Positions 1-64,000 of a stretch of DNA of 64,000 bases are shown here, one piece after another (positions within the stretch are counted from its first letter, which is position 1; each line of letters begins with the position of its first letter). The DNA lies in NCBI RefSeq assembly GCF_037996765.1, contig NZ_JBBNAD010000004.1, positions 310,001-374,000 on the forward strand, written 5' to 3'. The notes under the pieces are model-generated. The model saw only the letters and a list, made by a program, of their open reading frames with translations. It was not told where the DNA came from and searched no databases. The stretch comes from Bdellovibrio sp. GT3 (lineage in GTDB: Bacteria; Bdellovibrionota; Bdellovibrionia; Bdellovibrionales; Bdellovibrionaceae). Both the position numbers and the translations under genes were made by a program.

Positions 1-1
1 T

Positions 2-976
2 GCCTTGGCTCCGAACTTCCACATGCTTCTGGCAGCAAGGATCGTCACCGGTCTTTTTGGTGGAGTGATTGGTTCCATCGTGTTTGCCATTATGACGGAC
101 CTTTTTCCGCTGCAACAGCGTGGTCGCGTGATGGGGATTTTGCAAACAGCATTCGCGGCAAGCCAGGTCATGGGACTTCCATTGGGGTTATGGCTTTCCA
201 GTAAATGGGGCTGGCATTCGCCGTTCCTGATGATTGTGGCAGTCAGTACCGCCGTGGGATTTATCATCTGGGCAAAGTTACCTTCAATAACTGCTCACTT
301 GGCTTTGCGTACAGAAAAGAAAGCTTTGACTCACCTGGTGCATACGGTGGCGACTCCCAAATACGCATTTGCGTTCGTGCTGACTGGAATTCTTTCTATG
401 GGTGGCTACATGATCATGCCATTTGCGAGCGCTTATACGGTTCATAATCTTGGTATCGACCTGGACAGTCTGCCTTTGCTTTATATGGTCACAGGTTGTG
501 TATCGATTGTGGTAGGGCCGTTGGTGGGAAGAATCAGTGATGCCATCGGTGGCTATCCGACATTTATTTTTGGCAGCATTGTGACTGCAGTGATGACTGT
601 GATCTATACCAATCTTGGACCAACTTCATTGGGAATGCTGATGTTTGTGAATTCCTGCATGTTCGTGGGGATCTTCTCGCGCATGATTCCGTCACAGGCG
701 TTGATGTCGGGAATTCCGGCTCCGGCAAGTCGTGGGGCGTTTATGTCTATCAATGCGTCCTTGCAACAGTTGGCGGGTGGTTTGGGTTCCATTTCCGCTG
801 GGATGATTGTTTCCGAGGGAGCGGGCGGCAAAATTCAGCACTTCGAATATGTCGGCTATTTGATGGTGGTCTTCACAGCAATAACTGTGGTGATGATGTA
901 CTTCGTAAATCGCGATGTGATGGGTTCGCGTGGTTCCAAAAAAGTGGGCCCGGCAGAGCCATCATTGGGTCACTAG
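2..976 (+). CDS. MFS transporter, 5'-truncated by the window edge
   Basis: Major facilitator superfamily transporter of the inner membrane, likely a DHA1-type drug or sugar efflux protein. The reading frame is open to the window edge, and the TTG at base 5 is an internal Leu codon rather than a start. What remains covers TM3-4 to the C terminus: a run with the MFS motif 'RGRVMGILQTAF', then about eight hydrophobic segments. Compared with the usual ~400 residues, about 75-90 N-terminal residues are missing. The C-terminal tail is short and polar. The DUF2239 gene follows after 9 bp, so the two are probably co-transcribed. Substrate cannot be inferred. Confidence 0.9.
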   Translation, partial: ALAPNFHMLLAARIVTGLFGGVIGSIVFAIMTDLFPLQQRGRVMGILQTAFAASQVMGLPLGLWLSSKWGWHSPFLMIVAVSTAVGFIIWAKLPSITAHLALRTEKKALTHLVHTVATPKYAFAFVLTGILSMGGYMIMPFASAYTVHNLGIDLDSLPLLYMVTGCVSIVVGPLVGRISDAIGGYPTFIFGSIVTAVMTVIYTNLGPTSLGMLMFVNSCMFVGIFSRMIPSQALMSGIPAPASRGAFMSINASLQQLAGGLGSISAGMIVSEGAGGKIQHFEYVGYLMVVFTAITVVMMYFVNRDVMGSRGSKKVGPAEPSLGH

Positions 977-985
977 GGGGAATTT

Positions 986-1573
986 ATGTCTCATAATTTG
1001 GATCGCACTTGTACTGCATTTGCCGGCCATAAAGAGATTGCCTCTGGTGATGTCGTAGAGGTGGCCACGAAAGTTAAAAAGTACCTCAAAGACAACGCCA
1101 AAGAAAACGTGCTGATCTTTGATGATGTCACAAGCGCGCTGGTGGAGCTGGATTTGCGTGGTACGGTTGAGTCAGTTTCTCGCCGCTATGAAACTCTGGT
1201 CGCCGAAGCTGAAGAAAAAAAGTGCGGCCCCGGTCGTCCTAAGTTGGGCGTTGTCTCTAAAGAGGTGACTTTGCTTCCACAACATTGGGAGTGGCTGGCA
1301 TTGCAGCCGGGTGGGGCCTCTGTGACTTTGCGCAAATTGATTGAAGAAGCCAAAAAGAAAAACTTCGCCAAAGATCAAATTCGCCAGGCGCAGGATGCGG
1401 TTTATAAATTCATGCACGCTGTCGCCGGGGATCTGCCGAATTACGAAGAAGCCCTGCGCGCGATGTATGCCTACGACACCAAGAAATTCAAAAAAATGAT
1501 CGCTGATTGGCCGAAAGATATTCAAGAGCATACTTTGCGGGTCGGTCGCGAAGCACTGGCTAATGTAAAATAG
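986..1573 (+). CDS. DUF2239 family protein
   Basis: 195-residue cytoplasmic protein of the uncharacterised DUF2239 family. The family signature is visible: a 'GPGRPKLGVVSKEVTLLPQ' stretch around residues 82-100, then 'HWEWLALQPGGAS' and a conserved basic helical region. The C-terminal half is predominantly helical and charged. A good Shine-Dalgarno (GGGGGAA) sits before ATG 986, nine bases after the transporter gene. The function of the family is unknown; the Arg/Lys-rich central part could bind nucleic acid, which is inference only. Full length for the family. Confidence 0.85.
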   Translation: MSHNLDRTCTAFAGHKEIASGDVVEVATKVKKYLKDNAKENVLIFDDVTSALVELDLRGTVESVSRRYETLVAEAEEKKCGPGRPKLGVVSKEVTLLPQHWEWLALQPGGASVTLRKLIEEAKKKNFAKDQIRQAQDAVYKFMHAVAGDLPNYEEALRAMYAYDTKKFKKMIADWPKDIQEHTLRVGREALANVK

Positions 1574-1596
1574 AAAGCGCTTCCGCAAGGGCCCGT

Positions 1597-1748
1597 GGAC
1601 TCAATACCGTGGGATTTTAAGTCCCGTCCTTGGGCCTAGGGCCAGCAATAGCTGGTTAAGGTCGGTGCTTAATAAACTTTAAAATCGGCCGATAAGAACA
1701 CTGGGTGGTATTCATTCGGACCTCCTTCAGAATTCCGGAAGTGAGTCC
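1597..1748 (+). ncRNA. candidate structured non-coding RNA (rod-like fold)
   Basis: The gap after the DUF2239 gene holds nested, mutually compatible complementary segments. These are GGACTC 1597-1602 with GAGTCC 1743-1748; AATACC 1603-1608 with GGTATT 1707-1712; GATTTTAA 1613-1620 with TTAAAATC 1679-1686; and hairpin CCAGC-AATA-GCTGG 1642-1655, closed by CCTT 1628-1631 with AAGG 1658-1661. A side hairpin lies in 1713-1741. A Rho-independent terminator follows at once (1754-1795). Nesting over 150 nt followed by a terminator suggests a stable RNA. The long rod with an internal bubble and a 3'-side hairpin is reminiscent of 6S RNA, but I recognise no family consensus. No promoter was defined; the RNA could also be a 3' UTR of the upstream operon. 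Confidence 0.5.
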
Positions 1749-1753
1749 GTCCT

Positions 1754-1795
1754 AAAGGTGACCTTGCGAAAGCAGAGTCACCTTTTTCATTTTTT
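1754..1795 (+). terminator. Rho-independent terminator
   Basis: Stem AAAGGTGAC 1754-1762 with GTCACCTTT 1777-1785, followed by T-rich sequence. It ends the candidate RNA and/or the upstream operon. Confidence 0.75.
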
Positions 1796-1807
1796 AGGCC
1801 CAATTAT

Positions 1808-2258
1808 TTATTGAAAAGATAAAGGCACACTTACACTTAAAGTCATGAGATTGTGCGCGAAGGTATAGTTCGTGAAGTTTTCGGGGGCGTTTTCGATTTC
1901 ATCGCCCTTAATCCCCATCGTATCAAAATTGACGTAAACGGATTTATGGACCAAATAGCCAAAACCAATTTTTGTGCCGGAGCAGATACGGCCTTCGCCC
2001 ACAATCATGTGCGGGAAATACGTGGCGTAAATGTTCAATTTGCCATAGCGGAGCATTCCAAAAATGCCAAAGCCAGTGAGCTTCGCTTCATAATGAGGAG
2101 CTGCCGTCACTCATGTTGTCGGTGTTTTTGAAAGACAGGCCGCCACCGGAAGCAGAAACAACAGCTTTCAATAAATCCAGAGCCGGTCTGTGTCGCTTTT
2201 GTGGCAAATTGAGATCAGTGCTTTGAATTTCGGGCCACTGTAATGTTCGTGTAAATTT
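1808..2258 (-). pseudogene. outer-membrane protein remnant with frameshift
   Basis: On the minus strand a frame open from 2258 encodes about 50 residues (starting KFTRTLQWPE, ending SFKNTDNMSDGS) and then stops at about 2092. The frame starting at 2110 continues the same kind of sequence for 100 residues (PHYEAKLTGFGIFGM..., ending LSVSVPLSFQ). A single-base shift between about 2092 and 2113 would join them into one protein with alternating aromatic/polar beta-strand pattern, like the C-terminal part of an outer-membrane beta-barrel. No start codon with ribosome site or signal peptide is visible upstream, and a stop lies at 2259-2261. It therefore looks like a decayed gene, although a sequencing error for the frameshift cannot be excluded. 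Confidence 0.55.
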
Positions 2259-2382
2259 TCAGTTAAAGACAAATTGGTTTAGTTCGTATTCTGGTGTTTG
2301 GACGAGTATTTTTAGTTTGCGAGGTCAAGTTTGAAAGTGAAGCTCCGAAGAAGAGATTCAATCTTTGTCGGGGGTTATATCT

Positions 2383-3897
2383 ATGTCCACCATTAAAAAA
2401 TGGTTAAAAGGACTGCGTGGAAAGTTATTGTTGTTAGGAGTTATTCCGCCTGTAGCACTCTTTGTAATCATCTATAGTGCACATCAGATCACAACGGACT
2501 TGGAAGGCAAGATTAGATACGCCTACCAAGTGCGCGTGAAATTAATTGAACAAGTTGGCGTGATGTCCGGCTCCGTGCATGCGATGGGTCGTTGGATGTG
2601 GATTGCAAACGGCTTTGCGGATCAGACGGATCAAAGGGATAATTTCCTGTCGCGTGCTAAAAATGAAATCGCGGTTTTTGACGATGTTCGCGATCAGTAT
2701 AGCAAGATGCCCCGCAATCCTGAGATCATCGAACTTTTTTCCTCGGTCGAGAAAAACTGGGCCGTCGCCAAAGATGCCGCTCAGCGGGCGATTGCGGAAT
2801 ACGAAAAAGGAACGCCTGAGGGAGCGGCTGCCGGCAAGGCGATTCTGGCATCGGACTTCGTAAAAAATCTGGTTCCGATGACGGAAGCATTTAAAACTAT
2901 TGGTCAAAAGATGGACATAATCCTGACCGAGGAAATCACCGCGACTCAAAAGCAAGTCAAACAGGTTAAGATCTTTCTTTGGTCTTTGGGGTTGGTGGTC
3001 GCGTTGTTTATTTTCGTGATGGCGATTTCAATAGCCGTGCGGCTGGTCTCGAGCTTTTCCAAGGTGGGTCAGGATATTGGCGGTGCCTCCAAAGATACGG
3101 CTTCTGCCAGCACGCAGCTTTCCATTGCGAGCCAGTCCTTGTCTGGTGGTGCCACTACAGCAGCTGCTTCGCTCGAAGAGACGGTGAGTTCTTTGGAGGA
3201 GTTGACCAGCATGGTGAAACGAAATGCCGAAAATGCACACGCTGCAGAGGAGCTTTCAAAAAGTTCCCGCAATGCCGCCGAGGCCGGGCAAACAGAAATT
3301 TTGATGATGGTAAATTCGATGACGGAACTTTCCCAGAGTTCCAAGAAAATTGAAGAGATCATCAATGTGATTGATGATATCGCGTTTCAGACCAATCTTT
3401 TAGCTCTCAATGCCGCCGTTGAAGCGGCGCGGGCGGGCGAGCAAGGTAAGGGCTTTGCGGTTGTCGCCGAAGCGGTGCGAACTCTGGCGCAGCGATCTGC
3501 GATTGCGGCAAAAGATATTTCCGGGTTGATCAAAGACAATGCTGTGAAAACCAATCAAAGCGCCCTCATGGCTGAAAAAAATGGCAAGATGCTCAAAGAA
3601 ATCGTAGACGGTGTCTCAAAAGTCACAAGTCTGAATCAAGACATCGCCACTGCCAGCCAAGAGCAGTCTACAGGACTGTCGCAGATTAGCATTGCCATGA
3701 ATCAGTTGGATAAATCCATTCAAGAAAATGCCGCTTCTTCAGAGGAAGTTGCCGCAAGCTCCGAAGAAATGTCGGCGCAGGCGATGCAGCTTTCCAATAT
3801 GGCCGACATTCTGAACGTGCTCATCGACGGAAAAACAAATATGCGAGGTGAAGATGGTGTTCATCTGCCCCATTTCAGGGTGGAGAGGGCAAGGTAA
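2383..3897 (+). CDS. methyl-accepting chemotaxis protein
   Basis: Inner-membrane chemoreceptor that signals through CheW/CheA. TM1 is at about residues 14-34, then a ~165-residue periplasmic four-helix-type sensor region, TM2 at about 198-222, and a long cytoplasmic coiled-coil. The highly conserved hairpin tip is present ([20 protein letters not shown], followed by an [14 protein letters not shown]-type stretch). A HAMP domain is not obvious after TM2. No C-terminal CheR-docking pentapeptide is seen. ATG 2383 is chosen over a TTG 18 bases upstream because GGGGG at 2369-2373 gives normal spacing. It converges on cinA with only 10 bp between stops. The ligand is unknown. Confidence 0.93.
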
Positions 3898-3907
3898 TGC
3901 CCCTGTT

Positions 3908-5005
3908 TTAAAGATGACGGAGCCAGAAGATCATGGCCATTTCGGCGAAATACTGTGCGCGGCGTTCGCGCATAGGCATTGCTTTGAAGGGAGCAGTGAT
4001 AATGTCAGAGTGCTTTTTATTTCCGCGGGCGACACTGACAAAAACGGAATGCTCGTCTCTAGTGGATATCGTCAACCGAACTTGAGCATCCTCGTCAACG
4101 GCATGACTTGAAAAACTCCAGGATTTTTCAGTCATAAAATCACGCATTACTGGCATAAGACGATTTAATAAAAACTGTCCGGTCGAAGAGTCCTGCACGC
4201 TCACGGATTGATATCGTTTCAAAGCCAAAGACAGCATCAAAGGCACATCCTGCTGATCCCGTGTGACGGTGATCCCGCGCAATGCTTCTGTCACGCGTTC
4301 GACATGCACGCGCATTTTCTCTTCCTGGGATTTGAAAAAAGACATCTTCACTTCCACGTAGGGGAGGTGAACGCGGTAGCCCTTGTCGACATTCACATTG
4401 GCCAGTGCCTGTTCGACGAGGGTTGCGACATCGGACTCGCCCATGCCGATGGTATCCCAGTGACGGGTGATGTAGGGATCCAGTCCCTCAACGCTTTTAT
4501 CCAACCAGGCTGCGATTTCTGTTTTCCACACAGCTTCAATTTCCCGTGGTGGTCCGGGCAGCACGAAAAGTTTTTTGCCTTTTGCTTCCACATAAAAGGC
4601 ATTCGCGGTGCCTTCAGAGTTTTTTATGATGCGGGAGCCTTCCGGGAAATAGCATTGCTGACGTTGGATGTCTTTGACCACGTAACCGCGCGGTTCAAGA
4701 CGTTCTTTGATATGCGCCCAGGAATTTTCATCCCAGGTAAGTTTTAATCCTGTCCATTCCGAAATCAATTCCCGGGTAAAGTCATCGGAAGTGGGACCCA
4801 AACCACCGGTGATAAACATCAAGTGCGAGTGCTTGGCGCAATAATCCAAGGACTCTGAAATCAGCTTTCTATCGTCCGGCACCACCAGGTGAAGTGAGGT
4901 TGTCAGGCCCAAAGCTTTCAGTTTTTCTGAAATCCAGGCTGCATTTTTGTTAACTATTTGTCCGTCCACGAGCTCGGTGCCGATGCCTAAAACTGAAGCG
5001 ATCAT
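3908..5005 (-). CDS. cinA: CinA-like protein (MoCF domain plus degenerate amidase domain)
   Basis: 365 residues. The N-terminal half is a CinA/MoaB-like molybdopterin-binding fold, with GIGTELVDGQIVNKN at the start, GGLGPTSDD near residue 68 and LPGPPREIEAVW near 150. The C-terminal part is short and weakly resembles the CinA amidase domain: one 'SSTG' step is left, but the rest is diverged. Family members act on NMN or ADP-ribose (nicotinamide nucleotide amidohydrolase / pyrophosphatase). Loss of the amidase domain would leave only the N-terminal activity, which is inference. ATG start at 5005, divergent from the acyl-CoA dehydrogenase gene. Confidence 0.85.
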   Translation of the reverse strand: MIASVLGIGTELVDGQIVNKNAAWISEKLKALGLTTSLHLVVPDDRKLISESLDYCAKHSHLMFITGGLGPTSDDFTRELISEWTGLKLTWDENSWAHIKERLEPRGYVVKDIQRQQCYFPEGSRIIKNSEGTANAFYVEAKGKKLFVLPGPPREIEAVWKTEIAAWLDKSVEGLDPYITRHWDTIGMGESDVATLVEQALANVNVDKGYRVHLPYVEVKMSFFKSQEEKMRVHVERVTEALRGITVTRDQQDVPLMLSLALKRYQSVSVQDSSTGQFLLNRLMPVMRDFMTEKSWSFSSHAVDEDAQVRLTISTRDEHSVFVSVARGNKKHSDIITAPFKAMPMRERRAQYFAEMAMIFWLRHL

Positions 5006-5187
5006 GAGAATATTCCTTATTTCAGTTGCCCTAGGTTAGATAAGATTAGGCCGTGAACAACTGGGCGTCCAGATTCTTCCAAAATGCCTTTGAAATTTGC
5101 TATTATTGCATAGCGTTAGGGGCGCTAAGCCTTGCGGATTACACGGGGTTTTTCTAGATTCGCAACTCTATATAAGTAGGAGTTCCC

Positions 5188-6396
5188 ATGTCCTTTAACT
5201 GGAAAGAATTTGATCTTTACAATCCCACACCTGAGCACAGCATGTTGCGTGAAACTGTCAACGCTTTCACCAAAGCTGAAGTCGAGCCGCAAGCTCACGA
5301 GTATGATCGTTCTGAAAAGTTCAATTTGGGCTTGTTCAAAAAAGTCGGAGAATTGGGTCTTTTGGGAATCACAGTTCCTGAACAATTCGGTGGAGCAGGA
5401 ATGGACGCGACAGCAGCGGCCATCGTTCATGAAGAGTTGTCTGCCTCTGATCCAGGTTTTGCATTGGCTTATCTTGCGCACTCCATGTTGTGTGTGAATA
5501 ACATCGCAGTGAATGGCAGCGATGAGCAGCGCCTGCGTGTGTTGCCAAAACTTTGCTCTGGCGAGTGGGTGGGCTCTATGTCCATGTCTGAACCTGCGAT
5601 CGGCACTGACGTATTGGGTATGCAAACCCGCGCCGTTAAAAAAGGCAATGAGTGGATTTTGAATGGTCGTAAAATGTGGATTACCAACGGAACGATCGAT
5701 GAAAACAACACTCCATGTGATTTGACATTGGTGTATGCGAAGACCGGTGAAAAACATGGTCGTGCGATGATCTCTACTTTCCTGGTTGAAAAAGATCACA
5801 AAGGCTTCGAAGTCGGTCAAAAAATCAAAGACAAATTGGGTATGCGTGGTTCCAACACCGCAGAGCTTGTATTCCAGGACTGCCATGTACCTGAATCAGC
5901 CTTGATCGGACATGAAGGTGATTCCATGCTGCACATGATGCGCAACCTTGAAATCGAGCGCCTGACACTGGCGGCGATGTCTTTGGGGATCGCACGCAGA
6001 TCCATCGAGATCATGAATCGCTATGCAACTGAGCGTGAAGCGTTTGGCAAATCCCTGAATCACTTCGGTCAAATGCAGCGTTATATCGCTGATTCCTATG
6101 CTGAATACAAATCAGCACGCGCTTACGTTTACGAGACAGCTCGTCGTATGGATCTAAATAAAGAAGGCAATCGTCTGGATTCTGACGGTGTGAAACTTGT
6201 CGCTACGACAATGGCTAAAAACGTTGCTGACCGCGCGATCCAGGTTCTGGGTGGTTACGGTTATGTGGGCGAGTACGTGGTTGAAAGACTTTGGAGAGAC
6301 GCAAAATTGCTTGAGATCGGTGGCGGCACATTGGAAGCACACCAAAAAAATATCACTCGCGATTTGGCTAAAAATCCTGAGTCCTTGTACAAGTAG
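5188..6396 (+). CDS. acyl-CoA dehydrogenase
   Basis: 402-residue FAD-dependent acyl-CoA dehydrogenase, usual family length, catalysing alpha-beta oxidation of acyl-CoA in fatty or branched-chain acid breakdown. Visible signatures: an N-terminal helical domain; 'SMSMSEPAIGTDV' and the FAD-binding 'WITNGT' in the middle beta domain; and C-terminal helices with 'REAFGKSLNHFGQMQ', 'QVLGGYGYVGEY' and 'LWRDAKLLEIGGGTLE'. The last includes the Glu in the IGGGT(L)E context typical of the catalytic base in several subfamilies. A clear Shine-Dalgarno (TAGGAG) precedes ATG 5188. Substrate chain length cannot be told; isovaleryl-type enzymes are similar. A GC-rich hairpin follows at 6406-6424. Confidence 0.95.
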   Translation: MSFNWKEFDLYNPTPEHSMLRETVNAFTKAEVEPQAHEYDRSEKFNLGLFKKVGELGLLGITVPEQFGGAGMDATAAAIVHEELSASDPGFALAYLAHSMLCVNNIAVNGSDEQRLRVLPKLCSGEWVGSMSMSEPAIGTDVLGMQTRAVKKGNEWILNGRKMWITNGTIDENNTPCDLTLVYAKTGEKHGRAMISTFLVEKDHKGFEVGQKIKDKLGMRGSNTAELVFQDCHVPESALIGHEGDSMLHMMRNLEIERLTLAAMSLGIARRSIEIMNRYATEREAFGKSLNHFGQMQRYIADSYAEYKSARAYVYETARRMDLNKEGNRLDSDGVKLVATTMAKNVADRAIQVLGGYGYVGEYVVERLWRDAKLLEIGGGTLEAHQKNITRDLAKNPESLYK

Positions 6397-6405
6397 CTGA
6401 CTTGC

Positions 6406-6424
6406 ACTCCGGCTCCGCCGGAGT
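6406..6424 (+). repeat. GC-rich inverted repeat between dehydrogenase and methyltransferase genes
   Basis: ACTCCGGC 6406-6413 pairs with GCCGGAGT 6417-6424 around a 3-base loop. No T-tract follows, so it is more likely an mRNA stability or attenuating hairpin than a true terminator. Confidence 0.5.
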
Positions 6425-6437
6425 AGATAGGCCCTAT

Positions 6438-7154
6438 ATGTTTCCCTACGGTCCTGAGATCGAAATCAATGTGAACTTGAAAATGAATTACAAAGTGGTA
6501 CTTGAGAAATTGGGACCACTTCTGACGGCGGATCGATTGCAAAAAATCGATCGCGTTGTTGCGCAACGAAACTTCGATACAGCCGTGGTTTTGGAAAGCA
6601 TTTATGACCGCGGCAATATTTCTGCCGTGATGAGATCTGCCGAGGGTCTTGGCTTCGGTAATTTTCACGTTATTGAAACTCAGGAAAAGTTCAAAGAATC
6701 TGCACGGGTCACCCAGGGTGCTGACAAGTGGGTGGAAGTCAAAAAATGGCAAAACACCACGGATTGCGTGAAAAAGCTTAAGTCTCAAGGTTACAAAATC
6801 TATGTCACTCATTTGGATGCGCGTTCCAAGCCCTTGCACGAAGTGGATTTCTCAGGAAAAACCGCTTTGGTTTTGGGGAATGAAAAGAACGGTGTGAGTC
6901 CCGAAATGGTGGCCGCCGCTGACGAATGTATCATTATTCCCATGACGGGCTTCGTTCAGAGCTTCAATATCTCTGTGGCCGGCGCCCTGAGTCTTTACCA
7001 TATCTCCCAAGACCGTATGAAACGGGGCGGGGGCAATGCTTCTCTAACGACAGAGGAGCAGGATATTCTGCGTGCTTACTATTATCTGCGCACTCAGGAT
7101 TCTGGCTTCCAATATCTTGAAGAACTTTTTGCAAGAGGACACATAAAGGCTTAG
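6438..7154 (+). CDS. TrmH/SpoU-family RNA 2'-O-methyltransferase
   Basis: About 238 residues. SPOUT-fold SAM-dependent ribose methyltransferase. Motif 1 is 'ESIYDRGNISAVMRSAEGLG', motif 2 is 'ALVLGNEKNGVSPE', and motif 3 is 'IIIPMTGFVQSFNISVAGAL', all characteristic of TrmH (tRNA Gm18) and its relatives. The N- and C-terminal helices are like TrmH, which wraps the knot with extra helices. Start ATG 6438 is preferred to an upstream TTG without ribosome site; a later ATG at 6483 is possible. It lies on the same strand and close to the dehydrogenase. Assignment to tRNA Gm18 rather than rRNA is likely but not certain. Confidence 0.88.
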   Translation: MFPYGPEIEINVNLKMNYKVVLEKLGPLLTADRLQKIDRVVAQRNFDTAVVLESIYDRGNISAVMRSAEGLGFGNFHVIETQEKFKESARVTQGADKWVEVKKWQNTTDCVKKLKSQGYKIYVTHLDARSKPLHEVDFSGKTALVLGNEKNGVSPEMVAAADECIIIPMTGFVQSFNISVAGALSLYHISQDRMKRGGGNASLTTEEQDILRAYYYLRTQDSGFQYLEELFARGHIKA

Positions 7155-7177
7155 ACTTTTTCTCATAGGGAGGACTT

Positions 7178-8086
7178 ATGAGAAAATGGATTTTTCTTTT
7201 GCCTTTGATCGTCGCTGCTTGCGCCGAAAAAAGTGTAAACCCGGAAGCAGCACCCTCAGCGGTGAATAATCCTTCAGTTTCTGAAACAGACAAAACCAAA
7301 CTGCCATTCTTTATGACCATGCCAAAGGCTATGGAACCGGTGGAGATGGTCTTTGATTCCAAATATGACGGGCGAAAACCTGTTAACTATCGTAAAAACG
7401 ACAAACTTAAAATGTCGGGCAGTGCCAGCTATTCTCCAGCGGCATTAAAGGACATTGCCCGTCCTGCTAAGAAGCTTAAAGCACAGCTCTATGTTTTTGA
7501 CCTCCGTCAGGAATCCCATGGTTTTATCAACGATAAGCCTGTGACTTGGCAGGCGGAGCGAGATTGGGCCAATGCGGAATTGGGTCACGAGGATGTGATT
7601 CATCGTGAGCGTCGTTTGCTGGGCGATCTGAAGGTCGGCGAAAAGATCGCAGGTACTGAAATCAAAAGTATTGAAACCGAGGAAAGCCTGGTTCGCAGTT
7701 CGGGACATCACTATGTGCGGTTGACCGTCACAGATCATGTTCGTCCCACGGATAACGAAGTGGATCGTTTCATTGAGGCCGTTCGCGATTTGCCCGAGAA
7801 CAACTGGGTGCATTTTCACTGCCGCGCAGGTAAAGGCCGCACGACAACATTTATGGTCATGTACGACATGTTGATGAATGCTCAGACGGATTCCTTTGAT
7901 GCCATTATCGAGCGCAATACCAAGCTCAGTGATGATTACGATGTGATGACGATTCCGGCAGAAACCGATTGGAAGTATATTTATCAAAGAGAACGTGCCG
8001 CGTTTGTGCAGGAATTCTACAACTACGCGAAGGCCAATCCAAAAGGTGAAGCGCAGTACTGGTCAAATTGGGGTAAAAGAAAATGA
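7178..8086 (+). CDS. PTP-like phytase / inositol polyphosphatase lipoprotein
   Basis: 302-residue lipoprotein with a lipobox at residues 13-16 (VAAC). The cysteine-phosphatase P-loop HCRAGKGRT is present at about residue 214, with the nucleophile Cys and the Arg. This context, the size and the secretion match the protein-tyrosine-phosphatase-like phytases that dephosphorylate myo-inositol polyphosphates. A B. bacteriovorus member (Bd1204) has been characterised structurally, and this is probably its orthologue. It would act in the periplasm or at the outer membrane, and phosphate scavenging from prey is the natural role. A strong Shine-Dalgarno (GGGAGG) precedes ATG 7178. The next lipoprotein gene overlaps by 4 bp (ATGA), so the two are translationally coupled. 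Confidence 0.88.
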   Translation: MRKWIFLLPLIVAACAEKSVNPEAAPSAVNNPSVSETDKTKLPFFMTMPKAMEPVEMVFDSKYDGRKPVNYRKNDKLKMSGSASYSPAALKDIARPAKKLKAQLYVFDLRQESHGFINDKPVTWQAERDWANAELGHEDVIHRERRLLGDLKVGEKIAGTEIKSIETEESLVRSSGHHYVRLTVTDHVRPTDNEVDRFIEAVRDLPENNWVHFHCRAGKGRTTTFMVMYDMLMNAQTDSFDAIIERNTKLSDDYDVMTIPAETDWKYIYQRERAAFVQEFYNYAKANPKGEAQYWSNWGKRK

Positions 8087-8523
8087 AAAAGATCGTAGTT
8101 CTGTTTGTAGCGGCAATGCTGTTAAGTTCCTGCGCCTCGATGAAGAGAAGTTTTTGCAAGTGCGAAGAGGAGCTGGATCTTCCACCGGAGTGTAAGCCAC
8201 GGGTGATTTACAAAAAAGTTCCGGGTGAGCCGGCCGCACCAAAGCCTCAGGTGAAAACCGGAGCGGGAATCGTTGTGCAACCCGCGGATCTGGAGCTGGG
8301 CGATAAAATGGCCCGTGCCATGGATGCCTATGTGTTCTCGAATGAGTCAGCGGATTTTACTGCCTTATGCAAGGATGAACGCTTTGATTGCTATGTTGAT
8401 GACAAACGTTTTCCGAAAGATCGCAAGCGTGTGAAAAGAAAAGTGCCGCCGTTTTTAAGTGGCTCCAAGATGGGGTTGCAGGACGAAAAACGCATCCACA
8501 TCAAATACAATTTCTACCCTTAA
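8083..8523 (+). CDS. small basic lipoprotein, unknown
   Basis: 146 residues with a type II signal sequence (lipobox LSSC at about residues 14-17), then four closely spaced Cys residues (about 25-37), a Pro-rich linker, and a basic C-terminal region rich in Lys/Arg. I recognise no family. The start codon overlaps the stop of the phosphatase gene, so it is made in fixed proportion to it. It could be an anchor or accessory to that enzyme (inference). It ends at a strong shared terminator. Confidence 0.75.
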   Translation: MKKIVVLFVAAMLLSSCASMKRSFCKCEEELDLPPECKPRVIYKKVPGEPAAPKPQVKTGAGIVVQPADLELGDKMARAMDAYVFSNESADFTALCKDERFDCYVDDKRFPKDRKRVKRKVPPFLSGSKMGLQDEKRIHIKYNFYP

Positions 8524-8527
8524 ATCA

Positions 8528-8558
8528 AAAACCGGAGCTTAAACTCCGGTTTTTTAGT
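8528..8558. terminator. bidirectional terminator
   Basis: Stem AAAACCGGAG 8528-8537 with CTCCGGTTTT 8544-8553, flanked by T- and A-runs. It serves the lipoprotein operon and the convergent fusion gene. Confidence 0.9.
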
Positions 8559-10122
8559 TCTTTCGGATGATAATGGACTTCATCAAAGGCTCCTGATCGG
8601 GGAGTTCGAAGTCCATGCCTTGCGAGGGTGCAGGTAAAATCTTGAATGAGAATTCGCGTTTTAATTTTTCCAAGCGCAGGTGCAGATCGCCGCTGTTCCA
8701 TTTTTCGTAGTTGGTACAGAATAGCAACAAGCCGTTTTTTTCAAGGCAGTACAGGGCATTGACCAGCAGCTCGTCAAAGTTTTTGCTGATGGAGAACACG
8801 CCGTTTTTTGAGCGACCAAAAGAGGGGGGATCACAGACAATCAGTCCGAATTTGCGCTTGCGGCGAACGGTGCCTTTTAAAAACAAAATACAATCGCTGT
8901 TCCAGAACTCATATTTTTCGTTTTCGGGATCCAGGCCATTCAGCGTGAAGTTTCGCTTGCTCCAATCAAGAAAATTAGAGGAAACGTCGACAGTGCAGAC
9001 TTCCGCGGCTCCAGCCATTGCGGCAACAACGCTGAATCCACTGGTGTAGGAAAACAAATTCAGAACCCGGCGGTCCTGAGCGTGAGCGCTGACCCACAGG
9101 CGATTTTCGCGCTGATCCAGAAACAAACCCGGAGAAAGACCGGTGTCACTGCGAAGCTCATACTTAACGCCATTTTCCTTGGCAACCCAGGAAGGTTGAG
9201 TTTGCCCGATATTCCACAAAAGCTCGGCATTCGGGTCATCACCGCGATTTAACATTTTGCGGATCAGGATTTTCTTTTTCAGTTTTTTCGCGACTCTTTC
9301 AAAGCGCAAAAGGTCCGGCACTGAAGGGTCTTCCTCTTTGTACCAGTAAACCCAAAGGTAATCGCCATATTGATCGATGCGATAAGTGTCCAGTTCGCGG
9401 TGAGCCAGACGCAGGGATTCCTCTTTCAATTCAGAAAAATGGAACAGACGTTCGCGGCGCTGGAAGGCTTCAGCCACTACTAGGTCTTCTTCGTGTTCGT
9501 TGAGTTCGCCATCTTTGGCCCAAACCGGAAGATCCGTTTCAAATTTGACGTGCTGGCCACGCAATGTGAATTCCAAGGAATGAGAATGCAGGCACAGTCG
9601 ATAAAAAGGACTGCCACCATGCTCGTTGTCGCCTAGAATCGGAATCCCTTTTGCTTCAGCATGAAGACGGATCTGGTGAGGTTTGCCAGAGTGGGGAGTC
9701 GCTTCCCACAGTTGAAAACGGCCCAGTGATTTAATCCATTTGAATGTGGTTTTGGCATTCGGGTCTTTGTCTTTGTGGCTGACAAACTGGTTGCGGACCT
9801 TTTCGATGTACGACTGGTAAGTGAACTCCAGAGACCCGGCTGGCTTGTCAGTTAAAAAAAGATATTTTTTGCTTACCAAATGTTGTTCAAAAAGACGCGT
9901 CATCTCGGCTGCGATTTCAGAACTCGTTGCAAAACACAGAGCGCCGGAGGTGGCTTTGTCCAGACGATGCACGACAAAGAGTTTGCGATCCAGTTCCTCT
10001 TCATACACTTCAACACAACCACGCTGCCCGTGTTCGGGAGTGTGGGTGTTCAGGCCGGCAATCTTGTCAATAAAGATGCACCCGGCTGTCTCGGTGTAGC
10101 GAAGCTTAATCGTGCGTGTCAT
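8554..10122 (-). CDS. RluA-type pseudouridine synthase fused to class I SAM methyltransferase
   Basis: 522 residues with two RNA-modification modules. Residues ~1-230 form an RluA-family pseudouridine synthase, with the catalytic-Asp motif HRLDKATSG at about 52-60, a 'KKYLFLTD' strand and a 'PHSGKPHQIRLHA' motif. There is no N-terminal S4 domain. Residues ~290-520 form a Rossmann methyltransferase like RlmI/RlmK: 'GLSPGLFLDQRENR', then 'VLNLFSYTSGFSVVAAMAGA' (motif I), the acidic 'VDVS' and the DPPSF motif IV. The substrate is presumably rRNA or tRNA modified at two sites, which is inference. The start ATG 10122 lacks a strong Shine-Dalgarno. Confidence 0.88.
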   Translation of the reverse strand: MTRTIKLRYTETAGCIFIDKIAGLNTHTPEHGQRGCVEVYEEELDRKLFVVHRLDKATSGALCFATSSEIAAEMTRLFEQHLVSKKYLFLTDKPAGSLEFTYQSYIEKVRNQFVSHKDKDPNAKTTFKWIKSLGRFQLWEATPHSGKPHQIRLHAEAKGIPILGDNEHGGSPFYRLCLHSHSLEFTLRGQHVKFETDLPVWAKDGELNEHEEDLVVAEAFQRRERLFHFSELKEESLRLAHRELDTYRIDQYGDYLWVYWYKEEDPSVPDLLRFERVAKKLKKKILIRKMLNRGDDPNAELLWNIGQTQPSWVAKENGVKYELRSDTGLSPGLFLDQRENRLWVSAHAQDRRVLNLFSYTSGFSVVAAMAGAAEVCTVDVSSNFLDWSKRNFTLNGLDPENEKYEFWNSDCILFLKGTVRRKRKFGLIVCDPPSFGRSKNGVFSISKNFDELLVNALYCLEKNGLLLFCTNYEKWNSGDLHLRLEKLKREFSFKILPAPSQGMDFELPDQEPLMKSIIIRKN

Positions 10123-10195
10123 TCAACTAATATAGACCGGTTTTCATTGAGCGTCACTGAGAGATTCGATAGAAATGGTCATGGAGGAATTTCCT

Positions 10196-10789
10196 ATGAA
10201 AATGATGACTAAGATTCTTTTGGTGGCTTTGGTTATGCCATTTCTGGCAGGTTGCGGGATTCAAAGCATCCCTCAATCCAAGAATGCAACGGAAGCGGCT
10301 TTGGCAGAGGTATCAAACCAATACAAACGTCGAGCTGATTTGATTCCTAATCTGGTGAACGTGGTTAAGGGTTATGCCAAACACGAAGAGACTACTTTGA
10401 CTCAAGTTGTGGAAGCACGTGCAAAAGCAACATCCATGCAAATTGATCCGTCTAAAGTGACGCCGGAACAATTGGCTGAATACCAAAAAGCACAAAGTGG
10501 TTTGTCTCAAGCTTTGGGTCGCTTGATGGTTGTTACAGAAAACTATCCTAACCTGAAAGCGGATCAAAACTTCCGCGATTTGCAGGCGCAATTGGAAGGC
10601 ACTGAAAACCGAATCACTATCGCTCGTCAGCGCTATATTGAATCGATCAATCAGTTCAACAACCTTGTGACAGTTCCGCCAACCAGCTGGACGAACTCGA
10701 TCATGTACCATTTCCCGAAAATGCCTCAGTGGGATATGACTGCTGAAGAAAAAGCAACTGCCGAGAAAGCTCCAGAAGTTAAATTCTAA
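10196..10789 (+). CDS. lemA: LemA family lipoprotein
   Basis: 197 residues. An N-terminal lipoprotein signal with lipobox LAGC is followed by the LemA helical fold: 'VSNQYKRRADLIPNLVNVVKGYA' near residues 40-62, then 'VVEARAKAT' and 'NRITIARQRYIESINQFNNLV'. LemA proteins are membrane-anchored helical bundles of unsettled role. They are nearly always beside TPM-domain proteins, as here. ATG 10196 is chosen over ATG 10175 because GGAGG at 10183-10187 gives ideal spacing. The stop overlaps the next start by one base (TAATG). Confidence 0.92.
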   Translation: MKMMTKILLVALVMPFLAGCGIQSIPQSKNATEAALAEVSNQYKRRADLIPNLVNVVKGYAKHEETTLTQVVEARAKATSMQIDPSKVTPEQLAEYQKAQSGLSQALGRLMVVTENYPNLKADQNFRDLQAQLEGTENRITIARQRYIESINQFNNLVTVPPTSWTNSIMYHFPKMPQWDMTAEEKATAEKAPEVKF

Positions 10790-11529
10790 TGAAGTTGTTA
10801 ACGTCGTTTCTTTTTTCAATATTGATGTTGCTGGGATTTGCCTCCCATGCTGAATTCAAGGTTCCTGCCTTGCAGGGGCCTGTGATGGATGAAGTGGGAG
10901 TGATTCCACGAAGCATGCGTCAAGACCTGACCCAATTGTTGATGGACTTCAACAAACGTGGAAAAGCACAGATTCAAATTCTGGTGGTGAACACCCTGGA
11001 AGGGGAGCCGATTGAACAGGCTTCAATCAAAATCACGGATCAATGGAAACTGGGCGACGAGAAAAAAGACAACGGGGTTCTCTTTCTGATAGCCCTTCAG
11101 GATCGACGGATGCGCATCGAAGTCGGACAAGGGCTTGAAGGCGCTATTCCCGACGTGTATGCAAAACGTATCATCGCCGATGTGGTGACGCCTTATTTCC
11201 GCAAACAACGATTTGCAGAGGGCATCTACGCAGGTGTGGGCCAGATCATGGCTCTGGCGGATAAAGAGTTTGCAGATGAACAAGGTATTACCACGGAGTC
11301 CAGAAAAGACGACAAAGGCGGAGGGATACCGGTTGGTATCATTATTCTTCTGTTGATCATCATTTCTGTTCTTGGACGATTCGGCGGAGGTCGCGGTCGT
11401 CATATGCGTGGATCGGGTGGCTTTGGCGGCGGCACTTTTGGTGGTGGCGGCTGGGGCTCCGGTGGCGGAGGCGGTTGGTCCGGCGGTGGCGGCGGATTCA
11501 GCGGCGGTGGTTCTTCGGGGTCATGGTAG
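10789..11529 (+). CDS. TPM-domain protein with glycine-rich tail (YgcG-like)
   Basis: 246 residues. Signal peptide (1-21), periplasmic TPM domain (~25-170, starting 'VPALQGPVMDEVGVIP'; 'IQILVVNTLEG' and 'DRRMRIEVGQGLEG' visible), then one TM helix (~180-200, IPVGIIILLLIIISVLG) and a cytoplasmic low-complexity Gly/Ser/Trp tail (GGGW-type repeats). The TPM fold is associated with acid phosphatase activity and photosystem repair in plants; the bacterial role is unclear. Translation is coupled to lemA. Confidence 0.9.
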   Translation: MKLLTSFLFSILMLLGFASHAEFKVPALQGPVMDEVGVIPRSMRQDLTQLLMDFNKRGKAQIQILVVNTLEGEPIEQASIKITDQWKLGDEKKDNGVLFLIALQDRRMRIEVGQGLEGAIPDVYAKRIIADVVTPYFRKQRFAEGIYAGVGQIMALADKEFADEQGITTESRKDDKGGGIPVGIIILLLIIISVLGRFGGGRGRHMRGSGGFGGGTFGGGGWGSGGGGGWSGGGGGFSGGGSSGSW

Positions 11530-11564
11530 TGCGCACACTTAAGCGCAAGGGTTTGGAGTGAGCG

Positions 11565-12206
11565 ATGGCATGGATTAATAAATATCTTTCCGACAAAGAG
11601 ATTGCGCAGATTTCTGAAACCATTCACGTGGTCGAAGAACACACAGACGGCGAAATCGTTCCTGTGATTGTGAAGAGTTCCTCCTCTGTGGGGCATATTC
11701 CAATGACGTTAACGTTGTTACTGCTGTTGATACTGGTTATCGCAGAACTTCCATTTGCAGATTTGTTATGGACGACACCATGGGTGTATGTCTGGCCATT
11801 TTTAGTGGTGGCCGTTTATTATCTTTCTTTTGCATTGGCGCGAATTCATTTTATCCAGAAGATATTCGTACCTGAAAAGGACGAGCTTTCTCAGGTCCAT
11901 CAGCGCGCTCAATTGGAATTTTATCTTAATAAAATCAATCGCACTCAAAAAGGTACGGGTATCTTGATTTTCGTTTCTGTGATGGAAAGAAAAGCAGTGA
12001 TCCTGGCGGACGAAGGGATTAATAGCAAACTTCCTCCGGAAACCTGGAACGACGTTCTTGCCAAATTCAGTGAACAGCTGCACTCAGGAAGCTGGGCCCA
12101 GGGCTTCACCGTGGCCATAGAATCTTGTGGTAAACACTTGCATGAGCATTTTCCTCACACCGATGGCGGCCACAATCAGTTGAAAAACAATCTGGTGATC
12201 CGCTAA
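11565..12206 (+). CDS. TPM-domain membrane protein
   Basis: 213 residues. The N-terminal ~45 residues look like the start of a TPM domain (IAQISETIHVVEEHTDGEIVPVIVKSS), interrupted by two TM helices (~50-70, ~75-95). The rest of the domain follows (RTQKGTGILIFVSVMERKAVILADEGI). The same split-TPM arrangement is known in LemA-TPM-TPM operons. It lies 35 bp after the first TPM gene with a GGAGTGAG ribosome site. Its stop overlaps the convergent gene's stop. Confidence 0.85.
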   Translation: MAWINKYLSDKEIAQISETIHVVEEHTDGEIVPVIVKSSSSVGHIPMTLTLLLLLILVIAELPFADLLWTTPWVYVWPFLVVAVYYLSFALARIHFIQKIFVPEKDELSQVHQRAQLEFYLNKINRTQKGTGILIFVSVMERKAVILADEGINSKLPPETWNDVLAKFSEQLHSGSWAQGFTVAIESCGKHLHEHFPHTDGGHNQLKNNLVIR

Positions 12207-12655
12207 CTTGCCGGATAGGACGAGAACAATACAACTCGTTTCCCATCGTCAAGCTCAGCCGGACTGGTGAAAAGCCACGCGGTTTTTTCGGCCTTTTCCA
12301 TTTCCTTGCATTCATTGATGGCAAACTCTGCCGTTTTTTCCCCATTGCTGAAACACAGGACGCGACCGCTGAAGCCCAGCATCTGCATAATGATGGAAGC
12401 GTTCATGTTGGGAAATGTGAAAATAAATTTATGAGCATTTTTTGCGTCGTCTGCCACAAATTCGAAATCCGCAAGATTGCAGCCTTTTGGGATGGCCAGA
12501 AAAATTACATCGGGACGTGGTCGTTCTTTCAAGTATTCCCATTGATGAATGGCTTCGCAAAAGGCGTAGCTGGTTTCGCTTAACTTTTCCCATTCGGGGA
12601 TTTTATCTTTCCATACAGGTTCGGGGCGATTTTGAATTTCAATTTGAATTTTCAT
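12203..12655 (-). CDS. half-size ketosynthase-like protein
   Basis: 150 residues, third gene of a minus-strand group, starting inside the end of the ketosynthase-like gene (17-bp overlap, ATG 12655). I do not recognise a firm family. The segment 'FPNMNASIIMQMLGFSGRVLCFSNGEKTAEFAI' (positions ~80-112) resembles the strand around the N-terminal half of thiolase-fold condensing enzymes (Asn-Met-Ala-Ser ... Gly-x-x-Gly). The catalytic Cys position is not conserved and the C-terminal half is absent. It might form a heterodimer with its neighbour, which is inference. Similar truncated partners are known beside condensing enzymes in aryl-polyene-type clusters. Confidence 0.6.
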   Translation of the reverse strand: MKIQIEIQNRPEPVWKDKIPEWEKLSETSYAFCEAIHQWEYLKERPRPDVIFLAIPKGCNLADFEFVADDAKNAHKFIFTFPNMNASIIMQMLGFSGRVLCFSNGEKTAEFAINECKEMEKAEKTAWLFTSPAELDDGKRVVLFSSYPAS

Positions 12656-13796
12656 GATCGTTCTCTTCGATACCCACGGCGCAAGCGGCATAGATTCCGG
12701 TAAAGGCCAGTGTGGTCATTAATATTTGGCGAATTTTGGTGTCCGTACTCATGGCATCTGACGAGAGAAGATACCGGCCCTTGAGGGAGTCGTCCTTTTT
12801 ACTGGTGTTGTGAATTTTAAAAACTTTCTGTGTTTTCAGAATTTCACAGGCGGCGATAAGATCCATCAGGCCACAGGCACCCTCCGTGTTGCCAATACAC
12901 CATTTTGTCGAGGTGATTGGCACATCGGAATCTTTGATGAAATCCAGAAATTCAGTCAGAGCACGGTCCTCAGCGCTGTCGGAAGGCTTTGTTCCGGAGC
13001 CGTGAGCAAGAATAAGATCCGGGTGCAGGGGCGAGGAGGTGTTTAAGTCTTTAAGTGTTTCCAATAGTGCCTGACTGTCCAGGACAGGTGGAAATGTCGA
13101 TGAGCCCTGAGTTTTGGTGATGACGCCCAGTAATTTTATATCCTCGGCCGATTTGCGCTCCCGCGACAGCAGCACCATTCCCATGGCTTCCCCTAATTGC
13201 AGTCCATCCGCATTTTCTGAAAAAGGTCTGCATTTGGAGTGCGTCAGCAAATTCAAAGACTGATAACCCTTTTCCACAAACGGTCCAATAAGATCGCCGG
13301 AAACAATCAGCGCATATTCAGCGCGCTTGCTCGCAAACAGGTCCTGTGCGTATTCGAGGGCGGCGTGGCTGGAAATACTGGCGTTGCCAATGGAACAATC
13401 AAAAACCCACTCCAATTCCACTGCGTTTTCCTGGAAGTATTTTAGAATTTCAAAGTAGGGGTCGGGCAATTCACGAATGGTTTCAGGGGTGGCTTTCCAG
13501 ATGTAATCCTCCAGAGCTCCCTTGTTGGAGGCGAAAATCAGAACCACGCGCCCTTTGGTAAGGTCGGTGTAGGCTTCCTTGGATAAGCCTTCGCGTAGTG
13601 GAAAGATTAACTCCTTAAATGCATTTACGAAGATTTCAGTATAGCTGTGGAGCTTTCGTGGATCTTTATTGAGGTAGCAAATTCTGCCGCCACTTTCGCC
13701 GGCTGTCGAGCAATCAACTCCACCGTAAAGTGCCGTCATCATGGCAGGTGTGCCAGCACCTGCCGCAGTTATGCAAGAATAGTTTTGGATGTACAC
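12639..13796 (-). CDS. beta-ketoacyl synthase-like protein with altered catalytic residues
   Basis: 385 residues, thiolase-fold condensing enzyme. Recognisable: 'LIFASNKGALED' near the N terminus, 'SENADGLQLGEAMGMVLL' (normally DGFVxGEGAG), 'AHGSGTKPSDSAED' with the first catalytic His kept, and 'STKWCIGNTEGACG', where the second His of the usual KxxxGH motif is Asn. The nucleophile region reads NASISSHAA, so the usual Cys appears as Ser; a Cys occurs six residues earlier. It may act as a chain-length-factor-like or regulatory partner. The start is GTG 13796, set by GGAGG. It lies 20 bp after the secreted-protein gene. Confidence 0.78.
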   Translation of the reverse strand: MYIQNYSCITAAGAGTPAMMTALYGGVDCSTAGESGGRICYLNKDPRKLHSYTEIFVNAFKELIFPLREGLSKEAYTDLTKGRVVLIFASNKGALEDYIWKATPETIRELPDPYFEILKYFQENAVELEWVFDCSIGNASISSHAALEYAQDLFASKRAEYALIVSGDLIGPFVEKGYQSLNLLTHSKCRPFSENADGLQLGEAMGMVLLSRERKSAEDIKLLGVITKTQGSSTFPPVLDSQALLETLKDLNTSSPLHPDLILAHGSGTKPSDSAEDRALTEFLDFIKDSDVPITSTKWCIGNTEGACGLMDLIAACEILKTQKVFKIHNTSKKDDSLKGRYLLSSDAMSTDTKIRQILMTTLAFTGIYAACAVGIEENDHENSN

Positions 13797-13816
13797 ATGG
13801 CACCTCCAAAACGAGT

Positions 13817-14275
13817 TTATTTTTTCTTAATTTTATATTCAATTTGTCGTTTTACGGATTTACCAAGGTTTTCGCGAACGACGGCGAAGCTCAGAGTCCA
13901 TTGCTTTGCATCTGACTTATCCAGCGTGATTTCTTGTGATTCCTCACTCCAGTTGCTGGTATTTTTTCTTTTTGCGACAGATAACACAGAAACATCGTCT
14001 TCACTGGTGAATTTGTCATTAGCCATGACTTCAATGTTGTTGTTCACGATTTTTCCATCTTCAGATTTGAAGGTGAAGTTCACGGTCTCTGCATTTTGAA
14101 TTGAATCAATGCTGACTGACTTTAGTTTGCAATCCAATTGGAACGTTTGGCCTGCGCAACCAGTGATTTCGTAGTTGCCGAAATCAGACTTGAAAGGAAT
14201 CTGAGTTTTTTCTTTTTCGGCATGGGCCGCAAGTGTGATGGAAAGTATTGAGATAGTCGTCGCTAGTAGTTTCAT
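13817..14275 (-). CDS. secreted protein, unknown
   Basis: 152 residues with a clear signal peptide (cleavage after about residue 19, AHA). The mature protein is small and polar with a predicted beta-rich pattern and two Cys (~39, 48) that could form a disulphide. It ends in a very basic tail (IEYKIKKK). A good ribosome site (GAGGAG) precedes ATG 14275. It is first in a minus-strand group with the ketosynthase-like genes; whether it shares their function is not known. Confidence 0.75.
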   Translation of the reverse strand: MKLLATTISILSITLAAHAEKEKTQIPFKSDFGNYEITGCAGQTFQLDCKLKSVSIDSIQNAETVNFTFKSEDGKIVNNNIEVMANDKFTSEDDVSVLSVAKRKNTSNWSEESQEITLDKSDAKQWTLSFAVVRENLGKSVKRQIEYKIKKK

Positions 14276-14398
14276 GGCATCTCCTCTTTTTCCAGTATGG
14301 TGGACACGGTGGACAGAGGCTAGTCATTCTCAGGTTCTATTTAATTCCATGGAATATTTCCGAAATGTAATCAAACATTAGAAAAAAACGGAGAAGAA

Positions 14399-14767
14399 AT
14401 GAGTCATCAGGAGAGAAGGATGCCAATCGTTATTCGTAAATCAAATCAGGATGTTGGACGGGAATCCAACGTTGTTGACCTCAACTTTGTATCGAACAAA
14501 AGTGAGGTTCTGGAGGCGACACGCAAGAAGCTTGAAGAGATCTTGGTGTTGATTGTGGACCATCCAGAAGAAGTATCTGTCAACATTATGCAAGGTGAGC
14601 GCACGACCATCTTTAAAATCGAATGTTCGCGCAGGAACTTCGGTAGAATCCTGGGTTCCCGCGGAAAGATGATAGCTGGACTTCGCACGATTTCATTGGC
14701 GTTGACCGCACGTCACGGAATTCGCTCGATCGTTGAAGTCCCTTATTTCGCCGCGGAAGCTGGGTAG
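14399..14767 (+). CDS. KH-domain RNA-binding protein (KhpA-like)
   Basis: 122 residues. The C-terminal ~75 residues form a type II KH fold, with the RNA-gripping loop GSRGKMIAGLR at about residue 82-92 (GxxG). The N-terminal ~30 residues are a polar extension. KhpA-type proteins bind RNA broadly and affect cell size and sporulation or virulence in other phyla. ATG 14399 has GGAGAAG upstream; ATG 14420 is the alternative, also with a purine-rich site. The stop directly abuts the convergent secreted-protein gene. Confidence 0.85.
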   Translation: MSHQERRMPIVIRKSNQDVGRESNVVDLNFVSNKSEVLEATRKKLEEILVLIVDHPEEVSVNIMQGERTTIFKIECSRRNFGRILGSRGKMIAGLRTISLALTARHGIRSIVEVPYFAAEAG

Positions 14768-15457
14768 TTATTCAGCCTGCTCCATTGAACCTAAATTCAA
14801 AAAGTCAGAATTAGGAACGGGCATATCCAATAGCAAATATTCGATGACATCATCAATGGAACCATCAGTAGTTGCCAGCAAAGAAATCTTCTTGCTTAGA
14901 TATGCGCCTTCCAGACTGTAAGTGTTGCCGGATCTTTTGATGGCGACATCAATCCAGTAGCCATTCATGTAACCTTTGAACCAATACCCATCGTTCTTGC
15001 GGATCATATACAGGTCTGCAAGTTCATTTTTGAAGAATCCGGTCGCACGACCTTCTTTACGCTCCTCTGTCGGAACATCAATTCTTAAGGACGGGCGGTG
15101 GTTTTTGAAAACACCTTTAAACCAATGAGTTCCGTTATTCGTGTGCTCGATGGCAAGATCAACAGTGCGACCGTCCAATTGGCCTTGCACTGAAGTGCCG
15201 GAATTGCTTTGAGCAATATTCAGTGCCGTTGAGCCGTCAGCAGAAGAGATCGTGGACGTCGCAGCGTCTTTGTTTTGAATTTGTAGTTGTTTGGTAGTGC
15301 TGCCTGATTGCAGAGTCCAAGTCTGGCCTTGCTCAGTCGTATTGATTTGCCAGTTAATTTGATCAACGCCCCAGTTACCTTGAACGGTCGTTGTTGAAGC
15401 ATGAGTGGCTGTTGCAGTCAGTAGGGTCAGTGTAAAAAGGGACAATAGACTTTTCAT
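14768..15457 (-). CDS. secreted beta-rich protein, unknown
   Basis: 229 residues. The signal peptide ends about residue 20 (THA). The mature part contains many short Thr/Ser/Asn-rich strands and two similar segments around 'THWFKGVFKNHRP' and 'GYWFKGYMNGYW', suggesting an internal repeat of a small beta unit. The tail is acidic. No family recognised. A ribosome site (AAGGAG) precedes ATG 15457. It could be a surface or prey-interacting protein (inference from secretion only). Confidence 0.75.
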   Translation of the reverse strand: MKSLLSLFTLTLLTATATHASTTTVQGNWGVDQINWQINTTEQGQTWTLQSGSTTKQLQIQNKDAATSTISSADGSTALNIAQSNSGTSVQGQLDGRTVDLAIEHTNNGTHWFKGVFKNHRPSLRIDVPTEERKEGRATGFFKNELADLYMIRKNDGYWFKGYMNGYWIDVAIKRSGNTYSLEGAYLSKKISLLATTDGSIDDVIEYLLLDMPVPNSDFLNLGSMEQAE

Positions 15458-15720
15458 TTAAACTCCTTAATTAGATACCTGATAAGGCCTAGTCAGGAAC
15501 CCGAAAGGGGTCAATAAAATCCATAATTGACGTCGAAGTGGGAAGCTATTTGAAACTGCATGAGATTTGTGGACATTTCGATCTGTACGCAGTATTTGCT
15601 GCGCCGCGAATACGGAGGTCCCTCGTTAACTTTTTGTTCGGCATTGTTCTGGAGCACGAAATAATTTCGCAAATGTCATGGCAGTAAGTACAACAAGTTG
15701 TTCTATGCTATGGCATCCAT

Positions 15721-17058
15721 ATGAAAAGCTTTGCAAACACCATTCAAGATCTAATGAGTGAAATCACTGATGACGCAAACGTTGAGTCTGCCTGGCTGAC
15801 GGCAATGGCCCATATGGAACATCTGGCGGCCGAACAGATTCTGGGAAACATTTCACTATCAACGCCTGAGGAGTTTGTCGAAGAGATCAGGTCTCACGCC
15901 GGTGATGAATACCGTCACCGCGACGTGATCGCGCGAATTCGTCCTGTTCAGGAGCCTGCCAGCGAAGCGGAAAGAGATTTACGCACGCGCCTCTGTGCGA
16001 TGACGGAGTCCTTCACCAAAAGCTTTTTCGGAAATCCCGTGCTCTTGCAGGCCAACAACCGTTTCGCGGCCTATGTTCATGGCGCGATCACGATCGAACA
16101 GTTTCCGTTTCAGATTTACTCCTCCTACATTCCGGCGACTCGCTTCCCGCATATTCGTGAAGCCATGAGTGAAGTCTTAAAAGACGAGACGGCCCACATT
16201 CAGTTGGGAAAAAAGTTTCGTGAGTTATTGTCAGAGGAAGATCAATTGTCGTTGCAGCAATTGCAGCTGATAGAAAAAGAAATGTGCCGCTGCATGGTTC
16301 AGCGCATGACAGATCTGATTCGAATTTATAAAAAATCCCAAACAACACCGAACACTGGCAGTAAAGCCAGTACCAGACTGGCGTGGATGTTGGGGGAGCG
16401 ACCTGCTGCCACCGTGGCCTGGGTTCAGGCACTGAGTTTTTCTGAATCCAATGCAGCGATCCACATGCAGCGCGAATTCACCTCCCGCAATTTGCCATTG
16501 CCTGAGCAGATGCCTGCCCATGTAGAAGATGAAATGCGCCACGCGAAGCTTTTGCAACGTTCTGTTTTATTGGATCGTAGACGCTGGCTCGCGGTTCCTG
16601 GTTACAAAGAACTTGAACATCGTCTGAATAGAAAAATGGAAAGATATCTGGGACGATTCTTCAGTGCGCTGGTGCGTGAATTGAAGGACCCCGAGATGTT
16701 GTATTTGTACGGTGCCTGGGGGCTCGAAATGCGGGTTTTTAAACACTACAGCGAGTTGGTGAAGTGGACCGACAATGTCGGTGTCGCCTATATCGTTTCG
16801 CAGATTTTGGAAGACGAGGCCGAGCACACCCAGATGGTGAATGCCAGCCTTAATGAACGGAATATGCTCAACCCGGAAACTCTGAAATTTGTGCGCCAAA
16901 TGGAAGAGGAAATATTCGAGAGCACGGCCTCTGGTGTGATTCAAATTCTGCAGGAGTTCGATTGCAAGGATTCCTTCATGCCACCTTATGCAAAAGCCTT
17001 TTCCGCACTTCCGTCGGAATCAGTTGTCGCTGAACAAGTCGCAGTGATGGAGATGTAA
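15721..17058 (+). CDS. tandem ferritin-like di-iron protein
   Basis: 445 residues, two ferritin-like four-helix units. Unit 1 (~20-190) has helix-1 Glu in 'MEHLAAEQ', 'DEYRH', 'ITIEQF' and 'DETAH'. Unit 2 (~235-420) has 'FSESNAAIH', 'DEMRH', 'GLEMRVFKH' and 'DEAEH'. Each unit thus carries a full Glu/ExxH ... Glu/ExxH ligand set for a dinuclear metal site. Such sites serve oxidases or oxygenases (AurF-type N-oxygenases, UndA-like, rubrerythrin-like). The next gene (acyltransferase-like) starts 2 bp after the stop, so the two are almost surely one operon. The start ATG 15721 lacks a strong ribosome site. No family of exactly this duplicated shape is known to me. Confidence 0.75.
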   Translation: MKSFANTIQDLMSEITDDANVESAWLTAMAHMEHLAAEQILGNISLSTPEEFVEEIRSHAGDEYRHRDVIARIRPVQEPASEAERDLRTRLCAMTESFTKSFFGNPVLLQANNRFAAYVHGAITIEQFPFQIYSSYIPATRFPHIREAMSEVLKDETAHIQLGKKFRELLSEEDQLSLQQLQLIEKEMCRCMVQRMTDLIRIYKKSQTTPNTGSKASTRLAWMLGERPAATVAWVQALSFSESNAAIHMQREFTSRNLPLPEQMPAHVEDEMRHAKLLQRSVLLDRRRWLAVPGYKELEHRLNRKMERYLGRFFSALVRELKDPEMLYLYGAWGLEMRVFKHYSELVKWTDNVGVAYIVSQILEDEAEHTQMVNASLNERNMLNPETLKFVRQMEEEIFESTASGVIQILQEFDCKDSFMPPYAKAFSALPSESVVAEQVAVMEM

Positions 17059-17060
17059 TC

Positions 17061-17978
17061 GTGGCTACCGCATACATATTTCCAGGGTTGAACGCCCTGA
17101 TCAGAAAATCAGACCGCAATCGTTTTTCACATTTGCCGGAAGTGCAACAGTACTTTGCAAAAGCCGAAGACATAATTGCCACTCGCTTTGGCAGAACATT
17201 CAACTTCAAGGAGTTTTTGGAGCTGCCAACCGAAGAGATCTATTCCATTCAAAATATCAGCCTGGCTGCGGTGGCGATTTGCTGTATTCAAACCGGTGTG
17301 GCCGAGAGACTGCGGGAAAAATTGGGCGCATCACCGGATTGGGTGATGGGTTGCTCCCTAGGGGATCTTGCCCGTGCGGTATTTGCTGGTGCGTATAGTT
17401 TTGAGGACGCCATCTACAATCATATTTGGTTCACGCAAAGAATTGATGGGATCGATCAGATCGGTCGCAATATCGGTGTGCTGGCTCCTAAAGGGGATAC
17501 ATTTCAAGCCGATGACTATGCGTGGTTTGATGAAGTGCAGGTCGATGTTTCATGCCTGACGCCACGATTTTTGAATATCGGCGGACGTTATGCCGATTTG
17601 AAAAAAGTGGAAGAGCGTGCACGTGAGAAGGGTTGGAATACTATGAATATTTTAGATTATCCTGCCCATTCACGTTACATCCTGCCTTACGTCTTAGCGG
17701 TCCAAAGCGACTTTGCTCATGTCCGCACCCATACTCCTCAAATCCCAATTTTCTCAAGTTTAAGTGCTCAGGAATTGGTAGATCCGAAGATAATCAAAGA
17801 GGAGTTTCTTCTAAGTATTACACGCACTATTCACTGGTCTGAAGCAGTCCAGCGATTGGTTCGGGATAAGGGCATTCGCAAGTTCATTAATGTCGGGCCC
17901 TGCAGAAGTCTTTCCGGTCTGATGCGCGATATTCCTGTTGAAGTCGAGACCTGCGAGGCGTTTGAAGTTTTAGATTAA
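17061..17978 (+). CDS. malonyl/acyl-transferase-like protein (FabD fold)
   Basis: 305 residues resembling ACP S-malonyltransferase. 'FPGLNALIRK' at the N terminus corresponds to the usual 'FPGQG' region. The nucleophile elbow is GCSLGD (the usual GHSLGE with His replaced by Cys, Ser kept). 'PAHSRYILPY' holds the catalytic His, and 'FINVGPCRSLSGLMRD' is the C-terminal signature. Catalytic Ser and His are thus both present. It may load an acyl group to a carrier protein or directly to a substrate oxidised by the preceding di-iron protein; no ACP gene is visible nearby. GTG start at 17061. Coupled to the upstream gene. Confidence 0.8.
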   Translation: MATAYIFPGLNALIRKSDRNRFSHLPEVQQYFAKAEDIIATRFGRTFNFKEFLELPTEEIYSIQNISLAAVAICCIQTGVAERLREKLGASPDWVMGCSLGDLARAVFAGAYSFEDAIYNHIWFTQRIDGIDQIGRNIGVLAPKGDTFQADDYAWFDEVQVDVSCLTPRFLNIGGRYADLKKVEERAREKGWNTMNILDYPAHSRYILPYVLAVQSDFAHVRTHTPQIPIFSSLSAQELVDPKIIKEEFLLSITRTIHWSEAVQRLVRDKGIRKFINVGPCRSLSGLMRDIPVEVETCEAFEVLD

Positions 17979-18041
17979 ACTCGGATTTAACGCGAAGCCG
18001 ACGACATGCAAACTAGACTATAAAAAAAACCGGCAATTAGT

Positions 18042-19340
18042 ATGCTTATCTTCATGGGTTCTGAGTTTGTCGAAATCGATGGCGATGCACTGAAAGAGTT
18101 GTTGCGAAGCAAGCAACTGACGCGCTTTGATTTGGCTGCTCAACTGAGCGTTTCCACCAAAACAGTTCAGAGATGGTTGAATCACACCATCATGAAAGTG
18201 AAGCCCGAGACAGTTGAACGCATTGGTGGAGTTTTGGATGTTTGTCCATCGACGATTCGTCGCGACCTGCCTAATTTGAAAATCCGCCCGGTGAATAAAG
18301 CTCTGGCAGAGTTCTGCTCTGAAAAGCATTTCGATCAGACCAGGTTGAAGGATACCTGGTCCTCGTACCGCCAAGTTTTGAAGGGTGTGAAACTGGAGAC
18401 ATTGCCGTCCGAGCAGCAGATGGTTGTTTGCCGTAATATCGGCATCAGTTCTTTTTACCTGGGTAAGTTTCGATCAGCAAAACTGTATTTGAATAAGTCC
18501 TACAAGATTGCCGAAAGTCTTTCCAAAGATGAAATCCGCGCCAATATTCTGGTTTGGATGGCACGACTGAATGAAACGCTGGGGGAATTTCCCAAGGCAT
18601 TATCTGAATTGGATTCCTCTGCGGGTTTCTTTTCAGAAGAAACCCGTTTAAGTATCGTCGCGGAACACTCTTATGTGTTGGGCCGGGTGCACATGCATCA
18701 GGGAAAAAATGACGAAGCCATCCTGGAACTTCGCCGGGGAATTTTACTTTCCTATCAGCAGCGATCCCGCGATCTTGGACTCTTGATTGCGTGGTCCTAC
18801 GTCATGCTGATGTATATTTACCTTAGAGTTAAAGACTACTCTCAAGCTGAAGTGACCGTTCGTCGATTGAAGCGCACGGCGGAAATTCTGGGGTGGAGTC
18901 GGGGATTGCTTCTTACTAACTACTTTCAGGGAATGTTGGCAGTGTTCACCGGGAAAAGTGCTGAACAATCCCGCGAGTATTTTGGAAAAGCACGCGCCAC
19001 TCAACGTGCAAGTCAAATTGATCGATTCTGCCCGCAATTGGCTCAAGCTGAATTCATCTATTTTGTTTTGACCGGTCGCTATGACGAGGCCAGAGTGTCA
19101 ATGGTGCAGCGGCTCTATAAAACCCGCCACGCAACTCATCTCTGGGCAGCTGCGGTTTTGGATGGGGTCCTTTTGGCAAAAGTCCATCCGGGTATGAATA
19201 CAGTTCGTGCCAGTATGATTGCTGCCGCAAAAGAGCATTTCGAATTACATCAAGTGCAACGTCCTCTGCAGTTGCTGGAGCAGTTGCAAAATCGCTCTGA
19301 AGTTTCCATTCAGGAAGTTTCGGACTTCTATTATTTCTAA
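18042..19340 (+). CDS. HTH-TPR transcriptional regulator
   Basis: 432 residues. The N terminus holds a XRE-like or Hom_end-type HTH (~10-60; 'LTRFDLAAQLSVSTKTVQRWLN'). The rest is a run of TPR-like helical hairpins (~100-420; 'ISSFYLGKFRSAKLYLNKSYK', 'GRVHMHQGKNDEAILELRRG', 'MLMYIYLRVKDYSQAEVTVRR'). The plan resembles Rgg/PlcR-like peptide- or ligand-binding regulators, with the sensory part in the TPR region. It is 63 bp downstream of the acyltransferase-like gene on the same strand and may control the locus (inference). An alternative start is ATG 18054. Confidence 0.78.
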   Translation: MLIFMGSEFVEIDGDALKELLRSKQLTRFDLAAQLSVSTKTVQRWLNHTIMKVKPETVERIGGVLDVCPSTIRRDLPNLKIRPVNKALAEFCSEKHFDQTRLKDTWSSYRQVLKGVKLETLPSEQQMVVCRNIGISSFYLGKFRSAKLYLNKSYKIAESLSKDEIRANILVWMARLNETLGEFPKALSELDSSAGFFSEETRLSIVAEHSYVLGRVHMHQGKNDEAILELRRGILLSYQQRSRDLGLLIAWSYVMLMYIYLRVKDYSQAEVTVRRLKRTAEILGWSRGLLLTNYFQGMLAVFTGKSAEQSREYFGKARATQRASQIDRFCPQLAQAEFIYFVLTGRYDEARVSMVQRLYKTRHATHLWAAAVLDGVLLAKVHPGMNTVRASMIAAAKEHFELHQVQRPLQLLEQLQNRSEVSIQEVSDFYYF

Positions 19341-19352
19341 AATTTCGCACGT

Positions 19353-19388
19353 AAAAAAAGCTGAGCGAAGTATCAAACTTCACTCAGC
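19353..19388 (-). terminator. terminator of the OYE gene
   Basis: GCTGAG-C-GAAGT 19360-19371 pairs with ACTTC-A-CTCAGC 19377-19388. Minus-strand U-tract at 19353-19359. Confidence 0.85.
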
Positions 19389-19395
19389 GGAAATA

Positions 19396-20466
19396 TTAGT
19401 TGTAGTCGTTAAAGCCCTTATCACCAGGAGTGTAATAAGTGGTGGGATCTGAAGGGGTCAGTGCTTTGCCTTCCTTCAGTTTGTTCACCAAATCCGGGTT
19501 TGAAATGAAAGGGCGACCAAAAGCGACCAGGTCGCCATTGCCTTCTTGTAAATCCTGTTCGGCGCGGGCTTCATCGTAACCACCGGACGTGATGTACAGT
19601 CCTTTAAAGTTTTGTTTAATCAGATGTTTGATTTCAGGACTGACGGGTGGAGCACCCATGGCACTATGATCCACAACATGGATGTAGGCCAGTCCCAAGT
19701 CAGAAAGCTTCTGGCTTAGGGTCATGTAGAATTCATTGATGCCATCAAATGCACCCGTATCATTGAAGACGCCGTACGGGGAAACACGAATTGCCAGACG
19801 GTCACCACCGATTTTCTCTGCGATTCCTTTGCAGATTTCCAGAACAAACCGCATGCGGTTCTCCGGCGAGCCACCATACATATCCGTGCGCTTGTTAACA
19901 TTAGGGTTCAGGATCTGCTCAATCAAATATCCATTGGCGCCATGAAGTTCAACTCCATCAAAACCGGCCTGAATTGCCAACTCTGCACTCTTAATGAATT
20001 CCTGAATTGCTGTTTTGATTTGCTCTGTCGTCATTTCTTGCGGTGTTGGATAAACTTGCTGTTGAGCTGTGTCGGTCCAAATTTTTCCGTTCAATGCAGT
20101 CGCCGTCGGCGCAAGGACCTTCGCGTCCTTCGGAAGATTATCCTGATGAGAGGCACGACCCGTGTGCATCAGTTGCACAAATATATGCCCACCTTTGGCG
20201 TGAACTGCATCAGTGACCTTTTTCCAGCTTGCTGCCTGCTCCTGAGTATAAAGACCCGGGATGCGCGCATATCCCAAACCATTTGGTGAGGGTGAAATTC
20301 CTTCTGTGATGATCAATCCCGCAGAAGCACGATCTGCATAATATTTGACGATCATATCATTAGCCAGATTCCCAATGGCGCGAGACCTGGTCATCGGCGC
20401 CATAACCACTCGGTTGGAAAGTTTAATACGCCCCATTTGCACAGGTTGAAATAGCAGTCGATTCAT
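19396..20466 (-). CDS. Old Yellow Enzyme family NADPH:flavin oxidoreductase
   Basis: 356 residues, FMN-containing OYE (NemA-like) that reduces activated alkenes, nitro compounds or quinones. Motifs: an N-terminal 'LFQPVQMGRIKLSNRVVMAP' TIM-barrel start, the 'MTRSRA' loop, 'VELHGANGYLIEQILNP' (substrate His/Asn and Tyr), 'YGGSPENRMRFVLEI' and the C-terminal phosphate-binding 'SGGYDEARAEQDL...VAFGRPFISNPD'. ATG 20466 is preferred to an upstream start at 20526, because AAGGA lies just upstream and the length then matches OYEs. Confidence 0.93.
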   Translation of the reverse strand: MNRLLFQPVQMGRIKLSNRVVMAPMTRSRAIGNLANDMIVKYYADRASAGLIITEGISPSPNGLGYARIPGLYTQEQAASWKKVTDAVHAKGGHIFVQLMHTGRASHQDNLPKDAKVLAPTATALNGKIWTDTAQQQVYPTPQEMTTEQIKTAIQEFIKSAELAIQAGFDGVELHGANGYLIEQILNPNVNKRTDMYGGSPENRMRFVLEICKGIAEKIGGDRLAIRVSPYGVFNDTGAFDGINEFYMTLSQKLSDLGLAYIHVVDHSAMGAPPVSPEIKHLIKQNFKGLYITSGGYDEARAEQDLQEGNGDLVAFGRPFISNPDLVNKLKEGKALTPSDPTTYYTPGDKGFNDYN

Positions 20467-20578
20467 TGGCGGTCCTTTCGAGAAATCATTCAGTACCAAT
20501 ACTGATAACGTTTTCAGAAAAGGCAAGATTGTATTGAATTAATCAGGAGACCCGACAAGCCGAAGCCTTGGCGAAAGA

Positions 20579-20654
20579 TGGTGCAGTCGGCAGGACTCGA
20601 ACCTGCAACCCCTTGGTTCGAAGCCAAGTGCTCTATCCATTGAACTACGACTGC
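20579..20654 (-). tRNA. tRNA-Arg (anticodon UCG, for CGA codons)
   Basis: Full cloverleaf on the minus strand: acceptor GCAGTCG/CGACTGC with discriminator A and encoded CCA. Anticodon stem CTTGG/CCAAG with loop CTTCGAA, giving anticodon UCG. T-arm GCAGG/CCTGC with TTCGAGT loop. Confidence 0.93.
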
Positions 20655-20711
20655 ACAATGGCAAACAGACTAACAAAGATGCTTCTTGTAAATCAACTGA
20701 TAGCGTGATGT

Positions 20712-20785
20712 GCCGCGGGTGGCAAAATGCCCCGTGGCCGCGACCAAAGGGATGTGGGGTGTTGCCGTGAAACCCTTGGTGGTCG
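20712..20785. other. two GC-rich hairpins between tRNA and transglycosylase genes
   Basis: GCCGCG 20712-20717 pairs with CGTGGC 20733-20738. CGACC 20741-20745 and AGGG 20748-20751 pair with CCCT 20773-20776 and GGTCG 20781-20785. The orientation and role are not known; it could be a short structured RNA. Confidence 0.3.
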
Positions 20786-20890
20786 GGGTTTTGACGACAA
20801 TTTGGACGCTTTTCAATGAAGTTTTAGCCTAGTACTTCGACACTTAAAAATTCATTAAAGTCTAAATATGAGCGGGCCGAATTCATCGGC

Positions 20891-21619
20891 ATGACAAACG
20901 CGAAACTAAAAATCACTATTTTATCCGCAATCCTTGCAACCTTCTTTTCCGCTCACCAAGCGGCTGCAATGGCAAAGCCTCCCATTTCAGAAAAACCAGT
21001 GACGACGCCAAAACCGACTCCGACACCATCACCAAGTCCGTCTCCGTCACCAACGCCATCTGAGCCAACCACAGATCGTCAAGTGACGCCACTTTGGGAA
21101 AGCGCTCATGCTGATGGTAAAAAATGGACTGATTACGTTGATGCACAACTAGAAGTGCTGGGTCAGGATCTGTTGGACGTAAAACCGGCGGATGCGACGA
21201 CGTTCTGTCCAAAATACAACTCCCTGTCTTATCAGGAGCGTAAAGAGTTTTGGACTTATCTGATGTCCCAAATGGTGCGCTACGAAAGTAACTTTAAACC
21301 GGCAACAGCCTACACCGAAGCCTTCAACGACAGTAAAGGCAATCGTGTGGTAAGCCGCGGTCTGCTGCAGCTTTCAATCGAAAGTGGCAATGCCTACGGA
21401 TGTGGTTTCAAAAATGCCAACGAAGTGCATGACCCCTATAAGAATCTTGCCTGCGGTATTCGCATCCTGAATCGCTGGATGGAACGCGACGCTCGCATCG
21501 CTGGTAAAGTCAGTGGCAGCTGGAAGGGCGGAGCCCGTTACTGGTCGGTCTTAAGATCCACGAATTCGCCTTATGCGAAAATCGTGGCTGGAACGAAAGC
21601 AATCTCGATCTGTAAGTAA
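20891..21619 (+). CDS. secreted lytic transglycosylase-like protein
   Basis: 242 residues: signal peptide (~1-26), a Pro/Thr/Ser linker (~32-60), and an SLT-type domain (~95-240). The 'MVRYESNFKPATAY' stretch carries the presumed catalytic Glu, and 'SRGLLQLSIES' and 'PYKNLACGIRILNRWM' match the usual GLMQI and N-A-Y motifs in altered form. Several Cys residues suggest a disulphide. It would cleave peptidoglycan glycan strands, either in self wall remodelling or prey wall modification (inference). Confidence 0.8.
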   Translation: MTNAKLKITILSAILATFFSAHQAAAMAKPPISEKPVTTPKPTPTPSPSPSPSPTPSEPTTDRQVTPLWESAHADGKKWTDYVDAQLEVLGQDLLDVKPADATTFCPKYNSLSYQERKEFWTYLMSQMVRYESNFKPATAYTEAFNDSKGNRVVSRGLLQLSIESGNAYGCGFKNANEVHDPYKNLACGIRILNRWMERDARIAGKVSGSWKGGARYWSVLRSTNSPYAKIVAGTKAISICK

Positions 21620-21630
21620 TAACTTGTCTG

Positions 21631-22515
21631 TCAATTTTCTGGCAGGGGAATGATATCAGGTTCCCCTGGAACTTGCGGAAACGAACGGTCAGCCCACTTC
21701 GTTTTCGCATTTTCTATTTTTTCCTTCGATGAAGAAACGAAGTTCCAATAGATGTGTCGTGGTTCCGGGAACGGAGTTCCTCCCAGAACAATGAATTGCG
21801 CATCCTCTGCGGCAAAGACATGCAGGGCGGAGCCTTGATTTAGCACTACAAAATCATCCGGAGGGATCACTTTGTCGCCAACTTTCAGGCTGCCTTTTAG
21901 AATGTAAAACGCAAGCTCATCTCCGCGCGGATCAAAATAAAACTCCTTGCCGGATTTCAATCGTACATCCATGAAAAACAAATCCGAAAACACCTCTACC
22001 GGGGAGGCGTGATCCAACGCGGAACCCGCAATCAAAACCACATCGGCGTCTTTCACTTTAAAACGGGGAATGGACGCTTTGGGGTGATGATTGAAACTGG
22101 GTTTACGGTCTTCCTCTGAAAGAGGCAGGGCCACCCAAAATTGCAGCAGGTGCAAGCGGTGCGGAATGTCCTTAAGGTTGGCCGGAGTGGTTTCAGAATG
22201 CGAAATGCCTTCTCCGGCAGTCATCCAGTTCACATCGCCGGGGTTCAGCAGCACTTTGTTTTCCAAGCTGTCGTGATGAAGAACCTGGCCTTCAAGCAGA
22301 TAACTTAAGGTCGAAAGGCCGATGTGAGGGTGGGGCCGCACGTGAATACCTTGCTGCGGGCCAAATTCCGTTGCCGGAAAATAATCAAAAAAGATAAAGG
22401 GGCCAACCATGCGTTTTTTCGCATAGGGAATCATGCGATGTACTTCAGAGCCTCCTCCTAATGAGATCAAACGTGGAGGAATTTCCATCAAGATGCTATT
22501 TTCAGTGACGCTCAT
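21631..22515 (-). CDS. pirin family protein
   Basis: 294 residues, double-cupin pirin. Metal-binding N-terminal cupin with 'HPHIGLSTLSYLLEG' and 'HDSL...NPGDVNWMTAGEGISHSETTP' (His/Glu ligands). Pirins bind Fe and have been linked to quercetinase activity, oxidative stress and pyruvate metabolism; here the function is not predictable. Divergent from the AMP nucleosidase gene, with 79 bp between. Confidence 0.9.
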   Translation of the reverse strand: MSVTENSILMEIPPRLISLGGGSEVHRMIPYAKKRMVGPFIFFDYFPATEFGPQQGIHVRPHPHIGLSTLSYLLEGQVLHHDSLENKVLLNPGDVNWMTAGEGISHSETTPANLKDIPHRLHLLQFWVALPLSEEDRKPSFNHHPKASIPRFKVKDADVVLIAGSALDHASPVEVFSDLFFMDVRLKSGKEFYFDPRGDELAFYILKGSLKVGDKVIPPDDFVVLNQGSALHVFAAEDAQFIVLGGTPFPEPRHIYWNFVSSSKEKIENAKTKWADRSFPQVPGEPDIIPLPEN

Positions 22516-22594
22516 GTTAATGCCCCTTTTCTGAAGACAAAAACCATGCTATCCTTGATCAATTCATCTGACGATAGAAAAGTTAAGGACAAGA

Positions 22595-23368
22595 ATGAAA
22601 ACAAAAAAGGAAATCGTTGATAACTGGCTGCCTCGCTACACGGGCGTACCTCTAAATGAATTCGGGCAATACATTTTGCTTACGAACTTCAGCGGCTATG
22701 TGAAAATGTTTGCAGAAAAATTCGATGTGCCACTGCGTGGTGCAGACCGCCCGATGCAATCTGCTACGGCTGAAAATATCACGATTATCAACTTCGGTAT
22801 GGGCTCAGCCTTGGCCGCTACCTGCATGGACTTGTTGTCTGCAATCAACCCAAAGGCCGTTTTGTTTCTGGGCAAGTGCGGTGGTTTGAAAAAGAAGAAC
22901 CAATTGGGTGATTTTATCCTGCCGATCGCGGCGATTCGTGGCGAGGGGACTAGTAATGAGTACCTTCCCGCTGAAATTCCGGCTTTGCCATCCTTCCGTT
23001 TGCAGCGTTCTGTTTCCTCGATGATCGCGAAACATAACTGCGATTATTGGACGGGGACTGTGTACACAACGAATAGACGCGTGTGGGAACATGACGATAA
23101 ATTCAAAGACTATTTGACCAGCACTCGCGCCATGGCTGTGGACATGGAAACAGCCACGATTTTCGTAACCGGTTTCGTTAACGAAATCCCTCGCGGTGCC
23201 TTGTTGTTGGTTTCTGATAACCCAATGATTCCAGATGGAGTCAAAACGGAAGAGAGCGACAAAAAAGTGACGTCAAATTACGTGGATAAGCACATCAGCA
23301 TCGGTATCGACGCACTTCGTGAATTGCGTGACTCCGGTGAGTCCGTAAAGCATCTGCGTTTCGATTAA
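22595..23368 (+). CDS. amn: AMP nucleosidase, short form
   Basis: 257 residues of the phosphorylase/nucleosidase fold, lacking the N-terminal regulatory domain of E. coli Amn. Recognisable: 'GMGSALAATCMDLLSA', 'FLGKCGGLKKKNQLGDFILPIAAIRGEGTS', 'AVDMETATIF' (catalytic Glu area) and 'LLLVSDNPM'. It would hydrolyse AMP to adenine and ribose-5-phosphate, with a role in purine salvage that fits uptake of prey nucleotides. AAGGA ribosome site before ATG 22595. Followed by a strong terminator. Confidence 0.88.
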   Translation: MKTKKEIVDNWLPRYTGVPLNEFGQYILLTNFSGYVKMFAEKFDVPLRGADRPMQSATAENITIINFGMGSALAATCMDLLSAINPKAVLFLGKCGGLKKKNQLGDFILPIAAIRGEGTSNEYLPAEIPALPSFRLQRSVSSMIAKHNCDYWTGTVYTTNRRVWEHDDKFKDYLTSTRAMAVDMETATIFVTGFVNEIPRGALLLVSDNPMIPDGVKTEESDKKVTSNYVDKHISIGIDALRELRDSGESVKHLRFD

Positions 23369-23384
23369 TCTGTTTTCTGACAAA

Positions 23385-23421
23385 CGCGCCTTTCAATGAT
23401 TGATAGGCGCGCTGGTTTTTT
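23385..23421 (+). terminator. Rho-independent terminator
   Basis: CGCGCC 23385-23390 with GGCGCG 23406-23411 and a T-run after. Confidence 0.8.
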
Positions 23422-23452
23422 ATTTTCTTGTTGGGAATAGGAGGCCAGCGCC

Positions 23453-23998
23453 ATGAAGTGGATAGTTTTGTTTTTGACCGTTTTTACTTTCTCTTTCTCC
23501 CATGCCGAGCAAGATCTTCCCATGCCACTCCCGGATGATCCTCCAGGACAAGAATGGCCAGAGGAGCCCGAACAGCCAGAGCAACCGCAACCTCCTGCTC
23601 CAAGGCCGCCTCAGCAGCCTCCTCAGAACCCTCAGCCACCCCAAAAGCCTCAGCCACCATCCAATGAGGTTCGTGAATACAGTCTCGGGGCCGGTGATAC
23701 GGGGCGATTCAAGGAACGTGCATTCATTTTCTATCCAAATAGCACTTGGCGCCATGTAAGTAACATCAGTCTGACGGGCACCAGAAATAACGTGAAAATC
23801 AAAGAAGTGATTATTACGTACGCTGACTATGGAGATTCTCGCTACGAAACTCAGTTGGAAGGGGAGTTGATCGCGGGCTCAAGACGAACCGCGTACATAC
23901 AAACACGTCCGATTGCGTCCATCCGAATCGTGGCCAGTAATAAGTATTTCTGGAAAAAACCAGGTGGTTTTAGAGTGGATGTATCAGCGTATAAATAA
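23453..23998 (+). CDS. secreted proline-rich protein, unknown
   Basis: 181 residues: signal peptide (~1-18), a Pro/Gln/Glu-rich spacer (~22-70) and a beta-rich domain (~75-181) with aromatic residues. No family recognised. It ends in a long hairpin (24021-24061). GGAGG ribosome site before ATG 23453. The Pro-rich linker is typical of surface-exposed or wall-spanning proteins, which is the only functional hint. Confidence 0.7.
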   Translation: MKWIVLFLTVFTFSFSHAEQDLPMPLPDDPPGQEWPEEPEQPEQPQPPAPRPPQQPPQNPQPPQKPQPPSNEVREYSLGAGDTGRFKERAFIFYPNSTWRHVSNISLTGTRNNVKIKEVIITYADYGDSRYETQLEGELIAGSRRTAYIQTRPIASIRIVASNKYFWKKPGGFRVDVSAYK

Positions 23999-24020
23999 TT
24001 TCTGGCTGTCAGCTGGGTAC

Positions 24021-24061
24021 ACAAAGTCGAATCGAAAAACCCAAGAATGATTCGACTTTGT
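24021..24061 (+). repeat. 13-bp perfect inverted repeat
   Basis: ACAAAGTCGAATC 24021-24033 pairs with GATTCGACTTTGT 24049-24061. No T-tract follows, so it may stabilise or process the 3' end rather than terminate in the classical way. Confidence 0.5.
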
Positions 24062-24203
24062 AGAGTTGATCCTGTGATTTTCACCTTTTTTCACGCAATT
24101 AACATATTGTGTCATCGTGAAAGTTGCGATATAACTCTTCCCACTTTCAATCAGTGTTTATTCTAATTTGTACTTTGTGACATGTACTTTGGGGAGGCTC
24201 GCT

Positions 24204-24740
24204 TTGATCAATCCAGGCAACAATATGGCCGAAGAAATTGATTCTGATTTGGATTCTGACCTTGATGAGAAGAATACCAAAAAGACGTCTGCATTCGATA
24301 TCGACGTAGACGAAGAGTCAGAAGCTGCAGTTTTGGCAGGACTTTCTGACAACCTTCTTAGTGAAGGTGAAGAAGATGACTTGAACCTTGATGATGTTGA
24401 TAACATTCTTGAGCTTCCAGACGTAGGTTTCCCAAAATTCACTTTGGCGAAAAATAAAGCTCGCTTCTTGCGTATGGTGAGCTGGTACCGTGGTAAAGAA
24501 GAGTGGATCGAAGTTGCTCCATTGTCTGGCGTAACAAAGCTTTTCAAGACCCAAACTAAAGAACTTGAAGGCATCCGTTCTTCCAAGTTGGATTACGAAA
24601 TGGAACTTGAGACAGGAACTTTGACTCCATCTCAAAGATCTTACCGCCGCGACGAACTTAAAATGTGCCGCGTGCAAGAGAAAATGGCTGTTCACTTGAT
24701 CTCTAAGCTTCAAGTGAAAATCAAATCCGGCCGCAGATAA
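24204..24740 (+). CDS. acidic protein, unknown
   Basis: About 178 residues with an Asp/Glu/Ser-rich N-terminal third (about residues 7-60) and a basic C-terminal two-thirds (SWYRGKEEWIEVAPLSGVTKLFK ... LISKLQVKIKSGRR). The GGGGAGG at 24191-24197 points to a TTG start at 24204; an ATG at 24225 is a later alternative with weaker site. Not recognised. The acidic-tail/basic-domain layout is like nucleic-acid- or chaperone-associated proteins, but no function is claimed. Confidence 0.7.
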   Translation: MINPGNNMAEEIDSDLDSDLDEKNTKKTSAFDIDVDEESEAAVLAGLSDNLLSEGEEDDLNLDDVDNILELPDVGFPKFTLAKNKARFLRMVSWYRGKEEWIEVAPLSGVTKLFKTQTKELEGIRSSKLDYEMELETGTLTPSQRSYRRDELKMCRVQEKMAVHLISKLQVKIKSGRR

Positions 24741-24772
24741 TCGAGAATTGAAAATCGAGAATCGAAAATAGA

Positions 24773-24804
24773 AAAAGGACTGCTGAAGAGCGGTCCTTTT
24801 TTTT
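24773..24804. terminator. bidirectional terminator
   Basis: AAAAGGACTGCT 24773-24784 with AGCGGTCCTTTT 24789-24800. Serves the acidic protein gene and the convergent LysR gene. Confidence 0.85.
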
Positions 24805-24812
24805 ATTCTGAT

Positions 24813-25703
24813 CTACAGGGCGTTCTTTAATTTAGACTTTAAAAACTTGATAAACACACCAGCTCTCAAAGAAAGTTGTGCGTTCTTATAATAGACCGCG
24901 TGGATCTGTTCTTTCTGCTCAACACAGGCTCCCTGAAGGACCGGTACAAGGTCTCCTGATTGTCGTTCCTTGATGGTCATAAAATCTCCAAGGCAGGCGA
25001 TGCCCAAGCCGTTTCTCGCCATATGAAGAATCGTTTCACCGCTGGAGGCGGCATAATGGGGCTTGATAGGGTAGCGATCGCTCCCGTTGTTTTTTAGTGG
25101 CCAGTGGTTTAACTCGCGTGGATCTGTAAAACCGATCAGCGTGTGGTTTTGCAGGTCTTCAACGGACTTTGGCGAGCCGCGAGCCTTCAGATACCGAGGG
25201 CTCGCGACCAGTCGTCGTTTACTTTGTCCGAGGCTGACGGCATGTAATGAAGAGTCCGCCAAATTTCCCAACCGGATAGCAATGTCGATGCGGTTTTCGA
25301 TCAGGTCGATGTATCGTTCACTATTGAAAAGCTCCAGCTGAATCTCGGGATGTAATTGTTGAAACTCGGCTAGGTAGGGCACCACCGAATGCAGGATGAA
25401 GGGAGATGCTGAGTCGATACGCAGTGTTCCTGAGAGAACATTCTTGGAGCCGACTGCTTCCTCCGCGTTTTCTAAGGCCTGAATCACCTCGCGGGCGCTT
25501 TGCAGGAAGCGTTCACCTTCATTGGTGAGATTCAGTCTGCGTGTCGTTCGTCGAAGCAGTGTGATACCCAATTTTTTTTCAAGTCTTGTGAGCGTTCGGC
25601 TGACCCCTGACGGAGTCTGATTCAAGTCCTCAGCTGCGGCACTAATCGATCCCTTATCAACGATCAGGATAAAGGTATGAAGCTCTTCAAGCGTTGTTTT
25701 CAT
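24813..25703 (-). CDS. LysR-family transcriptional regulator
   Basis: 296 residues. N-terminal winged HTH (1-60; 'GSISAAAEDLNQTPSGVSRTLTRLEKKLG', 'LLRRTTRRLNLT') and a periplasmic-binding-protein-like effector domain. Divergent from a transporter gene with a palindromic site between the two, the classical LysR arrangement, so it very likely controls the transporter and itself. Effector unknown. Confidence 0.92.
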   Translation of the reverse strand: MKTTLEELHTFILIVDKGSISAAAEDLNQTPSGVSRTLTRLEKKLGITLLRRTTRRLNLTNEGERFLQSAREVIQALENAEEAVGSKNVLSGTLRIDSASPFILHSVVPYLAEFQQLHPEIQLELFNSERYIDLIENRIDIAIRLGNLADSSLHAVSLGQSKRRLVASPRYLKARGSPKSVEDLQNHTLIGFTDPRELNHWPLKNNGSDRYPIKPHYAASSGETILHMARNGLGIACLGDFMTIKERQSGDLVPVLQGACVEQKEQIHAVYYKNAQLSLRAGVFIKFLKSKLKNAL

Positions 25704-25727
25704 TATTGACTCCAGATCAAATATATT

Positions 25728-25753
25728 TTGCCTATTTGTGACTCAATAGGCAA
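25728..25753. promoter_or_regulatory. palindromic operator between LysR and MFS genes
   Basis: TTGCCTATT 25728-25736 and AATAGGCAA 25745-25753 form a perfect 9-bp inverted repeat with 8-base spacer, in the shared intergenic region. Probable LysR-regulator binding site. Confidence 0.6.
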
Positions 25754-25792
25754 CGACAAAGCTGCTATATTCGTTTCAATAGAGGAGGCTTT

Positions 25793-26974
25793 ATGCCTTT
25801 AGCAATATACGCCCTGATGATCGGGGCATTTGGAATTGGAACCACGGAATTTGTCATCATGGGGTTGTTGCCACAAATGGCAAGAGATCTGAATGTGAGT
25901 CTTTCATCAGCGGGACTTCTGGTCAGCGGATACGCCTTGGGCGTCGCCGTTGGCGCACCGGTTTTGTCATTGCTTTCTTCGCGTTGGCCGAAGAAACAAT
26001 CACTGCTCATTTTAATGGGGATATTCACCCTAGGTAATTTGATTTGTGCTCTTTCGCCCAGCTATTCAGTCCTCATGGCCGCTAGAGTGTTGACGTCTTT
26101 TGCTCATGGTACTTTCTTCGGTATCGGATCTGTCCTTGCGACAAGTTTGGTGCGACCAAATCAAAAGGCCACGGCTATTGCAATGATGTTTACGGGGTTA
26201 ACGTTGGCAAATGTTTTGGGCGTTCCATTTGGAACCTGGCTGGGACAAAACTATGGCTGGCAATCTACGTTCTGGGCGGTGACGGCAGTGGGTCCTTTGG
26301 CGATACTGGCGTTGCTATTCTATGTGCCTTCTGCCAAAGGGGACCAACCAGCGGTTGATATGTTCAAAGAAATACAAGTCGTCTTGAAGCCGCAAGTATT
26401 GGTCAGTCTGTTGCTAACGGTCCTGGGATTTTCGGGGGTCTTTGCCGTCTTTACATATATAGCTCCCATCTTGACTGACATTTCGGGATTTTCCGAATCA
26501 TCAGTGTCACCGATTTTACTTTTATTTGGTGGCGGATTGATCGCAGGCAATATTGTAGGTGGCAAGTGGGCCGATAAGCATCTCATGAAGGCGTTGGTGG
26601 GCTCATTGTTACTGCTGACGATTGTTTTGTTCGGTTTTACTTTTTTGATGGGCTACAAAATCGCGGCATTGGCCTTGGTGGCTCTGTTGGGATTTGCGGG
26701 ATTTGCGACAGTTCCCCCGTTGCAAATGCGAGCCTTGGAGCACGCTGCAGAAGCCCCTGCGCTTGCATCAGCAATGAATATCGCAGCCTTCAATCTAGGG
26801 AATGCGATCGGGGCTTGGGCTGGTGGTATCGCCATTGATAACGGTGGTTTGATTTTCGCGGCCTGGACAGCCTTGGGAATATCACTGCTTGCATCGGGTT
26901 CCTCCTACCTTAGCGGAAAGTTTTCCTCCACAACGAGTACAGTTAAAATAGACCGCAGTTTAATGGGGCATTGA
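25793..26974 (+). CDS. MFS efflux transporter (AraJ/DHA1-like)
   Basis: 393 residues, 12 TM segments. The N terminus (LMIGAFGIGTTEFVIMGLLP) is typical of the AraJ/Cmr sub-branch of DHA1 drug exporters, and motif 'SRWPKKQSLLILMG' lies between TM2 and TM3. Substrate probably a toxic compound or sugar. Under control of the divergent LysR regulator (inferred). GAGGAGG ribosome site. A long inverted repeat (26986-27010) follows. Confidence 0.93.
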   Translation: MPLAIYALMIGAFGIGTTEFVIMGLLPQMARDLNVSLSSAGLLVSGYALGVAVGAPVLSLLSSRWPKKQSLLILMGIFTLGNLICALSPSYSVLMAARVLTSFAHGTFFGIGSVLATSLVRPNQKATAIAMMFTGLTLANVLGVPFGTWLGQNYGWQSTFWAVTAVGPLAILALLFYVPSAKGDQPAVDMFKEIQVVLKPQVLVSLLLTVLGFSGVFAVFTYIAPILTDISGFSESSVSPILLLFGGGLIAGNIVGGKWADKHLMKALVGSLLLLTIVLFGFTFLMGYKIAALALVALLGFAGFATVPPLQMRALEHAAEAPALASAMNIAAFNLGNAIGAWAGGIAIDNGGLIFAAWTALGISLLASGSSYLSGKFSSTTSTVKIDRSLMGH

Positions 26975-26985
26975 ATGGCGCTCAT

Positions 26986-27010
26986 TCACTGTCTAATCCT
27001 TAGACAGTGA
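26986..27010 (+). terminator. inverted repeat after the MFS gene
   Basis: TCACTGTCTAA 26986-26996 pairs with TTAGACAGTGA 27000-27010 around a 3-base loop. No T-tract, so terminator function is uncertain. Confidence 0.5.
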
Positions 27011-27138
27011 GGCGGGTAAAGCGTTCATTGTGCCGTTCCAGATAAATACTTTAAACTGTCTGGGCTCGTTATGAGGGTGGAAAATATTGGCCCGGATTTC
27101 GCTTTAGTCTTTTTTGCATTTTTAGCTTGGAGACTTTT

Positions 27139-27969
27139 ATGAAACTGTGGGCTTTGTTGCCGGTGATGCTTTTAGTGGCTGCCTGCTCCCCCAAAAATTC
27201 AGGTCCAGTGCCCGTGGCGCAGGAAAACAGAATCATCAATGGTAAGTCCGTGGATCGTGACAGTACTGTCGCGAATGCAACCGTTGCCCTGATGCTTGCT
27301 GATGGTGATCGTATCAGAACGGTCTGTACGGGAACCTTGGTTTCCAAGGACTTGGTGGTGACTGCCGGGCATTGTGTGGAGCCGATGTATTCTGGTTATG
27401 AAATGGTTGTTTCATTTGGACCTGAAACTTACACCTCCAAAAATGAAGGCGATTTGCGCGAGATCGACCGCGCCATTTCCTATGACTATATGACTCCGCC
27501 AGTGGGCGAGAGCCATACCAGATCCATTAACGAACTTCGTGATGTTGCATTGATTAAGCTGCGTACGTCAGCACCCAAATGGGCCGTTCCGGTTCCAATT
27601 CTTGGATCTGAAGCTGGCTTGCAAATGGGGCAGTCTGTATTGCTTGCGGGATTCGGCCGTACCAATGAATTCGTAAGTGCGATGTCCACGCATTTGCAAA
27701 GCACGCATGTGGATATTGTCAGTGTTGAAGACAGAAAAATCACAGTGGACCAATCCAAAGGAACCGGCGCTTGCTGGGGTGATTCCGGTGGGCCGGCGTT
27801 TCTGGAAACGGATCGCGGTCTGGTTGTGATTGGTGCGACAAGCGGTTCCGCTTACGGATCCGTCGATTGTCACACCAAAGTGGTCTATGCCTCTTTGCCG
27901 GGATTTAAAGAGTTCCTGCAAAAAGTGGCGACGGTACTGGGCGGAGAGCCGCCCGTTTTTGTTGAATAG
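27139..27969 (+). CDS. trypsin-like serine protease, lipoprotein 1
   Basis: 276 residues. Lipobox VAAC (~14-17), an activation-type 'RIINGKSV' motif, and the triad in 'TAGHC', 'DVALIKL' and 'GDSGGP'. Family S1A (chymotrypsin fold). The Asp in 'GTGACWGDSGGP' fits the trypsin/chymotrypsin oxyanion context. First of three tandem copies with identical layout. Start ATG 27139 with GGAG ribosome site. A secreted, membrane-anchored protease of this type fits predation on prey proteins (inference). Confidence 0.92.
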   Translation: MKLWALLPVMLLVAACSPKNSGPVPVAQENRIINGKSVDRDSTVANATVALMLADGDRIRTVCTGTLVSKDLVVTAGHCVEPMYSGYEMVVSFGPETYTSKNEGDLREIDRAISYDYMTPPVGESHTRSINELRDVALIKLRTSAPKWAVPVPILGSEAGLQMGQSVLLAGFGRTNEFVSAMSTHLQSTHVDIVSVEDRKITVDQSKGTGACWGDSGGPAFLETDRGLVVIGATSGSAYGSVDCHTKVVYASLPGFKEFLQKVATVLGGEPPVFVE

Positions 27970-28001
27970 AAAAATTAGGTAATTTAGTAAGGAACGTAAA
28001 G

Positions 28002-28829
28002 ATGAAGAAACTAATGATGATCCCACTGTTGGCTTTGGCAGCGTGTACTCAAAACAATGTCGCAGAGACGTTAAAAGTCGATGCAGCCAACAAATCGCAA
28101 ATCATCAACGGAGAAAATGTGACCGCGAACGAAATCTATGCGGAATCTACAGTGTCTTTGCTGGGGCGGAACCCGCGTGATGGCAGCGTCATGTCATATT
28201 GTACCGGGACGTTGATTTCCCGAAATTTGGTTGTCACTGCCAGCCACTGTACTCAGATGCTGGAGCGCGTGCAGACCAAGATCTTCTTTGGAACAGAACT
28301 GCCTGAATCTTTCGAGGATGCCAATGCGATTGAAATTGAAGAGGCGATCAGTCACCGTAATTTCGGAGTGAACTCACGTACAGAGCGTTCAGAGTACGAT
28401 GTCGCCGTGATTAAACTTGTGACGGAGGCACCTGCCGGCTTCAAACCAGTTGCAATCCTGAACAATGTAAAAAAATTGAAAGCCGGCATGCCAATGACTC
28501 TTGTCGGTTGGGGGCGCATGTCTGAAACTGAAAATATCAAGACCGTGACAATGCAAAAAACCGTGGTCGAGATTGCACAGGTTCGCGATCAAGAGGTCGT
28601 GACTGATCAAACTCGTGGTTCTGGTGCATGTAACGGGGATTCGGGTGGTCCCGGCTTTATCGAAACGTCGATGGGTTTGATCCTGGCGGGGGCTACTCGT
28701 GGACCTGAGTCAGGCTATGAGGATTGCCACCATTATGGCAACTACACCTTGTTGGTGAACTATAAAGACTTTTTGAACTATGCCGCTCAAACCATGGAAG
28801 CGGACTACCCACAATTTGTGAACTACTAA
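28002..28829 (+). CDS. trypsin-like serine protease, lipoprotein 2
   Basis: 275 residues, second of the tandem set. Lipobox LAAC, 'QIINGENV' motif, triad 'TASHC', 'DVAVIKL', 'GDSGGP'. Cys pattern similar to the first copy. AAGGAA ribosome site. Sequence is diverged from copy 1, so the duplication is not recent. Confidence 0.92.
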   Translation: MKKLMMIPLLALAACTQNNVAETLKVDAANKSQIINGENVTANEIYAESTVSLLGRNPRDGSVMSYCTGTLISRNLVVTASHCTQMLERVQTKIFFGTELPESFEDANAIEIEEAISHRNFGVNSRTERSEYDVAVIKLVTEAPAGFKPVAILNNVKKLKAGMPMTLVGWGRMSETENIKTVTMQKTVVEIAQVRDQEVVTDQTRGSGACNGDSGGPGFIETSMGLILAGATRGPESGYEDCHHYGNYTLLVNYKDFLNYAAQTMEADYPQFVNY

Positions 28830-28851
28830 CCTTAAAGTGGATTTGACTATA

Positions 28852-29718
28852 ATGAAGAATCTGTCGCTGGGAATTTTATTGCTTCTTGCAGTCGGGTGTT
28901 CGCGCCCGCAGGCGCCGGATATTATTCAAACTCAAATCCACAATAATGCCATCATCGGAGGGGAGCCAGTCACAGCTGACAGCTATGCGCGCTCTGCAAC
29001 TGTTGGTATTTACTATCGTGGTTCGGTGGCATGCACCGGGGTGTTGATTTCCAAAAATCTGGTGATTACAGCAGCTCATTGTGTGAAATGGGTGAATGAC
29101 GTCCAAGTCGGTTTCGGCGAAGCGATTCTGCCGGCAGATCAATTGAAGAATGTGGCTCATATCATTCCGCATCCTGATTTTGAGATTGTGAATGTCGAGA
29201 TTCCAGGGAACACAACAGAAACACACGTCACTTCACAGAAAGACGTCGCTCTGTTGATGTTGGCAGAAAATGCCCCTGCCGGGTTCGTACCTGCAGTCAT
29301 TCATGCCGACACCGACAGTATTCCTTTGCAGAGCACTTTGTTATTGGCAGGCTTCGGTCTGACTGACGATATGACTCGTGAACCAGCGAAATCCCTGCTT
29401 CAGGTTGAAGTGTCTTTGTTCAATTTGATTGATGACTACCTGGTTTTGGATCAAAGAAACGGAAAAGGGGCGTGCTTCGGGGATTCCGGCGGGCCTGCTT
29501 ACTTGGCTGATTCTGGGAATTGGTATGTTGTGGGTGTCACTCATGGCACTCGTCCCGGATATACGGATTGCAGTCATGAGACGGACTATACAAGTCTGTC
29601 GAAGCATATGAAGTTCATCATGGAGACAGCCGATCTTATCGGTGCCGAACTACCTTATTTTGGCCTTCCATTGCCACCAGCTGCTACGGCCGTTCAGGCC
29701 CCTTTAGCAGCCCAATAA
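28852..29718 (+). CDS. trypsin-like serine protease, lipoprotein 3
   Basis: 288 residues, third tandem copy. Lipobox AVGC, 'AIIGGEPV' motif, triad 'TAAHC', 'DVALLML', 'GDSGGP'. ATG 28852 is preferred to a TTG at 28837. C-terminal Ala/Pro-rich tail is unique to this copy. Confidence 0.9.
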   Translation: MKNLSLGILLLLAVGCSRPQAPDIIQTQIHNNAIIGGEPVTADSYARSATVGIYYRGSVACTGVLISKNLVITAAHCVKWVNDVQVGFGEAILPADQLKNVAHIIPHPDFEIVNVEIPGNTTETHVTSQKDVALLMLAENAPAGFVPAVIHADTDSIPLQSTLLLAGFGLTDDMTREPAKSLLQVEVSLFNLIDDYLVLDQRNGKGACFGDSGGPAYLADSGNWYVVGVTHGTRPGYTDCSHETDYTSLSKHMKFIMETADLIGAELPYFGLPLPPAATAVQAPLAAQ

Positions 29719-29903
29719 GCCCCAAAATTCACAAATTTGAATGCAACCCCTTTTTTGATACCCATCAAAAGTCCAGTGATTTGGCCTTGTTAAAGTGTCT
29801 CAAAAAATATTTGCAACTAGCCCTAAATTCTCACGATGAAACGCCGATAGGTACAAAGTGAGTCAATTATGATTGCAATTTGTTTCAAAAGGGGAGGACA
29901 AGA

Positions 29904-30347
29904 ATGTCACGCACAGTAATGATCGTGGTAAGCGATAACCAGGAAACCGTAGAAAACGCTAAGAAGTACTGGGAGCAGCACGATGTGACAGTTCAGGCTT
30001 ATTCTTCATCTCAATGGAGAGAAGGTCTTGATAATGCATTTTTCAGACAACAACTTACTGCGGGTGTACCTGCGTTGATCTCTGGCAACAGCCCGGTGAC
30101 AACAGATAATTCAGGTCACAGTAATTTGATCCAGTTCCCGACGCCAACAGCGACATCTTCTAACGTTCAAAAAATGGAAGAGATGGAAGCTCATGCGATT
30201 GAGAACGCGATCGTTCAATACAAAGGCAACCTGACTGAAGCAGCAAAAGCTTTGGGCATCGGTCGCGCGACTTTGTATCGCAAAGTTAAGCAATACCATA
30301 TCGACCCTTCTGCAGCTCGCAAGAAGAAGACAGTGGTTGCGGCTTAA
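29904..30347 (+). CDS. Fis-type HTH protein with divergent receiver-like N terminus
   Basis: About 147 residues. The C terminus is a Fis/NtrC-type HTH (~92-135; 'AIENAIVQYKGNLTEAAKALGIGRATLYRKVKQY'). The N-terminal ~60 residues (VMIVVSDNQETVENAKKYWEQH) resemble the start of a receiver-like fold but lack an obvious phospho-acceptor Asp cluster. No AAA+ domain is present, so it is not an NtrC-type activator. GGGGAGGA before ATG 29904. A terminator follows. Confidence 0.85.
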   Translation: MSRTVMIVVSDNQETVENAKKYWEQHDVTVQAYSSSQWREGLDNAFFRQQLTAGVPALISGNSPVTTDNSGHSNLIQFPTPTATSSNVQKMEEMEAHAIENAIVQYKGNLTEAAKALGIGRATLYRKVKQYHIDPSAARKKKTVVAA

Positions 30348-30397
30348 TCGCTGCGTGTCCTTAAGAAATGTGCATTGATTAAGGAAGAATGGAAAAG

Positions 30398-30423
30398 TGG
30401 ATTCCGCAAGGAGTCCATTTTTT
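30398..30423 (+). terminator. Rho-independent terminator
   Basis: TGGATTCC 30398-30405 pairs with GGAGTCCA 30410-30417, then TTTTTT. Confidence 0.8.
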
Positions 30424-30437
30424 CGTCAAGGGATTGA

Positions 30438-31643
30438 ATGTTAAATAAAATCACCGCCATCATTCTTACGCTGGCCTGTGCCTATGGGGCCTTTCACTTC
30501 ACGATCAATCGGTCCTTCGTGAACCCATATCCTGTGGTGTGTGATCTTGTCTCTGAAAAAATCTATCTGCCGAATGAAGAACTCAAAGACTGGCGTCGCA
30601 CCTGCATGGAGCGAAGTCGCTATGTCACTCCTTACACCAAAAAAGATCTGATCCTGCGTGATATCAATTACGTTTTAGGATCGCTGCGTGTTTCGCATCT
30701 CGAGATTTACGACGCCCCTGATGTGCGCGGAATCTGGAGAGGCGAAGTCAAGGAGACGGGCCTCAGCGGAGAGTTCGTTGATAGCGAACTTGTTGTATTT
30801 AAAGTGCTCCCCCAGTCGCCAGCCGAGAGGCTTGGTTTTAAAAAAGGCGACGTCATCGTTAAAATCAACGGTGAACAACCCAGTTCCTGGGCGATGGAGT
30901 CCGAAGCCGGGGATTATCAAATCCGCAGAGGTGCGGAGGAGTTTTCCATTAAGCTTCATCCAGGAGTGGTGAAAAGAAATGAAAGTATTCAGCTTTCCCC
31001 GTTGAATTCCCGCATCGCGGTGATGGAAGTTCCGTCCTTCCGTGCGGAATTCTTCAAGGATGAAACACTCAAGACAATTGCAAATGATCTGAAAAAGTAT
31101 AAGTCGGTTGTTGTTGATTTACGTAACAATGCCGGAGGCAACTTTGTCGCAGGATTGCGGTTCCTGTCATTGTTTGTCTGTGAACCCACGCTGATTGGAA
31201 AACTTGAAAAACCAAAATCAAAAGCGGGTCGTGCGGAAATGCCGGATCTTTTGAATGATGAAAAGCAGCTGGATATTCTGGAAAAGAGCCGGGAAGTTTC
31301 TCTGAAAACGTTTCGTAATCCTGCCTGTTATTCCGGCGCGGTCAAAGTGCTGGTTGATGGCAGAACCTCGTCCGTGGCGGAAATGGTGGCCCAAGGTCTG
31401 AAAGAGTATCGGGGAGCCCTTTTACGGGGGACCTCGTCTCGAGGCCAGTTGCTGGTGGGGGTTTGGTATCCGATGGATGAGGTCGGTCCCGGAGTGCAGA
31501 TTTCCATACCTGAGGCGCTTTATATAAGCGGCAAGGGACATCGGATCGAGGGGCAGGGCGTTCAGCTGGATAAAGTCCTGTATTACAATCTCCAGCAAAT
31601 GCAGGCTGGCATTGATTCTTGGGTAAATTCTTACCAGGACTAG
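30438..31643 (+). CDS. S41-family protein with PDZ domain, catalytic Lys possibly lost
   Basis: 401 residues. N-terminal TM or signal anchor (~1-22), helical region, PDZ-like domain (~115-165; 'LPQSPAERLGFKKGDVIVKING'), then the tail-specific protease domain. 'VVDLRNNAGGNFVAGLRF' and 'DGRTSSVAEMVAQGLKE' (nucleophile Ser) are clear. The usual catalytic Lys motif (FGKG) appears as 'TSSRGQ', so Lys may be replaced by Arg. It could be a low-activity or inactive protease, or use a shifted residue. Upstream lies a Fis-like gene. Confidence 0.8.
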   Translation: MLNKITAIILTLACAYGAFHFTINRSFVNPYPVVCDLVSEKIYLPNEELKDWRRTCMERSRYVTPYTKKDLILRDINYVLGSLRVSHLEIYDAPDVRGIWRGEVKETGLSGEFVDSELVVFKVLPQSPAERLGFKKGDVIVKINGEQPSSWAMESEAGDYQIRRGAEEFSIKLHPGVVKRNESIQLSPLNSRIAVMEVPSFRAEFFKDETLKTIANDLKKYKSVVVDLRNNAGGNFVAGLRFLSLFVCEPTLIGKLEKPKSKAGRAEMPDLLNDEKQLDILEKSREVSLKTFRNPACYSGAVKVLVDGRTSSVAEMVAQGLKEYRGALLRGTSSRGQLLVGVWYPMDEVGPGVQISIPEALYISGKGHRIEGQGVQLDKVLYYNLQQMQAGIDSWVNSYQD

Positions 31644-31781
31644 AGTCTTATAATGAGACGTCAACTAAGTTTTGGTCGTCTGTTAAGTGAGTAATCGGTC
31701 ATACTGAATTAAATGGCCGCCGGGTCGGCACGCCCTTCGCAGGGTTGTAGACGAATGAACTTTGCGATGGAGAAAATAAAT

Positions 31782-32402
31782 ATGGGGAATGCGAAAGTGA
31801 TTGAGTTTCCTAAAGAAAGATCTTTCCGTAAAAGACTTCAAGACAAAGCCCAGGAACAGAAAGCTGTTCTGGTTATGTCAATCGCTTCAGTCGCATTGAT
31901 GACTGTCTTTGTAAATCAGTGGTTGGTTGACAATTCGGACTCTGCCATTGGTGGTCGTGGCAATCGTGAAATCGCAAGTTTTGAACCGGGTGCTTTTGCC
32001 CGTGATGTAAAGTGGGAGCATGACATAGCTCAAAGACTTTCTGCCGAGAAATCGTCTTTGGTTGCGGCCCTGGCTGAAAAGCCGACTTTGCGTGATGATT
32101 TGATTTTTGGTTTCCTGGAAGGGAAATACGGAATGAATATTTCAGGTGGCAAAGTTCAAAGCCTGGAGTTCATTGATGCTCAGGCGGGTGAAAAGGCCAT
32201 GGACATCCAAAATAAAGCAAACTTTCTGAAAAAGTATGCCTCAGCCTTTGGTCATAACTACGTTGAAGTCGCGCCAGCGAAATCAGCTGACGGTGGTGAA
32301 GAGGTTTTCACTCTGATTGATAAATCCAAGACCATCGTTGGTCATGCTCATTTCGCAATCGATGCGGATGGCCGTGTTCAGTCTCTGAGATTTGCTCAAT
32401 AA
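31782..32402 (+). CDS. membrane-anchored protein, unknown
   Basis: 206 residues with a cytoplasmic N-terminal basic stretch, one TM helix (~28-48; 'VLVMSIASVALMTVFVNQW') and a periplasmic C-terminal domain of mixed alpha/beta. First gene of a group with an RDD protein and a rhomboid. No family recognised. The start chosen, ATG 31782, has a GGAG ribosome site; several in-frame alternatives lie upstream at 31713-31767. Confidence 0.7.
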   Translation: MGNAKVIEFPKERSFRKRLQDKAQEQKAVLVMSIASVALMTVFVNQWLVDNSDSAIGGRGNREIASFEPGAFARDVKWEHDIAQRLSAEKSSLVAALAEKPTLRDDLIFGFLEGKYGMNISGGKVQSLEFIDAQAGEKAMDIQNKANFLKKYASAFGHNYVEVAPAKSADGGEEVFTLIDKSKTIVGHAHFAIDADGRVQSLRFAQ

Positions 32403-32441
32403 TTCCTTAAGTACACACTGTTTCAAGCCGATACGATCTGT

Positions 32442-33650
32442 ATGTTATTTCCAGATCTGTCGGCTCCAGAAGTCAATAATTCCAAAGAGTTCAAGGCACA
32501 GCCTGCGATAGCGTTCCTTATGGATCGTTTCCTGGCATTCATTTTGGACTTTCTTTTGGTGTCTCCCGTAGTCAGCTTGCTGGTTTCGGGACTGGTTCGT
32601 CAGGCAAAAACCTTTTTCCTTTTGAATTCCAGATCTGAAGAGGGTGTCATCGCGGCATTGATGTTGTTTGCGGTGGCAGCGACTGCTGTCGTCGTATTGC
32701 AAGTGCTGTCATTGTACTTCCTGCAAGCGACGCCCGGTCAGTACTTTCTGCAACTTCGTGTTGTGTCTTACCCATCCACGCAATCAAGACTGACGCTTTC
32801 ACAGTGTATTGTGCGCTCTGTATCCTGGTGTGGAACTTTCCTGTTGCTGGGGCTTCCGTTTTTGGGCGTGGTCGGTCATCCATTGCGCAGAGCCTTTCAT
32901 GAAAAGGCCTCTGACACCATCGTCGTCACTCTGAAGAAACAATTTGATTCCGGTCCTTCGTTGCCTGAACAAAGATTGATGACCTCATGGATGCAATTTA
33001 GTTTTGCGATGTTCGCATTGGTGGCCTTTGTGGGTCTTGCCAAAAACTATCAGGCTCTGAATGCAGGAGAGTTCCAAACTGCTTCCACCCACGCCGTAAC
33101 CTGCAAAGAAATTCCTGATAAGGAACTGACCGGTGCACAACGCATGGATGCCGCAGTTTCGCTTTTCCTGTTGAAGGAAATTACTTCTGATTGCCTCAGT
33201 CGTGAATCTGAGAATTCATTGTGGAGTGATCCGGTTAATTCCCAATCGATGGCGTATTTTGCGAAGTACCTGCTAAGCGAAGGTCAGGAACGAAAAGACT
33301 ATTTGAGCAAAGTTTGTGAATCCCGTACGTCCTCCAGCTGCGTGCTGGCTATGTATCTGGATAATCCTGACGACGTACAGCTGGGAGACGCTTCCCATAA
33401 ACTATGGGTGACCCAGGTTTTGGAAGCCGACCATCTTTACAGTCAAAAAAACTACGAAGGCAGTCTTGAAGTGATTGAAGGTTTGCAGGCTGTGCCAGCA
33501 CTGCGAGAGGCGATGGATAAAAAGTATGTGCGTTCCATTTGGGCATTGAAGGAAAGTCTTGGTGCCAAGAAAAATGGACGGGTGCCTGCCAGCTCAGATA
33601 CTTCGGCTGAGTGGATTGAAGGATTCAAAGAAAAGTACGGTGTCAGATGA
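32442..33650 (+). CDS. RDD-family membrane protein with large periplasmic tail
   Basis: 402 residues. TM segments at ~30-50, ~70-92 and ~125-145 make up an RDD-like four-helix membrane domain ('AFLMDRFLAFILDFLLVSPV' at the start). After a further TM (~188-205) comes a ~195-residue soluble C-terminal domain rich in helices. The stop overlaps the rhomboid start (ATGA), so the two are coupled. Role unknown; RDD proteins are thought to be transporters of Na+ or small molecules. Confidence 0.8.
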   Translation: MLFPDLSAPEVNNSKEFKAQPAIAFLMDRFLAFILDFLLVSPVVSLLVSGLVRQAKTFFLLNSRSEEGVIAALMLFAVAATAVVVLQVLSLYFLQATPGQYFLQLRVVSYPSTQSRLTLSQCIVRSVSWCGTFLLLGLPFLGVVGHPLRRAFHEKASDTIVVTLKKQFDSGPSLPEQRLMTSWMQFSFAMFALVAFVGLAKNYQALNAGEFQTASTHAVTCKEIPDKELTGAQRMDAAVSLFLLKEITSDCLSRESENSLWSDPVNSQSMAYFAKYLLSEGQERKDYLSKVCESRTSSSCVLAMYLDNPDDVQLGDASHKLWVTQVLEADHLYSQKNYEGSLEVIEGLQAVPALREAMDKKYVRSIWALKESLGAKKNGRVPASSDTSAEWIEGFKEKYGVR

Positions 33651-34588
33651 TCATTCCGTGCCCCGAGGATCTGAAGCAGGTTCAGCGCTTTCCATTGACC
33701 ATGACCTTGGTTGCTTTGAATGTGTTTATTTTTATTCTGATCTTCAGTGGCGCGCGTATGGATATCTCCGACAGTCGCTTATTTGAAATCGAAGGTTTGA
33801 ATCTAACGGGCCGCCTTTACTATCAATATCTACAATCAATTTCTCCGGATGCCCTGGCGGAAACACCTCACTGGGTGCAGAAGCTTAAAAGTTCCGACTC
33901 GGATCAAATGGTGGTGCTGGGTGCCTATGCGCTTCGGGACTCCCGCTTTTTGGAGCAGGGGGATCAGGGCGACTACCGTGGTGATCAGGTTCAAATCCTT
34001 CGCTGGAAGGAAGATTTTTCAAAGTTCCGAACCGAATACAAGGAACAGCTCATGTTCCGCTTCGGTCTTAGTTCATCCATGAAAGGTCCGTTGGCCTGGT
34101 TGACCTATCAGTTCTCCCATTCGAATTGGTTGCATCTGTTTTCCAATCTGATGTTTTTGGTGGTAATGGGTGCGGCAGTTGAGGCTTTGGCTGGAAGTAC
34201 CACGATGTTGCTGGTGTATCTTCTGGGAGGCGTGGCCGGGGGCATGGGCTTCCTGTGGTCTCAGGGAGTGGGAACCGTGCCGATGGTGGGTGCCAGTGCC
34301 TCTGTCAGTGCTTTGCTGGCGTTTTACTGTGTGGCTGAAGCAAAGGCCCGGGTTCGCTATCTGTTCTTTGTGTCGCCAATGCCTGAACACTATGGTTATA
34401 TTTACTTACCCACTCTTTTGATAATTCCTCTTTTTTTAGTCGCCGATCTGGCAAGTTTTTGGGCAACGCCTGAAGGTTTGGGGACGGGAGTGGCTTATGC
34501 CGCACACTTGGGTGGCAGTCTTTTCGGTATCTTAGCCGGGGTTATCCATCGTTTTGGATTTCTTACTCACCCCAAGTCCTTAACATAA
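33647..34588 (+). CDS. rhomboid-family intramembrane protease
   Basis: 313 residues. N-terminal TM (~17-35), ~90-residue periplasmic/cytosolic insertion, then the rhomboid core: 'HSNWLHLFSNLMFLVVMGAAVE' (His-rich first helix), 'PMVGASASVSALLAFY' (Ser nucleophile in GxSx) and 'AYAAHLGGSLFGILAG' (catalytic His). Both catalytic residues are present. Substrates are unknown; the coupled RDD protein is a candidate partner or substrate. The long insertion is unusual for bacterial rhomboids. Confidence 0.88.
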   Translation: MIIPCPEDLKQVQRFPLTMTLVALNVFIFILIFSGARMDISDSRLFEIEGLNLTGRLYYQYLQSISPDALAETPHWVQKLKSSDSDQMVVLGAYALRDSRFLEQGDQGDYRGDQVQILRWKEDFSKFRTEYKEQLMFRFGLSSSMKGPLAWLTYQFSHSNWLHLFSNLMFLVVMGAAVEALAGSTTMLLVYLLGGVAGGMGFLWSQGVGTVPMVGASASVSALLAFYCVAEAKARVRYLFFVSPMPEHYGYIYLPTLLIIPLFLVADLASFWATPEGLGTGVAYAAHLGGSLFGILAGVIHRFGFLTHPKSLT

Positions 34589-34698
34589 CACTGACAGAGT
34601 ATTTCTTATAGCCCCGTTGACATTTGTCGGGTGGATTTGCGAAAGTGGTCCGCGACAGAGGCTGAATAATCACCCCCTTTACCGAATGGCGGACCCGA

Positions 34699-35577
34699 AT
34701 GAAGCTTACTAAGCTCATTAAGTCAGTGATTGTATTAACATCATTGTTTTTCGCAGGTGCTTTAAATGCAGCGCCGGCATCCCAAGCGATTCCATACTAT
34801 GGAGTCGAGTTCTATCAGGATCTTGCCGCTGGCAAATCAAATGAAGAATTAACCACGAGAATCAAAAACGTCATGCGCAGTTTTCATATCGTGCAGCAAG
34901 GCGATTATGATTTGGTTGTGTCTGACTGCCAGGCCCAAAAGGGTTGTTATTGGCATCAACCAATTGGTTACAACCGTGCTCGTGTTTGGTTGATGGGTAA
35001 GTTCTATCTGGCTTACGATCAAGCTTCTCACTCCTATTCAGTTAAGGATTTCTACTGCTCCAACTACAAAACTCGCGATGATTTCCGTCGTGGCGAGCCA
35101 GGTCCGGATAAAATTCCAGACAACACGGTGATCAACGTTGAGCACACATGGCCACAAAGCCGTTTCAGCCGTCGTTTCCCTAAAGACACGCAAAAATCCG
35201 ATCTTCACCATCTGTTCCCGACGGATTCACAATTGAATTCGATCCGTGGTAACCAGTGGTTTGGTGAAGTTCATGAAGACACTCAAACTTTGAAATGCCC
35301 GGTTTCCCGCTTCGGTGTGGGTGAGGGTGACAGTGATGAAGTGTTTGAACCACCACAGGAGCACAAAGGCCGCGTGGCTCGTGCGTTGTTCTACTTCTCA
35401 CTTCGTTATGATTTGTACATCCCACCTGACCAGGAAGTTGTTTTGCGCAGATGGAATACCGAAAATCCGCCGGACGCAGAAGAGATCGAAAGAAACAATC
35501 AGATCTTCGCGGCTCAGGGTAACAGAAACCCATTCGTGGATTATCCAACGATGGTAGACTCAATCAACGACTTCTAA
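34699..35577 (+). CDS. secreted endonuclease I (EndA/Vvn-like)
   Basis: 292 residues with signal peptide (~1-25). Catalytic motif 'VEHTWPQSRF' plus 'QKSDLHHLFPTDSQLNSIRGNQWFGE' is the His-Me finger signature of the endonuclease I family, and several Cys would form disulphides. It would degrade RNA/DNA non-specifically outside the cytoplasm, as needed to consume prey genomes. It precedes a REP-type transposase region. Confidence 0.92.
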   Translation: MKLTKLIKSVIVLTSLFFAGALNAAPASQAIPYYGVEFYQDLAAGKSNEELTTRIKNVMRSFHIVQQGDYDLVVSDCQAQKGCYWHQPIGYNRARVWLMGKFYLAYDQASHSYSVKDFYCSNYKTRDDFRRGEPGPDKIPDNTVINVEHTWPQSRFSRRFPKDTQKSDLHHLFPTDSQLNSIRGNQWFGEVHEDTQTLKCPVSRFGVGEGDSDEVFEPPQEHKGRVARALFYFSLRYDLYIPPDQEVVLRRWNTENPPDAEEIERNNQIFAAQGNRNPFVDYPTMVDSINDF

Positions 35578-35579
35578 GC

Positions 35580-35662
35580 GGTCGTTGAAAAAGGCTCGAC
35601 TGCTGCGTTGTCGGGCCTTGTCTTCGCTCCAACGTGCCTAGGGCACGCCTATTGGTTCCCGG
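35580..35662. repeat. palindromic intergenic DNA next to the transposase gene
   Basis: CGTGCC-TA-GGGCACG at about 35633-35647 forms a short palindrome, in a GC-rich 80-bp stretch directly beside a REP-associated transposase gene. It may be a REP-like element mobilised by it; only this one copy is seen in the window. Confidence 0.4.
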
Positions 35663-36187
35663 TTAGGGTGGGGGCCACTCCTGGTAACCCAGTATTCCGA
35701 TTCTTGGAATCACGCCCAAATCTTTCAGCAAATCTATTGATACATAATTTTTCAGGCTGTGTTTCGCCTTTTCAAGCTGTGCTGTGAAGGGGCGGAAGTC
35801 CCAGAATTTCAGTGCGTTCTTTTGGTTGCGGTTGGCGCCGGTCACTTTGAGGGCGATGGCACCAGTCAGTGAGCGAATGAATGGAGCGTAGTTGTTTTTG
35901 TTTTTCAGTCGGATCGACAGGTGCAGGTGGTTGCCGCCGTTCGCGAAGGTTTCAATTTTGATCTGATATTTTTGCGCAAACTTGCGGCACAGGGTCTCGA
36001 TCTGTTTCCAGTTCTTGGCCTTTCTAAAACTCAAAGAGCCAATGGCCTGACTTGATCGCAGTACGACTTGCATCGGTTTTTTCGTGCTCAAAGGACGGCG
36101 ACATCGGTAGCGCGCTTTTTTAAACAGCGTGCCACCATGAGCATGAGTTGCATGCAGTCGCGGGTCATCGAGACGGAGTTTCTTCAT
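35663..36187 (-). CDS. REP-associated tyrosine transposase (Y1_Tnp, IS200-like)
   Basis: 174 residues. HUH motif 'GNHLHLSIR' near residue 95 and a basic DNA-binding N terminus (KARYRCRRPLSTKKP). The catalytic Tyr is probably in 'KNYVSID' near residue 155. Small size and a palindrome-rich 3' flank fit RAYT-type chromosomal transposases, which are domesticated single copies linked to REP sequences. ATG 36187 is chosen over TTG 36223. No flanking IS ends were recognised. Confidence 0.75.
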   Translation of the reverse strand: MKKLRLDDPRLHATHAHGGTLFKKARYRCRRPLSTKKPMQVVLRSSQAIGSLSFRKAKNWKQIETLCRKFAQKYQIKIETFANGGNHLHLSIRLKNKNNYAPFIRSLTGAIALKVTGANRNQKNALKFWDFRPFTAQLEKAKHSLKNYVSIDLLKDLGVIPRIGILGYQEWPPP

Positions 36188-36344
36188 GAACGATGGTATA
36201 GTAAAATACTTAAAGCGGGGCAAGTAAGTTGTTGGAAATACTGCGCTATGAGATAGGTTTCGAAGTTGGTGGTTGAAGTTTTACTTGAGGTTTTTGCGAG
36301 TTGCTTTTGTGGCAGAAAAACAGGGGCGAATCATGCAAACAGTG

Positions 36345-36479
36345 TGTTCCTTAAAAAATCTTAAAAAAAGTGGAACAACCCTCTTGCAATGTGTTCAACA
36401 ACAATGTCTAATTATTTCTACGGGAGGGGTGATACCAAGGAAGGTACTCGGGTGCATGATGTGCTCACCTCTATTTTTT
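36345..36479 (+). ncRNA. candidate small RNA or leader with three-way junction and terminator
   Basis: A ~490-bp gap holds a hairpin TGTTCC 36345-36350 with GGAACA 36372-36377. A junction follows: an outer stem with GGTGA paired to TCACC and GAG to CTC (36424-36432 against 36465-36471), TACC 36433-36436 with GGTA 36443-36446, and GCA 36454-36456 with TGC 36462-36464. A T-run follows at 36474-36479. No known riboswitch consensus was recognised. No obvious promoter. Confidence 0.35.
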
Positions 36480-36490
36480 AAAAAGATTAT

Positions 36491-36518
36491 AAAGGCCGGA
36501 GTTCACTCCGGCCTTTTT
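36491..36518 (+). terminator. Rho-independent terminator
   Basis: AAAGGCCGGA 36491-36500 with the complementary TCCGGCCTTT 36507-36516, then T-run. Confidence 0.85.
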
Positions 36519-36679
36519 CTTTTCCAAAATCCATCGAAATTCTCCATCTTTAGTACTAAAAAAGTTCCACTGAAAATTTTGAGGGAACGGTATTCATTTG
36601 TCTTAAATCATTGAAAGGTGACCCCACGCTGGGCTCTGGTAGGTTTGGTGTTCTCAAATTTCTCGTGGAGGTCGGTCTT

Positions 36680-37042
36680 ATGAAACTATTGGCTGTGGGT
36701 TTTCTTGTCTTTGGAATGTCTTCGTTCGCGATGGCGGCGGGGTTGAATTGCAAAAATGAAGCAGCGGGTTATGCGATCACCCAGGTAGTGGCCGAGATGA
36801 TTAAGACCGAAAAATCCATCTCTTCCTATAAGTTTAAAGCTGAGCGTCCGGTGACTGATGATGCCATTGAACTAAAAGGCGGCAACATCCGCGAGTTCTA
36901 CAATGTCGACATTCAGCTTTTTGAGGGTCAATCCGAGATCGATGTGGAGCACCCGGCGACTCGTACCGTACGTGTGCAAATTCTAAATACCAACTCGGGC
37001 GCTTGTGAACTGGAGAAGGTTTCCAAGTCTGATGGCGAATAG
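36680..37042 (+). CDS. small secreted protein, unknown
   Basis: 120 residues with a signal peptide (~1-20, cleaved after AMA). The mature protein has a Cys near the N terminus and one near the C terminus (GACELEK) and a mixed alpha/beta pattern. No family recognised. GGAGG ribosome site before ATG 36680, which is preferred to the longer upstream frame. Confidence 0.7.
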   Translation: MKLLAVGFLVFGMSSFAMAAGLNCKNEAAGYAITQVVAEMIKTEKSISSYKFKAERPVTDDAIELKGGNIREFYNVDIQLFEGQSEIDVEHPATRTVRVQILNTNSGACELEKVSKSDGE

Positions 37043-37050
37043 CTTAATAT

Positions 37051-37752
37051 TTAAGCAATTTTGAATACTAAAACATCCGATGAGTCGTGACGCTGGTACT
37101 GTAGGCAGATACTGGCTCCGCTTTCGGTGCTTTCTAAAATCACGGGGCGGGTGGTGATACCCAATGGTCCCTCGGTGATTCCTTTAATCCAAATTTCATC
37201 TTCAGCACAATGAACCACTTCCGCGAAGGTACCAATGCCTTCAAAGTCGATGGCGCTGCCTTTGGTGATCGCAAACTCCACAACGTGCTCAGGACGAAGC
37301 GCCACAACAGGCGCAACCGGTTCTGGGTTGGGTGGAGCTGCTTTGGCTGCGCGAGCAGCTTTTAGTTTTTCATTGAGCTCGCGGTTGACCTGAATTTCGG
37401 CATTCAGAACCATTCCAAACAGAGTGAAGTTCATCAACAAGGACAGCACCGTTTGGACGCTGCTGGTTCTCCAGTCCTTTGAGAAAGTCAGGAAGTTATG
37501 GGCAATGGTGACTGCCAAAATAACCAGAACGGGGAGCCATGCGGAACTTTTCGCGCGGATCATCAGGTAGCCGACCACGATTTTTGAAATGCGCAGAGCC
37601 CATTGCATCGGAGTAGCAGCCATAAGCACGGCACTCAAATAAGCCCAGGACCATTTATGGGGACCTGCCGGCAACATCGCAATACTAATAAAAAAATTTA
37701 GAAACGGGGAAAGTAAAAGCAAAACACCGGCAATGCGCAGAAGGCGGTTCAT
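37051..37752 (-). CDS. membrane protein with soluble C-terminal domain, unknown
   Basis: 233 residues with four TM helices (~7-27, ~37-57, ~67-87, ~100-120), a charged Ala/Pro linker, and a ~90-residue C-terminal beta-rich domain from about residue 155. That domain is faintly PilZ-like, but the RxxxR and DxSxxG residues are not seen. Its start overlaps the end of the upstream membrane-protein gene by one base, so it is a coupled pair. Confidence 0.7.
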   Translation of the reverse strand: MNRLLRIAGVLLLLSPFLNFFISIAMLPAGPHKWSWAYLSAVLMAATPMQWALRISKIVVGYLMIRAKSSAWLPVLVILAVTIAHNFLTFSKDWRTSSVQTVLSLLMNFTLFGMVLNAEIQVNRELNEKLKAARAAKAAPPNPEPVAPVVALRPEHVVEFAITKGSAIDFEGIGTFAEVVHCAEDEIWIKGITEGPLGITTRPVILESTESGASICLQYQRHDSSDVLVFKIA

Positions 37753-38546
37753 TATCCCACCTCTTTGTGAGATCCCGATTCGCTTTTTTCAGTCTTTTCG
37801 GCAAAACGCATCTTAAGAGGCGCCGTTGTGGATGCAGTGGGTGTGACTTGGTCTTTGCGACCACGGCGAACCACGGCATCACTCAGGGCGATGACCAGGC
37901 AGATTGCCAACGGGTCAAAGACCGCAACGAAGACCATGATCAGGTACTTCACGACGTTGTCGATTTCCATATTGAAGGCCTTGGAGATGTATATCAAAGG
38001 ACCGACTTTTTGTTTCTCGTCGATCAATTTGATTTTCGCCTGGGCGATCTCGCCTTCAAGGTTATTAACCTGTGCTTTCAATTGTTGAATCAATGGCTCT
38101 GCTTCCGCGCGGGCCTGAAGCTTGCGGGTGATACGGCCCGCCGGGATTTCCTCAATACCGCGATTGATACGATCGATTTCGGCATTGGCAAATCTTTGCT
38201 CGTTATGAAGTTTATCGATTTTGATTGTTTCAGCCTCAAGAGTGGAGGCGGAGATCAGGTAGGCATCGGATAAGAATCCGAAGATGCCCATACTGGTGAT
38301 ACCACTTAAAACCACCACGCAGATCACCATATAGGATTTCATGACCAGGTTGATACTTTTCCAGGTTTGGTGAAGGTAAGCCGCAGCCACGAACTTTGCC
38401 AGTTCCAGTGCTCCGGCCATCAACCAAACGGCAAGCACCGCGCCGGAGAATAACTTCCCCAAACCCGCAATAGAAAACGCCGCTCCCAAAACGGAAATCG
38501 CGATTGCTGAAAGTGCCAAGCCTATAATTACCCAGAGCTGAACCAT
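37752..38546 (-). CDS. membrane protein with coiled-coil, unknown
   Basis: 264 residues: three TM helices near the N terminus (~7-27, ~35-57, ~70-95), a long charged coiled-coil (~100-180; 'EIDRINRGIEEIP', 'LIQQLKAQVNNLEGEIAQAKIKL') and one TM near the C terminus (~205-225), then a basic/Ser-rich tail. No family recognised. The arrangement is like proteins of phage or secretion origin, but the neighbours do not support a phage. Confidence 0.7.
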   Translation of the reverse strand: MVQLWVIIGLALSAIAISVLGAAFSIAGLGKLFSGAVLAVWLMAGALELAKFVAAAYLHQTWKSINLVMKSYMVICVVVLSGITSMGIFGFLSDAYLISASTLEAETIKIDKLHNEQRFANAEIDRINRGIEEIPAGRITRKLQARAEAEPLIQQLKAQVNNLEGEIAQAKIKLIDEKQKVGPLIYISKAFNMEIDNVVKYLIMVFVAVFDPLAICLVIALSDAVVRRGRKDQVTPTASTTAPLKMRFAEKTEKSESGSHKEVG

Positions 38547-38645
38547 ATGGTTATCTCTTCGGATAAATATGAAGAAAGATTGACGATGATGTTCGTTGAA
38601 ACGGTCATTGGTCCAGCGGGGAGCTGAGTGCGGGTCTTTAAAACG

Positions 38646-38674
38646 AAAAAACCCGCTTTCGAGGCGGGTTTTTT
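38646..38674. terminator. bidirectional terminator
   Basis: ACCCGC 38651-38656 with GCGGGT 38664-38669, flanked by A- and T-runs. Confidence 0.85.
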
Positions 38675-38680
38675 GAGTGG

Positions 38681-39139
38681 CTACTGAGGGTAGGTCCAGT
38701 TGTTGTAAGCGTCTAAAAGCTTTCTGTAGTCTTTAGGAAGAAGGCCCTCGTTCAGATCAGCCAGAACATCCTGAACCAAGGAAACATCCATCACGTAGGC
38801 TTTGGAGTTTACCAAAAGGCCACGCGCCGTTTTCTTGCGATCCCATGGAGACCAGAATTCCGGATAGCATTTTAGTTTATCGCCCAATTCCAATGTGAAT
38901 TCACCAACAGTGATTTCGGGATTTTTAGCGATGATGTTTTTGATTGTTTTTACTTGTTCTGCATTCAAAGAAGCGCAGTAGTTGGATCTTTTTTTAGCAG
39001 CAGTTCTTTCTTTGTTCGTGTAGTGCAGACGGCGATTCGCCTGGTTCACGAAATCAGAAACAAATTCCTCTGCGGTTACAGACGCGAAGGCTTGGGTTCC
39101 AGTAAGTAGAGTTGTAAGGATGAGTGCGAAAATTTTCAT
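38681..39139 (-). CDS. secreted protein, paralogue A
   Basis: 152 residues with a signal peptide (~1-19). Mature protein: N-terminal helix (TAEEFVSDFVNQANRRLHYTNKERTAAKKR), two Cys (about 49 and 87), and a conserved C-terminal half with 'LLVNSKAYVMDVSLVQDVLADL'. A second copy with the same Cys spacing and motif (VLVNTKAYWMDIDLIRDTLRDL) lies 130 bp upstream on the same strand. Unknown function; perhaps cell-envelope located. Confidence 0.75.
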   Translation of the reverse strand: MKIFALILTTLLTGTQAFASVTAEEFVSDFVNQANRRLHYTNKERTAAKKRSNYCASLNAEQVKTIKNIIAKNPEITVGEFTLELGDKLKCYPEFWSPWDRKKTARGLLVNSKAYVMDVSLVQDVLADLNEGLLPKDYRKLLDAYNNWTYPQ

Positions 39140-39269
39140 CGGGAGTTTCTCCAAATGATCATTTTCTATTTGAGAATTGTCGATTGCTCAAGGAGCCAGG
39201 GGAGGACTTGAATCTTTTGCAATAACTTGACGAAAGGGGGCGCCGGCTGGGCCCCGCTTAAGAGGGGAC

Positions 39270-39704
39270 TTATGGGTTCATTACGTCCAAAAGTTTTGAA
39301 TCCATAGCATCGTGATTGCTGTATCCAAGGTCACGAAGGGTGTCTCTGATCAGATCGATGTCCATCCAGTAAGCCTTGGTGTTCACCAGAACGCCCCATC
39401 CCTCACGCTTAAGTGGGGGAAAGAAGATCGGATAGCATTTAAGCTCCGGAGAAAGCTTGGTCCAAAACTCACTTGCGGTTTGTTCCGAGTTTTCACGAAC
39501 CACAGTTTTGATAGTTTCAATCTGAGTTTGGCTCAAACCTGTGCAGAAGGGTCTTTTTTGAGTGGCAATACGATCCTGGTTAATAAACACCAGGCGGCGG
39601 TTCATTTGCGCCACAAACTGGCTGACGAATTCGTCCTGAGAGACAGAAGCCTGCGCCTGCGCGCCGATGATAAGTGTAGTCAGCATCAAAACCAGATACT
39701 TCAT
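39270..39704 (-). CDS. secreted protein, paralogue B
   Basis: 144 residues, tandem paralogue of the neighbouring gene. Same signal peptide and Cys pattern, same 'LVNTKAYWMD' C-terminal motif. Start ATG 39704 is favoured over an upstream frame because of its ribosome site (AGAGG). Confidence 0.75.
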   Translation of the reverse strand: MKYLVLMLTTLIIGAQAQASVSQDEFVSQFVAQMNRRLVFINQDRIATQKRPFCTGLSQTQIETIKTVVRENSEQTASEFWTKLSPELKCYPIFFPPLKREGWGVLVNTKAYWMDIDLIRDTLRDLGYSNHDAMDSKLLDVMNP

Positions 39705-39908
39705 AAGTGGGACCTCTTGGTTAAAGATATCCCCATTTTTAAGGCACCCGGCTCTGTTCCACAAGGGGTGGGGGGAGACCTTTGAACCTTTTGCAGCCCG
39801 GAGCCCAAAAGTGTCACCCTCAACCCATTGAGGTGCAATTTAACAACGGATGAGTGGGAGTCTTTTTAAGGTCAGTGCCGGGTGTTTAAATACCTTTTGG
39901 GGGTGGCT

Positions 39909-40571
39909 ATGGAAAAACTGGGGGCCTATCTGAAAACCTGCTTGTTAGCGGCCGCCGGTGTAATATTGCCGGTGATTTTGGTGCTGATGCTGGTGGTGAA
40001 AGTCGTTTCAGTAGTGGGGAAAGTCACCTCCCCATTGGCGCAGGGGTTGTCGCCTCGATTCTTTAACGAATATCAATACGCTTCGGAAGTGGTGGCTTTT
40101 GGCTTCTTGGTTTTATTGTCGCTGGCTTTGGGGGCTTTTGCGCAAACGAAGGCAGGCCGTGGGATTGGGAATTGGATTGAGAGCACTGTTCTGATGCGCA
40201 TCCGGGTGTATAGGGCTTTACGGGAATTTGCGGAAAGATTGATCCCTTCGCAGGACGATTTTTTGTTTCAGCCGGCTTTGTTGATTCGTGAAGATGAGAT
40301 GAATGCTTTGGTGTTCGTCGTCGAAGAGCTTGAAGGCGGGCAGAGTGTGATCTTTACCCCGAGTGCTCCGTCCACTTTTAGCGGTTCTTTGTTTATTGTT
40401 CCGACCAAGGATATTAAAAAATTGGATGTGCCGGTCGGTGCTGTCGCAAAAACCTTTTCGCGGTGGGGAGTTGGAACGCAAGAGGTCTTAAAAAAAGGTC
40501 AAGGCATCGAATTGCTGCAAGGAACGGAACGGTCGGCAAATCCGGATTCACCGAATTTGCCGATGCATTAG
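39909..40571 (+). CDS. DUF502 family membrane protein
   Basis: 220 residues, two TM helices (~6-34, ~58-78) and a soluble C-terminal domain. Family signatures: 'LGAYLKTCLLAAAGVILPVILVL', 'ERLIPSQDDFLFQPALLI' and 'SGSLFIVPTKDIKKLDVPVGAVAKTF'. The DUF502 family is widespread and unassigned. ATG 39909 is preferred to GTG 39882, as GGGGGTGG lies directly upstream. Confidence 0.88.
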   Translation: MEKLGAYLKTCLLAAAGVILPVILVLMLVVKVVSVVGKVTSPLAQGLSPRFFNEYQYASEVVAFGFLVLLSLALGAFAQTKAGRGIGNWIESTVLMRIRVYRALREFAERLIPSQDDFLFQPALLIREDEMNALVFVVEELEGGQSVIFTPSAPSTFSGSLFIVPTKDIKKLDVPVGAVAKTFSRWGVGTQEVLKKGQGIELLQGTERSANPDSPNLPMH

Positions 40572-40582
40572 CGGCGATGCCA

Positions 40583-40877
40583 ACATTAGCCAATCTAATG
40601 TGGAGTGCAGACTAAAGATATTTTTACTTAAACGTAAAAATTAAAAATGGCTGAAAAATACCAACTTTTCATCGGAATAGATCTATTCGTTCACTGTGCA
40701 TTTGAGTTCTATCACCTTCGATCTCTGTGAGATCGATCACCGTCGACTTGGAGAATTTAAAACTTAGGTGGATTTTACTAGCCGTGGTAGGGTCCATTTA
40801 GTTACTGCTAATTTTGAGTCCATGTTCAATTCTGTTCATTCCCTCCAAATAGCGCTCGTGCCTTTAGGAGGTAATAA
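40583..40877 (+). promoter_or_regulatory. long leader of the RRM gene
   Basis: 306-bp gap without a gene. Hairpin ACATTAG/CTAATGT (40583-40601) is probably the 3' end of the upstream gene. A second hairpin, CGATCTC/GAGATCG, lies at 40719-40735, then a 140-nt AT-rich stretch that ends in a very strong Shine-Dalgarno (TTAGGAGG). A long leader with strong ribosome site is common for cold-induced RNA-binding proteins (inference). Confidence 0.4.
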
Positions 40878-41189
40878 ATGAGTAAAAAAATATACGTCGG
40901 TAATCTGCCTTATTCTGCAAACGATCAGACATTGGCTGATGCTTTCGCTGAATGCGGAAATGTTGATTCTGCAAAAGTAATCACAGATCGTGAAACAGGT
41001 CGCAGCAAAGGCTTTGCCTTTGTTGAAATGTCTACTGTTGAAGAAGCTGCTGAAGCTATCAAACGCTTCAATGGCGCTGAACTTGACGGTCGCGCGGTAA
41101 GTGTTATGGAAGCAAAACCACAAGCTCCACGCACTGGTGGTGGCGGTGGTTCTCGTGGGGGTTACAACAACTCTCGCCGTTCTTACTAA
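40878..41189 (+). CDS. RRM-domain RNA-binding protein
   Basis: 103 residues: one RRM (~2-80) with RNP2 'KIYVGNLPY' and RNP1 'KGFAFVEM', and a Gly/Arg/Ser/Asn-rich tail (GGGGGSRGGYNNSRR). The same plan as cyanobacterial Rbp and plant glycine-rich proteins. It probably acts as a RNA chaperone, often cold-induced. Strong ribosome site. Confidence 0.95.
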   Translation: MSKKIYVGNLPYSANDQTLADAFAECGNVDSAKVITDRETGRSKGFAFVEMSTVEEAAEAIKRFNGAELDGRAVSVMEAKPQAPRTGGGGGSRGGYNNSRRSY

Positions 41190-41214
41190 GACTTTTCAAA
41201 CTCAGTTTGATTTT

Positions 41215-41243
41215 AAAACCGGCCTCTAGGGGTCGGTTTTTAT
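41215..41243 (+). terminator. Rho-independent terminator
   Basis: AAAACCG 41215-41221 with CGGTTTT 41234-41240 and T-run. Confidence 0.85.
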
Positions 41244-41262
41244 TTTTCAAGATAGGATTCCC

Positions 41263-41733
41263 ATGGCTGTACAGGTTATTTCTTTCAACTGTCTTTTGAA
41301 AAACAAAACGGGCCAAGTGATCAGCACAACAATCAATCGTGATGTACTAACTTCTCAAGCAAATTCTGACTCGATGTTGAGTGGCCTTTCAAAGGGGCTG
41401 CAAAATATTAAAGCAGGCGAGAAAAGAACGATCACTGTGACTGCTGAAGAAGCGTATGGTTTTTATGATCCCAAAAAAGTGATTCTGTTTCCAAAGTCAA
41501 AGTTACCCAAGAACATGGTGGTGGGCCAAACGGTTTCCATTGCGGGAAAAAGTGGAGCTATTCGTACTTACAAAATTTTGGAATTCCATGATGGGATGGT
41601 CAGCCTAGATGGAAATCACCCCTTGGCAGGTCAAGATCTGATATTTGAAATAGAAGCGATCGATGTGAGAGATGCAACTCCTGAAGAAATCGAAGAGTCT
41701 TCGAATGTTGTCTCAAGCCAGCTTTTGCATTAG
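41263..41733 (+). CDS. FKBP-type peptidyl-prolyl isomerase (SlyD-like)
   Basis: 156 residues. FKBP core with 'SDSMLSGLSKGLQNIKAGEKRTITVTAEEAYGFYD' and an insert-in-flap region (~80-125) typical of SlyD-type enzymes. No His-rich tail. Cytoplasmic folding helper. The RRM gene directly upstream has its own terminator, so it has a separate promoter. Confidence 0.88.
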   Translation: MAVQVISFNCLLKNKTGQVISTTINRDVLTSQANSDSMLSGLSKGLQNIKAGEKRTITVTAEEAYGFYDPKKVILFPKSKLPKNMVVGQTVSIAGKSGAIRTYKILEFHDGMVSLDGNHPLAGQDLIFEIEAIDVRDATPEEIEESSNVVSSQLLH

Positions 41734-41747
41734 TTAAATTCGAAAAT

Positions 41748-41778
41748 AAAAAGGCCGATCGATAAGAACGGCCTTTTT
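41748..41778. terminator. bidirectional terminator
   Basis: AAAAAGGCCG 41748-41757 with CGGCCTTTTT 41769-41778. Confidence 0.85.
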
Positions 41779-41829
41779 ATTAGTTTGCTTGCAGTGCAAA
41801 ACCGATCGGTTCTGCGCCGCATACGTAAA

Positions 41830-41847
41830 TAGGACCTGGCACCTATT
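41830..41847 (-). repeat. AGGTGCCAGGTCCTA repeat at the putA stop codon
   Basis: On the minus strand the stop of putA is contained in the motif (AATAGGTGCCAGGTCCTA). The same 15-mer occurs three times at 51264-51350. Confidence 0.7.
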
Positions 41848-44794
41848 CGCCTTCGGCGGGGGCGAAGCCGCGGCGAAGGGTGTTTTCGGTGACGGCTGCG
41901 GGTTCCATGTATTGCTTGATATAATCTGGACCGCCGGTTTTTGAACCGATACCAGACATTTTGAAGCCGCCAAATGGATGACGGTCTACCATCGCACCCG
42001 TGATACCACGGTTGATGTACAGGTTACCCACTTCGAATTCTTCCTTCACGCGAGCGATGTTGGCAGGGGATCTGGAGAACATACCACCTGTCAGTGCGTA
42101 CTCTGTGGAGTTTGCGATTTCGATGGCTTGATCCAAGTTTTTCGCGCGGATCACGGCCACAACTGGTCCGAAGACTTCTTGTTGCGCTAATTTTGCGTCG
42201 CCTGGAACATCACCGAAGATTGTTGGCGGAACATAGAAACCGTTGTTTGGTGCAGTTCCTTTGAACAACAATTTGTTCGTCTTTTCAGTTTCAGCAATCG
42301 TATTCAAGATACGTTCGTGAGCTTCTTGGTCCACAACGGGGCCCATGTAAGCTTTAGGATTTTCTGCAGACTTAACTTCAATTGAACGAGCGGCTTCCAC
42401 CAAACGCTCTGTGAAACGATCGTAAACTTCATCCAAAACAATCACGCGGCTTGCCGCTGAACATTTTTGACCCGAGAATCCAAACGCGGAGTAAAGAACA
42501 CCATCAACTGCTTCGTCCAAGTCCGCATCGTTATCGATGATCACGGCGTTTTTACCACCCATCTCGATAATGCATCTCTTAACGTGTTGTTGACCTGGTT
42601 GAACCATCGAAGCGCGATTCAAGATGTGAAGACCCACAGCTTTAGAACCTGTGAAAGCGATCGTCGTCGTGAATTTGTGATTCACGATGTATTCGCCAAC
42701 TTCTTCACCCAAACCTGGCAAGAAGTTGATAACACCTGTTGGGAAACCAGCCTCTTGGATCATTTTCATCAAGCCCCAAGAAACCAAAGAAGATTGCTCT
42801 GCAGGTTTCATCACGACTGTATTTCCAGTCACTGCAGCTGCAGTCACCATGCCGGCTAGGATCGCTAATGGGAAGTTCCAAGGAGCGATAACCGCTGTTA
42901 CGCCACGAGATTTATAGATGTAGTGAGAAAGCTCGCCCGGCAATCCGCCCACGCGAAGTGGTTTTTGCAAAGCGCGCATATCACGAGCGTAGTAACGGCA
43001 GAAGTCGATCGCTTCGCCCACGTCACCATCAGCTTCCGCCCATGGTTTACCCACTTCAAGAACTTGAGTCGCGATCAATTGGAAACGATCACGTTGCATA
43101 AGATCTGCAAGTTTATCAACCAAAGCAGCGCGATCATTTGCTGGAACGTTTTTCCAAGTTTTGTAAGCAGTTTGTGCCGCCTGCATAGCTTGTTCAGCTT
43201 GCTCGATAGTTGCCATGTGAACTTTAGCTACAACTTGTGAGCTTTCAGAAGGATTCACGCGATCAAAGATCTTAGCAGATGTTTGTTCTTTGTTGTTGAT
43301 CATCAAAGGAACATTCACTGGAAGAGTCGCGCGCAATGAAGCGATCGCCTTTTCCATTTTTTCACGGTCTGCTTTAACAGCGAAATCCAAAAGGGGCTCG
43401 TTATAGAACTTGCCTGGTTTTTGCGGGATGATCGCAGATGTCGGAGTCAAACCGGAGGCTGGATCTTTTAAAAGCTCCGCCGTGGTTTTGTTGTCTGCGA
43501 ATTTTCCACGAAGCCATGATTCATTGGAAGAGTTTTCAAGCAAGCGACGAACAAGGTACGCCATACCTGGGATCAATTCACCGACAGGAGCGTATTCACG
43601 CATGCGGTAACCCATCTCGACGATAGTTTTTTTGATTGGCTCTGCCATTCCGTAAAGCATTTGGAATTCCAAAGCGTCTTTAGGGATGTTCAATTGTTCA
43701 GCGTAAAGCATACAAGCCGCGATGGTTCTTACGTTATGGGAAGCAAAAGCCGGGCGGATGTGTTTGATGTTTTCCAGGAAGTATTTTGCGCACACTTCGT
43801 AGTTCGCATCGGATTCCGCTTTGTTCGTGTAAACCGGTACCGGCCAGCCACGTTGTTCAGCTTCGATAGTTTCGTAGTCCCAGTAAGCGCCCTTAACCAG
43901 ACGAACCCAGAATGGTGTGCCACGTTTTTTTGCGAAGTCCGTCAACATTTTGCAATCTTCGAAGGAATCACGCAGGTAAGCCTGAATCACGATGCCGAAG
44001 AATTTGTAGTTTTTGAATTCGTCTTCGTTGATAAGTTCTGTGAAGGCTTCAAGTGTCAGGTGTTTGACGGAGTACTGCTCCATATCCAAATTAATGAAAA
44101 CACCTTTTTGCATACCCAAACGGAAAATAGGGCGCATGCGATCTTTTAGGATCTTTTTGGATTCATCCCAAGCAGAGTCTTTGATTTGCGAATAAAGTGC
44201 CGTCATTTTCACAGACACGTTTACTTTTGGAATAGCACCTTCGTGATCGCGATCGATCTGCGGAACTTCGTCCCATTTTTCAGCGTCTTTAGCGAGCCAG
44301 TTCACAAGCTCGATGCATTTGTTGGAATATTCCTGAGCTTCTTTTTCAGACAAGATCGCCTCGCCCAAAATATCCACTGTGAAAGTCATTTTGTTTTTGC
44401 GGGCTTTTTTAAGCACTGGCAAAGCATCATCCGGATTTTCACCGGTGATAAACATTTGCGCCATACCGACAACGTTTTTCTTAATCGCGCCGGCCATCAA
44501 GCCCGGAGCCAAAGAACCAAGTCCAAGTCCCACGTTGAATACTGGAGGAAGTTTTCCGCCATCTTCGGCGAAGTATTCTTTCAAGTGGCGAGCAACTTCG
44601 TCGCCCGAGTTGATAGAAGGAAGCACGTCCACGAAGCGGAACATGTTGGTTTTGAATTTTTCATTTTTCATACTCCATTCCATGATGGAGCCGTACCAGA
44701 AATCTTTGGAGAAGATGGAAGCCTTGGATTGGCTTTCCATGCGTTTCATAATTTCTTCGCCACGAGTGACGATCTTCGATTGGATATCGTTCAT
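41843..44794 (-). CDS. putA: bifunctional proline dehydrogenase / P5C dehydrogenase
   Basis: 983 residues. Proline dehydrogenase TIM barrel in the first half (FAD; 'VRLVKGAYWDYETIEAEQRGWPVPVY', 'FASHNVRTIA', 'EFQMLYGMAEP'). Glutamate-semialdehyde dehydrogenase in the second, with 'IMGMGGKNAV'-type Glu region (EMGGKNAVI), catalytic Cys in 'FGFSGQKCSAASR' and 'QQEVFGPVVAV'. It oxidises proline to glutamate. There is no N-terminal ribbon-helix-helix domain, so it is not a DNA-binding PutA. The large size without extra domains is normal for this class. Its stop codon overlaps a dispersed repeat. Confidence 0.96.
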   Translation of the reverse strand: MNDIQSKIVTRGEEIMKRMESQSKASIFSKDFWYGSIMEWSMKNEKFKTNMFRFVDVLPSINSGDEVARHLKEYFAEDGGKLPPVFNVGLGLGSLAPGLMAGAIKKNVVGMAQMFITGENPDDALPVLKKARKNKMTFTVDILGEAILSEKEAQEYSNKCIELVNWLAKDAEKWDEVPQIDRDHEGAIPKVNVSVKMTALYSQIKDSAWDESKKILKDRMRPIFRLGMQKGVFINLDMEQYSVKHLTLEAFTELINEDEFKNYKFFGIVIQAYLRDSFEDCKMLTDFAKKRGTPFWVRLVKGAYWDYETIEAEQRGWPVPVYTNKAESDANYEVCAKYFLENIKHIRPAFASHNVRTIAACMLYAEQLNIPKDALEFQMLYGMAEPIKKTIVEMGYRMREYAPVGELIPGMAYLVRRLLENSSNESWLRGKFADNKTTAELLKDPASGLTPTSAIIPQKPGKFYNEPLLDFAVKADREKMEKAIASLRATLPVNVPLMINNKEQTSAKIFDRVNPSESSQVVAKVHMATIEQAEQAMQAAQTAYKTWKNVPANDRAALVDKLADLMQRDRFQLIATQVLEVGKPWAEADGDVGEAIDFCRYYARDMRALQKPLRVGGLPGELSHYIYKSRGVTAVIAPWNFPLAILAGMVTAAAVTGNTVVMKPAEQSSLVSWGLMKMIQEAGFPTGVINFLPGLGEEVGEYIVNHKFTTTIAFTGSKAVGLHILNRASMVQPGQQHVKRCIIEMGGKNAVIIDNDADLDEAVDGVLYSAFGFSGQKCSAASRVIVLDEVYDRFTERLVEAARSIEVKSAENPKAYMGPVVDQEAHERILNTIAETEKTNKLLFKGTAPNNGFYVPPTIFGDVPGDAKLAQQEVFGPVVAVIRAKNLDQAIEIANSTEYALTGGMFSRSPANIARVKEEFEVGNLYINRGITGAMVDRHPFGGFKMSGIGSKTGGPDYIKQYMEPAAVTENTLRRGFAPAEGE

Positions 44795-44895
44795 AACTTT
44801 AGCTTTCTTGTGCCGGCGAAATAGGCCAGCAACTTTACCATGTGAGTGCTGGAATATTTACTCTGTGGCCCAAGAAATTCAAGCTATTTGCAGGG

Positions 44896-45483
44896 CTATT
44901 TGACGCTCCATTGGTGGGTGATTTTTCCCACGATTTCCGCCAATAAAACGTCACCGGGTTTGATCTGACCAACTCCGGCAGGAGTGCCTGTCAAAAGAAG
45001 GTCTCCGGCTACCACTGGGAAATGGTGACGCACATAGTCTATCTGTTCTTCAAATGGGAAAATCATCAACGAGGTGTTGCCGTTTTGGCGGAGCTCGCCA
45101 TTGACGGTCAATTTTATGCCGATGTTGCGAAGCTCATCCAGGTTTTCCACGGGAAAAAAGCGGGACAGCGGGCAGGCTTCAGTAAAACTTTTTGCCAAAG
45201 TCCAAGGCTGCCCCTTGGATTTTAGTTTGGATTGCAGTGTACGCTCCGTCAGATCCAACGCCACGCAGGCGGCGGATATTTGTAAGTTCTCGTCAAATTG
45301 CAAAGCAATTTCGACTTCGTGGTGCACATCCGTACTCCATTTTGGCAAATGAATCTCTGGGGCTGCGATGGTTGCGCAGCTGCCGGCCTTTAAAAATACC
45401 AGGGGTTCTGAAGGAACTTCATTTCCCAGTTCTTTGGCGTGTTCAACATAATTGCGACCGATTGCCCAGATGTTTTGAATCAT
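44896..45483 (-). CDS. fumarylacetoacetate hydrolase family protein
   Basis: 195 residues, the short YcgM-like form. 'IGRNYVEHAKELGNEVPSEPLVFLKA' and the metal-binding 'DVHHEVEIAL' (Glu-x-Glu) with 'LLTGTPAGVGQIKPGDVL' are diagnostic. Likely cleaves acylpyruvates or decarboxylates oxaloacetate. Start ATG 45483 overlaps the phosphatase gene end by 4 bp, so the two are coupled. Confidence 0.9.
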   Translation of the reverse strand: MIQNIWAIGRNYVEHAKELGNEVPSEPLVFLKAGSCATIAAPEIHLPKWSTDVHHEVEIALQFDENLQISAACVALDLTERTLQSKLKSKGQPWTLAKSFTEACPLSRFFPVENLDELRNIGIKLTVNGELRQNGNTSLMIFPFEEQIDYVRHHFPVVAGDLLLTGTPAGVGQIKPGDVLLAEIVGKITHQWSVK

Positions 45484-45971
45484 GGATTGATCCTTTTTAA
45501 ATCGAGAAATTTATAAAAACCGTCTTTCGCGACTTCAAAACCCACGCACTGGCACGGTGACCAATGGGAAAAGCGGTCCTCGCTTAGATCTGTCTCGCAC
45601 GGAATTACTGACATGGCTTCAATCACCCAGTCGTAATGGGAGCACAGATAAATCACATCGTTTTTGGATTCAGAGGCTTTTTCCAAAAGTTTGGAGATGC
45701 GTTTGCGGAATACTTGAAGGGACTCGTCACCGTGTTGCTCCAAAAGATCCTCCTGGTTTTCCAGAGGGAGTTTGAAATGTTCAGACAACGGGCGAAAGGT
45801 GCTGTGGGTGCGTTTGCGCGGCGAAACCCAAAGGTGAGTTGGCTGGGGTATTTCTTTTTTTAGAACCAAATCCAATAAGGTGGAGGCTTGATTGTGGCCC
45901 TCGGCCGTCAAATCCGGGTCTCCCGAGAAATCCATGGCTTTTTGGGCGTGGCGAAAAATATAAATCTTCAT
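45480..45971 (-). CDS. SixA-like histidine phosphatase
   Basis: 163 residues, phosphoglycerate-mutase fold. RHA motif at the start (FRHAQKA), 'DLTAEGHNQAS' and the second His in 'LCSHYDWVIEAM'. SixA dephosphorylates histidine phosphotransfer proteins in E. coli; the substrate here is not known. Coupled to the FAH gene. Confidence 0.85.
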   Translation of the reverse strand: MKIYIFRHAQKAMDFSGDPDLTAEGHNQASTLLDLVLKKEIPQPTHLWVSPRKRTHSTFRPLSEHFKLPLENQEDLLEQHGDESLQVFRKRISKLLEKASESKNDVIYLCSHYDWVIEAMSVIPCETDLSEDRFSHWSPCQCVGFEVAKDGFYKFLDLKRINP

Positions 45972-46058
45972 AATTCTGACTCTGCTATTGAAGCTTGAAT
46001 TTATGACGCTGCTTTGCTAGTTTCGGCTGTTATTTTCCATCTATTTCAGGAGTTTGTC

Positions 46059-46958
46059 ATGGGTAAAGAACGAGTTCACCGCTATGTCTCCAAAGATCTG
46101 ACAGTGCGTATCGCCGCAGTTAATGCGACGGAAGTCGTTCGACACATGCAGGATTTGCAGGACACTTATCCATTGGCAACTGTGGCAGTCGGTCGTGGCA
46201 TGGTGGGTGCTCTTTTGATGGCAGCACAACTTAAAGACGGTCAGCAAGTGGGACTTTTGTTCCGTGGTAATGGACCACTTAGCAGCGTTTATGCTGAAGC
46301 CAGCTACGAAGGCCATGTGCGTGGCTACACTCCGAATCCTCACTATCAGCCGGAAAGTTACGAAGGCGGCTTGAGCCTAAAAAAAGCCATCGGTATCGGA
46401 CTTTTGACAGTGGCTCGTCATCAGCCATTCCAAAAACAACCGTTTCAAGGAACTGTTGAATTGGTCAGCAGCGAAATCGGCGACGATATCGCTCACTACT
46501 TGCATCAGTCTCACCAAATTCGTTCTTTGGTTTCTTTGGGCGTTTACCTGGATGCCAACGGCAAAGTGCAATCTGCCGGTGGTGTGCTGATCGAAGTGAT
46601 GCCGGGTGTGGAAGAAAGCATGGTTGAAAAAATCATCGCCAACTACGAAGGCAAAAAACCAAATATCTCAAAACTATTGAACGAAGGCGCTTCGTGCATG
46701 GACCTTGTGGCTCCATTCATGGAAGGCATTCCGTTCGAAGAAATCGAACACAACCAAACTGTCGAGTACTCTTGCCCGTGCACAAAAGCCCGCGTAATGC
46801 GCGCCCTTGAAGCAATGGGTGAAGCAGAACTTCAGGACATGTTGGACAAAAAAGAAGAAGTCCACGTGACTTGCCAGGTGTGTGGCAAGCCCTACGATGT
46901 GTCTCTGGATGAAGTGGCCGAGCTGAAAAACCTACTTCACCGCGAGTCGATGAATTAG
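46059..46958 (+). CDS. hslO: Hsp33 redox-regulated chaperone
   Basis: 299 residues. C-terminal zinc-binding redox switch with CxC (SCPCTK) and CxxC (CQVCGK), and an N-terminal substrate-binding domain with 'GRGMVGALLMAAQLKDGQQV'. A holdase activated by oxidation of its four Cys. ATG 46059 is chosen because of GGAG upstream. A terminator follows. Confidence 0.95.
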   Translation: MGKERVHRYVSKDLTVRIAAVNATEVVRHMQDLQDTYPLATVAVGRGMVGALLMAAQLKDGQQVGLLFRGNGPLSSVYAEASYEGHVRGYTPNPHYQPESYEGGLSLKKAIGIGLLTVARHQPFQKQPFQGTVELVSSEIGDDIAHYLHQSHQIRSLVSLGVYLDANGKVQSAGGVLIEVMPGVEESMVEKIIANYEGKKPNISKLLNEGASCMDLVAPFMEGIPFEEIEHNQTVEYSCPCTKARVMRALEAMGEAELQDMLDKKEEVHVTCQVCGKPYDVSLDEVAELKNLLHRESMN

Positions 46959-46962
46959 ATTT

Positions 46963-46989
46963 AAAGGGAGCCTTGTGGCTCCTTTTTTT
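46963..46989 (+). terminator. Rho-independent terminator
   Basis: AAAGG(G)AGCC 46963-46972 with GGCTCCTTT 46977-46985, T-run to 46989. Confidence 0.85.
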
Positions 46990-46990
46990 C

Positions 46991-47007
46991 GCCGCCACAG
47001 TGGCGGT
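46991..47007. repeat. palindromic repeat copy 1 (central A)
   Basis: CCGCCAC-A-GTGGCGG at 46992-47006, directly behind the hslO terminator. Confidence 0.85.
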
Positions 47008-47199
47008 GACATCGGCAGCTTGGTTTTTCGATCTGTAACGCCTGATTTGCCATCCTGGCAGATGAGGGCCGCCCGCCCTCATACTCCGGGGAAAGATCAC
47101 CCATCCGGGGTGATCTTTCATTCACCCGATCGTTTATCAGTCTACAAAAAGGTCGCCCAAAGACGTGGCATGACCATCCGAAATCCCGTTTTCGTTTCG

Positions 47200-48171
47200 T
47201 TAAGATAGATATTTTATTGCTGTTTCTTTGCGATATTTCATTTTGTTGTGTCCCGCGCAAAGGATTTGTAAGTTCTGAAATGAATGATCGCCGCCGGCCC
47301 ATTGACTGTGTTTGTGATCGATTTGCAGTTTCCAAGAGCTGTTACATTGGCGTCCTGTTTTTGGGTCAATATATTGGCAGCATTTTTGTTCGCCGTGAAG
47401 CAGGCGCTTAATCTTTAATGAGGGCCGATTGGCTTCTTTTGCCGCCACTGTGGCGGTGAGCTTTGGCTCGGCCACAATTGAAGTGTTTGAGCTTTGACGA
47501 CAGGTTGCTTTAGTCGTCACGGGATCAGCATTTTTTGCGGATGATTTGCTTCCGGTTTTTTGAGCGATTACTTTGTCTGCTAAAAATTCAAAAAATTGCC
47601 CCAGGTCTGCATTGGAGACTGTATGCGACAGCAGTTCTTGGGCGCGTTTGATTTTAGCAAAGGCCTCCTTGGATAGAGTGAGTTCAAAACGAACACTTGC
47701 ATCGGCTTGAACTGTTTGTTTCGTGGCTTCAATGACCGGCAAATCAAAAAACTCCGTAACCTGCTGTTGGGATTGGGTGTGATTTTTGTGGCAAAGACTT
47801 GCCAAAATTTCTATTTTTTCTTGGGCACTTACTTTTTTGGATTGTGTTTTAAATACTTCCCGCGAAGCCTTTTGCAGCATGGAGATTTGATTGAGTTTGA
47901 TTTCGCCGCTTTGAATTTTTACTGCGATATCGGGAATTTCTTTAAGCAGGCGAGCGGCATCGATACGTCGTTGCGCGCTTCCCTCAGAGTAGCCGACACC
48001 CTGAACCAGATAGTCAAACAAACTTCCAAAGCCCAACTCAAGATAGGTGCGGCGGCAGTCGATTTCTTTAATGGTCAGTAAAACTTCATAGAGCAGGTCG
48101 CGCTCTTTTTGCGCCAGCGATTTGATTCTTTGATCTAGTTCGGTTTGGTTTAGCATTTTTAAATTCATCAT
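47200..48171 (-). CDS. HNH endonuclease family protein
   Basis: About 323 residues. The helical N-terminal ~180 residues resemble the domain paired with HNH domains in Bdellovibrio and phage-like proteins ('LGFGSLFDYLVQGVGYSEGSAQRRIDAARLLKEIP'). The HNH nuclease domain is at the C terminus: 'KLQIDHKHSQWAGGDHSFQNLQILCAGHN', with His and two Cys outside it. A palindromic repeat copy lies inside the coding region at 47442-47456, where the reading frame gives 'TATVAAKE'. ATG 48171 chosen (GGAGAC). Confidence 0.85.
   Translation of the reverse strand: MMNLKMLNQTELDQRIKSLAQKERDLLYEVLLTIKEIDCRRTYLELGFGSLFDYLVQGVGYSEGSAQRRIDAARLLKEIPDIAVKIQSGEIKLNQISMLQKASREVFKTQSKKVSAQEKIEILASLCHKNHTQSQQQVTEFFDLPVIEATKQTVQADASVRFELTLSKEAFAKIKRAQELLSHTVSNADLGQFFEFLADKVIAQKTGSKSSAKNADPVTTKATCRQSSNTSIVAEPKLTATVAAKEANRPSLKIKRLLHGEQKCCQYIDPKTGRQCNSSWKLQIDHKHSQWAGGDHSFQNLQILCAGHNKMKYRKETAIKYLS
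47441..47457. repeat. palindromic repeat copy 2 (central T)
   Basis: CCGCCAC-T-GTGGCGG at 47442-47456, within the HNH gene. Confidence 0.85.
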
Positions 48172-48204
48172 CGTTGTCTCCTGAATGTGGAGACAACATA
48201 ACAC

Positions 48205-48697
48205 GGGATTTTATAGGCAATATTTTGGAAGATACCGGAGGTATTGCGAACTCATTCGGTATGTGCGTAATTGCCGTCTGGTGGAGCGATAATTCGAAAA
48301 AGCATATTTTAAAAAATAAAAGCCAAATCGCTAATCCTGGCTAAATTGGTGGATTGGTTTTTTCCGTCAATGACTATTTTCTGTGTTTTTCTTTTGTAAT
48401 TGTCGCGAAATTTAGTCGCCTATTTGAATAAAAAAAGAGAGGTCGGATTTGCATCTGGGACTTTGGCGCTTAAAATCAAGATATCATTCAGCGAATACTA
48501 ACGGTACCGCCACCGTGGCGGTGAAGCGGTTTTTTTGCCGGCGGTCGGGTGACTGGCAGTACCTTTTAAATAGAGAATAGGGAAATAAGTCATTCAGGAA
48601 GGAAGGATCTGCGTAGACAAAATACAGTTTTGAATCTTATTCCTGTCAAAAAACCTGACAGTGGAGGTTTTCAGTTATTAGCACTATAAAGGTGTTT
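48205..48697. other. 493-bp gap between HNH and collagen-like genes
   Basis: AT-rich, no convincing gene. Holds the third palindromic repeat (48506-48522) and hairpin CTGTCA/TGACAG (48643-48661) in the likely leader of the collagen-like gene. No other feature recognised. Confidence 0.5.
48506..48522. repeat. palindromic repeat copy 3 (central C)
   Basis: ACCGCCAC-C-GTGGCGGT, 17 bp. Confidence 0.85.
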
Positions 48698-49927
48698 ATG
48701 AAAACCAATGCGAAGTTTTATTCGGCGTTTCTATTAACAGGCTTTATTCTGATGTATGGAATTGGTTGTTCTTTTAAAAAGGACGGAGCCGAAGAGGATA
48801 AAGACCAAAGCGTAGCAACGGCTGAAGAAGTCGCGAATGAGCTTGAGCGTATTAAGCAAGAGGCTTTGAAAAAGCAAACGCTTACGGCGAAGGATTTTGT
48901 ATTTGAGGTTCGCGAAGGGAAAGCACCAAATCAATATTCGGTTTCCATTAACTATCCGACTGTCGAGGGTGTGGTAGTGTATATTAGCCAGGGTAATGTA
49001 ATCCCAAATTCGCACTCTGGGATGGTTATCGAGACTGTTGGCGGAAGGTCGTTGAACTTTACTATTACTGCATTTAATAGCGCTGGTGTCATGGTTTTGA
49101 ATTCTACTGAAATAGTTGAAGTGCCCTTGGATATGGTGATATCTGAACTTTATCCCCTAAGTAAAGATACGAATTTAAAGTTAGGTCGCCTGTACCTAAA
49201 TGATGAGTCAACATTGCAAACCAACGGCTTCCTCCTATCCATCGAAGCAAACAAAATCTATGCTCGTCCGAAATCAAGAATTATCAATTTCAATTCCGGT
49301 GAATCCCTGACTCAAGAATCACAAAAAACCGGAGGTTCCATCACCCTTCGTGCGAAGCATGCCTCTGGCTTTCTATCAATCAACCTAAATGGTGTTGACG
49401 GTAAGAATGGTCGGTCAGGTGCAGAGTTGCAATCTATCACTCGAGCCTTTTCGGGTCGTGACGGATTTCCGGGTGAAGACGGTGAGTCAGACGGAGACGG
49501 TGATTGCAGTGATGCGTACGATGGAGGTCGGGGCAGCTGTGGCGTAATTAATATTCGCTGCCTTAAACAGCCTACGAATGGCGAAGATGGAGAAGACGGT
49601 GAAAACGGTGCGGATGGTGAAAATGGCGCCCGCGGTGGCGACACCGGTAATCTGTTCGTGCAAATTGAAGAGCATGACAGCTTCGCATTGAAGGTTTCAT
49701 TGAAGCCAGGCCAAGGTGGCAAAGGCGGCGAAGGAGCCCCTGGTAAACCGGGTGGCAAAGGTGGTTCTCCGGGTGATTTGGATGGTTACAAAGTTTGCAA
49801 GCCTGCTGTTAAGGGCAAGGATGGTGCCCCTGGGAAATCTGGCAAAACCGGTGGTAAGGGAGCTCCTGGTGGCTGCGGACTAGTAGAGCTTAATGGTCTA
49901 AAAAACGCCTTAGTTGAAAAGCCTTAG
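48698..49927 (+). CDS. collagen-like lipoprotein
   Basis: 409 residues with lipobox GIGC (~23-26), an acidic linker, a beta domain (~60-225) and a Gly-rich tail (~225-400) with Gly-x-y triplets: 'NGVDGKNGRSG', 'GEDGEDGENGADGENGARG' and 'GQGGKGGEGAPGKPGGKG'. Four Cys are scattered in the tail. Gly-x-y repeats form collagen triple helices or stalk structures. It probably projects from the outer membrane. Repeat copies 3 and 4 flank the gene on both sides. Confidence 0.85.
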   Translation: MKTNAKFYSAFLLTGFILMYGIGCSFKKDGAEEDKDQSVATAEEVANELERIKQEALKKQTLTAKDFVFEVREGKAPNQYSVSINYPTVEGVVVYISQGNVIPNSHSGMVIETVGGRSLNFTITAFNSAGVMVLNSTEIVEVPLDMVISELYPLSKDTNLKLGRLYLNDESTLQTNGFLLSIEANKIYARPKSRIINFNSGESLTQESQKTGGSITLRAKHASGFLSINLNGVDGKNGRSGAELQSITRAFSGRDGFPGEDGESDGDGDCSDAYDGGRGSCGVINIRCLKQPTNGEDGEDGENGADGENGARGGDTGNLFVQIEEHDSFALKVSLKPGQGGKGGEGAPGKPGGKGGSPGDLDGYKVCKPAVKGKDGAPGKSGKTGGKGAPGGCGLVELNGLKNALVEKP

Positions 49928-49939
49928 ATATTTCCGAGT

Positions 49940-49956
49940 ACCGCCACGGTGGCGGT
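49940..49956. repeat. palindromic repeat copy 4 (central G)
   Basis: ACCGCCAC-G-GTGGCGGT, 17 bp, just behind the collagen-like gene. Confidence 0.85.
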
Positions 49957-50080
49957 ATAGTTCCCTATACCAATCTCAAATTGATACGTCATTCACGAAA
50001 TGGCACCTGTCTATCCTTTGAGCGCCCAAACCCACGGTGGTTTCGGGCGGGGTGGAGCAGTCCTTGCTTTACCATAGGGT

Positions 50081-51265
50081 ATGATAAAACCGTCCCTAAA
50101 CCTTATTAAACGCAGCTCTTTACCTTGGATGACCGCTTTCATTCTGGTGGTGGCGGCAATTTCAGTTCTGAGCTTCGTTCTGGAAGTGAATAGAGCTCAA
50201 GGGTCGGTGGCGCAGTACTTTTCTATCTGGGAAGAGGACATCGCGAAATCCCTTTTAGTAAAGCAGGATTCAACTCTTCTGGATAAGATTCTTGGACAGC
50301 TTAAAGAGGTTCACAGTTCAGTTGCCAATGTTTCTGTGAAGCCAACCGAAGGTCTTTGCTCATTTCAGAACAACATTCCAATTACATTGTACTCTTTGCC
50401 GGCAGGTCAGGTGCAGGTCTGCTATAGCAGCACGGATCTGGCTTTAAAAACTGTGACTTCCCCGATCTTTTTGATTGGTGTTTTTTTGGGCTTGATGTTT
50501 GTGTCCTTCGGTTCCCGCCGTGAACTATTGAATCGCATGCAGGAACAAAAGCTTCAGTCAGAACTTGAGCGTAATAAAGAAATCTCTGAAATTTCCCGTC
50601 AAGTCGCTCACGACATTCGCGGCCCATTGATGGCCTTGACCACATTGACTCAGCTTTCCCATGAGATGAGCAATGAAAAGAAAGAACTTCTAAGTCTGGC
50701 TGTGGGCAGAATTCGTGGTATCGCCGATGACTTGTTGTTGCGTGGCAGATCAGGTCACGAAAAAAATGAAGTTGCAATAAAGGCAAGTAAACCAGCAGGG
50801 GACCAGACGGATATTATTCAAGTCGCAGATCGCCTGTTGAAAGAATATAAGTTTTCTTATCCACAAATCGAATTTACGTGGCATCAGCATGTGAAAGCTG
50901 AAAAGTTGCAATTGCCACTGGATGAAATGAAACTGCTTCGTGTATTGGGCAATATTTTGAATAATTCAATTGAAGCAGCCCCTGAATCTGAGGCTTCAGT
51001 TAGTATTTCTTTATTGGATCGCGATCAAAACTGGCTTTTACAAGTCATGGATAACGGCAGTGGTATTCCCGAGGAAGTTCTTCCTCAACTTATGAACGAA
51101 GGCAAAAGCTTCGGTAAAGAAAACGGCAATGGTTTAGGTTTGTATGATGCCCGCAAAACATTGCAGGCCGTCGGTGGAGATTTGCAAATCCGCTCTCGTG
51201 TGGGAGTCGGTACTCAAGTGATCATGGTCATTCCAAAAATCACAGCTCAAATGTCAGTATCATAA
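50081..51265 (+). CDS. sensor histidine kinase
   Basis: 394 residues: TM1 (~14-36), periplasmic loop (~100 residues), TM2 (~125-145), dimerisation helix with H-box 'VAHDIRGPLMALTTL', and the ATPase domain with N-box 'ILNNSIEAA', G1 'DNGSGIPEE' and G2 'GNGLGLYDARKTL'. No HAMP is obvious. No response regulator is adjacent, so it is an orphan. The stop codon overlaps the GGTGCCAGGTCC repeat. Confidence 0.92.
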   Translation: MIKPSLNLIKRSSLPWMTAFILVVAAISVLSFVLEVNRAQGSVAQYFSIWEEDIAKSLLVKQDSTLLDKILGQLKEVHSSVANVSVKPTEGLCSFQNNIPITLYSLPAGQVQVCYSSTDLALKTVTSPIFLIGVFLGLMFVSFGSRRELLNRMQEQKLQSELERNKEISEISRQVAHDIRGPLMALTTLTQLSHEMSNEKKELLSLAVGRIRGIADDLLLRGRSGHEKNEVAIKASKPAGDQTDIIQVADRLLKEYKFSYPQIEFTWHQHVKAEKLQLPLDEMKLLRVLGNILNNSIEAAPESEASVSISLLDRDQNWLLQVMDNGSGIPEEVLPQLMNEGKSFGKENGNGLGLYDARKTLQAVGGDLQIRSRVGVGTQVIMVIPKITAQMSVS

Positions 51266-51350
51266 AAGGTGCCAGGTCCTAGTTTTCATAAAAGGTGCCA
51301 GGTCCTAGTTTTTATCGCAGAGTGATAAGAACTAGGACCTGGCACCTTTT
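51264..51350. repeat. three copies of the AGGTGCCAGGTCCTA repeat forming a long hairpin
   Basis: Two direct copies (51264-51286, 51290-51313) and one inverted copy (51330-51350). Copy 2 and the inverted copy pair over about 20 bp, extended by TTATC/GATAA, making a strong hairpin between convergent genes. It likely serves as a terminator for both. Confidence 0.85.
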
Positions 51351-52263
51351 AATTTTCTACTTCAATTCCTAAAACATTCTCAATGGTCTTATCGTAGCGA
51401 TCTTTCTTTTTGGGCTTACCAGCTCCAGAGTCCTTACGGACTTGGGCGACGTCGACAGAGAATGCTCTGAATACGTCAGCCGTTTTGTCTGCGGCACTCA
51501 CTTGGAAGTGATATTCTTTGTCCTTGCAGTAAGCGGTTAATTTAACCATTTCGCTTAGCTTATTGGCCGAGTTGATCTGAACTTCAGAAATATTAAGAGT
51601 CGTGATTTTTGTTTCCAGGACCGAGTCCGGCTCGCCCTGGATGTTTTCAATGGCGCAGGGGAAAGTGATGATCAGAGGTGTCTTTTCACGCAATGCCAAT
51701 GTATTTGCCGCTGCAGGCGCCGCCGGTGAAGTCTGTGGGAACTCCAATTTTGTGATCATAAGTCCCCACGGGTTTTCCAGTGTTCTTTCGGTGCTTTCGA
51801 TTTTAAGGGAGGCATTAACGTAGAGTGTGTTCACACGTCCCGGAGCTTCGCTGATCTGCACTGCCAGAAGGGCGGAGTAATGGCTGCGATCGGTTTGATT
51901 CAGCGTCAGTAGAGTGCTTTTTTGGTTCAGGGATTTGCTTTGGATTTTATCGCGCAGGCGTTGGATTTCCTGAATTCGTTTTTCGCGCAACTCCGGCGCC
52001 ATCAAAAAGGTCAAAGAAGTTTGCGACTGCCAAAAATTATTGGAATCGTAAGTGAAGTATCTTTCCAGGTACTGGCGCAGGAACGTGCCTTTTTCCATCT
52101 CGGTAAGCTGGATTGTTTGCGGTTGGGTATTATCGACACCGGCCATGTCCGTGGTGATGGCGACGACTCTGGGATTTGATTTTAATTGCCAGTAAAGGAC
52201 GCTCACCACTGAGGCCCAGATAACACTCGCTGCAAATAAAATCTGCCAGAGATGTTTTTTCAT
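51349..52263 (-). CDS. TraE/VirB8-like membrane-anchored protein
   Basis: 304 residues: short cytoplasmic N terminus, one TM (~8-27), and a periplasmic domain. The stretch 'TFLRQYLERYFTYDSNNFWQSQTSLTFLMAPELREKRIQEI' (~60-100) resembles the periplasmic domain of TraE/VirB8 type IV secretion proteins. Gly/Lys-rich C-terminal tail. It is paired with a glycine-zipper lipoprotein (52263-52727) by a one-base overlap, similar to a TraE/TraV-type pair. The other type IV genes are absent here, so the assignment is tentative. Confidence 0.5.
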   Translation of the reverse strand: MKKHLWQILFAASVIWASVVSVLYWQLKSNPRVVAITTDMAGVDNTQPQTIQLTEMEKGTFLRQYLERYFTYDSNNFWQSQTSLTFLMAPELREKRIQEIQRLRDKIQSKSLNQKSTLLTLNQTDRSHYSALLAVQISEAPGRVNTLYVNASLKIESTERTLENPWGLMITKLEFPQTSPAAPAAANTLALREKTPLIITFPCAIENIQGEPDSVLETKITTLNISEVQINSANKLSEMVKLTAYCKDKEYHFQVSAADKTADVFRAFSVDVAQVRKDSGAGKPKKKDRYDKTIENVLGIEVEN

Positions 52264-52727
52264 TACTGGCCCTTTTCAAGGGGCAGAATTTCAATCATTT
52301 GATCGCGGTGATATTTCTTATTAGGTCCGTCGTCGACCCATTGGTCGATTTTGTATAGACGGATCTGCGCTTTGCCGCTTTGGAAGTAGCGCTTGTCGGC
52401 GCTGCCTTTGGTTTCTTTTAAAAGCGTGGCCGTGCCACTTTGGAAGAAGTCCAACTGCGCCTTCAGTTTGTCGTTTTCCATCTTGGCCATGTCGAGCTCT
52501 TTGTTGTCATCAAAGTACATGTTGGCAGCAACAGCGGCGATAACTCCCACGATACCACCCCAGTACATGGCATGAAGCTCCGGGCGTTCGTCGTCAGGTG
52601 CAGTCGCAGCTCCGGCAATGGCACCGACGCCCACACCGGTCAGTGTCGTTGCAAGTCGACTTTTTTGATTAGTGGCACAGGCGGAAAAGAGAAAGCATAA
52701 ACTCAGCAGCAAACAGGATTTTTTCAT
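52263..52727 (-). CDS. glycine-zipper lipoprotein (TraV-like?)
   Basis: 154 residues. Lipobox FSAC; a Gly/Ala-rich zipper region (~28-48, 'TLTGVGVGAIAGAATAP') and a TM-like segment (~55-73), then a helical Lys-rich domain with 'KLKAQLDFFQSGTATLLKE'. Glycine-zipper lipoproteins sit in the outer membrane. Coupled to the TraE-like gene. Function unknown. Confidence 0.65.
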   Translation of the reverse strand: MKKSCLLLSLCFLFSACATNQKSRLATTLTGVGVGAIAGAATAPDDERPELHAMYWGGIVGVIAAVAANMYFDDNKELDMAKMENDKLKAQLDFFQSGTATLLKETKGSADKRYFQSGKAQIRLYKIDQWVDDGPNKKYHRDQMIEILPLEKGQ

Positions 52728-52770
52728 ACCATAATGCTAAGGATGTTTAGGTCTGGAGGAAAGTAAAAAA

Positions 52771-52811
52771 ACAAAGGCCGCTTAAGTTTCCCTTAAGCGG
52801 CCTTTGTTTTT
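52771..52811. terminator. bidirectional terminator
   Basis: 16-bp perfect stem: ACAAAGGCCGCTTAAG 52771-52786 with CTTAAGCGGCCTTTGT 52792-52807. Confidence 0.9.
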
Positions 52812-52830
52812 ATAAAGATAAATTTACGGA

Positions 52831-53826
52831 TTACAGTTTTTGGATGATAGCGTCTGTGAAGGACTGAGTTGTCCCTTTACCGCCCAAGTCACCAGTGCGA
52901 GCGTTGATATCAGACAAAGCTGCGATCAAAGCCTTCATGATAGAGTCAGCTTTAGCGCCTTCACCCACGTGTTGCAGCATCATCACTGCAGATTGAAGCA
53001 AAGCTGTTGGATTGGCTTTGTTTTGACCAGCGATATCTGGTGCGGAACCGTGAACGGCTTCAAAGATAGCTGCTTTTTCACCGATATTGGCACCTGGGAC
53101 AACGCCCAATCCACCAACAAGGCCTGCGCAAAGATCAGAAAGAATATCGCCGTACAGGTTCTCAGTAACAATTACGTCGAATTGCTGTGGGCGAGTCACT
53201 AGCTGCATGCAGGCGTTATCAACGATAACATCTTTCGTTTGGATGTTTGGATACTGCCAGCCAACTTCCTGAGCGACTTTCAAGAACAAGCCGTCAGACA
53301 TTTTCATGATGTTGGCTTTATGAACGATCGCCACTTGTTTGCGACCGGTTTTTTGAGCCAGGTCATAAGCGTAGCGCGCGATTCTTTCAGAGCCACGGCG
53401 AGTGATGCGTTTGATGCTCTCCGCAGTGTTTTCATCAACCATGCGCTCGATACCAGCGTAAAGGTCCTCAGTATTTTCACGCACGATCGTCAAATTAACG
53501 TCAGAAGCGACACACTGAACGCCGGGAAGGGAGCGAACTGGTCTGACATTGGCGTAAAGGTCAAATTTTTGTCTCATCGTCACGTTGATGGACTTGTGGC
53601 CACCGCCCACTGGAGTGGTCGTAGGTCCCTTGATCGCCAATTTGTTTTTGTTGATGGAATCAATGGTGTTTTGAGGAAGAAGGTCGCCCAATTTAGCCAA
53701 AGCGATTTCGCCGGCTTGGTGCTCTTCATACTCAAATGGAGCATGAACGTGTTTAAGCACGCGGATTACTTGGGACATGATTTCAGGGCCAATGCCATCA
53801 CCAGGGATTACAGTCAGTTTCATCAT
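52831..53826 (-). CDS. NAD-dependent isocitrate dehydrogenase
   Basis: 331 residues of the IDH/IPMDH family, the short NAD type. Signatures: 'IPGDGIGPEI', 'HKSINVTMRQKFDLYANVRPVRS', 'IVRENTEDLYAG', 'VHKANIMKMSDG' (catalytic Tyr/Lys region), 'DNACMQLV' and 'ENLYGDILSD'. IPMDH or homoisocitrate dehydrogenase is the main alternative. It would convert isocitrate to 2-oxoglutarate in the TCA cycle. GAAAGG ribosome site. Confidence 0.85.
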   Translation of the reverse strand: MMKLTVIPGDGIGPEIMSQVIRVLKHVHAPFEYEEHQAGEIALAKLGDLLPQNTIDSINKNKLAIKGPTTTPVGGGHKSINVTMRQKFDLYANVRPVRSLPGVQCVASDVNLTIVRENTEDLYAGIERMVDENTAESIKRITRRGSERIARYAYDLAQKTGRKQVAIVHKANIMKMSDGLFLKVAQEVGWQYPNIQTKDVIVDNACMQLVTRPQQFDVIVTENLYGDILSDLCAGLVGGLGVVPGANIGEKAAIFEAVHGSAPDIAGQNKANPTALLQSAVMMLQHVGEGAKADSIMKALIAALSDINARTGDLGGKGTTQSFTDAIIQKL

Positions 53827-54137
53827 AGTTTCGCCTTTCAGAATGAAACAGACTTATCAAGTTTGGGCTCAAACCTCAATAAATTGGTTTTAAAACTCCC
53901 CATTTGCGGCGACGGGGTGTCTAAAACTTTTACGACAAATAATCCAGTAAAAACAGATATTTAGCTCTGAAACCCGGGGTTGCCTGTGATCTGGACAGGG
54001 GAGTGCCTGTCTCACGCGCCGAATGCCGAAAACTGTAATTATTTAAAAACTATGGAATTTCAACGTGTTATCGGTGTCCCGTCGGTGGAGCAAGGTGGTC
54101 CTGACTTTGTAATAGGTAAGGTCAGGAGGACACGCTC
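53827..54137. other. 310-bp divergent intergenic region
   Basis: No gene. A short hairpin GACAGG/CCTGTC (53994-54011). Presumably carries the promoters of the divergent isocitrate dehydrogenase and metalloprotease genes, but no consensus was pinned down. Confidence 0.4.
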
Positions 54138-54770
54138 ATGTTCAGATATATTGGAGTTGCAGCACTTGTGGTTATGGCTTTGTTGTTAGAAGCCTGTGCT
54201 CCTAAGTCTCAGAGTGACTGTGGCTTTGTACAAAACGTTTATGGCGAGCGTGTTTCCTGGAAAGCTGACGTTCCAGTGACGATGTACTTGCATGACTCTG
54301 TTCCAAATGAATTTATTCCTGCTATCGTTAGTGCCGCTCAGACTTGGGAGCGTAAATCCGGTCGCAGACTCTTTAATATCGTAACGACTCCTCGAGTGAG
54401 TGGCCCCAATCAGCCCCGTACCGATGGTAAAAACGTCATCTATTTCATGAATACCTGGGAAACAGAAAAAGCCTCTGAGCAAGCCAGAACCACGATCCTG
54501 TGGACGGGTGATCAGATTCGCGAAACAGACATCCGTGTAAATGCCAAAGTTGACCCGGAAACCAGCAAGCCATTCTTTAGCTTCTATTGGAATCAGGGGA
54601 CGGGCTCTGGTGTGAATATCGAAGCTTTGATTTTGCACGAGATGGGACATGTTTTGGGACTCAAACATAATGACGACGGCGGATCTGTAATGGCGACGTA
54701 TTTGAAGAACAACGACGATCGCACGGAGCTGTCAGAGCAGGATACAACGGATCTGAAGTGCGAGTACTAG
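54138..54770 (+). CDS. matrixin-like metalloprotease lipoprotein
   Basis: 210 residues. Lipobox LEAC (~17-20) and zinc motif HEMGHVLGLKH (HExxHxxGxxH) with 'DGGSVMATYL' downstream carrying the Met-turn. Metzincin fold of the matrixin branch (M10). A pro-domain Cys switch is not seen. It would be an extracellular or periplasmic protease. AGGAGG ribosome site. Confidence 0.92.
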   Translation: MFRYIGVAALVVMALLLEACAPKSQSDCGFVQNVYGERVSWKADVPVTMYLHDSVPNEFIPAIVSAAQTWERKSGRRLFNIVTTPRVSGPNQPRTDGKNVIYFMNTWETEKASEQARTTILWTGDQIRETDIRVNAKVDPETSKPFFSFYWNQGTGSGVNIEALILHEMGHVLGLKHNDDGGSVMATYLKNNDDRTELSEQDTTDLKCEY

Positions 54771-54845
54771 TGACTCGGCTTGTAAAAGTTTTATGTAAGT
54801 TAATTTAAGTTGAGAAGTGATTTTTTAGAAATAGACTTTTATGTC

Positions 54846-54861
54846 GGCGCCTTGAAAGGCG
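54846..54861 (+). promoter_or_regulatory. leader hairpin
   Basis: GCGCCTT 54846-54852 pairs with AAGGCGC 54855-54861, about 10 bases ahead of the ribosome site of the small gene. Confidence 0.4.
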
Positions 54862-54881
54862 CACAGAATCAGGAGTTCGCG

Positions 54882-55124
54882 ATGAGAGTGATTGGAAAAA
54901 ACGAAACAGTACAAGTTCAAGAAACTGCGACTACTGAAGCATTCGTTGGATCATTTGCTCCGTCAGAAACTGTTTCTCATACAAGTTATCACGAACTTTC
55001 AGATAAACCTGTTCAGGAAGTCGATGCTATCAATCAATTGCATGCTAATCTTGAGATGCTTAATGATATGCAAACTAGATTTAGTTTTGTTATGCGCGAA
55101 GTGCGTTATCTTTTGAAGGCCTAA
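54882..55124 (+). CDS. small protein, unknown
   Basis: 80 residues, start ATG 54882 with AGGAG. Acidic N-terminal half, amphipathic C-terminal helix (VDAINQLHANLEMLNDMQTRFSFVMREVRYLL). The leader contains a perfect GCGCCTT/AAGGCGC hairpin (54846-54861) just upstream of the ribosome site, which could regulate translation. Confidence 0.65.
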   Translation: MRVIGKNETVQVQETATTEAFVGSFAPSETVSHTSYHELSDKPVQEVDAINQLHANLEMLNDMQTRFSFVMREVRYLLKA

Positions 55125-55237
55125 ACTCCGTTTAATTCACTCTGAGTAAATAAATACCTATTTTTATATGTCACCAAACACATGTTAGATGACATATAAG
55201 AAATTTTCGCATTTGATGTTCTCTAGAGGAGAACTCC

Positions 55238-55546
55238 ATGCAGGACATCATCAAGTCAAATTGTGCACACGTATGTATCCCCACTGGCGGACTTCATCCT
55301 GTTGTTCAACGCCAATTTCAAAAATGGGGGCTTACGAAGACCGAAGGTGACATCGGTTTGTTGCTATTGAAGGGACTGAGCTTGCGCGCTATTTCGCAAT
55401 CTCGTGGAACTTCAGAGACTACTGTTCGACAGCAAGCATTGATTCTATACAAGAAAGCAGCCGTAGAGGGACGTCATCAGTTAGCGGCATTTTTCCTGGA
55501 AGATCTTTTGAATCCGTGCCAAGTGCCGAAGTTCGAACTGTCATAA
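55238..55546 (+). CDS. LuxR-type HTH protein
   Basis: 102 residues, essentially a stand-alone LuxR/GerE helix-turn-helix (~30-95; 'LTKTEGDIGLLLLKGLSLRAISQSRGTSETTVRQQALILYKKAAV'). No sensor or receiver domain. Such orphan HTH proteins are usually DNA-binding regulators with unknown input. GGAG ribosome site. Confidence 0.85.
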   Translation: MQDIIKSNCAHVCIPTGGLHPVVQRQFQKWGLTKTEGDIGLLLLKGLSLRAISQSRGTSETTVRQQALILYKKAAVEGRHQLAAFFLEDLLNPCQVPKFELS

Positions 55547-55571
55547 GGGACCGCAAGGTCCCTTTTTTTTT
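55545..55571 (+). terminator. Rho-independent terminator
   Basis: AAGGGACC 55545-55552 with GGTCCCTT 55557-55564 and T-run. It overlaps the LuxR-type gene's stop. Confidence 0.9.
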
Positions 55572-55573
55572 GA

Positions 55574-56857
55574 TTAAGCTTTGCGGTTAAATCCCATGGA
55601 TGTCATTTTCGGAATCGTATAAACCACCCAGTCCCCATCGCGCTCGCGGGTCATGCCCTCGCTGACGATGGGTTTTTCGAATGCAAACTCCTCACGGAAT
55701 GTCTGGAAGCTGCTGCTGGTGGTTTTCTTGTTCTCATTTTCAATTTTATCTTTGAAAGAACGCTGGCCGGAAACAGTGGCGCGGTCATTTTGAACCGTCA
55801 CGCGCACGGAATCCTTTTCGTGCTCAGGGACGAAGGCTCTTAATACGTAATAGTCGGAAGTCTCCTGCATTTGGCTGCCACGATTTTCGACCTTATAAAA
55901 AGGATCGTGCTCTTTGCTTTCGTACTTGGCTGCCTGCTTGGAGAACTTTTCACGAGTCACCGCAAGTTCTTTTGCATACATATCCTCTTGGATATTCAAT
56001 GACTCTTTATTGGCTTCGTTGTTTTTCAAGTAAGTGCTTTGAAAATGCTGATTCTGAGTCTTCAGTTCCTTTTCATAAGCTTTCTTGTTTTGCATGACTC
56101 GTTGGCTGTACTGATTATTCAAATTCTTTTCTTTCGAATCCCAGTGCTTTTGTTGCTGCTCATAGTCCTTTTGGAACTCGGTCTCCGAACGGGTCAATTG
56201 CTTTTGTTGTTGTTCTTGTTGAATGGCGATTTTCTTTTCGCCAGTGGAGCGTTGTTTCGAGAAGTCCTCTTCCTGATTGGTGCGCAGTTTTGTCTGCGCA
56301 AGCTTGCCGCGCTCTATTTCATTTAATAGAGACTTCTCGTTTTGTTCATGGGCGCTATCCAGGCGCTTTTGGCCGAAGGTGTTTACCTCTCGGATGTCTT
56401 TATTGTAGCGCTCTTTGGATTTTTGGATTTCGCTGGCCGAACGCTCACTGATGCCGGCTATTTGTTTTTGAGCGTGATCCTGAGTGTCTTTGATTTTTTG
56501 ATTGGATTCCACTTGAACCGTTTCCAATTGTTCACGACGCTTGTTGCGAGTGTCAGTGACTTTTTGGTCGTAGTCTTTTTGCAGAGTTGCTGTGCGCGCG
56601 TTGTAGTTATCTGAAAGGGCAGCGCGCTTCTGGGCGGAATCCTCAACCATTTCCTTTTGGCGGTCGCGGATGTGATTGATCGCAGCCTCATTGGATTCGC
56701 GAACGGATTCCTTTTTATCGGCGTAGTATCCACGCAGGTCTTCAAGCTGACCTTCATTTTCCTTGGTGATCTGTTTCTTCTTACGATTGTGCTCGGTCTG
56801 AAGTTCAGACAGTTCGGCTTGATTGGATTTGCGTGTGGAATTGTCGATAGATGACAT
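55574..56857 (-). CDS. long coiled-coil protein with C-terminal Hsp20-like domain
   Basis: About 427 residues. Residues ~10-305 are an almost continuous, highly charged coiled coil (Lys/Glu/Gln-rich, many 'KDYxQ' and 'QQxKQL' runs). The last ~110 residues form a small heat-shock/alpha-crystallin-like domain: 'DYYVLRAFVPEHEKDSVRVTVQNDRATVSGQRSF' followed by 'FQTFREEFAFEKPIVSEGMTRERDGDWVVYTIPK', matching the beta-sandwich of Hsp20. I know of no common family with this fusion. ATG 56857 is chosen over GTG 56863. It may organise a scaffold or filament with chaperone heads (inference). Confidence 0.8.
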   Translation of the reverse strand: MSSIDNSTRKSNQAELSELQTEHNRKKKQITKENEGQLEDLRGYYADKKESVRESNEAAINHIRDRQKEMVEDSAQKRAALSDNYNARTATLQKDYDQKVTDTRNKRREQLETVQVESNQKIKDTQDHAQKQIAGISERSASEIQKSKERYNKDIREVNTFGQKRLDSAHEQNEKSLLNEIERGKLAQTKLRTNQEEDFSKQRSTGEKKIAIQQEQQQKQLTRSETEFQKDYEQQQKHWDSKEKNLNNQYSQRVMQNKKAYEKELKTQNQHFQSTYLKNNEANKESLNIQEDMYAKELAVTREKFSKQAAKYESKEHDPFYKVENRGSQMQETSDYYVLRAFVPEHEKDSVRVTVQNDRATVSGQRSFKDKIENENKKTTSSSFQTFREEFAFEKPIVSEGMTRERDGDWVVYTIPKMTSMGFNRKA

Positions 56858-56889
56858 ATCCACTAGTGTATCAAAAAGAGGCAGTGGTA

Positions 56890-57216
56890 CTAGGGTCCTG
56901 GGTTTTCTTCGGAGGGAATCTGGCCCTTAGGGTTGGGGCACAAGGGTTTCATGCCGCCAGTGCGGCCATAGCAGCGCCAGGTATCGATGTAGGTGATGGT
57001 TTCATCGGCTGCGACCGGGTAGAAGGCGCGATACTGTTCAGGATCCAAGGTGCTTTCAACCAGACGAAAGGCGGGTTCGGTGTTCTCGGAAGCGTCTTGT
57101 CCTTCCGAAGGCTTGGCGGAGGTGGAGATCTTCAATACGAAGACTCGATACTCAGCTTGTGCAAGCATCGGGATCAGGGAAAAAAAGAAAGCCGATAAGA
57201 GACGTCGATATTTCAC
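56890..57216 (-). CDS. small secreted protein, unknown
   Basis: 108 residues with signal peptide (~1-21). The mature protein has a pair of Cys near the C terminus (RCYGRTGGMKPLCPNP) that may form a disulphide loop, and a Pro-rich tail. It is separated by only ~30 bp from the coiled-coil/Hsp20 gene, so the two are likely one operon. Confidence 0.7.
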   Translation of the reverse strand: MKYRRLLSAFFFSLIPMLAQAEYRVFVLKISTSAKPSEGQDASENTEPAFRLVESTLDPEQYRAFYPVAADETITYIDTWRCYGRTGGMKPLCPNPKGQIPSEENPGP

Positions 57217-57409
57217 AATATCCCCTATCGGCTTTGCGGTGGGAAAACATGAAATCAGGATATCATCGGAATTCCGCGTTGCATTATTTTTCGGTGTTGA
57301 TGTCGATTTAGGACTCTAAGAGATCGACACAAAAATCAAGATCCCGGATTTGTCCTGAAATGTTGGGTAAATTGAATAGGAATTAAACACTTTCCCTCGA
57401 GAAAGTGTC

Positions 57410-57438
57410 ATAAAAAAACCGCTTAACTGGAAGCGGCT
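57410..57438 (-). terminator. Rho-independent terminator
   Basis: AACCGCTT 57417-57424 with AAGCGG 57431-57436; minus-strand U-tract 57412-57418. A second stem, ACACTTTC/GAAAGTGT, lies at 57387-57408. Confidence 0.75.
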
Positions 57439-57439
57439 T

Positions 57440-57754
57440 TTAGTGAGAGTGCTCGTGATTCGCGCGAACCGTATTTTCCACAATGTGAAAATAGGCGCGG
57501 ATCAGCATTTGATGGGAGTCTGAGTCCAAAGCCTGCAAATACGCCATTTTTTCAAAATAGGTTTTGCGCGCAATGAGCTCGGTCATCACGTCTTGGACCT
57601 TCTTCATCTTATCAAAGCTGTAGAAGTCCTTGTCGTCTGTGACTTCCTTCAGAGCCTTCGCGATGGTTGTGTTATCAAACAGAACATGAACACCCATTGC
57701 GGAGTGTGAGAGAAGTGCTTCCATTCGTTCAAGACTTGTCTCTTCAATATTCAC
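57440..57754 (-). CDS. small helical protein, unknown
   Basis: 104 residues from a GTG start at 57754, decided by AAGGAGG seven bases upstream; the ATG of the longer frame has no site. Helical and charged, with His residues near the C terminus (ANHEHSH). Not recognised. Confidence 0.65.
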   Translation of the reverse strand: MNIEETSLERMEALLSHSAMGVHVLFDNTTIAKALKEVTDDKDFYSFDKMKKVQDVMTELIARKTYFEKMAYLQALDSDSHQMLIRAYFHIVENTVRANHEHSH

Positions 57755-57937
57755 CAAGATCGCCTCCTTGCACCTTGGAAAAACCATTTAATGGCACAAC
57801 ATAATTTGAATGTTGGGGAAGAAAATGGAGAGTTGCAAGAGGAAAACGCATGGTCATGACGGGGCTTGTCGTGTCAGATTTTTTTCCTGTTGTTGGCAGG
57901 GTGGATTTCTCTCCATAATAGGCAATAAGGAGCCACG

Positions 57938-58795
57938 ATGGCCAAAGCTAAAACTCGTCCTGTTAAGTCAAAATCTATCACTGAAAAAGAATATATCGTC
58001 GTCGATGAAAAAGCCGGTCTGATTTTCGAAACCGAAAAGGACCTTTATGGCTACTTTGAAACAGCGATTAAAAAGTTTCAGGATGAGTATCAATCCTACC
58101 GCACACCGGATGATTTTACTGACGAAGAGCAAATGGCCCGGGAAAATTATTTGGAGTCCACATTGGATGATCCGGATGAAGTTTGGATGGATAGCGAGTC
58201 CATAGAAGATTACGCAGTTTACTATTTCATTCGTGAGTATGAAGAGGGTGCAACGGCCTTTAAGTACATTGCGATCGCGTACATGGTTGAAGAAGAAGAG
58301 TATCCCACTTTCGTTTTCATGCATTTCCCAACCCGTGACTCCAACGTTTGGCATCATTACCAAAAAGGTGAGATGGTTTACGACAGAAATTATGCCGAAG
58401 CTTCCGCAGGCGCCATCGAAGGTGATGCAATGCTTGAAGGTGATCCTTTGGCTGTGGGTCTTTATCAAGCGATGATGAAGGTGCGCACAGACAAGGACAT
58501 TGCGCAGGAGCAATTCCAGGACTACGCAGAATTACGTGAGGAAACGATCGAGTCCGCAGATGAAATCTGGAGAAAAACCGATACCGAAGGCCACGTGCTG
58601 GTGAGCTTCATCAAGGAGTTCCCGGATCACGAGACGAAGGATCTGGTTTATGTGGCCATCACCCAGGAAGACGACGAAACCAATGTTCACTCATTGCTGT
58701 TCTCGTTCCCGACGACGGATGAGGCTTTGGTGGATCGTTACCGACAAGGTGAAAACCTACAGGCCGAGGAAGTAAGCCAGGAATCTTCGCACTAA
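57938..58795 (+). CDS. acidic protein with duplicated domain (PBECR-like?)
   Basis: 285 residues, strongly acidic. Two similar units: 'LDDPDEVWMDSESIEDYAVYYFIREYEEG...YIAIAYMVEEEEYPTFVFMHFPT' (~77-130) and 'IESADEIWRKTDTEGHVLVSFIKEFPD...YVAITQEDDETNVHSLLFSFPTT' (~205-262), each ending in a 'HYQKGE' or 'RYRQGE' strand. The 'PDEVW' plus K/R-containing strands recall the PBECR nuclease-like family. A ribosome site (AAGGAG) precedes ATG 57938. The following MFS gene starts 4 bp after the stop. Confidence 0.75.
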   Translation: MAKAKTRPVKSKSITEKEYIVVDEKAGLIFETEKDLYGYFETAIKKFQDEYQSYRTPDDFTDEEQMARENYLESTLDDPDEVWMDSESIEDYAVYYFIREYEEGATAFKYIAIAYMVEEEEYPTFVFMHFPTRDSNVWHHYQKGEMVYDRNYAEASAGAIEGDAMLEGDPLAVGLYQAMMKVRTDKDIAQEQFQDYAELREETIESADEIWRKTDTEGHVLVSFIKEFPDHETKDLVYVAITQEDDETNVHSLLFSFPTTDEALVDRYRQGENLQAEEVSQESSH

Positions 58796-58799
58796 TCCG

Positions 58800-59969
58800 A
58801 TGATCTGGCCTTACATTATTCTGTCCTATATCAGTCTGTTCGTTTTTGGCCTGAGCGACAATGTGCGCGGGCCACTATTTCCTGAAATTATGAAAGAGTT
58901 TGCGGTGAACGACTCCATGGGATCATGGATGTTCGCCCTGAGTTCTATTTCAGGGTTTCTTGCCAGCTATCTGGCGCGCTTTCTGCTTCGCCGCTTTGAT
59001 CGCCTTAGTGTTTTGCGCAGCGGGGCGATTGCATTGATTTTTTCTTTGATAGGTCTGGCGACGGCTCCGCACTTTTATGTTTTTCTGTTTTTCTCTCTGA
59101 CATTCGGGATGAGTCTTGGGATTGTGGGATTGATTCCCAACGTATTGGTGCCGTTGGGCTCAAGCGAAAATCGCAAGCAACAGCTGCTTTCGGGCCTGCA
59201 CGCGATGTATGGGGTGGCAAGTTTCTGCTCGCCCTTGATTGCAGCTTCTGTGGAGCATGTGACCGGCAGCTGGCGCTGGACATTCGGGATTATCACGGTG
59301 GTGCCGTTGGGATTGTTGCTTTATACATTCCACGGCAGTCATGAAAATCTTCATAAAAAGGCCGAGTTTGTTCCGGAAAATCATAAACTAAACAAAGCAC
59401 GCAATTTCAAGCCCCAGATGTTTTTGGCGTTTATGGTCAGCTTCTGCGTGTGTGCGGAAATCATGGTTTCGTCGCGATTGGCTTTGTTTATGAGACGGGT
59501 GATGAACTATGACATGGAGATGTCGGCCTTGTACGTCACTTACTTTTTTGTTGGTATGTTGATCGGCCGAACGTTGTTTGCATTGATTAAACTTCCATTT
59601 AGTTTACGTGTGCAGCTTTCGGGAGCAGTAGTGCTGAGTTCAATCTGTATTTATGCCGGAGTTCACTGGAATCCGATTTTTCTTCCGATCACGGGGTTTA
59701 CGGTGGCTCCATTTTATCCGCTGGCCATCACTTGGATCTCTTCTAAATTTCCCACAGACTTGGATTCGGCGGTTTCCTATATGATGGCAACAGACTCGAT
59801 GATGCTGGTTGGAATGCATTTGCTAGTGGGGTACTTGACGGATCTTAAAGGCATTGCCTTTGCCATGTTGCTGGGACCATTTTATTGTCTGCTGTCTTTT
59901 CTTCTTATCAACAGCTACGAGTACTTCTTTGAGCGACACAAACCTCAAGAGGATTCAAACATCGCCTAA
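58800..59969 (+). CDS. MFS transporter
   Basis: 389 residues, 12 TM segments. N terminus (LSYISLFVFGLSDNVRGPLFPEIMKEF) is typical of the FucP/fucose-like or YjjL-like MFS branch. Conserved 'SYLARFLLRRFDRLSVL' loop. It directly follows the acidic protein and lacks a strong ribosome site of its own, so it is likely translationally coupled. Substrate not predicted. Confidence 0.88.
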   Translation: MIWPYIILSYISLFVFGLSDNVRGPLFPEIMKEFAVNDSMGSWMFALSSISGFLASYLARFLLRRFDRLSVLRSGAIALIFSLIGLATAPHFYVFLFFSLTFGMSLGIVGLIPNVLVPLGSSENRKQQLLSGLHAMYGVASFCSPLIAASVEHVTGSWRWTFGIITVVPLGLLLYTFHGSHENLHKKAEFVPENHKLNKARNFKPQMFLAFMVSFCVCAEIMVSSRLALFMRRVMNYDMEMSALYVTYFFVGMLIGRTLFALIKLPFSLRVQLSGAVVLSSICIYAGVHWNPIFLPITGFTVAPFYPLAITWISSKFPTDLDSAVSYMMATDSMMLVGMHLLVGYLTDLKGIAFAMLLGPFYCLLSFLLINSYEYFFERHKPQEDSNIA

Positions 59970-59971
59970 AA

Positions 59972-60003
59972 GAAAAACGCCAACCGTGGGGGACAGCTGG
60001 CGT
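59972..60003 (-). terminator. terminator of the lipoprotein gene
   Basis: ACGCCAAC 59977-59984 with GCTGGCGT 59996-60003; U-rich tract on the minus strand. Confidence 0.7.
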
Positions 60004-60032
60004 CTTAGGGGGTTGTTCAAATAAGGTTAAAA

Positions 60033-60785
60033 TTAGAAGCAATAATTTTTAGCCATGTCCTGGTACTGAGTCGTTGTGTAACCAGAGCTTTTATAAGAGT
60101 AAAATGGATGAAGCTTTTGCAGAACCGAAGCGCGAGCGGCACCGGAGCTTTCAGTAGCATATGCATTTGGATTGGCCGTGAACATTGGCAACAAGCCGTT
60201 GATTTCAGTGATGGCTTTGTTTGTGGATGAGCTATAGGCCGTGATTTTCAAAACATCATAATCACCATTATAATCCTGAAGATTCGCAAGTATGATCACG
60301 CGGCCAAAGAAAGACGCCGGTTCACCGTAACCCATTGACAGAGCCAATGCAGAGATCGAAGTCCAATTGATGGATGTGCCCCAGGAAGTGATAAATTTTT
60401 TCGCTTGAGTATCATAAAGAGCCAAAGGCACTGCTGAGGAATTCAAGTAAGTGGTGCCGTTGGAGTTCGCATACCATTTCCACATCGAGATATAAGAGGA
60501 GCCTGCAGCAAAACCTGTAGGAAGAGTTGTGAGTTTGACCCAAACCAAATCCATACGGTAGCTGCTGCCTTCTGTGTAAGCCATTTGGCGGGCAGCAAGG
60601 CCTGCAGTGGAAGTGGAGTTACAAACAGCAAGGGCTTTTTTGTCGGCGTCAGTAGTTGAAGTGATGACTTCACGACTTGCAAAATCAGTTGATTGTGCAC
60701 CAGATGATCCGCAACCTGTTAGAGCCGCCGCACCTGCAATCAAAAGAACCGTCATTAAACCATTTTTCAAATTAGACATTTTCAT
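60033..60785 (-). CDS. surface lipoprotein, unknown
   Basis: 250 residues with lipobox LTGC (~20-23). The mature protein is Ser/Thr/Tyr-rich with many short aromatic strands and two Cys (~55 and 249, the second near the C-terminal 'KNYCF'), suggesting a disulphide that closes the fold. No family recognised. ATG 60785 with GGGGG ribosome site. Confidence 0.7.
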   Translation of the reverse strand: MKMSNLKNGLMTVLLIAGAAALTGCGSSGAQSTDFASREVITSTTDADKKALAVCNSTSTAGLAARQMAYTEGSSYRMDLVWVKLTTLPTGFAAGSSYISMWKWYANSNGTTYLNSSAVPLALYDTQAKKFITSWGTSINWTSISALALSMGYGEPASFFGRVIILANLQDYNGDYDVLKITAYSSSTNKAITEINGLLPMFTANPNAYATESSGAARASVLQKLHPFYSYKSSGYTTTQYQDMAKNYCF

Positions 60786-60980
60786 AAAGCCCCCGTGCAC
60801 CTGTTCTACAGATCTATTAAGCAACTGGGATGCCATATTTCATTTAGAAACACGCCATTTAGCACAGCATTTTCAGAGAGTTAGAAGGGGAGTAAGGTGG
60901 GGTTTGCTCAGGTCTCATTTGCATACGACGAAGCTGACAAAATAGGGCTGACAGTTTTGAGTGGTGTCTCAGAAAAAAAC

Positions 60981-61007
60981 AAAGCCCAACCACCATGGTT
61001 GGGCTTT
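60981..61007. terminator. bidirectional terminator
   Basis: AAAGCCCAACC 60981-60991 with GGTTGGGCTTT 60997-61007. Confidence 0.9.
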
Positions 61008-61056
61008 TAGGGAAACTCCGGTTTTTTCAACCGAGGTTTATTAGATTAATTCAAGA

Positions 61057-62109
61057 TTACATCGCGCAACGGTAGTCTGCTTTATAGTTACCGTTTACCA
61101 AGGAAGCCTGGAACGTTACGATATTACCGCTTACAGAGTAACCGGAAGAGATCACGTTGCCAGCAGAGTCTTTGATTACTAAATCAACTTTACCATCGTT
61201 GTCTGCATCAATCGGCTTACAGCTTAAGGACACAGATCTTGTCAATGATACCGCAGCGTCACCGGCATTTTTCAAGATCGCAGTATAGTCTGTTGCGCAA
61301 ACTGAACCTACGATACCACCAGTCATCTGAGCCAGGGAAATCAGTACTGGAGCAGGCTGATTGGAAGTCGTGCAGGAGTTGTCGCCTGGAGACTTAACAA
61401 TCGTATCAACCATCATGACTTTTTCAGAGCCCAGTCTGGAGCGGACAAGGCTTACAAGGTTTGAAGGTTGAGATTTTGATACATCAAAACCAGTGGTACA
61501 TTGACCATTACTGCACTCATCCTCATCCGAGATAATAACCACGACAAGGTTGGAATCAGTACGGAAGAATCTGTCTGCTGCTGGCAAGGCAACGTCACGC
61601 TCGATAGCACGGTAGATACTATAGATAGGGCGTTCGTCACCATTACCTTTATCACCCAATTTAATAGCGTCAGCCAAAGCAGCCTGTGCTTGTGAAGAGC
61701 CATCGGCATTGCTTAAAAAGCGTTTGCCATTCATTAATCTCATTTGTCCGTCACCCCAAGCGGCATTCATGCCACTGGAGTCGGCAGTATTGATACGAGG
61801 GTCTGTCGTCGTTAAAGCGACTCTCCAGTCCAAATGATCCACCAAGCCCATGAAGCCATTGATTCTGGATGACATGTTAGCTTGTTCTTCCGCCATCGAA
61901 CCGGAGTTGTCGACTACGAAAAGAATATCAATTTTGGAATTCTCCTGGATCCTGAAATCCTGAGACAGTCCGCGTGAAGGAATAACTGTATCCGACTGAC
62001 CTGGACTTGAGGAAGCCAGCGTGGATTGTGTGAAACTCATGTCCTGTGGAGCACAAGCAGATAAAGCAGCTAGAGAGAGAATCGAGATGTATGCATTTGT
62101 CTTTTTCAT
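61057..62109 (-). CDS. VWA-domain lipoprotein
   Basis: 350 residues. Lipobox LSAC (~16-19), a von Willebrand A domain (~55-280) with MIDAS DNSGSM and 'VVIISDEDECSNGQC', then a beta-rich C-terminal domain with Cys. VWA domains bind ligands through a metal; extracytoplasmic lipoproteins of this type often take part in adhesion. The GGGGTAATT site precedes ATG 62109. A similar pattern of neighbours (surface lipoprotein, VWA) suggests a surface group. Confidence 0.88.
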   Translation of the reverse strand: MKKTNAYISILSLAALSACAPQDMSFTQSTLASSSPGQSDTVIPSRGLSQDFRIQENSKIDILFVVDNSGSMAEEQANMSSRINGFMGLVDHLDWRVALTTTDPRINTADSSGMNAAWGDGQMRLMNGKRFLSNADGSSQAQAALADAIKLGDKGNGDERPIYSIYRAIERDVALPAADRFFRTDSNLVVVIISDEDECSNGQCTTGFDVSKSQPSNLVSLVRSRLGSEKVMMVDTIVKSPGDNSCTTSNQPAPVLISLAQMTGGIVGSVCATDYTAILKNAGDAAVSLTRSVSLSCKPIDADNDGKVDLVIKDSAGNVISSGYSVSGNIVTFQASLVNGNYKADYRCAM

Positions 62110-62420
62110 AATTACCCCTATGCCAGACGTTAATGCATCGGTTGTGCCAACCGGAAAGGGCTTAAAATCGTCGCCGCTGTAAAGCTGAGTAACACTGTAA
62201 AAAGAGTAGTTAACAATCAGGAAAATTCTCATCTTTTGGAGTCAATGAAACATTCTCGAATGAGACAGTGAGCGAAATTTCCCCAAGGAATTCAACAGGG
62301 AACCGTCGAACGATTAACATAAGAATGAAAAATGCGATGGATCCTGTCTCGATTTGGATCATCATCGCATTTTTTCTTTACTTCAAATTTTTGGAAGCGA
62401 AGTTATTTAAAATTTTCTGT
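62110..62420. other. 310-bp gap after the Asp-box gene
   Basis: No gene. Holds a strong bidirectional terminator (62328-62374). Confidence 0.6.
62328..62376. terminator. bidirectional terminator
   Basis: AAAAATGCGATG 62328-62339 with CATCGCATTTTT 62363-62374; GATCC 62340-62344 with GGATC 62356-62360 extends the stem. Confidence 0.8.
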
Positions 62421-64000
62421 TTACTTTATTTGCGCTTTTTTCAGGTCATCGTCTGACACCAGAGACCAGGTCTTGCCATTGTTCTCAGAACGCAGAAGAG
62501 CGTTGTTAAGATACGGGGACACAAATGACGGTTGTCCCTTTGCATCCTTCACCTGATATGGTGGGTACGGTCTCATGTTGCTGTATTCAACATATATATT
62601 GTCTTTGCGATCCACAGTCATCACCTGATACCAGTGTGTGTACTCTGGAGCGTTAGGATACACAAGAACGCGAGCAGGATTCCAGCGGAAGGTTTTCGTT
62701 TTTCTGTCGAAGTTTCCGTTCTGATAAACCAGGGCGCCGAAATATTCGAAATCGAAAACCTTTTTGTCATGCATCCACTGGCGATAAATGGTGTGAACTG
62801 TGTCGTTCGCATCAATCATCATGGAGATATACGTTTGACTGCCTCCACCCCATACAGGTGAGCTGTAGTTGCTCTTATATCCTGTGTCCACGGTGTTCAT
62901 CGGGACTTCCTTGCTCCAATCTGCAATGGAATCAGGCTTCAGGGAGTAAGTGGACATGAAGTGAGATCCATGGCCTCCGGAAACAACAATCAAGTTGCCA
63001 TTCCAGGTGCGAACGATGCCCGGCTGATTGTGAGTGTCGTTGACCGGCCAGGATTTAAGAATCGGCTTTTTACTGACCTTTTTTGTTTTAAGGTCGTATT
63101 CAGCAATCCAGATTTCAGAATAGGGCTGATTGTTGGCGTCGGGCTTAGGGATGATCGCACGTCCCGCGGAGTTCATTTTCGGTTTGAATTCACGATTCGC
63201 CTCAAGCCAGACAACGAAGTACTTGTTGCCGGAGCGAATGATCTTGGGCGAAGATCCGCTGCGGTAGCCAATCTCCTGGGCGCTAAGGCTTAGGAGTACG
63301 GGCTTTTCAGCCTCAAGTTGTCCTTTGGAATTCCTGGAGATTGGTTGCAGGTAAAGTTTTCCGACAGTTCCCAACCAGGAGTAGTCTTTTTCAAAGCCCG
63401 GAAGTTTTCCGTCGCTTAAATAGTAAAGCATTGCTGGAGGACCTTGAAGAGGAGCGCGGCTGTGCGGGCGTTCCAAATCATACAACTGTGGAAGTGGACA
63501 GTCATTCGTGCCAAGGACTCTGAAGATGCAAGCGGTGTCTTTGGTTCCCACCAAAGGCAGTCCCTGCCAGTTCAGTCCCTTGTCGTCGGAGTACATCATC
63601 ACATACGAAGTGTCTTTGTTGAAAACAGTGGTTTTCATGCGAAGCACCGTGTACATGCGATCGTTTTTATCAAAGACCGCCATCTTGGGATCCCACAAGA
63701 TGTCCTGTTTTGATTGCATAATCAAATCAGCAGCTTTGCTGTCGTAAAATGGAAGCAGTTGCTCGGCCATAAACGGGTAGTGAGTCCATGAGTTTTGGCG
63801 CAATGTTTGGAAACCATTGGCTACGGGGACAGTTTGCTCGCGGTCGTTGTAACGAAAGTAAGGTCTGTTTTTGGAGTCGAAAGAGGGCGCGGACACAGCA
63901 TATGATGGTGACCACTTAAAATCATGGCGTTCATGGAATGGCTCCACGAATTCATCCGCCGCGCGCAAGGAAGAAAACTTTTTTGCGGCAAGTACTTCAG
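62421..64000 (-). CDS. Asp-box / sialidase-like protein, 5' end beyond the window
   Basis: The frame stays open to the right edge, so the start is outside; at least 525 residues are inside. Beta-propeller-like protein with Asp-boxes ('SDDKGLNWQGLPL' ~residue 128, 'SENNGKTWSLVSDD' near the C terminus), the pattern SxDxGxxW found in sialidases and related propellers. Further blades are seen as 'GNLIVVSGGHGSHF' and 'DRKDNIYVEYS'. A catalytic assignment is not possible. Probably secreted, but the N terminus is not visible. Confidence 0.75.
   Translation of the reverse strand, partial: EVLAAKKFSSLRAADEFVEPFHERHDFKWSPSYAVSAPSFDSKNRPYFRYNDREQTVPVANGFQTLRQNSWTHYPFMAEQLLPFYDSKAADLIMQSKQDILWDPKMAVFDKNDRMYTVLRMKTTVFNKDTSYVMMYSDDKGLNWQGLPLVGTKDTACIFRVLGTNDCPLPQLYDLERPHSRAPLQGPPAMLYYLSDGKLPGFEKDYSWLGTVGKLYLQPISRNSKGQLEAEKPVLLSLSAQEIGYRSGSSPKIIRSGNKYFVVWLEANREFKPKMNSAGRAIIPKPDANNQPYSEIWIAEYDLKTKKVSKKPILKSWPVNDTHNQPGIVRTWNGNLIVVSGGHGSHFMSTYSLKPDSIADWSKEVPMNTVDTGYKSNYSSPVWGGGSQTYISMMIDANDTVHTIYRQWMHDKKVFDFEYFGALVYQNGNFDRKTKTFRWNPARVLVYPNAPEYTHWYQVMTVDRKDNIYVEYSNMRPYPPYQVKDAKGQPSFVSPYLNNALLRSENNGKTWSLVSDDDLKKAQIK

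Follow-up and report, generated by a model that had tools for sequence, protein, structure and literature searches.

A degenerate copy of a probable multicopy type I toxin-antitoxin family in Bdellovibrionales

The Locus and Its Relatives

Near the start of the window, as we call the whole 64,000-nucleotide stretch of Bdellovibrio sp. GT3 that was analyzed, lies an element (1577-1800) that comparison with its relatives identifies as a degenerate member of an element that Bdellovibrio and other Bdellovibrionales carry in multiple copies. At about 1577-1800 it reaches slightly beyond the segment 1597-1795, in which the original prediction had placed a candidate RNA gene. Its features, on both strands, are listed in Table 1.

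Table 1. Predicted features of the window copy
Feature	Position	Strand	Basis or remark
Sigma54-type promoter remnant, GG (1800-1799) N10 GA (1788-1787)	1787..1800	-	relatives have GG-N10-GC
Predicted toxin mRNA remnant, 5' end 1775, 3' end near 1577	1577..1775	-	end-to-end fold -73.9 kcal/mol, z -4.5
5' arm of end-to-end helix (GCTTTCGCAAGG), also downstream arm of antisense terminator hairpin	1762..1773	-	covariation
3' arm of end-to-end helix (CCTTGCGGAAGC)	1579..1590	-	sequence; covariation across copies
5' arm of second long-range helix (GGACTCA)	1742..1748	-	covariation at +27..+42
3' arm of second long-range helix (TGAGTCC)	1597..1603	-	sequence, fold, covariation
Shine-Dalgarno AAGGAGG	1721..1727	-	near-invariant across family
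Truncated toxin frame (MNTTQCSYRPILKFIKHRP, then stop), 19 aa	1656..1715	-	intact relatives 30-42 aa
Junction of ~85-nt deletion	1666..1667		aligned with syntenic L002, plus L003 and L012
FliA-type antisense promoter, TTAAT (1669-1673) N15 CCGATA (1689-1694)	1669..1694	+	two boxes, consensus of PMC3627812
Predicted antisense (antitoxin) RNA, ~90 nt	1701..1795	+	promoter and terminator positions; fold z -4.3
Intrinsic antisense terminator, hairpin 1754-1785, T-rich tail 1786-1795	1754..1795	+	sequence, covariation

Searched by blastn, the segment 1570-1800 finds copies in the same genus and in one other family, several per genome; a 24-nt match in genome G055 is probably due to chance. A covariance model built on the 5' half of the element (R1) matches 16 of the 24 genomes of the genus, 36 of 141 in the order and 38 of 369 in the phylum, with up to 8 copies per genome among the 36 positive genomes of the order. 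Beyond the order R1 has only two matches, both weak and both in the same class. The window's own genome holds no second copy, and G006, presumably B. bacteriovorus HD100, has no R1 match at E up to 1. The lack of a detectable copy in this standard strain may be why the family has been overlooked so far.

Copies may lie close together. At 127-131 kb of G016:C10 three of them (L004, L013, and L022) stand in series, 1.9-2.0 kb apart and with unrelated genes as neighbors, and at 139.2-139.7 kb of G051:C12 (L103) two are separated by 368 nt. In L012 a partial second 5' hairpin (AAAAAGGTGACGCCTGCTTTCGCAAGGTCACCC) right after the copy (~1850) looks like a fragment of another copy. A further copy (L113) is found on JAGIAF010000069.1 (Bdellovibrio sp.). 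The divergent, weak R1 matches L069, L070, L071, L049, and L074 (with L072 and L073) encode peptides mostly ending in LFLLISSCS; the promoter TGC is absent from this subfamily, which is possibly a second, related small-peptide family. As to a phage or viral origin of the element, no phage match was obtained, and the one pattern searched in viral contigs was not found there.

The Encoded Peptide

On the minus strand, the 87 copies of the family carry the gene of a small hydrophobic peptide, mostly of 30-42 aa, behind a strong Shine-Dalgarno sequence of its own; the window copy, with its 19 aa, does not encode such a peptide. Comparison between copies reveals a constant layout: a short polar N-terminus is followed by R-x-I-L-K/R...K...L and then by a run of I, L, and V with K or R. 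The peptide has a median net charge of +6 and a GRAVY of +0.84 (+2.1 for the C-terminal half), and AlphaFold predicts a single helix over residues 7-31 with a mean pLDDT of 88. Among 20 pairs of intact copies, pS is 0.38 and pN 0.11, indicating purifying selection on the peptide. No match to it was found in Pfam, NCBIfam, PADLOC, or the PDB sequences. The frame is also lost in other single copies, where 25, 18, 5, 22, or 17 aa remain, and such frequent loss in single copies would be expected of a costly toxin.

Folding on Both Strands

The four nested complementary segments of the original prediction were borne out, the plus strand of 1597-1795 folding at -70.7 kcal/mol (z -3.9, 0/200 shuffles). 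Measured against shuffles, the minus strand of the same segment does better (-68.3 kcal/mol, z -5.4). The outermost pair, 1597-1603/1742-1748, belongs to the long-range pairing of the minus-strand transcript, as does 1579-1590/1762-1773, which lies partly outside 1597-1795. Compensatory changes, the evidence by which an RNA gene was to be recognized, were indeed found in relatives, and this covariation indicates that the long-range pairing is under selection. The strong terminator is likewise confirmed on the plus strand, as the hairpin 1754-1785 followed by TTCATTTTTT. It does not terminate a plus-strand RNA from ~1597 but belongs to a predicted short antisense RNA that would start near 1701. 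What stands of the candidate RNA gene is thus that the locus is conserved, encodes structured RNA with compensatory changes, and has a meaningful plus-strand terminator, whereas a single rod-like non-coding RNA of ~200 nt on the plus strand does not: the long-range fold is that of a minus-strand, peptide-coding mRNA, decayed in this copy.

The suggested kinship with 6S RNA (RF00013) also fails. A stand-alone structural non-coding RNA of the plus strand, such as a diverged 6S RNA, would explain a rod-like plus-strand fold with a terminator, but the likeness is one of overall rod impression only: Rfam has no 6S covariance-model match over the region even at E up to 10, the element occurs in several to many copies per genome and codes on the opposite strand, and covariation together with protein-coding selection points to the minus-strand mRNA. 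This explanation is therefore highly improbable. At gathering scores no Rfam family matches the 1597-1795 region; a sub-threshold hit to BjrC68 around the terminator (21 bits against a cut-off of 39) is probably a terminator look-alike, and a tRNA/tmRNA scan returned only a tRNA-Arg at 20579-20654.

Pairing of the mRNA Ends

The full predicted mRNA has a 5'-3' long-range pairing of the kind seen in hok/Sok- or AapA-type systems. The duplex between 5' leader and 3' UTR has a mean of -54.3 kcal/mol within a copy and -43.1 kcal/mol with the UTRs of other copies (0/10000 permutations), a contrast narrowed by relatedness, since the ends of close relatives pair too. Copies retain end helices of 11 bp in spite of differing sequences: GCTTTCGCAAG/CTTGCGAAAGC in L003, GCCTTCGCTAG/CTAGCGAAGGC in L030, GCTCTCGCCGG/CCGGCGAGAGC in L068, CGGTTTCCCGA/TCGGGAAACCG in L077, and GCGCCGCCAGC/GCTGGCGGCGC in L084. 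In an 8-nt sliding scan, the cognate pairing with the 3' UTR begins at the predicted +1 and is absent upstream; the predicted mRNA 5' end rests on this onset of covariation and on the sigma54-type spacing described below.

The 5' arm (the equivalent of 1762-1773) has two partners, preferring its cognate 3' UTR (z -18.8) as strongly as the other arm of its own hairpin (z -18.9). That other, upstream arm was rejected as a part of the mRNA, as it does not covary with the 3' end. Cognate preference is also found for the leader/Shine-Dalgarno hairpin (z -5.8), and the arm at 1742-1748 overlaps a segment able to cover the Shine-Dalgarno as well. The proximal 3' UTR (ACCUC motif) shows no such preference as a partner of the Shine-Dalgarno (z -1.0), so that pairing between the two is at most suggested by the conserved sequence.

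How would such a closed mRNA be opened? In simple folding, the Shine-Dalgarno does not gain accessibility on 3' trimming and is about equally hidden in the trimmed and the full mRNA, which leaves the opening step unexplained at this level.

Outside the 5' half, few parts of the family are as well conserved as a 3' UTR element, GGGACTTAAAATCCC (1611-1625, minus strand), a near-palindrome or small hairpin that copy alignment shows flanked by CCAAGG.

Two Facing Promoter Signatures

The only conserved letters upstream of the element are GG..c.AAAAATGCAAAA, and GG-N10-GC is the -24/-12 spacing of sigma54 promoters. Of 71 non-redundant copies, 59 have this arrangement (binomial p ~1e-65), and each of the other spacings tested occurs in 0-8. 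The GG lies outside the R1 model and the GC inside it, so that the GC count is in part a product of how the copies were selected; among the copies left out of the model the arrangement is present in 52 of 64. The family thus has a putative sigma54 promoter, a signature missing from the window copy, which has GA at -12 and is the only one of the 71 copies without the GC. The rpoN gene was found in G000 and in 127 of the 141 genomes of the order. A sigma70 promoter was rejected, the upstream logo containing no -35 or -10 and a consensus scan finding none for the element.

A second promoter is predicted on the opposite strand. In B. bacteriovorus, attack-phase promoters were mapped to the FliA-type sequence TTAAG-N16-CCGATA (Karunker et al., PMC3627812). 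Inside the peptide frame, on the antisense strand, TT(T/A)A(G/N)-N15/16-CCGA(T)A occupies a fixed place in 57 non-redundant copies. Both boxes exceed synonymous recodings with the family's codon usage (z 8.7 each, 0/400), and the excess at -35 peaks at spacings of 15 and 16 (z 6.0 and 6.3; next highest 2.5). The codons bear the same imprint: the codon CGG encodes the invariant Arg in 42 of the 57 copies, whereas it makes up 15 of the 152 other Arg codons, and T predominates in the third base of both codons preceding this Arg and of the one six residues further on, which match -10 and -35 positions. The CCGA of the -10 also pairs near the start codon; this stem accounts for neither the -35 nor the final A of CCGATAA. 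The -35 is mostly TTTAG and not the consensus TTAAG, so that the match to a Bdellovibrio FliA (sigma28) promoter is approximate (TTTAG/TTAAN, spacing 15-16).

The predicted antisense transcript would end at the 5' hairpin, which in 59 of the 87 copies is followed by a T-rich tail on the antisense strand, with few T on the opposite side. In this hairpin the upstream arm has no pairing with the 3' UTR, its sole partner being the downstream arm; for this reason, and because of the position of the T-rich tail, the full hairpin seems to be formed in the antisense transcript only. Promoter and terminator signatures of an antisense RNA gene overlapping the mRNA are thus strongly conserved in the family.

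Decay of the Window Copy

Relatives carry an additional ~85 nt comprising the second half of the small frame and part of the 3' UTR. With the deletion in the window, the peptide lost its hydrophobic second half and the mRNA the proximal part of its 3' UTR. A syntenic copy in G010 (L002), in the order MFS gene, 194-aa gene, element, and cinA-like gene, encodes 33 aa. There the cinA-like gene directly follows the element; in the window the two are separated by a chemotaxis receptor gene (2365-3897) and by a fragment resembling an outer-membrane protein (1808-2110, minus strand), and 1808-3897 has accordingly been gained or lost.

As judged from the deletion and from the GA at -12, the toxin half of the window copy is dead. 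The antisense half looks intact: its promoter agrees with the consensus at 6/6 positions of the -10 and 4/5 of the -35, the terminator is preserved, and the predicted RNA spans the start codon, the Shine-Dalgarno, and the leader of the mRNA. With the toxin promoter and frame broken and the antisense signals whole, the locus might be kept as an orphan antisense RNA, a toxinless antitoxin that could act in trans on incoming relatives. Retention of this kind is rather doubtful, since the window's genome offers no other copy, the arrangement is known from one strain, and recent decay would look alike.

A Proposed Type I Toxin-Antitoxin Family

We consider the locus, with a probability of about 0.8, to be a degenerate member of a multicopy toxin-antitoxin family of type I that is new and occurs in Bdellovibrionales. 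The family displays the sequence-level features of such systems and likely works as one. In an intact copy, an activator-dependent sigma54 promoter would yield an mRNA of ~280 nt for a basic, membrane-type helix of ~35 aa. By analogy with hok and AapA (PMC6733600), leader hairpins would conceal the ribosome site of the nascent mRNA during transcription, and pairing of the 5' and 3' ends would then hold the finished molecule closed and inert, until it is opened by trimming of the 3' end or in some similar way. From the FliA-type promoter inside the peptide gene an antisense RNA of ~90 nt would be made, its terminator hairpin spanning the mRNA start site. By covering leader, Shine-Dalgarno, and start codon, this RNA may block translation or provoke double-strand RNA decay, and so stop activated mRNA molecules. 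Only this antisense half would still function in the window copy.

Alternatively, the peptide may be a regulated small membrane protein and not a toxin, again with an antisense RNA, for example a sigma54-controlled stress or developmental peptide silenced in attack phase by the FliA-driven RNA. A non-toxic membrane protein would give similar sequence evidence, and two alternative-sigma promoters suggest programmed regulation; the many copies per genome, patchy presence, frequent decay, and closed-mRNA design nonetheless fit toxin genes better, making a non-toxic role unlikely.

The promoter pair also allows a tentative proposal within the toxin-antitoxin reading: the system may be tied to the predator's life cycle, with toxin mRNA made through sigma54 and its activator, and antitoxin through attack-phase FliA. 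Once the prey had been entered and FliA activity lost, no more antitoxin would be made, so that the locus could be a checkpoint, a guard, or a defence, perhaps acting when the predator passes from attack into growth phase.

Comparison with Known Systems

Type I toxin-antitoxin systems are said to be known only from Proteobacteria, Firmicutes, and Tenericutes, to which one cyanobacterial case has been added (PMC12390103, 2025). The Bdellovibrionota would gain a large predicted type I family that combines a new peptide with a closed-mRNA design of strong covariation and with two facing promoters of alternative-sigma type. The peptide family appears to be new and undescribed, and the pair of sigma factors unusual: searches of the literature, mainly of its openly accessible part, found no account of this family in Bdellovibrio. 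Whether toxin-antitoxin control is linked to the predatory life cycle becomes testable.

Small RNAs, some with FliA promoters, are known from Bdellovibrio attack phase, including merRNA (PMC3627812). They were mapped in HD100, which lacks an R1 match, and merRNA is a c-di-GMP riboswitch RNA, unlike the antisense RNA predicted here. With Ldr/Fst, Ibs, ZorO, TisB, and other type I toxins the peptide shares its size class (~20-60 aa) and a single membrane-type helix; they differ in that the new peptide matches no Pfam, NCBIfam, or PDB sequence.

In hok/Sok of enterobacteria the mRNA 3' end also folds back on the 5' end, an antisense RNA is directed to the leader, and chromosomal copies decay (hok inactivation is discussed in PMC6733600). 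The Bdellovibrionales mRNA is shorter, its peptide is unrelated, the copies inspected have no overlapping mok-like leader frame, and Rfam assigns no known family.

The aapA/IsoA systems of Helicobacter pylori (PMC6733600) also combine a small basic hydrophobic peptide and several chromosomal copies with an mRNA that a long-distance interaction of its 5' and 3' ends keeps closed, with leader hairpins concealing the Shine-Dalgarno, and with an antisense RNA over the leader, the last predicted for the Bdellovibrionales family. Judged by eye, the peptides have no recognizable similarity. The family described here is further set apart by its sigma54- and FliA-type promoters, by an antisense promoter located inside the peptide gene, and by its occurrence in another bacterial group.

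Follow-up and report, generated by a model that had tools for sequence, protein, structure and literature searches.

The genes found between about 12 and 19 kb of a 64,000-nucleotide stretch of the Bdellovibrio sp. GT3 genome (hereafter the window) raise the question of whether they code for one acyl-processing system or for several that happen to be neighbors. The initial annotation favored the former: a minus-strand half (12.2–13.8 kb) and a plus-strand half (15.7–19.3 kb) that would together form a short pathway making and oxidizing an acyl product. The analysis of each half leads to a different reading, held here with reasonable confidence, in which the remnant of an aryl-polyene-type cluster and a separate acyl-oxidizing di-iron/acyltransferase unit lie side by side (Table 1).

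Table 1. Genes of the locus and of its flanks (window coordinates)
Feature	Position	Strand	Remarks
Further genes of the TPM-side flank	10175–11529		Same flank; homologues adjoin the complete cluster in G065, G078 and G090
TPM-domain gene	11565–12206	+	Flank, one side of the putatively lost cluster; conserved bordering gene in G065, G078 and G090
Small partner of the ketosynthase	12203–12655	-	150 aa, ATG at 12655; longest ORF extends to 12691
Ketosynthase (probable remnant)	12639–13796	-	385 aa, GTG start, frame intact
Small protein	13817–14275	-	Opposite flank of the putatively lost cluster; homologue is the border in G065, G078 and G090
Two-domain di-iron gene	15721–17058	+	
Acyltransferase gene (predicted FabD fold)	17061–17978	+	2 bp gap after the di-iron gene
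HTH-TPR gene	18042–19340	+	63 bp beyond the acyltransferase gene

The minus-strand ketosynthase gene, whose start is found 20 bp after the end of the small flank protein gene, codes for a protein matching the Pfam families Ketoacyl-synt_C (E 3e-11) and ketoacyl-synt (E 1.3e-8). The protein is 56–57% identical to its orthologues from three genomes of the same genus (G065, G078 and G090), which have the Cys-His-His active site. The substitutions C140S and H303N distinguish it from all eight aligned relatives while H265 is retained, confirming that its catalytic residues are altered, as initially proposed. The window protein differs at 16 of the 65 columns that are invariant in the eight relatives, including C140S, H303N, G364A and G366T. 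When each relative is left out in turn, the number of changed invariant columns (out of 65–75) is 0, 0, 1, 6, 3, 8, 10 and 8, a rough yardstick only because the relatives are unequal in closeness. The alignment is gapless over 385 columns (the G006 ketosynthase is excluded from it; in the eight-relative comparison its frame ended at its stop) and both minus-strand frames are intact. Loss of the Cys and of the second His, together with the missing remainder of the cluster (see below), makes it unlikely that the ketosynthase works as a chain builder; judged from its sequence, the protein is probably no longer able to condense acyl units.

The orthologues of the ketosynthase and of its small partner sit within a large cluster in G065, G078 and G090. 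Profile tests of the G090 cluster identified the families aromatic lyase (PF00221), AMP-binding, ApeI-like, PP-binding, Ketoacyl-synt_2, O-methyltransferase, MMPL and glycosyl/acyltransferase, while the G065 and G078 clusters are assigned from the same ORF order. The genes that flank the pair in the window border the full cluster in the three relatives; the window itself has no such cluster between them. None of four other cluster proteins (part of the cluster gene set) sought across the window genome was found: the only clear ketosynthase matches are FabF and the remnant, the sole ammonia-lyase match is histidine ammonia-lyase, no ApeI-like protein exceeds a cut-off that none of 14 control genomes passed either, and an ApeC-like protein has no match in a protein search that, having no positive control, is weak.

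Among solved structures, the ketosynthase family matches 7f28 and 6qsp best. Both correspond to ApeO-ApeC, a complex described as having a chain length factor of about half the ketosynthase size with a single thiolase fold (PMC8358021, accessible text). The window pair resembles ApeO-ApeC in gene order, with a half-size partner that comes after the ketosynthase and overlaps it, and in the relatives the pair sits inside an aryl-polyene-type cluster. It differs in that no other cluster genes were found with it and that the Cys and second His are replaced; furthermore, the clear ApeC-like protein of the relatives is another one, encoded next to another ketosynthase. The gene order and flanks thus compared suggest that the minus-strand pair is probably an in-place remnant of an aryl-polyene-type cluster whose frames were kept. 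The other genes would have been lost from between the conserved flanks; we infer loss rather than gain. The locus would then be a clear case of cluster erosion in place that combines a broken active site with an intact frame.

The retained frames may reflect either a fairly recent leftover or a pair kept for a non-catalytic role. The latter, in which the ketosynthase remnant would have taken a new role after cluster loss (e.g., as an acyl or ACP binder), has a slightly less than even chance of being correct. Intact frames argue against plain debris: both are open, with no indel across 385 codons, despite a ketosynthase dN to relatives of 0.37 compared to 0.11 between G090 and G065. In neutral simulations of the ketosynthase with about 199 changes (0.23 excess per site, a hand estimate) none of 2000 runs was stop-free, the corresponding value for the small partner being 1.35%. 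The stop-free fraction for the ketosynthase rises to 0.7% with 87 changes and to 10% with 43, and selection is not needed if the loss was recent or if the excess is below the estimate. Against a retained role also stands that, among 24 genomes of the genus, the pair without the cluster is found in the window genome only. Note that the flanking small proteins (13817–14275 and 14768–15457) also change fast (dN 0.32–0.38), as fast as the ketosynthase pair, so that faster change alone is no proof of release from a pathway.

The small partner likely starts at its ATG, a start found in all three nearest relatives, and its overlap with the ketosynthase gene is thus 17 nt rather than 53. Its homologue directly follows the ketosynthase gene in the eight cluster genomes read, overlapping it or lying a few bases on. 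None of four members matches a Pfam family up to E 10, and a PDB sequence search yielded one chance match and nothing else. The small-partner profile has no significant similarity to the half-size chain-length-factor protein of the cluster (E 0.53), while hhalign with nine members gave P 0.066 against the ApeC-like set and P 0.0023 against full ketosynthases. The overlapping gene is real, as initially described; it is at most a putative ketosynthase-like protein, its size and position agreeing with those of a half-size chain length factor.

On the plus strand, the di-iron gene and the acyltransferase gene form a conserved, operon-like pair. Strong matches to the two coincide, in 12 of the 24 genomes of the genus, and the genes are adjacent in all 14 strong cases (window included), in about ten gene contexts among those listed, as judged by reading. 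The pairs of G099 and G036 have a single-domain di-iron protein. Acyltransferase genes without a di-iron neighbor are an extra copy in G049 (68%) and a distant one in G061 (24%). Neither a PKS nor a fatty-acid operon surrounds the acyltransferase gene in the ORF lists read, and the literature search found no report joining Bdellovibrio bacteriovorus with a ferritin-like protein and an acyltransferase.

The acyltransferase model superimposes on FabD (Z 32.8, 290 residues, 2.1 A) and PksD (Z 29.7, 289 residues) over the whole predicted fold. Ser99, within the motif GCSLG that replaces GHSLG of FabD, and His203 are kept in 9/9 and 5/5 aligned sequences, in agreement with the earlier assignment of an acyltransferase-like gene retaining Ser and His. 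The difference lies at the FabD substrate Arg, which binds the malonyl carboxylate. Phe124 is found opposite this residue in 2cuy, 3tqe and 3im8, whereas the alignment with 3ezo has an insertion there; the position is Gln in PksD. It is Phe in the nine sequences of one alignment (A2), and Phe in four and Tyr in one of the five sequences of the other (A6). A non-malonyl acyl thioester is thus the likely substrate according to the sequence, and the enzyme would move the acyl group between thioesters via Ser99 and His203.

The di-iron protein carries six putative ligands in each half (E33, E63, H66, E126, E156 and H159 in domain 1; E242, E271, H274, E336, E366 and H369 in domain 2), invariant in the 15 domains aligned, and its description as a double ferritin-like di-iron protein holds. 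Foldseek gave no match at E <= 0.001 for the whole two-domain model and a second look with VIA-align was thus taken. The predicted domain 1 aligns equally well with MiaE (Z 16.2, 176 residues, 2.6 A) and with a protein that has aldehyde-deformylating activity (Z 15.9, 169 residues, 2.9 A), a Z of about 16 being only slightly above the chance level for helical bundles, and their identity to the window protein is low (14–20% in the top rows). No acyl-ACP reductase was noticed next to the di-iron gene. The di-iron profile also matches 5k52 (E 0.0012), at profile positions 113–170 only. Weak rubrerythrin, EncB and ferrit_encaps matches, all under cut-off, would fit an iron store, an encapsulin cargo or another non-oxygenase ferritin-like protein. 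Such a function is unlikely as the nearest folds are those of the oxygenases MiaE and aldehyde-deformylating oxygenase, Dps and bacterioferritin score lower (Z 13), and the gene is tightly paired with that of the acyltransferase. As an oxygenase, the two-domain protein would hydroxylate, desaturate or cleave the acyl chain moved by the acyltransferase.

The di-iron protein is perhaps linked to BioE, which makes a pimeloyl thioester out of long-chain acyl-ACP and has the ligands E26, E53, H56, E125, E155 and H158 (PMC12915131, accessible text). The six-ligand pattern is the same when the window protein is compared with these published positions, the comparison being one of positions and not of aligned sequence. 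Gene neighbors and profile scores point in the same direction: the window protein has weak single-domain relatives (E 4e-9 to 9e-6 per genome), five of eight of which are encoded beside bioA, bioB, bioD or bioF (bioF falls below the NCBIfam cut-off in three loci, though it is the best model there). For the relative from G089, both biotin genes and an acyltransferase are missing from the 6.6 kb contig. A search of the single-domain relatives against NCBIfam gave nothing useful (seven query proteins, one of which is really BioD). The relatives that lie beside biotin genes of related families are BioE candidates. Note that the limit for BioE assignment is at least 40% identity to EmBioE and that, in the accessible text of the same article, the bioE families of section 2.1 are without Bdellovibrio relatives and the word Bdellovibrio is absent (PMC12915131).

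The window protein differs from BioE by its two domains and its acyltransferase partner, and the genomes of its type have no biotin synthase above cut-off. The activity of BioE and the biotin genes adjoining the single-domain relatives in other families could suggest that the pair serves biotin (pimeloyl) synthesis. This is very improbable, since bioB is above cut-off in none of the 24 genus genomes (weak matches in six), the neighborhood of the pair showed no bio genes, and a metabolic model of B. bacteriovorus requires external biotin (PMC7529429, accessible text). A direct biotin role was thus rejected.

From sequences and predicted folds we infer that the substrate would be an acyl thioester and that the acyltransferase and the di-iron protein would act in sequence. 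This part of the pathway initially envisaged, oxidation of an acyl thioester by the plus-strand pair, is supported by the conserved unit, the fold and the active site; its joining to the ketosynthase is not. More tentatively, with chances of about one in three, the operon may code for a distinct acyl-thioester oxygenase system of predatory bacteria: a duplicated BioE-like protein, freed from biotin synthesis, with its own non-malonyl acyltransferase that would load or unload the chain. The product would then be an oxidized or shortened acyl group, part of a lipid or a signal, that is not known from Bdellovibrio. Half of the genus genomes compared carry the pair, and no biotin synthase was seen above cut-off in them. 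Should the pair act on acyl chains, BioE-like di-iron oxygenases, recently described in a route into biotin, would gain a use beyond those known.

The downstream gene does code for an HTH-TPR protein, as initially annotated, but it is not a conserved partner because its closest orthologues are near neither half. The G078 orthologue (47%) adjoins a KH-domain-like gene; the di-iron gene of that genome is about 1.2 Mb away and its ketosynthase cluster 0.5 Mb. The protein was thus rejected as a dedicated regulator.

A single pathway in which the ketosynthase pair, the di-iron protein and the acyltransferase make and oxidize one acyl product, suggested by genes lying within 6 kb in the window genome and by folds that all handle acyl thioesters, is the least probable alternative: the catalytic residues of the ketosynthase are lost, the two pairs are 1.7 Mb apart in G078 and 1.9 Mb in G090, G065 has the ketosynthase and lacks the di-iron gene, and, among the 12 genus genomes that carry both plus-strand genes, three (window genome counted) have the small partner and nine lack it. 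The two halves are present together in three genomes and adjacent in the window only, which largely refutes the single system by the criterion initially set for it; they are most likely two unrelated things that are close by chance of position. A false single pathway is thereby replaced by two testable statements. The remaining form of the one-pathway idea, of low probability, would be a link between both halves that is new to the window species alone. Reading of the ORFs also located a fabG-acpP-fabF operon at another place of the window genome.

The five genes that the initial annotation placed in one possible acyl-thioester/di-iron pathway are all present, at the places given, in the window (positions 310001-374000 of contig 4; genome of 3.58 Mb, 99.97% complete). 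Pfam assigns both ketosynthase domains to the ketosynthase-like gene and Acyl_transf_1 to the acyltransferase; for the di-iron gene it gives ferritin-like matches, all sub-threshold. The two halves do not form one system: comparison of gene neighbourhoods places the di-iron/acyltransferase pair 1.9 Mb from the ketosynthase cluster in the relative G090 and 1.7 Mb in G078. The minus-strand half is the leftover of a polyene-type cluster; the plus-strand genes form a conserved pair of their own.

Coordinates of features in the window and in loci (L) of related genomes
Feature	Location	Strand
TPM-domain gene	11565-12206	
Small overlapping partner	12203-12655	-
Ketosynthase-like gene	12639-13796	-
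Border gene A	13817-14275	
KH-domain-like gene	14399-14767	
Border gene B	14768-15457	
Di-iron gene	15721-17058	+
Acyltransferase gene	17061-17978	+
HTH-TPR gene	18042-19340	
Three tandem paralogous genes	27127-29718	
Single-domain BioE candidate	L110:1252-1869	-
Single-domain BioE candidate	L100:1495-2127	+
Single-domain BioE candidate	L106:9657-10334	+
Single-domain BioE candidate	L107:9628-10260	+
Single-domain BioE candidate	L108:8122-8778	+
YqcI/YcgG and DUF1989 genes accompanying the pair	L055:7471-8771	-
YqcI/YcgG and DUF1989 genes accompanying the pair	L056:7231-8531	-
YqcI/YcgG and DUF1989 genes accompanying the pair	L062:8036-9341	+
YqcI/YcgG and DUF1989 genes accompanying the pair	L063:10584-11889	-
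Split acyltransferase, G037	L062:10674-11670	+
Second acyltransferase, G049	L125:8132-9088	+
Coq4-like gene	L065:11465-12130	+
Coq4-like gene	L072:11843-12532	+
HTH-TPR orthologue and KH-domain-like gene, G078	L127:6185-7933	
Pair beside LemA-like/TPM genes	L070:749-6150	

When 118 genomes of the order were searched at the protein level, the nearest ketosynthase orthologues (56-57%) came from G065, G078 and G090. Within the 20 kb around each, the ketosynthase and its small overlapping partner lie in a cluster of identical ORF order. Domain families, tested on the G090 proteins, comprise an aromatic ammonia-lyase (PF00221, E 5e-137), an AMP ligase, an ApeI-like dehydratase, an ACP, two further ketosynthases, a Ketoacyl-synt_2 protein, an O-methyltransferase, a short-chain reductase, an MMPL-type exporter and glycosyl/acyltransferases. 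The two best solved structures for the ketosynthase family, 7f28 and 6qsp, are both ApeO-ApeC pairs of aryl polyene synthesis, and the Ketoacyl-synt_2 protein best matches 7f28 chain A (E 2.6e-4). The cluster is bordered on one side by homologues of the TPM-domain gene and of the genes preceding it (all three relatives), and on the other by homologues of border genes A (all three) and B (two of three); synteny with the window extends beyond both borders.

Judged from sequence searches, the cluster parts sought (ApeI-like, ApeC-like, ketosynthase, ammonia-lyase; two of these searches lacking a good positive control) are absent from the window genome. The ApeI-like protein has no match there at E 1 and the ApeC-like protein none. 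The cluster ketosynthase retrieves FabF (encoded in a fabG-acpP-fabF operon), the remnant itself and a third match of no significance (E 0.04), and the ammonia-lyase finds solely histidine ammonia-lyase. The altered catalytic residues reported earlier for the remnant are borne out against eight relatives: the catalytic Cys (C140S) and second His (H303N) are replaced, the first His is retained, G364A and G366T fall in the glycine-rich loop close to the end, and 16 of 65 otherwise invariant columns differ. The ketosynthase active site of the remnant is broken. The 385-column alignment with the three nearest orthologues is gapless. Window-specific changes per site amount to 0.32 and 0.19 at first and second codon positions, compared with 0.11 and 0.04 for the TPM gene next to it; an equally fast rate is seen in two small flanking genes. 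Simulated neutral excess change seldom leaves a stop-free gene (0/2000 runs at ~199 changes, a number estimated by hand; 0.7% at 87; 10% at 43), which argues that the reading frame was probably guarded during at least part of the time. Retention of the remnant in a new, non-catalytic role is possible.

The partner, described initially as a half-size ketosynthase-like protein, does overlap the ketosynthase gene; its kinship to ketosynthases is only suggestive from sequence, with zero Pfam matches. The aryl polyene chain length factor is only about half as large as the ketosynthase it works with (PMC8358021), which accounts for a half-size partner having looked odd. The retained partner is nevertheless a different protein, a second small one encoded in the cluster, whose gene immediately follows that of the ketosynthase in 8/8 relatives read.

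The two-domain di-iron profile matches 22 of 143 genomes of the class at E 1e-5. Fourteen matches are strong: 12 fall among the 24 genus genomes and two in a different genus of the same family. Those 12 genus genomes also have strong acyltransferase matches, and G061 has a distant one (24%). The acyltransferase directly follows the di-iron gene in 14/14 strong cases (window counted), in about ten different neighbourhoods as read by eye from ORF lists. A conserved unit thus exists, whose function we infer. YqcI/YcgG-family and DUF1989-family genes accompany it in G090 (families tested), G078, G037 and G020 (by eye). The G037 acyltransferase is in two frame-split pieces (frameshift or assembly error), and G049 carries a second copy (68%) with no adjoining di-iron gene. 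In G074 and G106, which belong to a different genus of the same family, a Coq4-like gene (family assignment tested in G074) overlaps the acyltransferase end, and the second ligand set of the di-iron protein has been lost.

The di-iron protein is predicted to be all-helical (pLDDT 84) with two di-iron ligand sets, whose six ligand positions are invariant in 15/15 domains compared. The best fold match of domain 1 is MiaE (Z 16.2, 176 residues, 2.6 A), followed by proteins with aldehyde-deformylating activity (Z 15.9, 169 residues, 2.9 A), with Dps and bacterioferritin ranking below; the fold alone is weak evidence, since Z is little above chance for helical bundles. The acyltransferase shares the FabD fold (Z 32.8, 290 residues, 2.1 A) with Ser99 and His203 present, and carries Phe124 where FabD has an Arg that binds malonate; Gln occupies this position in the acyl hydrolase PksD. 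The ligand pattern equals that of BioE, a di-iron oxygenase converting long-chain acyl-ACP to a pimeloyl thioester (PMC12915131). Taken together, folds, ligands, BioE-like pattern and Phe for Arg suggest that both enzymes would act on a non-malonyl acyl thioester and may work in sequence. A role of the pair in biotin synthesis is improbable, since bioB is above cut-off in 0/24 genus genomes (weak matches in six).

Eight weak di-iron relatives from other families fall into two groups, plus one with neither neighbour (G089). Two (G099, G036) lie beside an acyltransferase of the pair's type; five (G081, G091, G097, G138, G025) lie beside bioA, bioB, bioD or bioF, on the same strand and adjoining except in G097. 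These single-domain BioE candidates occur in families related to Bdellovibrio, a group absent from the list in section 2.1 of PMC12915131.

MAG contig L070 carries the pair at 1.7 kb from TPM-domain genes; two small ORFs occupy the interval and a ketosynthase is absent from it, so the pair can lie close to this place without the cluster. Depending on the species, the full polyene-type cluster, the remnant or the pair is found beside the LemA-like/TPM genes, a pattern that would suit a preferred site for genes of this kind. The HTH-TPR gene may be associated with the KH-domain-like gene (domain tested in the window gene), not with the di-iron pair, because the two adjoin each other in G078 and are separated by 3.3 kb in the window; its orthologues in G078 and G090 (47%) are located away from the pair. 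Elsewhere in the window lie the three tandem paralogous genes; three relatives each carry a row that resembles them.
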